Of a DNA stretch of 33,249 bases, positions 1-33,249 are shown piece by piece. The stretch spans positions 1 to 33,249 of the forward strand of contig JAHQYM010000018.1 in the NCBI GenBank assembly GCA_024421095.1, written 5' to 3'. The first letter of the stretch is position 1. Every line of letters starts with the position of its first letter. The position numbers and the translations under genes were made by a program. Below the pieces are notes generated by a model. That model worked only from the letters and a program-made list of their open reading frames with translations. It had not been told where the DNA came from and did not search any database. Source of the DNA: Acidimicrobiia bacterium (GTDB lineage: Bacteria > Actinomycetota > Acidimicrobiia > Acidimicrobiales > Aldehydirespiratoraceae).

Positions 1-69
1 TACATCGTCACCAAAACCAAAACCGGCTACCAAATCACCAACCCCAACAACCCACCAAACGGCCCCTAA
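1..69 (+). CDS. C-terminal 22 codons of an unidentified protein (cut by the window edge)
   Basis: The first frame is open from base 1 to a TAA at 67-69 and encodes a Thr/Asn/Pro-rich tail ending in NPPNGP. The A+C-rich coding style and the GYxxTxxxTGYxI pattern recall the C-termini of actinobacterial DUF222/HNH endonuclease proteins, which are often multicopy. That assignment is only an impression from a very short piece. The opposite strand is also open here, so even the coding strand is uncertain. Confidence 0.25.
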   Translation, partial: YIVTKTKTGYQITNPNNPPNGP

Positions 70-387
70 ACACAACACGTCACAAGAAACCGTGAAACAA
101 ACAAGATATTGGGGCACTACTGATAGGAGCGATGATTCACCTTGACCATTCCACAAACCCAAAACCCACGCCACACATGTCCAAGCCTCTGGCTTCACCC
201 CAAATGTGCGGCTCGAAACGGGATCTGTGTCAGGAGTTCCAACATTTTGGATGTCGCTGAAACCAACGGAATTCGTGTCCAACACACCGACAACAAGAGC
301 TTCATCGATGTTGGGCTCTCCCGTCACGACGAAACCTCCGACACACCACACAGCAAATCGGGCCACACCCAGGTTTACGCGCAGGCT
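1..387 (-). other. Unassigned open frame running off the left edge
   Basis: On the minus strand one frame is open from just after a TAG at 390-388 to base 1, about 129 codons. It includes a segment (roughly 330-200) that reads like ordinary protein: TGEPNIDEALVVGVLDTNSV and so on. I do not recognise a family. It overlaps the plus-strand fragment at 1-69 in antisense and follows a decayed transposase. It may therefore be a fragment of a disrupted gene, or an artefact of the G+T-rich minus strand, where stop codons are rare. Confidence 0.2.
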
Positions 388-489
388 CTATATGTTCGTT
401 CCGACCCACAAACCAGCGCATACGTCCGATCCGATCCTCCACACAACACCAATACCTACACACGGCACCCAAAAACACAAAACCCAACC

Positions 490-807
490 ACCACCAACAA
501 CCCGCCGAAGCGACTTGAAAAAACCCGCAACTTGTCGCGAAGAGTCAGACACACCTCAACCCAACGCAGCGATATCGCTGATCGCCTCGCCGCCATCAGC
601 GATCATCGGTGCCGCGTCCACCAACACCCGACCCCAGTCATGACCCCGATCCCGCACCTTGGTCGGAGCCATCGCCTCCGACAACGCCGCAGACAACCCC
701 GTGTTGTCAGCCCATTCAGCCAACAACCGCGTCCCCGCATGAACAGCCAAACCCCGCCCCCCGCCAACAAACCCCAATCGCGGACGACTACCACTATACT
801 TCACCAT
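490..807 (-). pseudogene. Decayed IS1380-type transposase, N-terminal remnant
   Basis: From the ATG at 807 about 83 codons read as the start of an IS1380-family transposase. The conserved blocks are KYSGSRPRL, a GLAVHAG stretch, LLAEWADNTGLSAALS, and HDWGRVLVDAAPMIADGGEAISDIA. The frame then stops at 556, but pieces of the expected continuation survive in other frames. LRDKLRVF lies around 528-505 and FFQVASAG around 508-485, compared with the usual LRDQ..LFG..VAS of the family. The DDE catalytic region is absent. This is a frameshifted, truncated and surely inactive insertion-sequence remnant. I could not define terminal inverted repeats. Confidence 0.6.
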
Positions 808-987
808 GCGAATGCCCTCCCTGACATGGCCTCAGAACCTTCTAACACGTCTGATACTGCCACACCAGGCGGGCACCTCGCGCGAACACACACCCCAACA
901 CAAACCCCACAACTGAAAAATCTGGGCTAGCGCGCATTGCGAACGTAGGCTGCCCGAACAGCATGAGTCGATCACCACAATCGGCGC

Positions 988-993
988 TATGCT
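988..993 (+). promoter_or_regulatory. Candidate -10 box for a leaderless bL37 transcript
   Basis: TATGCT matches the actinobacterial TANNNT -10 pattern and ends exactly 7 nt before the ATG at 1001. That is the spacing expected if transcription starts at the A of the start codon. No Shine-Dalgarno sequence precedes that ATG, which fits a leaderless mRNA. No convincing -35 box is visible. Confidence 0.35.
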
Positions 994-1000
994 CAGCGCA

Positions 1001-1087
1001 ATGTCTAAGCGAACCCAAAAACGCAAAGTAAAAGCCCGCCGTGCCAAAGCAAATCACGGCCGCAAACCCAACTCTGGGCGCAACTAA
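1001..1087 (+). CDS. Small 50S ribosomal protein bL37-like (28 aa)
   Basis: This tiny frame encodes a 28-residue, extremely basic peptide that begins MSKRTQKRKVK and carries the signature ANHGRKPN near the C-terminus. That matches the MxKRxRK...ANHGKRPN pattern of bL37, a small large-subunit ribosomal protein first recognised in mycobacterial ribosome structures and confined to Actinobacteria. An in-frame ATG at 989 could add four residues. I prefer 1001 because family members start M-(A/G/S)-K-R and because a TANNNT box lies 7 nt upstream. The gene stands alone between the transposase debris and the nucleoside uptake operon. Its short length makes it easy for gene callers to miss. Confidence 0.8.
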   Translation: MSKRTQKRKVKARRAKANHGRKPNSGRN

Positions 1088-1174
1088 ACGTTTGCACTCG
1101 CACAACGCGTCGGGGTAAGTTCAAGGTACGGTCAGGGTTCTAAATTAGCTTTTCCAAAACCTTAGGGGGGACAA

Positions 1175-2224
1175 ATGAGAAAACTATTCATTCTGGCAAG
1201 CATTTTCTTGTCATTCACGCTCATCGCCGCCGCTTGCGGCTCGGGCGACACGACTAGCGTCGGGTTGGTCTTCGACATTGGCGGAGAAGGCGACCAATCG
1301 TTTAATGATTCGGCTGCGGCAGGCATCACCCGGGCAGAAGAAACCTTCGATATCAGCGCCACGAAAGTGTCACCGAATAGCGACGGCAGCAACCGTGCCG
1401 ACCTACTGCAACTGCAAGCAGATAGCAGCGACATCGTGATCGCGGTTGGTTTCCTTTTTGAAGATGACGCGGTTGAGGTGGGCACCGCCAACCCTGAAAT
1501 CAACTTCGCGGTTGTCGACTCATCCATGCTCACGCCCGATAACGCCCCCCACGCCGACAATATCGCTGGGTTGGTGTTTAGCGAAGAGCAAGGTTCGTTC
1601 CTTGTTGGTGCCGCAGCCGCACTAACCACCGACACCGACACGCTTGGGTTTATCGGCGGTGTCTGTTGTTTCGGGCTTATCGAAAAGTTTGAAGCCGGTT
1701 TCCGCGCCGGCGCACAAGCCGTCAAGCCAAACATTGAAATCGTGGCACAATACATAACTGAGTTCCCCGACTTTGATGGGTTCAACGCACCAGACCGAGC
1801 ACGCGAAATTGCTCTAGCCATCTTTGATTCTGGTGCCGATATTATCTACCACGCTGCTGGTGGTGCCGGCGCTGGAATGTTCGCGGCTGCTAAAGAACAC
1901 AGCGAAGCAACCGGTTCAAAGGTTTGGGGCATAGGCGTGGATTCAGACCAATACCACACCGTCGGTCCCGAGGTGCAAGATTACGTGTTGACCTCAATGC
2001 TGAAACGAGTGGACAACGCTGTGTTCGAGATCATCAAAGCTCATCGTGACGGTACGTTCAGCGCCGGCGAAATACGTTACGACCTTTCAGTTGATGGTGT
2101 TGGCTACTCAACCTCCGGCGGTTTCTTGAACGCCGCAATCGTCGAGCGACTAGAAACTTTCAAGGCGCAAATCATCGACGGTAGCATCGTGGTGCCAACC
2201 GACCCAGCACAAGTCGGCGGCTGA
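1175..2224 (+). CDS. BMP-family nucleoside-binding lipoprotein
   Basis: This is the extracellular solute-binding component of a nucleoside ABC importer. It has a lipoprotein signal peptide with a basic start (MRKLF), a hydrophobic core and the lipobox AAAC with the lipidated Cys at residue 21. The body is a basic membrane protein (PF02608) fold, with the typical opening GLVFDIGGEGDQSFNDSA and later IIYHAAGGAGAGMF and VWGIGVDSDQ. The 349-residue length is normal for the family. A strong purine-rich Shine-Dalgarno (AGGGGGG, about 1164-1170) precedes the ATG. It heads a co-directional cluster with the ATPase, two permeases and adenosine deaminase, which points to purine nucleosides as ligands. 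Family members bind purine nucleosides such as inosine, guanosine or adenosine; the exact specificity cannot be read here. Confidence 0.9.
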   Translation: MRKLFILASIFLSFTLIAAACGSGDTTSVGLVFDIGGEGDQSFNDSAAAGITRAEETFDISATKVSPNSDGSNRADLLQLQADSSDIVIAVGFLFEDDAVEVGTANPEINFAVVDSSMLTPDNAPHADNIAGLVFSEEQGSFLVGAAAALTTDTDTLGFIGGVCCFGLIEKFEAGFRAGAQAVKPNIEIVAQYITEFPDFDGFNAPDRAREIALAIFDSGADIIYHAAGGAGAGMFAAAKEHSEATGSKVWGIGVDSDQYHTVGPEVQDYVLTSMLKRVDNAVFEIIKAHRDGTFSAGEIRYDLSVDGVGYSTSGGFLNAAIVERLETFKAQIIDGSIVVPTDPAQVGG

Positions 2225-2263
2225 TCGCCACATAAACTGCCAAGTCAGTTGAGGGGTCCGACT

Positions 2264-3853
2264 GTGGCGCTTGCTATTGAACTATCGGGAGTCACTAAAC
2301 GCTTTCCAGGCGTTGTCGCTAACGACAAGGTAGACCTCGCAGTCGAAACTGGCGAAATACACGCAATCTGTGGTGAAAACGGGGCCGGCAAGTCGACATT
2401 GATGAAAATCTTGTTCGGCATGCAAAACCCTGACGAAGGTACCGTGCGGGTGCATGGAGAGGAGGTTCAATTCTCCTCCCCTGCGGACGCGATCGGCCGC
2501 GGGATCGGCATGGTACACCAGCATTTCATGCTCGCCGACCAACTCAACGTCCTGGAGAATGTCATTCTTGGCGCTGAACCGCTCGCATCGTTTGGACGAA
2601 TCGATTTCAAAGCTGCAAAAAAGCATCTCCGTAAAGTAGGAGAAGCGTACGGTTTAGATGTCGATCCGCATGATTTAGTGGAGAGCTTAGAAGTAGGTGA
2701 GCGCCAACGCGTGGAGATCATCAAGGTGCTCTACCGCGGTGCCAAAATCCTGATTCTTGACGAACCCACAGCAGTGCTCGTCCCCCACGAAGTTGATGAA
2801 CTATTTCGCAACATGCGGGAACTGAAAGCCGCCGGCGAGACAATCCTCTTTATCGACCACAAACTTGACGAGGTACTTGAGATTGCCGACACAATCACCG
2901 TGTTGCGCCAGGGCCGAACCGTCGCAACGGTGAAACCCACAGCCGTGAGCAGCGGCGACCTAGCGGAGATGATGGTTGGCGCGGAGTTGCCCACACCCCA
3001 AACCTCAAGATCTACGGTCACTACCGAAGTCGCACTTTCGATCAGTGGGTTGACCGTGCTTGATGAAGACAACCGGCGAGTCGTTGATGATGTCGACCTA
3101 GAGGTTCGGCGCGGTGAAATAGTTGGGCTCGCTGGTGTGGAAGGCAACGGTCAAACCGAGTTGGTAGGTGCCATTATCGGCACGCAACCAACAGCAAGTG
3201 GCTCGATTCGCTTGCTCAACGTTGAAATCGCCGACCAAACAGTGCGCAAAAGACGCAACGCAGGTGTCGGCTATATTCCCCAAGACCGCCAACAGGAAGG
3301 CTTATTGCTGTTTGCTCCACTTTGGGAAAACGCAGCTCTCGGCCACCAAACGAAACCACCGTTCGCCAATGGCAGATGGTTCGACCGTTTCGGAGCGCGT
3401 GAACGCACCGAAGCCATTCGCGGTTGGTTCGACGTGCGAACCCCAGATATTGAAGTGACAGCAAACGCATTATCAGGCGGGAACCAACAGAAACTGATCG
3501 TGGGCCGGGAATTGACCGCCAAACCGAAAGTGCTGATTGCTGCACATCCGACTCGAGGTATTGATGTGGGCGCGCAAGCTGCAGTTTGGGACGACATTCG
3601 CGCAGCACGTGCAGAGGGTATGGGCACGCTTTTGATTTCTGCTGACCTTGAGGAGTTGATCGGTCTATCTGACACCATCGTGGTGATTCACAAAGGCAAA
3701 CTTACCGCCACGGTCGACCCCGCGAGCATCACTGCTCGCCAACTCGGTAGCTACATGACCGGCACCGACCAAGATTTGCCACAGCCGACCCATGCAGGCA
3801 AAACTGCGGACAACCGAAACCGCGAAGATAGCACCGCGCGGGACAATGGCTGA
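2264..3853 (+). CDS. Nucleoside ABC transporter, tandem ATP-binding subunit
   Basis: The protein of 529 residues has two fused nucleotide-binding domains, as in YufO/NupA-type subunits. NBD1 has Walker A GENGAGKST, a signature region LEVGERQRVEI and Walker B ILILDEPTAVL. NBD2 has the degenerate Walker A GVEGNGQTE, signature LSGGNQQK and IAAHPTRGIDVGAQ. The weak first signature and altered second Walker A are usual for this family, so only one site is probably fully catalytic. I place the start at the GTG (2264), because a GAGGGG Shine-Dalgarno sits 7 nt before it. A TTG at 2249 would place that site inside the coding region. Its end overlaps the first permease by 8 nt, which indicates translational coupling. 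Confidence 0.9.
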   Translation: MALAIELSGVTKRFPGVVANDKVDLAVETGEIHAICGENGAGKSTLMKILFGMQNPDEGTVRVHGEEVQFSSPADAIGRGIGMVHQHFMLADQLNVLENVILGAEPLASFGRIDFKAAKKHLRKVGEAYGLDVDPHDLVESLEVGERQRVEIIKVLYRGAKILILDEPTAVLVPHEVDELFRNMRELKAAGETILFIDHKLDEVLEIADTITVLRQGRTVATVKPTAVSSGDLAEMMVGAELPTPQTSRSTVTTEVALSISGLTVLDEDNRRVVDDVDLEVRRGEIVGLAGVEGNGQTELVGAIIGTQPTASGSIRLLNVEIADQTVRKRRNAGVGYIPQDRQQEGLLLFAPLWENAALGHQTKPPFANGRWFDRFGARERTEAIRGWFDVRTPDIEVTANALSGGNQQKLIVGRELTAKPKVLIAAHPTRGIDVGAQAAVWDDIRAARAEGMGTLLISADLEELIGLSDTIVVIHKGKLTATVDPASITARQLGSYMTGTDQDLPQPTHAGKTADNRNREDSTARDNG

Positions 3854-5006
3854 GCACGACACCGGCGAGAGTCACCGTTCGCAAGCAAAGTCAATTGTTG
3901 GCGCTTCCCCGCTGAGTCAAGTTCTCCTCGCGGCAGCCGCGCCGCTCGGCGCGTTCCTGTTCTCCTTGATTGCCAGCGCCATCGTTTTGATCGCTGCCGG
4001 AGGTAATCCCCTTGAAGCCGTGGCCGACATGCTCACACATGCCAGCAAGCTAGAGGTGCAGGTCTCCATGATCAACCGCGCTACCCCACTGTATATTTCT
4101 GGCGTGGCCGCGGCTATCGGCTTCAAAATGAACTTGTTTAACATAGGTGTTGAAGGTCAGTATCGAATGGCCGCCATTTTTGCTGCTTATGTCGGTGGCG
4201 CTGTGGTACTGCCTTCGGTCTTGCACATCGGACTAATTGTGCTTGCCGCCATGGTGATTGGCGGCCTTTGGGGAGGTCTCGCGGGACTGCTTTACACCCA
4301 TCGTGGGGTCAATGAAGTGATCGGCACAATCATGTTGAACGGCGTTGCCTTAGGGGTGATTGCTTGGTTGGTGCGACGTTGGCAGGCAGAGGGAGCCATC
4401 ACCGAAGTTGGCGTGGGAACCGAACCAATCGCCGATTCAGGGTTGCTGCCGAACCTGAACTTCATTCCGGAACTGTTTGGCGACTTGAGGGCCAACGAAG
4501 AACTGACGGGGGTTTTGGTTATCGCCATCATTGTGGGCATCGCCTACTATTTGCTGCTCAATCGCACCGTTTTTGGTTATGACTTGCGGGCCAGTGGGCT
4601 TAACCCCTTCGCGGCGCGTGCCGGTGGTGTTCCGCCACGCAAAATGGCTCTCACGGCAATGCTCTTGTCGGGATCGGTAGCGGGGCTGGTGGGGCTAGCT
4701 GAAATCTTCGACAAAGGCCGCTATGACCCCAACTTTGTTGGCTTCTTGGGTTTCAACGGGATCGCCGTGGCGTTACTGGGACGTAACAACCCCGTAGGGA
4801 TCGCCGTTGGGGCCTTGCTCTGGGCCTTTCTTGATGCGACCTCAGACATCTTGCAAGTCACACAAACCGCTCCCAAAGAAATCATCGACATTATGCGGGG
4901 CATAATTCTTTTGACCGTGGTCATCGGCTACGAAGTCGTGCGGCGGGTACGCGAACGCACTGAAGCAGCACGCACCGCGGCCCGCTTGGCGGAAGCAACA
5001 CCATGA
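3846..5006 (+). CDS. Nucleoside ABC transporter permease 1
   Basis: This integral membrane subunit belongs to the branched-chain amino acid/ribose/nucleoside permease family (BPD_transp_2, YufP-like). A polar N-terminus is followed by many hydrophobic segments, with characteristic blocks GFKMNLFNIGVEGQYRMA, GVNEVIGTIMLNGVA, DLRASGLNPFAARAGG and FLGFNGIAVALLGRNNP. The ATG at 3846 (MAEHDTGES) lies inside the last codons of the ATPase gene and gives 386 residues, normal for the family. A longer frame from 3792 would duplicate coding of the ATPase tail and is less likely. The stop overlaps the next start as ATGA. Confidence 0.9.
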   Translation: MAEHDTGESHRSQAKSIVGASPLSQVLLAAAAPLGAFLFSLIASAIVLIAAGGNPLEAVADMLTHASKLEVQVSMINRATPLYISGVAAAIGFKMNLFNIGVEGQYRMAAIFAAYVGGAVVLPSVLHIGLIVLAAMVIGGLWGGLAGLLYTHRGVNEVIGTIMLNGVALGVIAWLVRRWQAEGAITEVGVGTEPIADSGLLPNLNFIPELFGDLRANEELTGVLVIAIIVGIAYYLLLNRTVFGYDLRASGLNPFAARAGGVPPRKMALTAMLLSGSVAGLVGLAEIFDKGRYDPNFVGFLGFNGIAVALLGRNNPVGIAVGALLWAFLDATSDILQVTQTAPKEIIDIMRGIILLTVVIGYEVVRRVRERTEAARTAARLAEATP

Positions 5007-6268
5007 GTTTGATACGCAAGATCCACTCTTGTTCCACGCCTGTCCGTTGGATGATTTACGCGGCTTTGGGGATCCTGCTGCTGGCCTTGGTGCAGTCCCT
5101 AACCGGTGCTGCCGAGTTGACCACCGCCAAAACCTCAGGTGCGATGTTGCGCTGGACTGTGCCGGTGATGCTTGCTGGATTAGGGGGAATGTTTGCGGAA
5201 CGCGTTGGTGTCGTGAATATCGGTTTGGACGGGATCATGTTGTTAGGGATGTGGTTTGGCGCTTGGGGGACGATCAATTACGGACCTTGGGTAGGGTTAT
5301 TGATTGGTTTGCTTGGCGGTGCTCTCGGTGGTTTGGCACATGCGATCGCAACGGTTAGTTTTGGAGTTGACCACATTATTTCTGGGGTTGCGGTGCTGAT
5401 CGCGGCACCGGGAATCACGCGATTTTTATCTCTGGAAATATTTTCTGGCCATGAGGGGGGGTCAATAACTCAGTCACCACGTCTTGAAGGTGCCGGGAGG
5501 TTCAGTTTGCCGTTCCTTGCTGGTGGCGATATCGGCGCTTGGCAAAGCCCTGATGTGCTCGGTTGGCTTGCCAGCAAAGACTGGTGGTATGTCTCCGATT
5601 TGTCGGGATTTGCACACGGTCTAGTGTTCAATCTCAGCCTCTTCACTATTCTCGCTTTTCTGTTGGTGCCGTTCTCTGCTTGGGTTTTGTGGCGCACCCG
5701 TTTCGGTTTACGCTTGCGCATCTGCGGCGAGCACCCAACCGCCGGCGAGTCGCAAGGGATCAACGTTTATCTCTACAAATACATTGGCGTAATTTTGAGT
5801 GGCGTGCTCGCCGGATTTGCCGGTGCTTTCATTGCTACACCAGAACTCAACGGCATTTATCTTGAAGGCTCTGTCAACCAACGAGGATTTATTGGATTGG
5901 CCGCGTTGATCATCGGCAACTGGAGACCTGCTGGGATTATGGCTGGCGCGATGTTATTTGGTTATCCCTTTGCGCTCGGTTTGCGTGACCTTGATGGCAG
6001 CAACACTCACGCCCTTTTACTTGTTGCAGTTTTGGTGTTGGCCGTAGTTTCCGTCAACAATTTCCGCCGTGCGAAGTTGGTTGACGGTGCTCTTGGTGGC
6101 CTCATCGCGGTACTCGCTTTGGTCTGGTTCGGGGTTTCCGATACCGTCCCGAATTGGTTCATCAATATCTTGCCGCAACTCATTGTTCTGTTGGTCTTGA
6201 CCTTCTTCTCACAGCGTTTACGAATGCCAGCCGCTGATGGGCAACCATACCGGCGGGGAAAAAGTTAA
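5003..6268 (+). CDS. Nucleoside ABC transporter permease 2
   Basis: This is the second BPD_transp_2 permease (YufQ-like), 421 residues and strongly hydrophobic. The conserved blocks include LGGMFAERVGVVNIGLDGIMLLGMW, VDHIISGVAVLIAAPGITRFL, RICGEHPTAGESQGINVY and NQRGFIGLAALIIGNWRP. With permease 1 it would form the heterodimeric membrane channel for the nucleoside importer. Translation is coupled to permease 1 through a 4-nt ATGA overlap. About 50 residues between the ISGVAVL region and the next membrane block form a polar loop. Adenosine deaminase starts only 5 nt downstream, so the transporter and the enzyme are almost certainly co-transcribed. Confidence 0.9.
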   Translation: MSLIRKIHSCSTPVRWMIYAALGILLLALVQSLTGAAELTTAKTSGAMLRWTVPVMLAGLGGMFAERVGVVNIGLDGIMLLGMWFGAWGTINYGPWVGLLIGLLGGALGGLAHAIATVSFGVDHIISGVAVLIAAPGITRFLSLEIFSGHEGGSITQSPRLEGAGRFSLPFLAGGDIGAWQSPDVLGWLASKDWWYVSDLSGFAHGLVFNLSLFTILAFLLVPFSAWVLWRTRFGLRLRICGEHPTAGESQGINVYLYKYIGVILSGVLAGFAGAFIATPELNGIYLEGSVNQRGFIGLAALIIGNWRPAGIMAGAMLFGYPFALGLRDLDGSNTHALLLVAVLVLAVVSVNNFRRAKLVDGALGGLIAVLALVWFGVSDTVPNWFINILPQLIVLLVLTFFSQRLRMPAADGQPYRRGKS

Positions 6269-6273
6269 CAGCA

Positions 6274-7395
6274 ATGCCGAGCGAAGGAGGCCACCAAGCA
6301 ACTAGCGGCCAAGAACACCAAGTGACGCTTGAGCAGCTAAAAGCCGCTCCCAAAGTCTTGCTGCACGATCATTTAGATGGCGGACTCAGGCCCTCCACGA
6401 TTATTGAACTAGCCGATGAACTGGGTTACCAAGACCTGCCCGAGAACGAACCCGAAACTCTCGTGGAATGGATGACGCAAGGAGCAAACCGCAAAGACCT
6501 CAAGCTCTATCTTGAGACCTTCGCGCACACCGTGGCAGTAATGCAAACTTCTGCGAGCATTGAACGCGTGGCCCGCGAATGCGCGCAAGACTTAGCTGCC
6601 GATGGCGTTGTCTACGCCGAAGTGCGTTTCGCACCCGAACTTCATTGTCAGCGAGGTTTGCGCCTAGACGACACAATCGAAGCGGTGCTTGCTGGGTTCG
6701 CGGCGGGCTCGGCAAACACCAACCTCACTATTCGAGCGATTTGTTCAGCGATGCGTGATGCCACCAATTCGCTAGCGGTAGCGCAAACTGCGGTGCGTTG
6801 GCGAGACCAAGGTGTGGTGGCGTTCGACATTGCCGGAGTTGAAGATGGCTACCCACCAGACGAGCACATCCGCGCTTTCCAATATTGTCAACGCGAAAAT
6901 TTTCACATCACGGTTCACGCCGGCGAAGCGTACGGCCCTCGCTCAATCTGGAAAGCAGTACAGTACTGCGGTTCGGAACGTTTGGGCCACGGTATTCGCA
7001 TCGTTGAAGACATCGTCTATCGCCCCGACGGCAGTCCACAACTAAGCCGACTTGCCCATTTTCTTCGCGACAGACGAATACCGCTGGAGATTTGCCCTAC
7101 CTCTAATGTCAACACGGGAGTGTTCGCAAGCATCGCCGAGCACCCTATTGACCAGCTGATCAACTTGGGTTTTAGGGTGACCGTCAACACCGACAATCGC
7201 TTAATGTCGGGGGTGTCGATGAGTTCAGAGCTGGCCGCCTTGGCCGAAGCTTTCGGATATGGATGGGCACGCCTTCGCTGGCTTACAGTAAACGCCATGA
7301 AGTCGAGCTTTTTGCCTTTTGATGAACGCTTGGAGATCATCGAGCGGATTATTAAGCCCCACTATGCTCCACTCGAATCTGTCACTGTGAGCTAA
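6274..7395 (+). CDS. add: Adenosine deaminase
   Basis: The enzyme hydrolyses adenosine or deoxyadenosine to inosine or deoxyinosine and ammonia. Zinc and catalytic residues of the amidohydrolase family are visible: HDH at 31-33 (His31, His33), HAGE with His215 and Glu218, the SERLGHGIRI block, CPTSNVNT, and the zinc-ligand Asp307 in NTDNR. The residue after Asp307 is Asn rather than the Asp of mammalian enzymes; I recall NTDNRLMS as the common actinobacterial form, so I do not call it a defect. The 373-residue length fits. The position directly behind the importer suggests that incoming adenosine is deaminated at once for purine salvage or nitrogen supply. Confidence 0.93.
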   Translation: MPSEGGHQATSGQEHQVTLEQLKAAPKVLLHDHLDGGLRPSTIIELADELGYQDLPENEPETLVEWMTQGANRKDLKLYLETFAHTVAVMQTSASIERVARECAQDLAADGVVYAEVRFAPELHCQRGLRLDDTIEAVLAGFAAGSANTNLTIRAICSAMRDATNSLAVAQTAVRWRDQGVVAFDIAGVEDGYPPDEHIRAFQYCQRENFHITVHAGEAYGPRSIWKAVQYCGSERLGHGIRIVEDIVYRPDGSPQLSRLAHFLRDRRIPLEICPTSNVNTGVFASIAEHPIDQLINLGFRVTVNTDNRLMSGVSMSSELAALAEAFGYGWARLRWLTVNAMKSSFLPFDERLEIIERIIKPHYAPLESVTVS

Positions 7396-7414
7396 GTACA
7401 GTAGATTATTCTCG

Positions 7415-10369
7415 GTGTTCAACCTCAAACTTCCTTTTCGACTTCGCTGTGCGGCACTTTTGACGATTTGTGCTTTGTTGACCCTCGCCTGCGCCGAAAA
7501 CAGCACCATCGACCGCATCCGTGAACAAATTGCCAATGAAGCCACAACAACTACCACATCCACGCCAAACAACAGCGCGACAGAACCAAACGATCCAAGT
7601 GCAAGCGACCGAAGTGCGCCAACCCCGCCTGCAATTGACCCGACACCGATACCAATTGATGCACAATACCGCATCGATACCCTCGAAAATGGTCTCACCT
7701 ATTTGTTGCGTTCAAATGATTCGCCGGGGTCGAACTTAGAGATCCGCTTGTTGGTTAACGCTGGTTCAGCGCAACAGGTTGACGGCAGTGACGGCAGCGC
7801 GCATTTCTTGGAACATATGTTGTTTAATGGAACCGAAAAATATCCTGGCAACGAATTGACCGCACAACTGCAAAGTCTCGGCATCGCTTTCGGCGCTGAT
7901 GTGAACGCCTATACCAGTTTTGACGAAACTGTCTATTTGTTGTCTGCCGACACATCGGCCGATACTGCCGTTGAAACTGCTTTCGATGTGTTGGCTCAAT
8001 GGGCTTCAGCAGCAACCATCGAAGAAGCGGCTGTGCTCGCCGAACGCGGTGTGGTACGCGATGAGTTGCGGCAACGTCTCGAAACTGTAGACGGCATCAT
8101 TAGCAACGAATTCAATAAGGTGTACGTGGCTAACACGCCGTATGAAGGCCACCTGATCGCTGGCCAAGCCGACAAAATCGAACGCACCACGGCAACCAAC
8201 TTACGTGCTTTCTACAACGATTGGTACCGCCCCGACAACATGGCCGTTGTGGCGGTTGGCGAGATGGCGCTTGACGACCTTGAAGCGCTAGTCATCAAGC
8301 ACTTCGCTGATCTCCAACCACGTACCGCTAACCCACCGGCACGCGAAAAGATCGAAATCGAAATCCTCGCCACACCGCAAGCTCACGTTGTCACCCACCC
8401 AGATAATTCCCTTGACAACCTTTCGCTTGACTTCCCAATCCCGGCTTCAGATGAGAGCAGTTTGGGCGGTTCCCGGTTGCGTCTCATGGAACAAGCCATC
8501 GTCATCATGTTGAACAACCGCCTCAATGACGCATACCAAACAGGCGAACTCGTGCTTGAGGAACCTCCATATTTGATTGATTTTGAAGTGAACCGTGCGT
8601 TGCGCTACTTCGGCACGAACCTCAAAGCCACCGACCTAGCAAAGGGCCTCAACGATTATATGGCTTACCTGATCGCCGCTGCCGAAAACGGCTTCAGCGC
8701 TGAAGAGATGTTACGCATGCGCCAAACCATGCAAACAATTTTCGACCAACAACTCACCACGATCAACACCATCCAAGACGCAACCTATGCCGACTTGTTG
8801 TCGAGATACTGGCTCCAAGGTGCCGATCTCGACAAAACCCAAAGCCGCATCGCTCGACAAAGAACACTTATCGAGTCCTTGACCGCGCAAGACCTAACCA
8901 ACCACTGGAGTTGGTTGCTGAGCATCAGTGGACCAATTGTGATCGCCGTGGGCGCAAACGCAGCAACGTTGCCGACCACAACTGAACTCCTCGAAACTCT
9001 CGCTGATCTCAAAGCCACACCTAGTGCAACAACGAGCAGCCAAATCGATCAATTGATGCAACCTTTAACAGGCGTTGAGCCGATTAGCACCAGCGAGCGT
9101 TCTTCAGACAACGGCGAGGTAACTATTTGGACGTTTGGCAACGGAGTGACGGTCAGCCACCGCCAAACAGATGTAGCAGAAAATTCCGTCTCTTTGCGCG
9201 CGGCTTCTTTTGGTGGTTGGTCGACATTCCCAAGAGACCATATCGCCGCTAACGAAGCTGTTCCCGCTGTAGCCGTTGCTGCGGTGTTGGGCAGCGGGGT
9301 GGGTCCACACGATGCATTGACGTTGGATCGTTTCCTATCAACAAAAAATCTGCACATCGTGGCGCACATCGATTTGTCTTCAGAAGGTTTCTCTGCACAG
9401 TCGGCCAGCGCCGATGCTGAAGATTTGTTCGCTTTGCTACACCTGTATATCAGCAAACCCCGGGTGGAATCAGTTGCCTTTCGAACGGCCATTGACGAAG
9501 CCGAACGTAACCTCGCGGAACATCAGACCCATGTTGACCGGCGTGCTCTAGCGACGCTAATCGACCTAATTTACGACGGAGACGCGGCGTTCCAGAGAGT
9601 CGCTACCCAAGACCAACTTGATTCACTAACCGCACAATCTTCGCTGGAGATTTATCAAGCGCGTCTCGGAAAAGTAGATGATTTGGCAGTTTCGATTGTG
9701 GGTGACATCAGCCGCAACGAGGTTGCTGAATTGGCAGCCCGCTATCTCGGGACGCTCCCTGCACAACCACAAGATTCTTGGGTTGATTTGGGTGTTGAAC
9801 TGCCTACCGGGAGAAAGTCAGCGAGCGTCGAACTAAGTGCCGGAACTACCGACGGTGGCTTGTTCGTGTTTCACGCTCAACCAACCGAAGTCAATGCCCA
9901 AACTCGCGTGACTGCAAACCTGTTGCAAGGGATCGTCAACAACCGTATTACCGAACGCATTCGTGAGGAACTTGGAGCATCCTATGGCGGCTCCGCTTCA
10001 ATCACATTTCAGCGCAACCCTCGACCTTCGATCCGCTCTTTCATTTCGATTAGTGGTGACCCGACGCGCCTAGACGAAATCCGCAGCGTGTTGACTACAG
10101 AACTTGAGACGTTAGCAACGCGGGGCCCGACCACCAATCAGTTCGCACAAGCACACAACGTCATCCGCAGCGACTGGAACTTTTACAATAACATTGTGCT
10201 CGCAAACGAAGATCTGGATGCCATCCGTTACCCGAACGAAAACCGCCTGACCACAGACAATCGTTTGGAACTCTTGTCTAACGCAGTTGCCGCCGAGGTC
10301 CAAAAACTTGCAGCTCTACTATATGGTGGCGGCAACTGGCTAGAAGTAGCAAAAGTATTACCCGGTTAA
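7415..10369 (+). CDS. Two-domain M16 zinc metallopeptidase, lipoprotein
   Basis: This 984-residue protein belongs to the pitrilysin/insulinase family, probably exported and lipid-anchored. It starts with a GTG and a signal peptide ending in a lipobox LTLAC (Cys26), then a Thr/Ser/Pro/Asn-rich linker (about 38-85). The first catalytic half carries the inverted zinc motif HFLEH (His130, Glu133, His134). Glu210 sits 76 residues after His134, the spacing expected for the third ligand. From about residue 565 a second M16 repeat begins without an HXXEH motif. It contains REELGASYGG, typical of the substrate-binding C-terminal half. The layout resembles PqqL-type single-chain M16 peptidases. It lies 19 bp behind adenosine deaminase with no obvious functional link. 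A role in degrading small extracellular peptides is inference. Confidence 0.88.
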   Translation: MFNLKLPFRLRCAALLTICALLTLACAENSTIDRIREQIANEATTTTTSTPNNSATEPNDPSASDRSAPTPPAIDPTPIPIDAQYRIDTLENGLTYLLRSNDSPGSNLEIRLLVNAGSAQQVDGSDGSAHFLEHMLFNGTEKYPGNELTAQLQSLGIAFGADVNAYTSFDETVYLLSADTSADTAVETAFDVLAQWASAATIEEAAVLAERGVVRDELRQRLETVDGIISNEFNKVYVANTPYEGHLIAGQADKIERTTATNLRAFYNDWYRPDNMAVVAVGEMALDDLEALVIKHFADLQPRTANPPAREKIEIEILATPQAHVVTHPDNSLDNLSLDFPIPASDESSLGGSRLRLMEQAIVIMLNNRLNDAYQTGELVLEEPPYLIDFEVNRALRYFGTNLKATDLAKGLNDYMAYLIAAAENGFSAEEMLRMRQTMQTIFDQQLTTINTIQDATYADLLSRYWLQGADLDKTQSRIARQRTLIESLTAQDLTNHWSWLLSISGPIVIAVGANAATLPTTTELLETLADLKATPSATTSSQIDQLMQPLTGVEPISTSERSSDNGEVTIWTFGNGVTVSHRQTDVAENSVSLRAASFGGWSTFPRDHIAANEAVPAVAVAAVLGSGVGPHDALTLDRFLSTKNLHIVAHIDLSSEGFSAQSASADAEDLFALLHLYISKPRVESVAFRTAIDEAERNLAEHQTHVDRRALATLIDLIYDGDAAFQRVATQDQLDSLTAQSSLEIYQARLGKVDDLAVSIVGDISRNEVAELAARYLGTLPAQPQDSWVDLGVELPTGRKSASVELSAGTTDGGLFVFHAQPTEVNAQTRVTANLLQGIVNNRITERIREELGASYGGSASITFQRNPRPSIRSFISISGDPTRLDEIRSVLTTELETLATRGPTTNQFAQAHNVIRSDWNFYNNIVLANEDLDAIRYPNENRLTTDNRLELLSNAVAAEVQKLAALLYGGGNWLEVAKVLPG

Positions 10370-10401
10370 CTCTACCGCTGAAAGCGACTAACCTTTCAAC
10401 A

Positions 10402-10977
10402 ATGCTTGATCATGTGTTTACCGATGCGATTGGTGCGTTGCGAGACGGTTTTGAAACGGCTCGCCTAGAACGCCAAGCCTTCGAAGAACGTTTTTTGGTT
10501 GACGTGTTGTTGGGTGATCTCAATTGGCAAACCTCTTATGGGTTGCCCGGCGAAGGGCTTCCACCGCGAGTGCAAGCAGACGTGAGTTGCAGTTGGCCTA
10601 CCTGGTCTCAAACTGCCTACCGCAGTTGGTATGTGGAAGAGGAACTGAGCGAACCGCCACGCATTGAGATTGAGATTGTGTTGCGCATCCAACGCCTCAG
10701 TCGTGTGCCAGACCCTATTTTGGTGTTAGACAATTTGCCACTGAAAAGCCCTTCGATTGGTGGCGAAAGGTTGGTTCGCAGCGGGCCGACTGTGGAATCT
10801 TGTTACGGGCGAGATATTGCCGAGGTAACTCACGCCATTGAAGTTTCTTATGAAGGCACCTACGAACTTGATGAACCACGCCTAGCTGATGGTTCCATGT
10901 TGGATGACCATTTCAATGCACTGGGCGGTTGGATTTCGTCTACCTTAGTCCGTTTGGGCGACATGGGACTCCGCTGA
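10402..10977 (+). CDS. Hypothetical protein, 191 aa
   Basis: I do not recognise a family. The product is acidic and soluble-looking, with no signal peptide or membrane segment. It opens with a helical stretch (residues 1-35, rich in Arg, Glu and Ala) followed by a region with alternating polar and hydrophobic residues suggestive of beta strands (about 55-150). There is a Trp-rich patch near residues 65-77 (CSWPTWSQTAYRSWY). The frame keeps the local codon style and starts 32 bp after the M16 gene, so it is likely expressed from the same transcript. It ends 20 bp before the convergent PfkB gene. Confidence 0.7.
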   Translation: MLDHVFTDAIGALRDGFETARLERQAFEERFLVDVLLGDLNWQTSYGLPGEGLPPRVQADVSCSWPTWSQTAYRSWYVEEELSEPPRIEIEIVLRIQRLSRVPDPILVLDNLPLKSPSIGGERLVRSGPTVESCYGRDIAEVTHAIEVSYEGTYELDEPRLADGSMLDDHFNALGGWISSTLVRLGDMGLR

Positions 10978-10997
10978 CCAGCGGACCCGCCGAGGCA

Positions 10998-11999
10998 CTA
11001 CCCAATTGACTTAGCCGCGGTACGGTCAAGCAGGGAACTAAGGCGTGTTTGCGGCCGTGCTCCAACATGAGAAATGATCTCCGCCGCGGCGATGCTGCCG
11101 AGTTGCGCGCAACGACGCAGGTCAGCACCGTTGGCCAAGCCAAACAAAAACCCCGCAGCGTAGAGGTCACCGGCACCGGTGGCATCAACCAATTGAGCGA
11201 CAGGAACCGCCGGCACCTCAACCCGGTCTGCGCCAGAGACCACCACCGAACCATGCGCAGAGCGAGTCAACGCCAGAATCTTGGTGATTGCAGAGCCTTG
11301 TTGAACTGCCGCGTCGAAGTCTTCGGTTTCAAACAATGCACAAATCTCTGTCTCGTTGGCGAATAAGAGATCTACTTTGTCGCTAATCAACTCGAGCCAT
11401 TCATGGCGGTGCCGATCCACGCAATACGCATCAGATAAGGTTAGCGAGACCATGCGACCGGCATCAGCTGCGACTTGCATGGCATAGCGGATCGCGGCTT
11501 TAGCTAGTGCAATGTCCCATAGGTAACCTTCGCAATAGGTGATCGCCGCGCTCGCTACCAAATCGGCATCAATATCGGCGGGCGCAAGATGCATGCTCAT
11601 CCCCAGAAACGTGTTCATGGTGCGTTCAGCATCGGGTGTGACCTGAATGAGGCTGCGCCCAGTTGGTGGCCCTTGTGCTGCCGGGGGCACATCAAATCCC
11701 ACACCCGCAGTTCTCAGGTCATGCACGTAAACTTCGCCGAGTTGGTCATTGCGAACTTTGCCGAGATAAGCCGCAGTACCCCCAAAGCTCGCCACACCAG
11801 CCACTGTGTTGGCAGCCGAACCACCAGAAATCTCCAATGCCGGGGGCATCTTCGCATACAATGCTGTGGCTCGTTCTTGACTGATTAGCGTCATGGAACC
11901 TTTAGCCAGTTGGTGTTGCTTGACAAAATCTTCATCTACCATGGCGATTACGTCAACTATGGAATTGCCTACACCAACTACGTCAAGGCTTGGTTCCAT
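10998..11999 (-). CDS. PfkB-family kinase, probably adenosine kinase
   Basis: The gene encodes a ribokinase-fold carbohydrate/nucleoside kinase of 333 residues. The visible motifs are VVGVGNSIVDVIA at the N-terminus, the substrate-site block SGGSAANT (58-65), a lid region LGKVRNDQLGE, and the PfkB signature DATGAGD (272-278), in which Asp278 is the predicted catalytic base. The GGSAANT variant is shared with adenosine kinase-like PfkB proteins. Together with the nearby importer and deaminase this suggests adenosine to AMP phosphorylation. A sugar kinase cannot be excluded. I take the ATG at 11999 (MEPSLDVVG). A longer frame begins at 12089 but would run into the divergent aminopeptidase gene. 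A TAAACT box 14 nt upstream could be the -10 element. Confidence 0.85.
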   Translation of the reverse strand: MEPSLDVVGVGNSIVDVIAMVDEDFVKQHQLAKGSMTLISQERATALYAKMPPALEISGGSAANTVAGVASFGGTAAYLGKVRNDQLGEVYVHDLRTAGVGFDVPPAAQGPPTGRSLIQVTPDAERTMNTFLGMSMHLAPADIDADLVASAAITYCEGYLWDIALAKAAIRYAMQVAADAGRMVSLTLSDAYCVDRHRHEWLELISDKVDLLFANETEICALFETEDFDAAVQQGSAITKILALTRSAHGSVVVSGADRVEVPAVPVAQLVDATGAGDLYAAGFLFGLANGADLRRCAQLGSIAAAEIISHVGARPQTRLSSLLDRTAAKSIG

Positions 12000-12035
12000 C
12001 AACACTGCGCGAAGTTTACCGCTACAAAGGAAGCA

Positions 12036-14558
12036 ATGACCCAAGACGATCACAGACTTCCAACTCATGTAGTGCCCAACCGCTATCAACTAGAGTTAAC
12101 GCCCGACTTAAGCGCTGCCGAGTTTGTCGGTTCAGTGTTGATTGATGTGGAGATCTTGGCAGCAACTAAGGAGATTATTTGCAACGCAGCCGAGTTGGAG
12201 ATCGTTTCGGCTGCGATTGTGTTCGACGACCAGAGCCGAATTTGTTGCGAACATTACCTTGACGCAACGACCGAGCGCTTGCACCTGCAACCTGCTAGCG
12301 CCATCCCTTCAGGTCATGCACAGATTGAAATGGCTTATAGAGGTATTCTCAATGACCAATTGCGAGGGTTTTACCGTTCCACTTTTACCGACGAAAGTGG
12401 CGTTGCACAAACCATTGCAACTACACAGTTTCAATCCACTGATGCGCGCCGCGCTTTTCCTTGTTGGGATGAGCCAGCATTCAAGGCCAGGTTCTCCACC
12501 ACATTACTAGTCGACCAAGAACACCTCGCGATCTCCAACACCTCGATCATTAGCGAAAAGGTAATCGGGCCGAAACGTCAAGTGCGTTTCGCTGAAACGA
12601 TGCCGATGTCTACCTATCTAGTGGCGTTTGTGGTTGGGCCGTTGCAGGTGAGTTCCCCAATAGACGTAGATGGGGTGCCGGTTCGCTTGGTGCATCGGCC
12701 GGGGCGCGGCCATTTAGTGGCTTTCGCTTTGGATGTGGCACGCCATGCGCTGCGCTGGTTTTCAGACTATTACGCGATTGCTTACCCATCAGACAAACTC
12801 GACCTCGTGGCTATTCCCGATTTCGCTTTCGGGGCTATGGAGAACTTGGGTTGTGTAACCTTCCGCGAAGTATTGTTGCTGATTGATCCTGAAAAAGCGA
12901 CCCAAACCGAGTTACAGAATGCAACTGCGGTAATTTGCCATGAAATTGCCCACATGTGGTTTGGCAACTTGGTAACAATGAAATGGTGGGAAGGTATCTG
13001 GTTGAACGAGGCTTTCGCTACCTTTATGGAGATATCTTGCAGCGATGCTTTCCGCCCTGATTGGCAATCGTGGAACACGTTTTGTCGGGGGCGCGCCGCA
13101 GCTTTTGCCACTGATTCACTGAGATCCACAAGACCGATTGAGTTTGCTGTAGCTACGCCTGACGAAGCGGAACAGATGTTTGATGTGATCACTTACGAAA
13201 AGGGCGCGGCAGTGTTGCGGATGCTTGAGCAGCATCTTGGAGCGATGCGTTTTCGTGACGGTGTACGCCATTATTTGCTAACCCACCAATACGCCAATAC
13301 CAACACCTCCGATCTCTGGGATTGTCTCGAAGCTAGTAGCGGCAAATCGGTCCGGCGGATGCTGGACGAATGGATTTATCAAGGTGGCTACCCTCTCATT
13401 GAACTGCGTAACACAGCAAACGGGATCACAATTTCACAACGGCATTTCACTTTAGACCCCGCCAATTCGGACTCGAGAAATTGGGCAATACCTTTACGGA
13501 TTCGCACACGCCAAGGTAATGCCGAGCGACTGCAAACTCTACTGCTCGATACGCCTCAGACTACCCTCAGCAATACCTCCCTCGACAACCTTGTGACAGT
13601 CAATGCCGATGGTTCCGGGTTCTTTCGGACCCGACCCAGTGCCACAACTATCGCCGCTGCAGTTGCCGGCGAACTCACGCCAAGTGAACGCCACAGCGTG
13701 ATCGATGATGCCTGGGCCTTGACCGTCGCCCAAGAAATGAGTGTGGCAGCGTTTTTGGGCCTGGCCTTTAGTTTCGCGCATGAATGCGACCCCATCGTCT
13801 GGCAAGCACTGGCAGCATCGCTGACGCACCTCAGCCGCTTTGTTGATGAGCGTACCGCTCACTCAACTGCTTTTGCCGCCGAGGTTGCGGCCCTAGCGCA
13901 GCGCGCCTTAACCCAAATCGGTCTGCGTCCTCAACTTCACGAGACTGACCGGGTAAAAGAAATGCGCGCCACGCTTATTGTCTTACTTGGAACTGTGGCT
14001 AAGGATACAGAGGTCATTCGCGAAACTGCCCAGTTGCGTCATCACCACGATACGACTTTGGCGGCAGCCGCGCTCACGGTGATTGCACACCACGGCGCGA
14101 GGTCTGAGTTCACCGAAATTCGCAACCTTGCTAAGTTGGCGACAGACCCTCAAACAGAACAACGGCACCTCAGAGCACTTACCGATTTTCGCCATCTCGA
14201 TTTGATTGATGAACTACTTGGGGCGATCCATTCTGGTGAGGTTCGGACTCAAGACGGGCCATACTTGATTCGGCGCGCGCTTGCGAACCAAAGTGTCGGT
14301 GGCCAAGTATGGGAATTTGTGGTTGCAAATTGGGATTCATTGACTGCTCGTTTTCCAAGCAATTCAGTAGCACGCATGCTTGAAGGCATCGTCTGGCTTG
14401 ACCACCCCAAACAAGTAACTGCCGTTGCCAACTTCTTAGCAACGCACCCAGTTCCACAAGGTGAAACACAGATATCTCAACATTTGGAACGCCAACGCAT
14501 CAACGCGGCTTTGCGCGCCCGAGTGCAACAAAGTGATTTTGAGTTTAGTTGCCGCTGA
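12036..14558 (+). CDS. pepN: M1-family aminopeptidase N
   Basis: This is a zinc aminopeptidase that removes N-terminal residues from peptides, probably in the cytoplasm, since there is no signal peptide. The family hallmarks are present: exopeptidase motif GAMEN (266-270), HEIAH (His302, Glu303, His306) and the third zinc ligand Glu325 in WLNEAFA. The remaining C-terminal part matches the helical ERAP1-like domain of actinobacterial PepN. At 840 residues it has normal size. I choose the ATG at 12036 (MTQDDHRLP) because an AAAGGAAG Shine-Dalgarno precedes it. An upstream start at 11910 would overlap the divergent kinase gene. The stop lies 14 bp inside the convergent ribA gene. Confidence 0.92.
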   Translation: MTQDDHRLPTHVVPNRYQLELTPDLSAAEFVGSVLIDVEILAATKEIICNAAELEIVSAAIVFDDQSRICCEHYLDATTERLHLQPASAIPSGHAQIEMAYRGILNDQLRGFYRSTFTDESGVAQTIATTQFQSTDARRAFPCWDEPAFKARFSTTLLVDQEHLAISNTSIISEKVIGPKRQVRFAETMPMSTYLVAFVVGPLQVSSPIDVDGVPVRLVHRPGRGHLVAFALDVARHALRWFSDYYAIAYPSDKLDLVAIPDFAFGAMENLGCVTFREVLLLIDPEKATQTELQNATAVICHEIAHMWFGNLVTMKWWEGIWLNEAFATFMEISCSDAFRPDWQSWNTFCRGRAAAFATDSLRSTRPIEFAVATPDEAEQMFDVITYEKGAAVLRMLEQHLGAMRFRDGVRHYLLTHQYANTNTSDLWDCLEASSGKSVRRMLDEWIYQGGYPLIELRNTANGITISQRHFTLDPANSDSRNWAIPLRIRTRQGNAERLQTLLLDTPQTTLSNTSLDNLVTVNADGSGFFRTRPSATTIAAAVAGELTPSERHSVIDDAWALTVAQEMSVAAFLGLAFSFAHECDPIVWQALAASLTHLSRFVDERTAHSTAFAAEVAALAQRALTQIGLRPQLHETDRVKEMRATLIVLLGTVAKDTEVIRETAQLRHHHDTTLAAAALTVIAHHGARSEFTEIRNLAKLATDPQTEQRHLRALTDFRHLDLIDELLGAIHSGEVRTQDGPYLIRRALANQSVGGQVWEFVVANWDSLTARFPSNSVARMLEGIVWLDHPKQVTAVANFLATHPVPQGETQISQHLERQRINAALRARVQQSDFEFSCR

Positions 14559-15168
14559 AAAACGAGTGACCTAGTCTGTCTCGTTTCGTTGCCAGATAGA
14601 GCGCGTTTTCGGGGTTGGAAGCGATCTCAATCGGCACCCTTTCGATGACCTTGATGTTGTTGTTCTCTAACTCTTGAAGCTTGTGCGGGTTGTTGGTCAT
14701 CAATCGAATGGTTGCGACCCCTAAACCAGTCAAAATGCGCGCCGCCACTCCGTAGCTACGCGCATCCACCGGCAACCCTTGAGCTTCGTTGGCTTCAACA
14801 GTGTCCAAACCAGCATCCTGCAGTGCATACGCACGCAACTTATGGCCGATACCGATGCCACGCCCCTCATGCCCGCGAAGATAAATGAGCACGCCCCTAG
14901 CTTCGGTGGTGATCGTTGTGAGCGCGGCTCGCAACTGTTGACCACAATCGCAGCGCAGCGACGAAAAAATATCACCAGTCAAACATTCGCTGTGTAAACG
15001 CACCAATGGTGGCGCCCCAACCGCAACGTCACCCATCACATAAGCAACATGTTCTTCGATTGGGTGACCATTGCTGGGGGCGCAACGGTAGGCATGGGCA
15101 ACAAAATTGCCGTATTCGGTAGGCACCCGCGCAGACGCAAAAGGTTCAATAGCGTTTGCTGGCATCAC
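14545..15168 (-). CDS. ribA: GTP cyclohydrolase II
   Basis: The enzyme catalyses the first committed step of riboflavin synthesis, converting GTP to diaminohydroxyribosylaminopyrimidine phosphate, formate and pyrophosphate. Zinc ligands are Cys62, Cys73 and Cys75 (SEC..., LRCDCGQQL). The block GHEGRGIGIGHKLRAYALQD and the LMTNNPHKLQELE stretch are also family-specific. It is a stand-alone RibA of 207 residues, without the RibB half found in many bifunctional RibBA proteins. Its start overlaps the ribF stop as ATGA, so the two are translationally coupled. It is the last gene of the rimP-to-ribA operon, and its 3' end overlaps the convergent pepN by 14 bp. Confidence 0.95.
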   Translation of the reverse strand: MMPANAIEPFASARVPTEYGNFVAHAYRCAPSNGHPIEEHVAYVMGDVAVGAPPLVRLHSECLTGDIFSSLRCDCGQQLRAALTTITTEARGVLIYLRGHEGRGIGIGHKLRAYALQDAGLDTVEANEAQGLPVDARSYGVAARILTGLGVATIRLMTNNPHKLQELENNNIKVIERVPIEIASNPENALYLATKRDRLGHSFFSGN

Positions 15169-16109
15169 TGTGACAACAATTTGCGGGCATCATCAACGTC
15201 GGTTTTTAGCTGTGTGGCCAACTGGTCAATGCCGGCAAACTTGCGTTCGCTGCGCAAAAACGACACAAACGAAACCGCTACTTGTGTTCCATACAGGTCT
15301 CCGTCAAAATCGATCAGGTGCGCCTCTAGCAAAGACTGTTCAGCGTATTCATAAAATGTCGGGCGGCGACCAATGTTGATTGCGGTTGGATACCTGGAAC
15401 CGTCCGGCAGGACGCACCATCCCGCGTATACCGCATCGGCTGGCCAAGCCATTTTCTTATTGACCGGAATATTGGCGGTAGGGAAACCAATGAGTTGGCC
15501 CCTTTGGTCACCTTTTTGAATGGTGCCGCGCACCTCATATGGACGGCCCAACATCTTCGCTGCGCGCGCCACATCGCCGCCTGCCAAAGCTCGCCTGATC
15601 TTCGTGGACGACACTGGTTCACGGGCTTGGTCGCTGTGCTGGATCAACTCCAAAGCGCACACTTCAAGATTCTGGGCCTCACCAATCTGGCGAAGGGCTT
15701 CAACGTTGCCACTACGTCCTTGGCCAAAATGAAAATCTTCACCCACCACAATCGCTTTGGCGTGCAACGCCTCAACAAATACTTGTTCCACAAATTCTCG
15801 AGGGTGAGTTCGCGCTCGCGGTTCGTCAAAATGGACTAGATAGACGTATTCAATTCCTTGATCTTCAATCAGTTCCAGCTTTTGTTCAAGTGTGGTCAGC
15901 AAGCGAGGAGCGTTTTGGGGCCGCACAACATGCGCGGGATGTTTATCGAAGGTGACCACAGCAGAAGCCACAGCAAACCGTTCTGCCGCTAAATGCACCA
16001 CCCGAAAAACTTCTTGATGCCCGATGTGTACACCGTCAAAAACGCCGATCGTGGCGGCTACAGCAACACCGTTGGGCAATCGGTCTTTTTGGTCTCGCAG
16101 GATTTTCAT
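15165..16109 (-). CDS. ribF: Bifunctional riboflavin kinase / FAD synthetase
   Basis: This enzyme makes FMN from riboflavin and then FAD from FMN. The N-terminal nucleotidyltransferase part has IGVFDGVHIGHQ and the SSTKIRRAL block. The C-terminal kinase part has KGDQRGQLIGFPTANI and NIGRRPTF...LEAHLIDFDGDLYG. The length of 314 residues is typical. It sits 63 bp downstream of truB, the classical truB-ribF order, and feeds straight into ribA, so flavin supply is tied to the translation operon. No FMN riboswitch is visible in the 63-bp gap. It does contain a perfect 12-bp palindrome (16123-16134). Confidence 0.95.
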   Translation of the reverse strand: MKILRDQKDRLPNGVAVAATIGVFDGVHIGHQEVFRVVHLAAERFAVASAVVTFDKHPAHVVRPQNAPRLLTTLEQKLELIEDQGIEYVYLVHFDEPRARTHPREFVEQVFVEALHAKAIVVGEDFHFGQGRSGNVEALRQIGEAQNLEVCALELIQHSDQAREPVSSTKIRRALAGGDVARAAKMLGRPYEVRGTIQKGDQRGQLIGFPTANIPVNKKMAWPADAVYAGWCVLPDGSRYPTAINIGRRPTFYEYAEQSLLEAHLIDFDGDLYGTQVAVSFVSFLRSERKFAGIDQLATQLKTDVDDARKLLSQ

Positions 16110-16122
16110 TTGTCAATCACCA

Positions 16123-16134
16123 AGCGTTAACGCT
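16123..16134. repeat. 12-bp perfect palindrome upstream of ribF
   Basis: AGCGTTAACGCT reads the same on both strands and lies 14-25 nt before the ribF start, in the only sizeable gap between truB and ribF. It could be an operator half-site pair or chance. No T-run follows, so it is not a terminator. Confidence 0.3.
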
Positions 16135-16172
16135 ACAGGAGTTATCAAACATCCGTTCTCAGTTCCTTGCAG

Positions 16173-17057
16173 TTAGAGCACAACCAAAGGTTTGAGTTGA
16201 TTCCTGTTTGGTGCATAAACCGCGAGAAGTGAGCCATCGGTTCGCTTGACCGCGCAAAGCCCAGCAACCGGGTCACCAAACACATCGTCATCAAACACTT
16301 GGCCATGACCCACACGCACAGCTACCTCATCACTGACAATACGGTAGTCGAGATGTGCAACCGCTGCCGAAACCGGTAGCAACAATGCGTTCTCCACGCT
16401 TTGCGCCTGCTCAACAGTAAAATCACCAACCGCAACACGCCGCAGCGCACGTAAGTATGCGCCACCCCCCAACGCAGCACCAAGGTCGGCAGCAAGCGAT
16501 CTAATGTAGGTACCCGACGAACAATCAACTTCACAACGCCATACACCCGATTCGGCTGCCAACGGTTCAAGCGCGAAACGATAAACGAAAACCGCTCGGG
16601 CGCGGCGCTCAACTACCTTGCCTTCACGGGCCAGTGCATAGAGTCGTTTTCCGTCAACCTTGACCGCAGAAACCATAGGTGGAACTTGCTTGATCGACCC
16701 GACGAACTGGCGCGCTGCGGCCAAGACAGCCGAGGCCTGCAAACCCGACATATCATGCCTAGCGCAAATCTCACCATCAGCATCAAGAGTTGAAGTCTCC
16801 GCCCCAAAAACGATCTCACCTAGATAAGACTTCGGCAACTCCGTCACGAAACGCAACAAGCGTGTAGCTCTACCCACCCCAAGCACCAAGACTCCCGTAG
16901 CTGAGGGGTCAAGAGTCCCCGCATGCCCTATCTTGCGCGTGCCGAAAATGCCACGACACTTCGCCACCACATCATGACTTGTCCAACCAGCCTGTTTATC
17001 AACAACCAACACACCGTGGGGACCATCATCTCGGCGCGGTCCCGCGCTAGTCGCCAT
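16173..17057 (-). CDS. truB: tRNA pseudouridine(55) synthase
   Basis: TruB converts U55 in the T-loop of elongator tRNAs to pseudouridine. The sequence shows GVLVVDKQAGWTSHDVV, the catalytic motif GHAGTLDPSATGVL containing the nucleophilic Asp, the PPMVSAVKVDGKRLYALAR substrate loop and CSSGTYIRSLAADLG. I start it at the ATG at 17057 (MATSAGPRRDDG), giving 294 residues. An upstream ATG at 17090 would lengthen the overlap with rbfA. With the chosen start it overlaps rbfA by 11 nt. It is encoded in the order infB-rbfA-truB-ribF, which is conserved across bacteria. Confidence 0.93.
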   Translation of the reverse strand: MATSAGPRRDDGPHGVLVVDKQAGWTSHDVVAKCRGIFGTRKIGHAGTLDPSATGVLVLGVGRATRLLRFVTELPKSYLGEIVFGAETSTLDADGEICARHDMSGLQASAVLAAARQFVGSIKQVPPMVSAVKVDGKRLYALAREGKVVERRARAVFVYRFALEPLAAESGVWRCEVDCSSGTYIRSLAADLGAALGGGAYLRALRRVAVGDFTVEQAQSVENALLLPVSAAVAHLDYRIVSDEVAVRVGHGQVFDDDVFGDPVAGLCAVKRTDGSLLAVYAPNRNQLKPLVVL

Positions 17058-17391
17058 GACGTCGACGATCTTCACGCAAGATTTCTTCAATACGTTGTGC
17101 TGAACGCAAAGTCAAATCTGGCCGAAACTCAAGCAGTGGCGTATGGCGCATACGCGTGCGCGAACTAACCGCCTTGCGCAAGACACCACTGTGCTCCAAC
17201 AACGCCTCAGCTGCCTCCGCTTCAGCATCCCCATCAAGGGTAGTAAACCAAACAACAGCACGATACAAAGCCCGATCAACATCAACTTCGGTTATTGACA
17301 CCATCAACAAACGGTCGTCATCTAACTGCTCAAGTTCAGATGCCACGATTCGGCGAATCATCTCACCAACCCGGGCCACCCGCTTACTCAT
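17047..17391 (-). CDS. rbfA: Ribosome-binding factor A
   Basis: RbfA is a small KH-like protein that binds the 30S subunit during late 16S rRNA maturation. The 114-residue frame has the family beginning RVARVGEMIRRIVASELEQL, the SITEVDVDRALYRAVVWFTTL strand-helix block and the RTRMRHTPLLEFRPDLTLRSAQRIEEIL end. It begins 5 nt after the infB stop and overlaps truB by 11 nt, so all three are translated from one message. Confidence 0.93.
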   Translation of the reverse strand: MSKRVARVGEMIRRIVASELEQLDDDRLLMVSITEVDVDRALYRAVVWFTTLDGDAEAEAAEALLEHSGVLRKAVSSRTRMRHTPLLEFRPDLTLRSAQRIEEILREDRRRHGD

Positions 17392-17395
17392 CGCG

Positions 17396-19225
17396 CTAGT
17401 TGTCTAAGGAACGCTCAACAAGGCGGTTCTCAAACGTTTCAATAACATCACCCTGTTTAAGGTCTTGAAAGTTCGACAATCCAATACCGCACTCAAAACC
17501 CGCCGCCACTTCACGAGCATCCTCAGCAAAACGCTTCAACGAACTGATCTCGCCCTTCCAAATGATCGTGCCTTGGCGCAGAAAACGAACCCCCGAACCG
17601 CGCTTTATCACCCCATTTAGCACAAAACATCCAGCCACCGAACCGACCCGAGGCACCCTAAAGACCTCTCGCACCTCAGCTTCACCCGTGACAACCTCAT
17701 CAAACTCAGGGGTCAGCATACCCAGCATCGCCGCTTCAATATCTTCCAACAACTTGTAAATGATCTCGTAAGAACGAACCTCAACCTTTTCCGTCTCCGC
17801 CAACTCACGAGCCTTGCGATCGGGACGAACATTGAATCCCAAGATGGTGGCGTTTGAAGCCGCAGCTAGCGCAACATCGTTCTCAGTAATCCCACCCACC
17901 CCGCGATGCACAAACCGAATCTTTACCTCATTGCGCTCCAGTTTGCGCAACGATTCGGTAACCGCCTCAAGCGAACCGTTGACATCGGCCTTCACGACCA
18001 TGTTGAGCGTCGCCGCCTCGCCACGCTGAATCTGACTAAAAATATCTTCCAAGCGAGCGCCACCAGAAAGCGCATGAGCTTCACGCCCGAGGCTTGATTG
18101 ACGCTGCCAATGCTCACGCTTGCTAGCCACACGGTTAGCCAACTTCTCACTAGCCGCAACCACAAACACATCGCCTGCATCAGCCACATCTGAAAGCCCC
18201 AACACCTGCACTGGCGTGGAAGGCCCCGCCTCCGAAACATTCTCTCCGTGATCATCTAGCAGCGCCCGCACCCGCCCCCACGAAGCGCCAGCAACTAACG
18301 GATCACCAACCCGCAAAGTGCCCCGCTGCACTAACACCGTAGCGACCGGCCCACGACCAATATTGAGGTTGGATTCAAGCACCACACCAGTCGCACGGCC
18401 TTGCGGATCACTGCGCAAATCCTCAACCTCAGCCAACAACAACAAATGGTCAAGCAACTCCTCAATGCCCAGATTCTTGAGCGCAGAAACCTCCTGAAAA
18501 ATCGTGTCTCCGCCCCAAGCCTCAGGCACGAGCCCATGCTCAGCCACACCAGCAATCGCCTTTTGTGGATCGGCGTTGTCTCGATCAATCTTGTTGACCG
18601 CCACCAAAATCGGCACTTCCGCCGCTTTAGCGTGGTTAATCGCCTCAATGGTTTGAGGCATTACCCCATCATCAGCAGCCACCATCAAAATCACAATGTC
18701 AGTTGCCCTCGCGCCTCGCGCACGCATCGCCGTAAACGCCTCATGCCCCGGCGTATCAAGAAATGTCAAGCGTTTATTGTTGTGTTCAACTTGGTAAGCA
18801 CCAATATGTTGAGTGATCCCCCCAGCTTCACCCTCAACCACGTTGGCATTACGAATGCGATCAAGCAACAAGGTTTTTCCGTGATCCACATGCCCCATCA
18901 CAGTCACCACCGGTGGGCGCAGCGGCCCATCAGGAGTTTCGTTGGCATCCATCTCAAGCAACTTCTGCAGTTCAACTTCTTGCTCTTCGCCCGGATCGAC
19001 AAGGCGGATGTTGGCTCCGATGTCTTCTGCAAACAACTCAATCATGTCGTCAGACAAGGAATGCGTAGCGGTTAACATCTCTCCCGCTTGAAGCAGAAAA
19101 TGCACCACATCGGCAGCCGTTCGGTTAAGTTTTGGGCCTAAATCTTGCGCCGTGCAAGCACGCTCAATTACCACCTCACCTTGAGGCACGGGAGCATCCA
19201 CGGGCGTGTAATCCGGCACGTCCAT
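17396..19225 (-). CDS. infB: Translation initiation factor IF-2, GTPase and C-terminal domains (3' part of a frameshifted infB)
   Basis: This frame carries the working core of IF-2. A short IF2_N-like helical segment (about residues 25-80) precedes the GTPase with G1 GHVDHGKT near residue 110, [19 protein letters not shown] and NKIDR. Domains II to IV follow ([30 protein letters not shown]). The ATG at 19225 is internal to the real protein. The same frame stays open upstream and reads a credible Gly/Arg-rich linker ending in RRKSRRRRNREELQ, directly joining the core. The proper N-terminus lies in another frame (19168-20433). The full locus, 17396-20433, is one base short of a multiple of three, consistent with a single missing base near 19440-19480. 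Either the assembly has an indel, the gene is truly frameshifted, or translation shifts by -1. Confidence 0.93.
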
Positions 19226-20433
19226 CGGTTGGAGCTCTTCACGATTGCGGCGCCGCCGACTTTTTCGGCGCGGCGGACGGCGACCTTGATTCGGCCCACC
19301 ACGGCCACTAGGGGCACCACGAGTATTGGGACCTGCTGCGCCACTCCCAGCAGATGCTGTCGCGCCACGTCCACCCCCAAGGCTTCCTCCGCTCGGCGTG
19401 CCGCTAGGTCGCGGACCACGACTAGACGTTGGAGCACCACTCGGGCTGCGCGTGGTGGTGTGCCTCTCCTTGGTCTGGTCGTGGATGGTTTCCCGGCCGG
19501 CCCTCTCCCCGCCGGGCCCTTCCCCGCTGGGCCTCTCCCCGCTGGGGCTCGACCCGCCGGGCCCCTACCCGCTGGGGCTTTACCGGCTGGGCCCCTACCG
19601 GCTGGGCCTCTACCCGCCGGGCCCCTACCGCCTGGACCTCTACTGGCTGGGGCTCGACCTGCTGGGCCTCTGCCCGACGGTGGTTTGTTCGCACCCTGAC
19701 GACCACCCGTCGAGGTTTGGGCACGTCCACTCGGAGGAGGAGGAATGGAGCGCCCACTTACCGAACGCGGTGGTGGGGGTATGGGTTTACCAGTCTGCGA
19801 TGCCGGTGGGCCATCTTTGGCCTGGCGTTTCGGATCACTTAGCAACTTCTTGATAACTTTTTTTACGACCTTCTTCGTTACTGGAGTAGTCGCTTGTGGC
19901 GAATGCGACGAAGCATCGTCTCGCTTCGTCGGCGCGGCGCTGCCACTTGAAGAAATCACGCGCTTGTGGTCCTCTCTGGGTCTACCTTCAAACGGTTCTG
20001 TGTTTGCGGTTAGGCCCGATGCTTGAGGTTCAGGGTCTGGTGTTTGCGGCGGCGCGGGCTTCAAAGCGGTTTCACTAGCCGGCTTAGCAGGAATGGGGAG
20101 GTTAGCGTCAGGCGCGTCTTGTTTAGTGCTGCTAGCTTGGTTCGGTACGGTGCTAGTAGTGGCGACGCTAGCGGGGGTGGCCGAGGAGACCGCAGCGGCG
20201 TGATTCTCGCTAGGTGTTTTTGCCTCGGAGATTTCTGGTTCTCGTGGCCGCGGGTCGCGGATCATGCCATCTCGTTTTGCTTTGCGACGCACCCGGTCTG
20301 CTTGGGCATCGGCGATGCTTGACGAATGGCTTTTTACGTCGCCTATCTGCAAAGCCTCAGTCAGGGCGAGTGTCTCCTTATTGGAGAGCCCCAACTCCTT
20401 TGCGAGTTCGTAGATCCGAATCTTTGATGGCAC
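19168..20433 (-). CDS. infB: IF-2 N-terminal extension (5' part of a frameshifted infB)
   Basis: Beginning with GTG at 20433, the frame opens with a textbook IF2_N domain, KIRIYELAKELGLSNKETLA (residues 4-23), continuing to about residue 57. A long Ala/Pro/Ser-rich disordered region follows. It includes a lysine block KKVVKKVIKKLL, then twelve GRGPA-type pentapeptides and a short RPRRGTPP stretch. After about 19440 the translation turns into unlike sequence (VVLQRLVVVRDLAARRAEE), which is out of frame. The genuine continuation lies in the frame of the 17396-19225 entry. The true gene therefore probably encodes a protein of about 1010 residues. The 58-bp overlap between the two frames is a consequence of the shift, not a separate gene boundary. 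ylxR, often found between nusA and infB, is absent. Confidence 0.88.
   Translation of the reverse strand: MPSKIRIYELAKELGLSNKETLALTEALQIGDVKSHSSSIADAQADRVRRKAKRDGMIRDPRPREPEISEAKTPSENHAAAVSSATPASVATTSTVPNQASSTKQDAPDANLPIPAKPASETALKPAPPQTPDPEPQASGLTANTEPFEGRPREDHKRVISSSGSAAPTKRDDASSHSPQATTPVTKKVVKKVIKKLLSDPKRQAKDGPPASQTGKPIPPPPRSVSGRSIPPPPSGRAQTSTGGRQGANKPPSGRGPAGRAPASRGPGGRGPAGRGPAGRGPAGKAPAGRGPAGRAPAGRGPAGKGPAGRGPAGKPSTTRPRRGTPPRAARVVLQRLVVVRDLAARRAEEALGVDVARQHLLGVAQQVPILVVPLVAVVGRIKVAVRRAEKVGGAAIVKSSNRWTCRITRPWMLPCLKVRW
19499..19675 (-). repeat. 15-bp tandem repeat, about 12 units, in infB
   Basis: Eleven full units and a partial one, each 15 bp, resemble GGGCCCCTACCGGCT on the plus strand. 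On the coding strand each encodes G-(R/K)-(G/A)-P-A. Unit drift (GRAPA, SRGPG, GKAPA) shows that the array is not brand new. The coding product is a flexible, positively charged linker between the IF2_N domain and the GTPase core. The extreme G+C of the array makes it a likely spot for polymerase slippage and for assembly errors. Confidence 0.9.
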
Positions 20434-20502
20434 GATTTAGCGAGAATCCTTGGTGGTGTGGTTAGGTTAGGTGGCGCGTTAGACCTGTGATCGCGTTGCT
20501 AG

Positions 20503-20528
20503 CGGTTCTCGTGAGAGCACGCGAACCG
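20503..20528. other. Imperfect hairpin in the nusA-infB gap
   Basis: The 169-bp gap between nusA and infB has no gene. It contains CGGTTC and CGTG arms pairing with CACG and GAACCG around an AGAG loop, with one T/C mismatch. That gives six plus four base pairs. No U-run follows in either direction, so it is not a standard terminator. It could be an RNA processing site or an attenuating structure ahead of infB, or it could be chance. Confidence 0.35.
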
Positions 20529-20602
20529 TCAATCAAAGCGCAACGCCTTGAGCCTAGCGATAGGTTTGGGGTTCGCGTTCGTTTGGAGCGTGGCTGCGCC
20601 GA

Positions 20603-21772
20603 TCAGTTTTCTGTAGCTTCAACTTCAGTGGCCTCGGTTGGGGTAGGCGAATCTGTGTCAGAGGCTGCTGCTGCGGCCTCTGCCCAAGCTTCCGCCGACA
20701 CTGTTTCTCCGCCGTCGGCGGGTTGCCAAACCTGTTCGCCGGTCTCTGGATGAATGACCCATTCTCCTTCGGCCCACTCAACTTCACCGTAAGTATCCTC
20801 CTCAGCTAACTGCGTCTCCGACTTGATGTTGATCCCCCAACCAGTTAAACGCGATGCCAAACGAGCATTTTGGCCTTCCTTGCCGATAGCAAGCGAAAGT
20901 TGGTAATCGGGGACAACCACCTCGCAATCACCGCTCTCTTCGTTGGGTCTCACCTCTTTTACTTTCGCCGGTGCCAAAGCTTTCAGAACGTATTCGGCCA
21001 GATCTTCAGAATAAGGCACAATGTCTATCTTCTCGCCACGCAGTTCATTCACAACTTGGCGCACCCGAGCTCCGCGTGCACCAACGCAAGCTCCTACGGG
21101 GTCGACGTTATTGTCGTTTGAGTACACCGCAATCTTGGTGCGGTGGCCCGGTTCACGCGCACACGCCTTAATCTCCACCACGCCATCGGCGATCTCAGGC
21201 ACCTCAAGTTCAAACAAACGCTTGATAAGGCCCGGGTGGGTGCGGCTAACCACAATTTGCGGACCCTTAGCAGTGTTGCGAACCTCAACAATGTAGGCCT
21301 TTACGCGGGTGTTGGAATCGGGGCGCTCGTAGGGCACCTGTTCAGCTTGAGGCAACAGTGCTTCAACCCGGCCCAGATCCAGCAAGGTGTAGCGGGCATC
21401 TGTTTGTTGAATCATCCCGGTAACGATGTCTCCCTCACGACCCGCATACTCCTCGTATTTCAATTCTCGTTCAGCTTCGCGAATGCGTTGAGAAATAACT
21501 TGGCGGGCGGTTTGTGCAGCGATGCGACCAAAGTTGTTGGGGGTTACATCAATTTCTTCGCCAACTGGTTCGCCTTGCTCATCTAAGTCTTGAGCAAAGA
21601 CACGAAAGACCATGGTTTCCGGGTCGATAGTCACCCAGGCATACTCATGGGCACCAGGCAGCCGCTTGTAGGCGGATTCAAGTGCATCAGCCAACGCCGA
21701 AAACAACGCATCAACAGTAATTCCGCGCTCAGCTGCAAGCGCTTGCAGAGCTTCCATCATATCGGAGTTCAT
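20603..21772 (-). CDS. nusA: Transcription termination/antitermination factor NusA
   Basis: NusA binds RNA polymerase and nascent RNA and modulates pausing, termination and antitermination. The domains in order are an N-terminal polymerase-binding domain (MMEALQALAAERGITVDALF), an S1 domain (GDIVTGMIQQTDARYTLLDLG), and two KH domains (DPVGACVGARGARVRQVVNEL, then DYQLSLAIGKEGQNARLASR). An acidic Ala/Glu/Thr-rich tail follows instead of the two extra acidic repeats seen in E. coli, giving 389 residues as in other actinobacteria. The ATG at 21772 overlaps the rimP stop as ATGA. A GGAGG-type Shine-Dalgarno lies about 10 nt upstream. A longer frame to 21874 is not needed. Confidence 0.95.
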   Translation of the reverse strand: MNSDMMEALQALAAERGITVDALFSALADALESAYKRLPGAHEYAWVTIDPETMVFRVFAQDLDEQGEPVGEEIDVTPNNFGRIAAQTARQVISQRIREAERELKYEEYAGREGDIVTGMIQQTDARYTLLDLGRVEALLPQAEQVPYERPDSNTRVKAYIVEVRNTAKGPQIVVSRTHPGLIKRLFELEVPEIADGVVEIKACAREPGHRTKIAVYSNDNNVDPVGACVGARGARVRQVVNELRGEKIDIVPYSEDLAEYVLKALAPAKVKEVRPNEESGDCEVVVPDYQLSLAIGKEGQNARLASRLTGWGINIKSETQLAEEDTYGEVEWAEGEWVIHPETGEQVWQPADGGETVSAEAWAEAAAAASDTDSPTPTEATEVEATEN

Positions 21773-22314
21773 AATGTCGGAGCCTCCCTCATGTTCGTGG
21801 TGTCGAGTTCTCTTACCCGAGCACCTGATTGGTTTTTCAGCCGTTGATTGGTTGGGCGCGTGGTTGGCCCCCATTCAAACACGGTGCGGACTTTGGATAC
21901 TTCGTGGTAATGCAAACGGCGGCAGCCAGCGTCTGTTTGGATCTCAAATCCACTTTCATCAGCGGCCCGCAGTTCGCCTTGCAGGCGCCGCGCTCCCTCT
22001 GCTTGGTTTGTGGGCAGCGTCTTGAGCTTGATTTGTTCACCGAGAGCCGCACGGAAATGCTCAAAGCTGCGTAACGGACGCTCCAGACCAGGGCTCGAAA
22101 CTTCAAGTGTGTAACGCCGTGGAATCGGGTCTTGCGCGTCGAGGCGACGGCTCAGTTGGCGACTAATGCGTTGTAGATCATCAATACCAATGCCACCTTC
22201 TGCGTCTAGGAGTACACGCACAACACCGCCGTTGTCCTCTACATCGTAGATAAACGCGTCCTCAGTTTCAAGGACCGCAACGAGCAGTTCGCGCACCTTC
22301 TCGGTAATCGCCAT
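21769..22314 (-). CDS. rimP: Ribosome maturation factor RimP
   Basis: RimP assists 30S subunit assembly. The 181-residue product has the family blocks VRVLLDAEGGIGIDDLQRISRQLS, LEVSSPGLERPL and the C-terminal SH3-like region ending near VRTVFEWG. A tail of about 30 residues is not obviously conserved. It is the first gene of the rimP-nusA-infB-rbfA-truB-ribF-ribA operon. A perfect AGGAGGG Shine-Dalgarno (22329-22323) stands 8 nt before the ATG, and the stop overlaps the nusA start. Confidence 0.93.
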   Translation of the reverse strand: MAITEKVRELLVAVLETEDAFIYDVEDNGGVVRVLLDAEGGIGIDDLQRISRQLSRRLDAQDPIPRRYTLEVSSPGLERPLRSFEHFRAALGEQIKLKTLPTNQAEGARRLQGELRAADESGFEIQTDAGCRRLHYHEVSKVRTVFEWGPTTRPTNQRLKNQSGARVRELDTTNMREAPTL

Positions 22315-22343
22315 TTGTTGGACCCTCCTAGCTGTTGCGCGGC

Positions 22344-22373
22344 TTTAAAGTAGTTGTTGCCTGACTAGTTGAA
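22344..22373 (-). promoter_or_regulatory. Candidate promoter of the rimP operon
   Basis: In the 66 bp between the ispG terminator and rimP there is a TTCAAC (-35 like, 22373-22368) followed after 15 nt by TACTTT, or after 18 nt by TTTAAA (-10 like). Spacing and match are mediocre. The placement, just after a terminator and just before the operon, is the main argument. Confidence 0.3.
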
Positions 22374-22380
22374 TGCCCAG

Positions 22381-22408
22381 AAAAGAAAAACGTGGCCCTA
22401 AGGCCACG
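22381..22408 (-). terminator. Rho-independent terminator after ispG
   Basis: CGTGGCC and GGCCACG form a perfect 7-bp stem around a 4-nt loop (22391-22408). On the minus strand the stem is followed at once by TTTTTCTTTT. It lies 66 nt past the ispG stop and separates ispG from the rimP operon. Confidence 0.85.
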
Positions 22409-22473
22409 CCTCATCCACACGGGAGGTCTCGAAACGGGACATCAAACGTGGTCAAAAGTTTATCGTTACTCGG

Positions 22474-23715
22474 CTATTTTGCGTCGCGGTTGATCCCACG
22501 GATATTGGAAATAGCCACGCTGGCATTGTTGGCATCAAGGCCGCGCTGGGCGAGATTAAGCTCACGATCTTGGGCGGCTGCTCGGCGCGCGGCTTGCCGG
22601 GTTGAGGATGCCCGAGCGAGCGCCGCTTGCGTTCCGTGCGTGTGGATAAAATCAGCCCATTCAATGAGCGTGTCAACCATCTCAGCCTCGGGCACAACCA
22701 TCACGTTCTCGCCCTTGACAAACAAATGGCCACGCTTGTTGCCGGCAGCTATGCCTAGGTCTGCGTCTCTAGCTTCACCGGGGCCGTTCACCACACAACC
22801 CATCACAGCAACTTGGAGAGGCAACTCTCGTTCACCGAAAGCCTGCATTGCGTCTTGGGCAATACGAAACACATCCACCTCCGCGCGGCCACAACTAGGG
22901 CAAGCAATCAGATCAACATTTTTTCGTTGGCGCAACCCCATAACCTCGAGCAGTTGACGACCTGCTCTGGCTTCCTCCACCGGGTCGGCCGTTAGCGAAT
23001 AACGGATCGTGTCGCCAATACCTTCCGCCAATAACGTGGCCATACCGGCGGTAGATTTCAGTGTGCCAATCGGCGGTGGGCCAGCTTCAGTAACGCCTAG
23101 ATGAAGCGGATAGTCGGTGACTTCAGCTAACTGCCGATAAGCCTCGATCATCAAGGGAACGCTAGATGCTTTCACCGAAATCTTGATTAGGTCAAACCCG
23201 ACTTCTTCAAAATAGGCTATTTCTTGTTGGGCGGACTCGACCATCGCTTCAGGCGTTACCTTCCCCCCATATTTGGCGTACAAATCTGGGTGCAAAGAAC
23301 CGCCGTTAACCCCGATGCGGATAGGTACCTGGCGGTCCAATGCTTCTCGCGCCACGGCCTTAATGTGTTTTGGGTTTCTGATGTTGCCGGGATTGAGCCG
23401 CAAACAATGCACGCCAGCTTCAAGAGCTTCCAAGGCACGCAGATACTGATGATGGATGTCGGCCACGATCGGCACCGGTGAACGTGGGACGATCCGCGCT
23501 AGGCCCACCGCGGCGGCACTTTCGTTGCAAGTGCAGCGAACAATATCGGCTCCAGCAGCTGCTAACGCATAGATCTGGCGCAGTGTTGCTTCATGGTCTG
23601 CAGTTTTGGTCACCGTCATCGACTGCACTGTCAACGGCGCTCCCCCGCCCACGGCAACATCACCGACCATAATTTGGCGAGTATGCCGCCGAGGGAAGCT
23701 GCGTTGATAATCCAC
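22474..23715 (-). CDS. ispG: 4-hydroxy-3-methylbut-2-enyl diphosphate synthase (flavodoxin/ferredoxin)
   Basis: IspG performs the penultimate step of the MEP isoprenoid pathway, reductively opening MEcPP to HMBPP with a [4Fe-4S] cluster. The TIM-barrel opening is GDVAVGGGAPLTVQSMT, then VADIHHQY and CLRLNPGNI. The cluster ligands are Cys272 and Cys275 (CPSCGR), Cys307 and Glu314 (MGCVVNGPGE). Roughly 45 residues after the usual end form a charged Ala/Arg-rich tail of unknown use. Translation probably begins at the GTG at 23715, with no clear Shine-Dalgarno. The gene follows the macroglobulin gene by 40 bp and ends at a strong terminator. Confidence 0.95.
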   Translation of the reverse strand: MDYQRSFPRRHTRQIMVGDVAVGGGAPLTVQSMTVTKTADHEATLRQIYALAAAGADIVRCTCNESAAAVGLARIVPRSPVPIVADIHHQYLRALEALEAGVHCLRLNPGNIRNPKHIKAVAREALDRQVPIRIGVNGGSLHPDLYAKYGGKVTPEAMVESAQQEIAYFEEVGFDLIKISVKASSVPLMIEAYRQLAEVTDYPLHLGVTEAGPPPIGTLKSTAGMATLLAEGIGDTIRYSLTADPVEEARAGRQLLEVMGLRQRKNVDLIACPSCGRAEVDVFRIAQDAMQAFGERELPLQVAVMGCVVNGPGEARDADLGIAAGNKRGHLFVKGENVMVVPEAEMVDTLIEWADFIHTHGTQAALARASSTRQAARRAAAQDRELNLAQRGLDANNASVAISNIRGINRDAK

Positions 23716-23755
23716 AAGCTGAATCTAGCGGCTCTTTGTTGCTCCCGAGATCAAC

Positions 23756-26700
23756 TCACGAGACATCCGCTGTTTCCTCAACCACAACCATATGTGACCT
23801 TGAGCGACCGAAAACCTCTGGAGCGTATATTTCTTCGGCTTTCGCCGGGGGTACCACAAAAACACCTGGTGCTGTTGCTCGCACCACATAACTGTATTCG
23901 TAGGTGCCGGCTGGTAAGTAAGAAGCGAACGCTTCACTGCGATCATCTCGAAGGTTTTCGTGTTCAAACCACCGATTCCACCACCAACCAAAAGCTGAAT
24001 CCGTGTCGGAGTCCGATGGCGAACTCGGCGCTGCAGTCACGGCCAAACTTGAGTTGACGGTTTCAAAACCAGCCGCCAACGGGTCGACTAAGGCCATGTT
24101 GGTGCGTCTACTGTCGTTGACCATGGTCACATTCACCCGCACTTGCGCGCCTAACGCAACATGAACCGTGCCATCTGTATCTAACCAGACATCTTGTGGG
24201 TCATCTACAGCTTCGTAACTGCGTTGCACCACAAACCCGCGATCGAGTGGGTCTTGAGTTAAATTGGCAGGCACATATTGAAGCCCCAAACGATAATAGA
24301 GGCGACCCACTCCGTCATTTTGCACCACTAGGGTTGAGTTGCTTTCGGGTGTCACCAAAGCGACAACTTCGTTCATCGGAACTAGTGTGGCAGCACGATC
24401 GGTGCTACGCCCCGAGAAATCATGCTCCGCCAGGTATTGGCCGCCAAGCCAGACACGAGCAACAAAGTCTGGGACGGTGTCTTCGAAAGCTCTAAAGTAC
24501 TTGTGCAGCGCTAGGGAAACAAAGGAGTTTTCCTGCACATTATTCCAACGTCCTTTGATCCGGCTCGCCAACAAGCCGTTAACCAACTTAGGAATCAGGT
24601 CTGAGTCGGGACGCACAGAAATTAACGCATCTAGCACCAGCGCATCCGTGCGGCGGTCGGAAGCCAAAATTAGGTAGGCATCTTCATCGTAGTCGGTAAC
24701 GAAAGTGGCTGCATTCGCAGTTTCGGTCACACGGTTAGCGAAAATCCTTTCAATCTCTTCTGCGATGGTTGGGTCTTCAACGACCGGCCAAATCCACGCC
24801 AATGCATCTAACCCGAGTTCGCTGCCACGGCTATGCCAAAGTTCCGCGGCACCTCTCGGGTCTTTGTCGCCTCCAAGCGCGCGCACAGCCAGCGCGTACG
24901 CTTCTAAAGTATTCTTGTTCGCTTGGCTGTAACTTGCAGGTGTGTTGTCGCCAACATTTCTCAGAAACATGCTGCCCACGTCCAGCGCCGTTTGTGACAC
25001 CTCATACCCAGCGTCTTTAGCGAGAAGCAGCGCGTGCATCGCTTGAACTGATACATACGGGTCGGGGGGAACACGCAGACTCCAACGGCCAAAAGCGCCG
25101 TCTTCGTGCTGCAATGCAGTTAGCGCCTTGATGTCGAGCCGAACCAAGGAATCTAACTTTTCTGGCGTGGGTAGACCTTCAGCCGAGAACGCTTCAAGAA
25201 CATCACGCAACGCGGCAATCGCCAGAATTCTGCTTGCGTAGGCAGTTGCAGACGGATATCGATAACGAGTCAAGTACAAGACCGCGTCCGTGAGTGCTTG
25301 CAGTGCAGTCGACGAAGTATCGATTTCGAGGCCGCCCACATTGACCAACACATCTTGAGGTTGCTCCAGCGCGTAACTCACGACCCCGGAATCCAAAACC
25401 CCGTAGGTAGCGAATGCTTCACTGCTAGCGGGTGTGTAAACCGGTATTGAAAGTTCTTGAGCATCGGCCCCGCTGGACGACACCGCCGCCACACGTAACC
25501 GAGCGGTGCCGGCGAGATTTGCCGCAGCTCGGAACCGCACCTCCACACGGTCGTTGGCAGGCACCGTCACCCGCCGCCCAACAGCACCTTCAAGAACCAG
25601 GTTAGAAGCCTGCACCACCACGTCTATCTGCGCATCAGTTGCGGTGGTGTTCTGCACGATCACCGGCAACTCAAAGCGATCCCCAAAGTTCAAGAATCTC
25701 GGTGCCGAAGGCCGCACCTGCAATGGCAGACGAGCTGTAATCGTAGAATCCGTCGACCCAAAACGGTCTGGGCCATCAACGGCAATTGCCATAACTCGAT
25801 AACGCGTCAAACTGTCAGGCAGATTGAATGCAACCGTGGCCACGCCATTGGCATTGGTAGTAACGTCTGGATCAAACACGGCTAGAGCATCAAGATTTTC
25901 TCGCACATCTATAGGTACGTCTTGAGCACTTATCGGCGCGGTTTCAGCATCGCTGCTAGTTAGCGCGAAGCTAGTGGCGGGTAAGCTATCGGGAAAGCTC
26001 GCGTCGCTTTCCATGTCGCCAGATGTGGGCGCCGATAATCTTCGACCTCGTGTACTGGAACTTGCGAGCGCAATCGAGTCTCGGCTTCTGCTCAATCGCA
26101 GGCTGACAAACCTAGGTTCGTAAAATACCTCCAACGGGTCAAGCAGTTCGTAACCGGAGACGGCCAACACCGCTTCATCAACCACCACCAAAAGCACATT
26201 AGCGCCTTCAACCACACTACCCTGCGAATCCGTTACCTCAAGTGTCACTTGGGTTCGTGAACCGGGTTCCAGCACGGCGGACTCAGGTGTCGCTAGAACA
26301 TTTAATGCGCGTTGCAGCGGTGGCACCCGCAAGCGAACTTGTCCAGTGGCGAAAGCTGGGCGTTCACGGCTGTCTGTAGGCACCTCACCGTTATCGCCGG
26401 CGCGTACCGCGCTACCAACAAGTTCGATATTGACGGTTAACTCGGGAACGTTGTCGTCGTTGATCGGCACTTCAAGTACCGTCGAGTAATCACTAACTTC
26501 AAACGTTCGAGACTCGATAGAACCATTGCCGGTCACCACCATGAGGCCGCTAGCCGACTCGAACGGTGACAACACTAATATTTCGGCTGTGTCTCCAACG
26601 GCGTAACTTTCGGCATCTGCAACTAGCTGCACCGTCTCAAGTTCAACAACGCTGTTTGGTGATGCGTTTGTGGCACCTGCTACCCAAAGCGACAGTTCGC

Positions 26701-29700
26701 TGCGGTTGCTACGCCCCTCATCGTCCGTCACCTTCGCGTCAATCCGATAACGTCCGCCGATCGCGCCAGCAAACTTACACTCAACGGGAGTGGTACTTGA
26801 AATCACCTCGCAGCTTTCAGGTTCCACGGCAATCTCCAACCACTCACCATCAACAAAGTCACTGATCAAGCGCGAAGCCACAATCTCAAAAGGCCGGCCA
26901 GCAAGCGGGTTACCATCTATGTCAGTAACTATCGCTTCAACCTCAAAGCCCACCCCCGACCTTACAAACGACCGGGGTGAACGAATTCCCACATAAACCT
27001 CGGCCGCGTGAACTAGCACACCGCTTGAAGCGGCCCATTGTTGACGGTTCAAATCAAGCACTTCGGCTTGTGCCGTAACCATCGTTGGTAACTGATCGCC
27101 ATCGCCTGCAAAGTCCATGCGCAGATAATGGCTTCCGCTCGCATCGGTGCGACCAAGAAAAGTTGCGGGTGCCTCGTCAGCCTCAGACCCTAGATAACTT
27201 CCATACCCGCCATAGTCCCCGAACGTGTCATAGTCGCTAAAGGTGACGTAGTAGCTGGCCGTGCGGACCCACCAAGGTTGCCAAACACCGAAAGTGAACG
27301 CACCCCAGTTGGGTGGTGAGTACTCGCCACGCTGAGTATCAACCGACCAAGTAACTGGGGCATTCGGTAAGGGGCCACTCGAAAAATAGCGCGCATCCAC
27401 CACCGCTGTGGTGGGTTCATTCACCAAGAATGGCCCAGCCCGATCGAAGCGAGTAGAAACTTCAAATTCAGGGCGGCGAAACTCCTGAATTTGAAACGGA
27501 TGGTAATGGAAACTGTTCCGAAGCCCCGAGAACTCAATTCCGGCGTGCCCGAGATTTGCCCCTTGCGGCAACTCAATAGCAAGATCAAACCCACCGTGTT
27601 CATCGAGGCGCACATTAGATTCGGCAAGTTCGTTTCCGTGCCAATCATATGCGCTATAACGAACTGATTGCCCGGTAGGGAGCAACTCCAAGGAACCATC
27701 CTCGCTCAGGTTCAAATTGCGTATCCAACCCTTGATATGAACCGTCTCACCAGGCCGATACGTCCCGCGATCGTCGGTGACATACCAAATCAGTTGTTGG
27801 TTAGCCTCAGATAAATGCAAGTCACCGACGTTGATCGCTGAATCGTTGCCGAGTGAAGCCAAAACTCCACCGAGGCGCCCTCGCATGCTTAACCGCGCCA
27901 ATCCCTCATCATCGCTGACACTTTGAGTGGTTCGTCCAACGAACTCCAGTGTGACATTCGCTAGCGGAGTGCCAGAACGCAAGTCTGTGGTCCAAACCAG
28001 CAAATTATCATTGTGGCTCAGCATGTCGACACCAATATGGGTGTCTTGTACCCAAACTACCAACGGGCGGTTATCCCAATATTTCCTGTCGTCATAAGTG
28101 ATCGTCGCGAAATCGCCAACACCTTCAACAATGGCAATAACGTGCCCGCGCTCACCTTCCAAAGCGGAACCTACATCAATCTGTACTTCAGCAATTGCGT
28201 TAACATCAGCATCGCCAGCCAGGCCCGTATCAATCACTTGATCGTTTATCAACGTCCACGGTGGATCAGGCAGCAAACCTTCCTCATCACGTTGCCAGCG
28301 GTCCCAAAAACGCTCATAAGAACTCAGGTCGCTCGGCAACACATCAAACAAACGCACCCGCAACTGTTGATGGCCTCGCACCATTGCTGAAAACTGTTGC
28401 GCCTCAATATGGGGATCCAAAATGACAAGAGGGTTACGTGGACCTCGAAGAAACGGCTGAGCATTGCTGAACCCGAATTCAACAGCCGTCGGTGAGCCCA
28501 AAGTCTGGCCATACTCGTCTGCCAACGAAGCCGGCAACTCCACTTCGTAATCCGTGCCAGCCAACGTTGCGCCCACGATTTCTAGCGCATCGTGACGTAC
28601 CGCAATCCGCTTATCGCGCAGTGGTGGCGAAATCTTCACCTCCGAAACATTGAGCGAAGCCGCGTCCAAAACATTATTGAATCGCACCAACAACAGCGAA
28701 CCTTCAGTGCATGAATGGACGCTAAAACTGTCGCACTCGTTGCCTCTAACCCGCAAAGGCCCATACGTTCGGCGCCATCTCAGAAACATTTCGGGGGACG
28801 TGTTCGGCCCTTCAGCAGAGCGAACATGTGGCCCCACTTTGATTTCTACCCTTGAATCGCGAGGAAGATCATTCGTTGGCCTGAAAGCAACCCACGTACC
28901 CTCAACAGCTTGTTGGGTGTGCAATAATGCCTCGGCATCGGCTGCAACCTCAGTTTCGGTGGCGAGCCGCACCGGGTATTGTTCCCCCGCAACTTCTAGC
29001 GCAATTTGTTTGAGCATCTCGGTTGGGTTGACGCGCTGGCTAAACGTGGCCACAAACACTTGCTGCAGATCAATCGACTCGTGCCGTGGTATAAGCGCAG
29101 TCAAACTCACGGCTGGGGTTTGGAACTCAAATTGAACGGTTTCTGCTAATTCGTTTCCGGCTAATGACTTGGTGCCAGCGGGGATTTCCACAACGTAAGA
29201 AGTGGACATCGGTAAACGATCGGTAATTTGCGGGTCATGCTCAAAACGCAGCGTACGAGTACCAATCCATTGCCACCGACCCGGTAACTCTGGCGACACC
29301 CGAACCGGTACATTCGCAGCATCTAATTGGGCAACGGTGGTAAGCGGCACCATGGCTTGATTAAAAGTAACGCTAACGAAGGGCGCGATTTCCACTTCGC
29401 CTTGAGGCTGCACCCGCAATACTTCCAAAGGACCAACAGCTTCTTCGGGGCTAGCAAGGCCGACAGCGGGAGCAAACGGATTGTTGATAGTGTCACCAAC
29501 ACGAGGTGGCTTCAGTGTCTCGGCCGGACGGTTGAATTCACTGGAATCCCCCGCCACAGCTACATCCCAGGTTGGCAAACGATTGGTGACTTGGCGGATT
29601 TCGTCGGCGCTGAGCACACGACCATCGGCGCGCCGGATCGCGGGCACCGATTCGGTGAGGCTAGGTGCGCCTTCACTCAAGTTGACCACAAGCGTTGACC

Positions 29701-29893
29701 GCGTTGAGTTCGTCCGTTGTCCTTGCACTAAGCCCGTGAACGCAGCAGAAACGTTCGGTTGCCTGCTCGGATCTGGTTGTGTGGTCACCTTGGGTTGCAC
29801 GGTTGGTGCGGGTTCCGTGTCGCTCGCCAGAAGCGCAGCCAAAACCACCAACGCCACCCCAACTACAAGCCAACCCAAAATATGTCTACGCAT
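23756..29893 (-). CDS. Alpha-2-macroglobulin-like protein without thioester
   Basis: The product is a 2045-residue envelope protein of the bacterial alpha-2-macroglobulin family. One N-terminal membrane helix (about residues 7-24, GWLVVGVALVVLAALLA) lacks a lipobox Cys, so it is membrane-anchored rather than a lipoprotein. Ig-like bacterial macroglobulin domains come first (VSVTFNQAMVPLTT, LRFEHDPQI). The MG2 motif DDRGTYRPGETVHIKGW is near residue 710, the MG7-type VDEAVLAVSGYELLDPL near 1238, and the LPDSLTRYRVMAIA block near 1355. The helical thioester domain follows. Where thioester proteins have YGCAEQ, this one reads RYPSATAYASR (SATA at 1548-1551), so it cannot trap proteases covalently. 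The usual partner gene pbpC is not adjacent. Confidence 0.88.
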   Translation of the reverse strand: MRRHILGWLVVGVALVVLAALLASDTEPAPTVQPKVTTQPDPSRQPNVSAAFTGLVQGQRTNSTRSTLVVNLSEGAPSLTESVPAIRRADGRVLSADEIRQVTNRLPTWDVAVAGDSSEFNRPAETLKPPRVGDTINNPFAPAVGLASPEEAVGPLEVLRVQPQGEVEIAPFVSVTFNQAMVPLTTVAQLDAANVPVRVSPELPGRWQWIGTRTLRFEHDPQITDRLPMSTSYVVEIPAGTKSLAGNELAETVQFEFQTPAVSLTALIPRHESIDLQQVFVATFSQRVNPTEMLKQIALEVAGEQYPVRLATETEVAADAEALLHTQQAVEGTWVAFRPTNDLPRDSRVEIKVGPHVRSAEGPNTSPEMFLRWRRTYGPLRVRGNECDSFSVHSCTEGSLLLVRFNNVLDAASLNVSEVKISPPLRDKRIAVRHDALEIVGATLAGTDYEVELPASLADEYGQTLGSPTAVEFGFSNAQPFLRGPRNPLVILDPHIEAQQFSAMVRGHQQLRVRLFDVLPSDLSSYERFWDRWQRDEEGLLPDPPWTLINDQVIDTGLAGDADVNAIAEVQIDVGSALEGERGHVIAIVEGVGDFATITYDDRKYWDNRPLVVWVQDTHIGVDMLSHNDNLLVWTTDLRSGTPLANVTLEFVGRTTQSVSDDEGLARLSMRGRLGGVLASLGNDSAINVGDLHLSEANQQLIWYVTDDRGTYRPGETVHIKGWIRNLNLSEDGSLELLPTGQSVRYSAYDWHGNELAESNVRLDEHGGFDLAIELPQGANLGHAGIEFSGLRNSFHYHPFQIQEFRRPEFEVSTRFDRAGPFLVNEPTTAVVDARYFSSGPLPNAPVTWSVDTQRGEYSPPNWGAFTFGVWQPWWVRTASYYVTFSDYDTFGDYGGYGSYLGSEADEAPATFLGRTDASGSHYLRMDFAGDGDQLPTMVTAQAEVLDLNRQQWAASSGVLVHAAEVYVGIRSPRSFVRSGVGFEVEAIVTDIDGNPLAGRPFEIVASRLISDFVDGEWLEIAVEPESCEVISSTTPVECKFAGAIGGRYRIDAKVTDDEGRSNRSELSLWVAGATNASPNSVVELETVQLVADAESYAVGDTAEILVLSPFESASGLMVVTGNGSIESRTFEVSDYSTVLEVPINDDNVPELTVNIELVGSAVRAGDNGEVPTDSRERPAFATGQVRLRVPPLQRALNVLATPESAVLEPGSRTQVTLEVTDSQGSVVEGANVLLVVVDEAVLAVSGYELLDPLEVFYEPRFVSLRLSRSRDSIALASSSTRGRRLSAPTSGDMESDASFPDSLPATSFALTSSDAETAPISAQDVPIDVRENLDALAVFDPDVTTNANGVATVAFNLPDSLTRYRVMAIAVDGPDRFGSTDSTITARLPLQVRPSAPRFLNFGDRFELPVIVQNTTATDAQIDVVVQASNLVLEGAVGRRVTVPANDRVEVRFRAAANLAGTARLRVAAVSSSGADAQELSIPVYTPASSEAFATYGVLDSGVVSYALEQPQDVLVNVGGLEIDTSSTALQALTDAVLYLTRYRYPSATAYASRILAIAALRDVLEAFSAEGLPTPEKLDSLVRLDIKALTALQHEDGAFGRWSLRVPPDPYVSVQAMHALLLAKDAGYEVSQTALDVGSMFLRNVGDNTPASYSQANKNTLEAYALAVRALGGDKDPRGAAELWHSRGSELGLDALAWIWPVVEDPTIAEEIERIFANRVTETANAATFVTDYDEDAYLILASDRRTDALVLDALISVRPDSDLIPKLVNGLLASRIKGRWNNVQENSFVSLALHKYFRAFEDTVPDFVARVWLGGQYLAEHDFSGRSTDRAATLVPMNEVVALVTPESNSTLVVQNDGVGRLYYRLGLQYVPANLTQDPLDRGFVVQRSYEAVDDPQDVWLDTDGTVHVALGAQVRVNVTMVNDSRRTNMALVDPLAAGFETVNSSLAVTAAPSSPSDSDTDSAFGWWWNRWFEHENLRDDRSEAFASYLPAGTYEYSYVVRATAPGVFVVPPAKAEEIYAPEVFGRSRSHMVVVEETADVS

Positions 29894-30003
29894 GGCAGGT
29901 TCTCTTTCTAGTCGCCTACAAAACTAAGACGAACCAAAGACAAAGAATAGTTCCCAACCAACGCGCGCCGCTCTCGCCTTGTTCAAAGCCGGGTTGTTGT
30001 TGG

Positions 30004-30456
30004 TCAGGTGCCGACGAAAATTGCGATGATTACGGCGATTACTAATACCGCGACGGTTGCCGTGAAAGCCCAAACATCTCTACTTCGTGTGGCCGCCATT
30101 TCCGCAAAACCCACATCAATCTTCGCTTGGACTGTTGCGAATCCAGCCTCGGTGTACATCTTGAGTGCGGCAGCATTTGCGTCAACCTTGACATCAACCG
30201 CTTCAACCTTGGCATCAACCGTTCCAACCTTGGCATCAACCCTTTCAACCTTCGCATTGAGCCGTTCTGTCTTTACGTCAGCTTCAGCAAACCCCACTGC
30301 CATTTCTGCCGCTAACGTTTGCACGTCGACCTTCGTCGCAAACTGATCCCAGCCACCCGGCGGACCTTGCGCCATCAACATCTCAGCACCCTCGTCACCG
30401 ACCATGTCAACCAACTTACCATACACTTCTGCAATCAGCTTCTTGGAATGAGCCAT
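30004..30456 (-). CDS. Small tail-anchored coiled-coil protein
   Basis: I do not recognise a named family. The 150-residue product has a polar N-terminal domain (residues 1-60, with QGPPGGWDQFATKVD). A long heptad coiled coil follows (about 60-125: ERLNAKVERVDAKV, then TVDAKVEAVDVKVD and on to FATVQAKIDVGFAEM). The protein ends with a single C-terminal membrane helix (about 128-149, AFTATVAVLVIAVIIAIFVG) and almost no tail. The layout resembles DUF1640-like or other tail-anchored oligomers. A GGGAGG Shine-Dalgarno sits 5 nt before the ATG. It has its own promoter with an inverted repeat at the likely transcription start, so it may be specifically regulated. The macroglobulin gene starts 110 bp downstream. 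Confidence 0.75.
   Translation of the reverse strand: MAHSKKLIAEVYGKLVDMVGDEGAEMLMAQGPPGGWDQFATKVDVQTLAAEMAVGFAEADVKTERLNAKVERVDAKVGTVDAKVEAVDVKVDANAAALKMYTEAGFATVQAKIDVGFAEMAATRSRDVWAFTATVAVLVIAVIIAIFVGT
30182..30265 (-). repeat. 21-bp tandem repeat encoding coiled-coil heptads, 4 units
   Basis: Four consecutive 21-bp units resemble TCAACCTTGGCATCAACCGT plus one base on the plus strand. They start at 30182, 30203, 30224 and 30245. The first three differ at few positions and the fourth has drifted more. Each encodes one seven-residue heptad (VDAKVEA type) on the minus strand. The array shows that the coiled coil grew by in-frame duplication of single heptads. Confidence 0.9.
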
Positions 30457-30470
30457 TCTTGCCTCCCAAC

Positions 30471-30501
30471 ATTACATAGCGAAAATCTTCCGCTATGTAA
30501 T
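30471..30501. repeat. Perfect 11-bp inverted repeat, probable operator or 5'-UTR hairpin
   Basis: ATTACATAGCG (30471-30481) and CGCTATGTAAT (30491-30501) are exact reverse complements separated by 9 nt. The element falls between the candidate -10 box and the Shine-Dalgarno of the coiled-coil gene, starting about where transcription would begin. It could be a repressor operator overlapping +1 or a hairpin in the leader. No U-run follows, so it is a poor terminator for the upstream dehydrogenase gene. Confidence 0.85.
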
Positions 30502-30503
30502 GC

Positions 30504-30533
30504 AATATAATACAGCAATCTACGGTTAAGCAA
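30504..30533 (-). promoter_or_regulatory. Promoter of the coiled-coil gene
   Basis: On the minus strand TTGCTT (30533-30528) is followed after 15-18 nt by a TATTATATT stretch, which offers TTATAT or TATATT as a -10 with 17 or 18 nt spacing. The region is markedly AT-rich for this genome. Transcription would start at or just before the inverted repeat. Confidence 0.6.
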
Positions 30534-30543
30534 TTCAAAAATG

Positions 30544-31563
30544 TCAATAAAGGCTCAATTGTTGCGAAAATTGTGAACTGTCTTCCCGAATAGATGCGCG
30601 TTGGGTAGCCAGAACGTTGCCGGCAGCCCAGTCGTTGGCTTCAAGCGCCTTGAGAATTCCGACCAAGTTACGATCACGAATACGCTCGAGCGTGCGCACC
30701 GAATACTGCCCCGATTGCGCTTCTGATTGAGCGACGATGCGCTCAACTAGTTCGTCGTTGAGTTCACAGACATCGGTGAGTTTGCTCCAGGGCAAAGCCA
30801 AAGTCGGGCCGAACTGACGAATAAAATGTTCCATGCCACCTTCCCCACCGGCGGCGCGGTAGGTCTCAAAAAGACCCATCTGAGCCCAACGCAAACCGAA
30901 CCCGTAGCGAATCGCATCATCAATTTCCGAAGTGGTTGCCACGCCGTCATGTACTAACCAAAGTGCTTCACGCCAGACCGCTTCCAAGAGACGATCAGCG
31001 ATAAAGGCATCAATCTCGACGCGCACATGCAGGGGTTTCATCCACAGTGAAGCGTATGTTTCAAGCGCCGTCTCTATCGCCCATTGCTCGGTTTGCGTCC
31101 CACCGCAAACCTCTACTAGAGGAAGTAGGTAGACCGGGTTGAAGGGGTGGCCGACCACGAGCCGTTGAGGATGAGTCAGGGTTGCTTGAAGGTCGCTCGG
31201 TTTGAGACCCGAGGTTGATGAAGCTATCACCGAGTCGATTGGAGCGTGTGCATCAATCTGTTCTAGAATGGTGCGTTTTACCTCAAGGTTTTCGGGAGCG
31301 CTCTCTTGAACGTGGTCTGCATCCACCACCGCTTCAGTGATCGAATCGACAATCTTCAACGAACCTCGCGTCAACGATTCGGGGTCAAGTTCAAGTTCTT
31401 GCCAAGCATGGCGGGCGTTAGCGAATACTTCGGAAATGATTCTGCTGGTGTCGGGATTGGGGTCAACAACTCTCACGTCAACCCCAGCTAATGCGAAACG
31501 CGCCGCCCAAGCGGCACCAATAACGCCCGCGCCAACCACCGCCGCGGTTTTTGTTGTTGCCAC
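30544..31563 (-). CDS. L-carnitine dehydrogenase (3-hydroxyacyl-CoA dehydrogenase family)
   Basis: The enzyme should oxidise L-carnitine to 3-dehydrocarnitine with NAD+. The N-terminal Rossmann motif GAGVIG is at residues 11-16, followed by DADHVQESAPENLEVKR, SSTSGLKPSDL and VVGHPFNPVYLLPLVEVCGG. The C-terminal block IDAFIADRLLEAVWREALWLVHDGVATTSEIDDAIRYG is closer to known carnitine dehydrogenases than to ordinary FadB-type enzymes. The 339-residue length lacks the fused thioesterase seen in some bifunctional versions. A GTG start is preceded by AGAGGGG, and only 4 nt separate it from the BKACE stop. The neighbours are the previous and next steps of carnitine breakdown. Gene symbols lcdH or cdhA are used elsewhere. 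Confidence 0.9.
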   Translation of the reverse strand: MATTKTAAVVGAGVIGAAWAARFALAGVDVRVVDPNPDTSRIISEVFANARHAWQELELDPESLTRGSLKIVDSITEAVVDADHVQESAPENLEVKRTILEQIDAHAPIDSVIASSTSGLKPSDLQATLTHPQRLVVGHPFNPVYLLPLVEVCGGTQTEQWAIETALETYASLWMKPLHVRVEIDAFIADRLLEAVWREALWLVHDGVATTSEIDDAIRYGFGLRWAQMGLFETYRAAGGEGGMEHFIRQFGPTLALPWSKLTDVCELNDELVERIVAQSEAQSGQYSVRTLERIRDRNLVGILKALEANDWAAGNVLATQRASIREDSSQFSQQLSLY

Positions 31564-31567
31564 GGGT

Positions 31568-32455
31568 TCAGCCCCTCTTAGCCAAACCGAGCATCTGGCG
31601 CACCTCAGCCGGCCCCATCACATCAATATTGAGACAATCAAGTATTTGTGCGGCACGCTCGACGAGCATGCCGTTGGTGGCCAAAACACCTTTCTCAAGG
31701 TAAAGGTTGTCTTCCAACCCGACACGAACGTTGCCCCCAACGAGCACTGCGGCGGCGACATACTCAATTTGCCGCCGCCCGATTGAGAATGTCGAAAATG
31801 TCCAATGATCTGGTGTGTTGTTGACCATCGCTAGCAAGGTATGCATGTCGTCTGGCGCACCCCAAGGAACGCCCATGCATAGCTGCGCCAATATTGGCGG
31901 TTCCAACAGTCCACGAGTTTCCATCTGTTTGGCGCACCACAAGTGCCCGGTGTCGAAACATTCGAGTTCGGGGAGCACATCAAGTTCGGAGAATTGCCGT
32001 GCGATCTCGTCTAGTTGAGAGGTGGAGTTGGTCATTATGTAGTCGCCTTCGCCAAAGTTCATGGTGCCCATGTCGATGGTTGCGATTTCGGGAAGGCATT
32101 CACGTATGTGTGCCATCCGTTCGGTGGCACCGGCCATATCGGTGCCCGCTGGGTCAAGCGGGAGTGGGTTTTCAACGCCGCCGAGGGTTAGGTCGGCACC
32201 CGTTCCACCAGTCAGATTGATGATGACATCGGTGCTCGCCGAACGGATTCTCTCAGTCAATTCCCGGTAGAGGTTGAGGTCTCGGCTTTGTTTGCCGGTG
32301 GCGGGGTCACGCACATGGCAATGCACGATGGCAGCCCCGGCTTTGGCGGCTTCGATTGCTGCGTCAGCAATCTCTTTTGGGGTGACTGGCACATGCACGG
32401 ATCTGCTTACCGTGTCGCCGCCGCCAGTGACAGCGCAGGTTATGAAGGTGCTCAT
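31568..32455 (-). CDS. Beta-keto acid cleavage enzyme (DUF849), as read from its own internal start
   Basis: This is the C-terminal moiety of the fusion, listed because it has independent start signals: AAGGA (32467-32463), 7 nt, then ATG at 32455. The 295 residues match stand-alone BKACE enzymes in length. The zinc motif HCHVRD follows AGAAIV early on. NLTGGTGADLTLGG, ATIDMGTMNFG and the late GGNVRVGLEDNLYLEKG block complete the family pattern. Next to carnitine dehydrogenase the likely substrate is 3-dehydrocarnitine, giving betainyl-CoA and acetoacetate (CdhC-type reaction). Whether it is made separately, as a fusion, or both cannot be decided from sequence. Confidence 0.8.
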   Translation of the reverse strand: MSTFITCAVTGGGDTVSRSVHVPVTPKEIADAAIEAAKAGAAIVHCHVRDPATGKQSRDLNLYRELTERIRSASTDVIINLTGGTGADLTLGGVENPLPLDPAGTDMAGATERMAHIRECLPEIATIDMGTMNFGEGDYIMTNSTSQLDEIARQFSELDVLPELECFDTGHLWCAKQMETRGLLEPPILAQLCMGVPWGAPDDMHTLLAMVNNTPDHWTFSTFSIGRRQIEYVAAAVLVGGNVRVGLEDNLYLEKGVLATNGMLVERAAQILDCLNIDVMGPAEVRQMLGLAKRG

Positions 32456-33249
32456 TTGTTGGTCCTTAGGTTGACGCGTGGGTGACGCGTGGGTTACGCG
32501 TGGGTTACGCGATGCGTTGGTTGCGGGTCTTGGCGGGTTTTGGTGGCGGCGCATCAACACTCGCAAGCGTGAATACACCTCGTCATGGTCGACGTACGCC
32601 CCTCGCAGGATGCGTTTACCGGTGGTTTCGCTGAATGCACCTCGGCCATGCAGAATGCGACGGTTATCGAAAGCTACCACCTCCCCTGGCGAGAACACTG
32701 AACGGAGTTGGAATTCATCGCTGCCCGCGAGTTGCGAGAAACGCCGCATCGCTGAGTACGCCAATGGAAGGTCTGCTTCGCACATATCGGGGAACGCTCT
32801 GACGGGATGGAAGGCACGAAATGTGACTGGGGTGTTTGGTCCACCGTGGTCAATTATGGGGCCGCTCCAGCGATGGTCGTGATCTTTGGAGCGGTTGAAG
32901 AAGATCCATTTGGCGCGGCTGAGAACCTCATAGTGGTGGGGCTCATGTTCATGCAGGTGTTGAGCCACCGCGTAACCGTCGGTCATGTGGCTCAAACCGC
33001 CGCGGCAGTCATTGACTTGACAGTGCAGCAGTTGGTAACCCGGTGGGGTTTCACGGGTGGGCAGGTCGGCGTGTGCGGCTAGCGGTAAGGCTTTGTTCGC
33101 TACCGATGTTGGGGTGAGGTCTACGCTTACCGACCAGGTCGTGCCGAAATTGGTGTCGCGCAAGGCGCCGATGCGCTGCCCGAGGTTGGCCACCGTTTCG
33201 GTTTCGTTGCTCAACCCAGTTAGGCGGGCAACACCCAACTCCACGAGAG
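31568..33249 (-). CDS. Fusion: gamma-butyrobetaine-type dioxygenase + beta-keto acid cleavage enzyme (5' end outside window)
   Basis: One uninterrupted frame, at least 560 codons, joins two enzymes. Numbering from the GTG at 33244, residues 1-250 are the catalytic part of a 2-oxoglutarate/Fe(II) dioxygenase of the gamma-butyrobetaine hydroxylase group. They include RIGALRDTNFGTTWSV, iron ligands His58 and Asp60 (HADLPTRE), PGYQLLHC, and His199 in FDNRRILHGRGAF. Its N-terminus is beyond the window. After a Pro/Arg/Thr linker built from an 11-bp tandem repeat comes a complete 295-residue DUF849/BKACE domain from Met264. The dioxygenase would make carnitine from butyrobetaine, and the BKACE would cleave 3-dehydrocarnitine with acetyl-CoA. 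The internal Met has its own Shine-Dalgarno, so the fused state may be recent or variable. Confidence 0.85.
   Translation of the reverse strand, partial: LVELGVARLTGLSNETETVANLGQRIGALRDTNFGTTWSVSVDLTPTSVANKALPLAAHADLPTRETPPGYQLLHCQVNDCRGGLSHMTDGYAVAQHLHEHEPHHYEVLSRAKWIFFNRSKDHDHRWSGPIIDHGGPNTPVTFRAFHPVRAFPDMCEADLPLAYSAMRRFSQLAGSDEFQLRSVFSPGEVVAFDNRRILHGRGAFSETTGKRILRGAYVDHDEVYSRLRVLMRRHQNPPRPATNASRNPRVTHASPTRQPKDQQMSTFITCAVTGGGDTVSRSVHVPVTPKEIADAAIEAAKAGAAIVHCHVRDPATGKQSRDLNLYRELTERIRSASTDVIINLTGGTGADLTLGGVENPLPLDPAGTDMAGATERMAHIRECLPEIATIDMGTMNFGEGDYIMTNSTSQLDEIARQFSELDVLPELECFDTGHLWCAKQMETRGLLEPPILAQLCMGVPWGAPDDMHTLLAMVNNTPDHWTFSTFSIGRRQIEYVAAAVLVGGNVRVGLEDNLYLEKGVLATNGMLVERAAQILDCLNIDVMGPAEVRQMLGLAKRG
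32453..32468 (-). promoter_or_regulatory. Internal Shine-Dalgarno and start codon of the BKACE moiety
   Basis: AAGGA lies 7 nt ahead of an ATG at exactly the place where stand-alone BKACE proteins start. In a different frame from the one used, the bases TAA (32468-32466) overlap the front of the Shine-Dalgarno, the usual arrangement for two adjacent cistrons. Confidence 0.65.
32471..32514 (-). repeat. 11-bp tandem repeat, 4 units, at the enzyme fusion junction
   Basis: Units at 32471, 32482, 32493 and 32504 follow GT(G/T)ACGCGTGG on the plus strand, with the outer units slightly worn. Eleven is not a multiple of three, so each unit is read in a different frame and any change in copy number shifts the frame between the two enzymes. 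On the coding strand two units contain TAA and two contain TCA. The only unit whose triplet falls in the reading frame (32485-32483) has TCA. Confidence 0.9.

Follow-up and report, generated by a model that had tools for sequence, protein, structure and literature searches.

A perfect 12-bp palindrome ahead of a tail-anchored coiled-coil gene in an Acidimicrobiia bacterium: a candidate mRNA leader hairpin

The mRNA of ompA carries a stabilising stem-loop at its 5' end, and leader stems that mask the Shine-Dalgarno (SD) sequence occur in RNA thermometers. A head-neck-stalk-anchor layout is known from MCUR1/CCDC90B and their bacterial relatives. Stabilising 5' stem-loops in mRNA are covered in PMC7509114. 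CIRCE, the operator of HrcA, is treated in PMC4245973, while PMC545781 gives its consensus and places it at −45 to −99. Yeast homologues of MCUR1 (DUF1640) combine a coiled coil with a membrane segment, according to PMC7519068.

We analysed a 33,249-nt stretch of DNA from an Acidimicrobiia bacterium (the window), in which a palindrome at 30470-30502 occupies the 87-nt gap between two minus-strand genes. Like CIRCE, it is a perfect inverted repeat with a 9-nt spacer, near a putative transcription start and upstream of an SD. Unlike CIRCE, it has unrelated arms, is present in one copy rather than two, and precedes a gene that is not a chaperone gene. As in ompA-type 5'-terminal stem-loops, its hairpin should lie at the extreme 5' end of the transcript, but it nearly touches the SD. 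With the SD-masking leader stems of its relatives it shares a structure near the initiation site in the same gene family, although both the SD and the start codon fall outside its own stem. The protein encoded downstream shares a head helix, a coiled-coil stalk and a C-terminal membrane anchor with MCUR1/CCDC90 (DUF1640); it differs in having no Pfam match, and the match of a family profile to chain 6h9l_A covers the stalk. We tentatively read the palindrome as a 5'-leader stem-loop in the mRNA of this tail-anchored coiled-coil gene, where it would tune expression, a reading to which we give somewhat less than even chances.

Table 1 Features of the palindrome and its surroundings in the window
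Feature	Position	Strand	Role or remark	Basis
Perfect arm CATTACATAGCG (plus strand)	30470..30481		3' arm of the predicted hairpin in minus-strand mRNA	sequence
Perfect arm CGCTATGTAATG (plus strand)	30491..30502		5' arm of the predicted hairpin in minus-strand mRNA	sequence
9-nt spacer GAAGAUUUU (minus-strand RNA)	30482..30490		predicted to add 3 pairs (G.U, A-U, A-U) and a 3-nt loop	sequence, folding
150-aa gene: N-terminal head helix, long coiled-coil helix, C-terminal membrane anchor	30004..30456	-	apparently MCUR1/CCDC90-like layout	
Upstream gene, 3-hydroxyacyl-CoA dehydrogenase type	30544..31563	-	stop 41 nt before the palindrome; outside the element	
Shine-Dalgarno GGGAGG	30462..30467	-	two bases past the palindrome; predicted weak pairing with first codons, not with the palindrome	
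Possible −10, TATTAT	30507..30512	-	alternative TATATT at 30504-30509; no full sigma-70 match	
Weak −35-like TTGCTT	30528..30533	-	15 nt from TATTAT	read from sequence

Read along the minus strand, the dehydrogenase stop codon is followed by a weak promoter-like stretch with TATTAT, four bases, the palindrome, two bases, GGGAGG, five bases and ATG. The original prediction had described a perfect 11-bp repeat with a 9-nt spacer; the repeat and its spacer are real, but the arms are 12 bp long without mismatch, with half-site centres 21 bp apart. It had also noted a strong SD, which is present as GGGAGG, and an AT-rich island, and indeed, within the window, AT content over 100 bp is highest in the stretches that begin at 30471-30482. 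Its "good −10" was overstated: the letters TATTAT are there, but a consensus scan of 29800-30800 returned no sigma-70 promoter (shuffle mean 0.6) and no terminator. An exact TTGACA is present at 30542-30547, where it shares bases with the stop codon of the dehydrogenase-type gene. Because no sigma-70 promoter was found in this region, we can only infer that transcription starts at the palindrome, and the promoter signals ahead of the tail-anchored gene appear weak.

RNA from the minus (sense) strand is predicted to form a hairpin of 16 pairs with a 3-nt loop and an energy of −19.8 kcal/mol on its own, that is, a stable stem in the sense transcript of the tail-anchored gene. The stem grows from 12 to 16 pairs by a G.U pair at each end of the perfect stretch and two A-U pairs, whereas in plus-strand RNA it ends at 12 pairs. 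This preference for the sense strand, as modelled, is slight evidence for a role in RNA. When one mismatch is allowed in the DNA, the arms reach 15 nt around a 3-nt loop. An 81-nt RNA around the palindrome has a z of −3.9, and one of 200 shuffles folds equally well. The SD has a predicted unpaired probability of 0.13-0.16, and the hairpin ends short of it.

To place the palindrome within its own genome, we scanned 396,442 bases, comprising the window and 20 sampled stretches. Perfect palindromes with arms of at least 12 and loops of 3-20 occur five times in this sample, compared with 0, 1, 0, 2 and 0 times in five block shuffles. Besides 30470-30502, they lie in the alpha-2-macroglobulin gene of the window (27461-27495), in a coding frame in L149, in L150 and in L137. 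The L150 palindrome sits between two frames that, from their translations, are probably PTS components, and the one in L137, upstream of groES, contains the exact CIRCE sequence. The window's second palindrome (TTCAAATTCAGG) is likewise a perfect 12-bp one, with an 11-nt spacer, within the alpha-2-macroglobulin coding frame. As two of the five are in coding sequence, single 12-bp palindromes can arise without a leader role. Among leaders, though, the window gene stands at the extreme: across 318 predicted genes (start sites predicted by a simple rule), its perfect arms of 12 in the −65 to −5 region are the longest, followed by 10, 9 and 8, and its leader folding energy ranks second of 318 uncorrected and first after GC correction (z −4.6). 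The second longest leader palindrome in the sample belongs to frame 5576-7051 of L135; it has ten bp, TAGTCACCTA-N6-TAGGTGACTA, with TATAGT in its middle.

Homology search, tree and profile search all place the gene downstream of the palindrome in a tail-anchored family. Homologues of the window protein occur in 25 of 61 genomes (its own included), with many copies in some of them (16 matches in G004). The profile search found two family members in its own genome and 5-19 matches in each of five congeners, some of them broken or clustered. In the tree, four G004 proteins form the sister group of the window protein (support 99/96). Clusters of several copies are seen at G002:C8 (L059), G003:C63 (L064) and G001:C36 (L030); the copies lie in both orientations on some contigs, and some are truncated or carry internal stops. 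The predicted structure of the window protein (mean pLDDT 84.9, pTM 0.37) opens with a short head helix; after an interruption at PPGGW, a single long helix runs to the C-terminus. By this model the protein resembles the head-neck-stalk-anchor proteins of MCUR1/CCDC90 type. Searches of Pfam and NCBIfam assigned it to no family at cut-off. Against the CCDC90-like family PF07798 it gave no match, and one of eight relatives matched weakly (19.7 against a gathering score of 33.5). A profile of 18 members matches 6h9l_A, which we take to be from the MCUR1/CCDC90B structure paper, over the stalk with an E of 9e-5; apolipoprotein A-IV scores better, and the match could reflect coiled-coil composition.

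Structured leaders are predicted widely elsewhere in the family. We assembled a leader set by hand, keeping 61 of 84 candidate starts and dropping internal and secondary ones; some rows are near duplicates. Many leaders in other branches carry an anti-Shine-Dalgarno stretch (e.g. ACTTCCCC, CTTCCTCC, CCTCCTCA) 30-45 nt ahead of the start, and consensus folds of three leader groups predict that the SD and the start codon are masked in one long interrupted hairpin. Such hairpins are predicted in genus g5 (L007-L011, L028, L029, L071, L072, L074-L080) and in the window's own genus (L004-L006, L016, L030, L064, L065). Of 56 family leaders, 35 are predicted to have both SD and start masked, compared with 41 of 166 control genes (p 0.0005 to 0.03, values that are optimistic because the rows are related and relatedness was ignored). 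Run against 51 genomes, a covariance model built on six leaders gave 27 matches at E <= 0.01, and its best 20 (E < 3e-4, its own six included) all adjoin a family protein match and belong to g5. A smaller search with it (38 sources) found the congener leader L005 at E 0.006.

In a 25-row alignment 425 of 491 cells pair, with changes on both sides at several pairs, the alignment itself being fitted to the six-leader model; six of its 34 rows were dropped (five on the opposite strand over true matches, one unrelated), leaving 28, of which 25 are distinct. In two single groups, structures slid along the alignment pair at most 53.6% and 59.0% of cells, compared with 94.7% and 88.6% for the unshifted ones. 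Single-group covariation did not exceed that of shuffles in most measures; as many pairs with two-sided changes arose in 80 and 191 of 500 shuffles. Hardly any consensus fold emerged from the group A, group E and joined B+C alignments (3, 5 and 5 pairs). Ten family loci, the window's included, have no Rfam match at gathering score, and at E <= 1 the single match in positions 29800-30800 of the window was to a microRNA, with 20.3 bits where the gathering score is 90.

The window leader itself has no anti-Shine-Dalgarno stretch and matches neither of the two family covariance models (R1, R2). The leaders of its four closest homologues (L003, L032, L033, L053) show no more structure than the controls do (z 0.06 to −1.1); their energies rank 17-24 of 60, and the stems that can be drawn in them are no better than in shuffles. 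Their consensus fold is weak, and no stem conserved with compensating changes was found in them. On these predictions, the window gene appears to lack the SD-masking stem of its relatives and to carry the palindrome instead. Because the four closest leaders show no unusual stability, the element looks private to this genome or lineage; for the same reason, inheritance of a hairpin is unsupported, which counts against the hairpin reading, as does the failure of the family leader models to match.

The genomic setting bears on whether the palindrome serves the gene upstream or downstream of it. As originally noted, no regulator is encoded beside it: the neighbours are the alpha-2-macroglobulin gene, the dehydrogenase-type gene and a TauD/BKACE frame. 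In the latter (31568-33244, minus strand), which adjoins the dehydrogenase-type gene, TauD-type dioxygenase and beta-keto acid cleavage enzyme domains share a single uninterrupted frame, possibly a gene fusion in a carnitine-like pathway. All five congeners have dehydrogenases 75-77% identical to the window's, and in none of them is the dehydrogenase followed by a tail-anchored gene or a comparable palindrome; a 7-bp inverted repeat is present in one. The palindrome therefore arrived with, or after, the tail-anchored gene, and on this comparison of gene order it is linked to that gene and not to the dehydrogenase. It is very unlikely that it is a terminator or intercistronic stem of a dehydrogenase operon in which the tail-anchored gene is co-transcribed. 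The same-strand neighbour, its nearby stop codon and the short intergenic gap would suit such an arrangement, but the congener dehydrogenases do without the palindrome, a T run is found on neither side, and 29800-30800 holds no terminator-like site. An intrinsic terminator, with its G+C-rich stem followed by a T run, was rejected accordingly.

The genome search that had been proposed for further copies of the arms returned, in the 2.72-Mb, 98%-complete genome, nothing but the palindrome itself at up to three mismatches over 22 arm bases. When the search uses 16 arm bases, again with three mismatches, two further sites appear compared with seven in the control, and half-sites occur at background frequency (7+9, control 10+12). 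No match was found in the viral contigs searched. An integron attC site, a MITE or another repeated element was rejected because neither the arms nor the palindrome as a whole recur in the genome and the half-site occurs at the control rate. The original prediction had named lack of conservation of the arms in relatives as one of two findings that would speak against it, and the arms are not conserved: they are absent from the five other genomes of the genus, and among 397 genomes of the order, with three mismatches allowed, sites outside its own genome occur in two only. Both lie inside the coding sequence of cytochrome oxidase subunit I, and an operator common to other genomes of the order was rejected. 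That prediction had left the choice between an operator for a dimeric repressor and a leader hairpin; both survive, with the hairpin favoured. In the former case, a dimeric repressor would bind both half-sites over the transcription start, by analogy with HrcA and CIRCE, and the RNA hairpin would be a by-product, which we regard as possible but rather doubtful. The perfect symmetry, the N9 spacer and the distance between half-site centres (two turns) suit a DNA-binding dimer, as do the position between a putative −10 and the SD, the AT-rich surroundings and the two CIRCE sites of like layout in the same genome. An operator would be expected to have further sites, however, so the single copy counts against it, and the same kind of search found CIRCE twice, in L137 (3648-3680, before groES, 0 mismatches) and in L159 (1501-1527, before a groEL, 2 mismatches). 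This search (own genome, <= 3 mismatches) served as a positive control, and the palindrome scan also recovered the groES site. The HrcA/CIRCE operator itself, TTAGCACTC-N9-GAGTGCTAA, was rejected for 30470-30502, which the search did not return; by our own count, the arms agree with CIRCE at 2/9 positions in register. Neither further sites nor a linked regulator gene, as expected of a dimeric regulator in general, were found in this genome, and the near matches elsewhere in the order are codons. Lastly, we consider it improbable that the palindrome is a product of chance or of recent events, such as template switching at an imperfect repeat, with no selected role. Its restriction to this genome and the coding location of two of the five long palindromes would fit, but it is the best of 318 leaders, and shuffles give 0-2 palindromes per 396-kb sample, of which leader sequence makes up roughly 5% (our own estimate).

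We favour a hairpin in the mRNA leader because the arms are single copy, the stem is extended on the sense strand and the family has structured leaders; because the leader palindrome ranks first of 318 by both arm length and GC-corrected energy; and because the five congener dehydrogenases lack both the gene and a comparable palindrome. The transcript would start at or just inside the distal arm, so that the mRNA would begin with a stable hairpin of about 9-16 bp, depending on the start, ending two bases before the SD. Formed in the cell, this hairpin may limit or tune the start of translation, and may shield the 5' end and affect mRNA life; it would replace the stem that is predicted to mask the SD and start codon in many family members. 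With TATTAT as the −10, transcription would probably miss the outer one to four bp of the palindrome, and the symmetry of these pairs fits DNA recognition better than an RNA hairpin.

Taken alone, the palindrome would add to the cis-acting leader elements, and its general kind is known. It also serves as a pointer, in that structured leaders are predicted for its gene family in several genera, with ten tested loci lacking an Rfam match; bacterial MCUR1/CCDC90-like proteins may thus be translationally controlled. The window gene would be a natural swap of a control element within the tail-anchored family. Specifically, we suggest, as an unlikely history, that a multi-copy head-neck-stalk-anchor membrane protein family of the Acidimicrobiia is translationally controlled by leaders of its own type, which fold the SD and start codon into a single interrupted hairpin, and that in the window's branch this lock gave way to a palindrome where transcription starts. 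If that is true, one gene family has switched its type of control.
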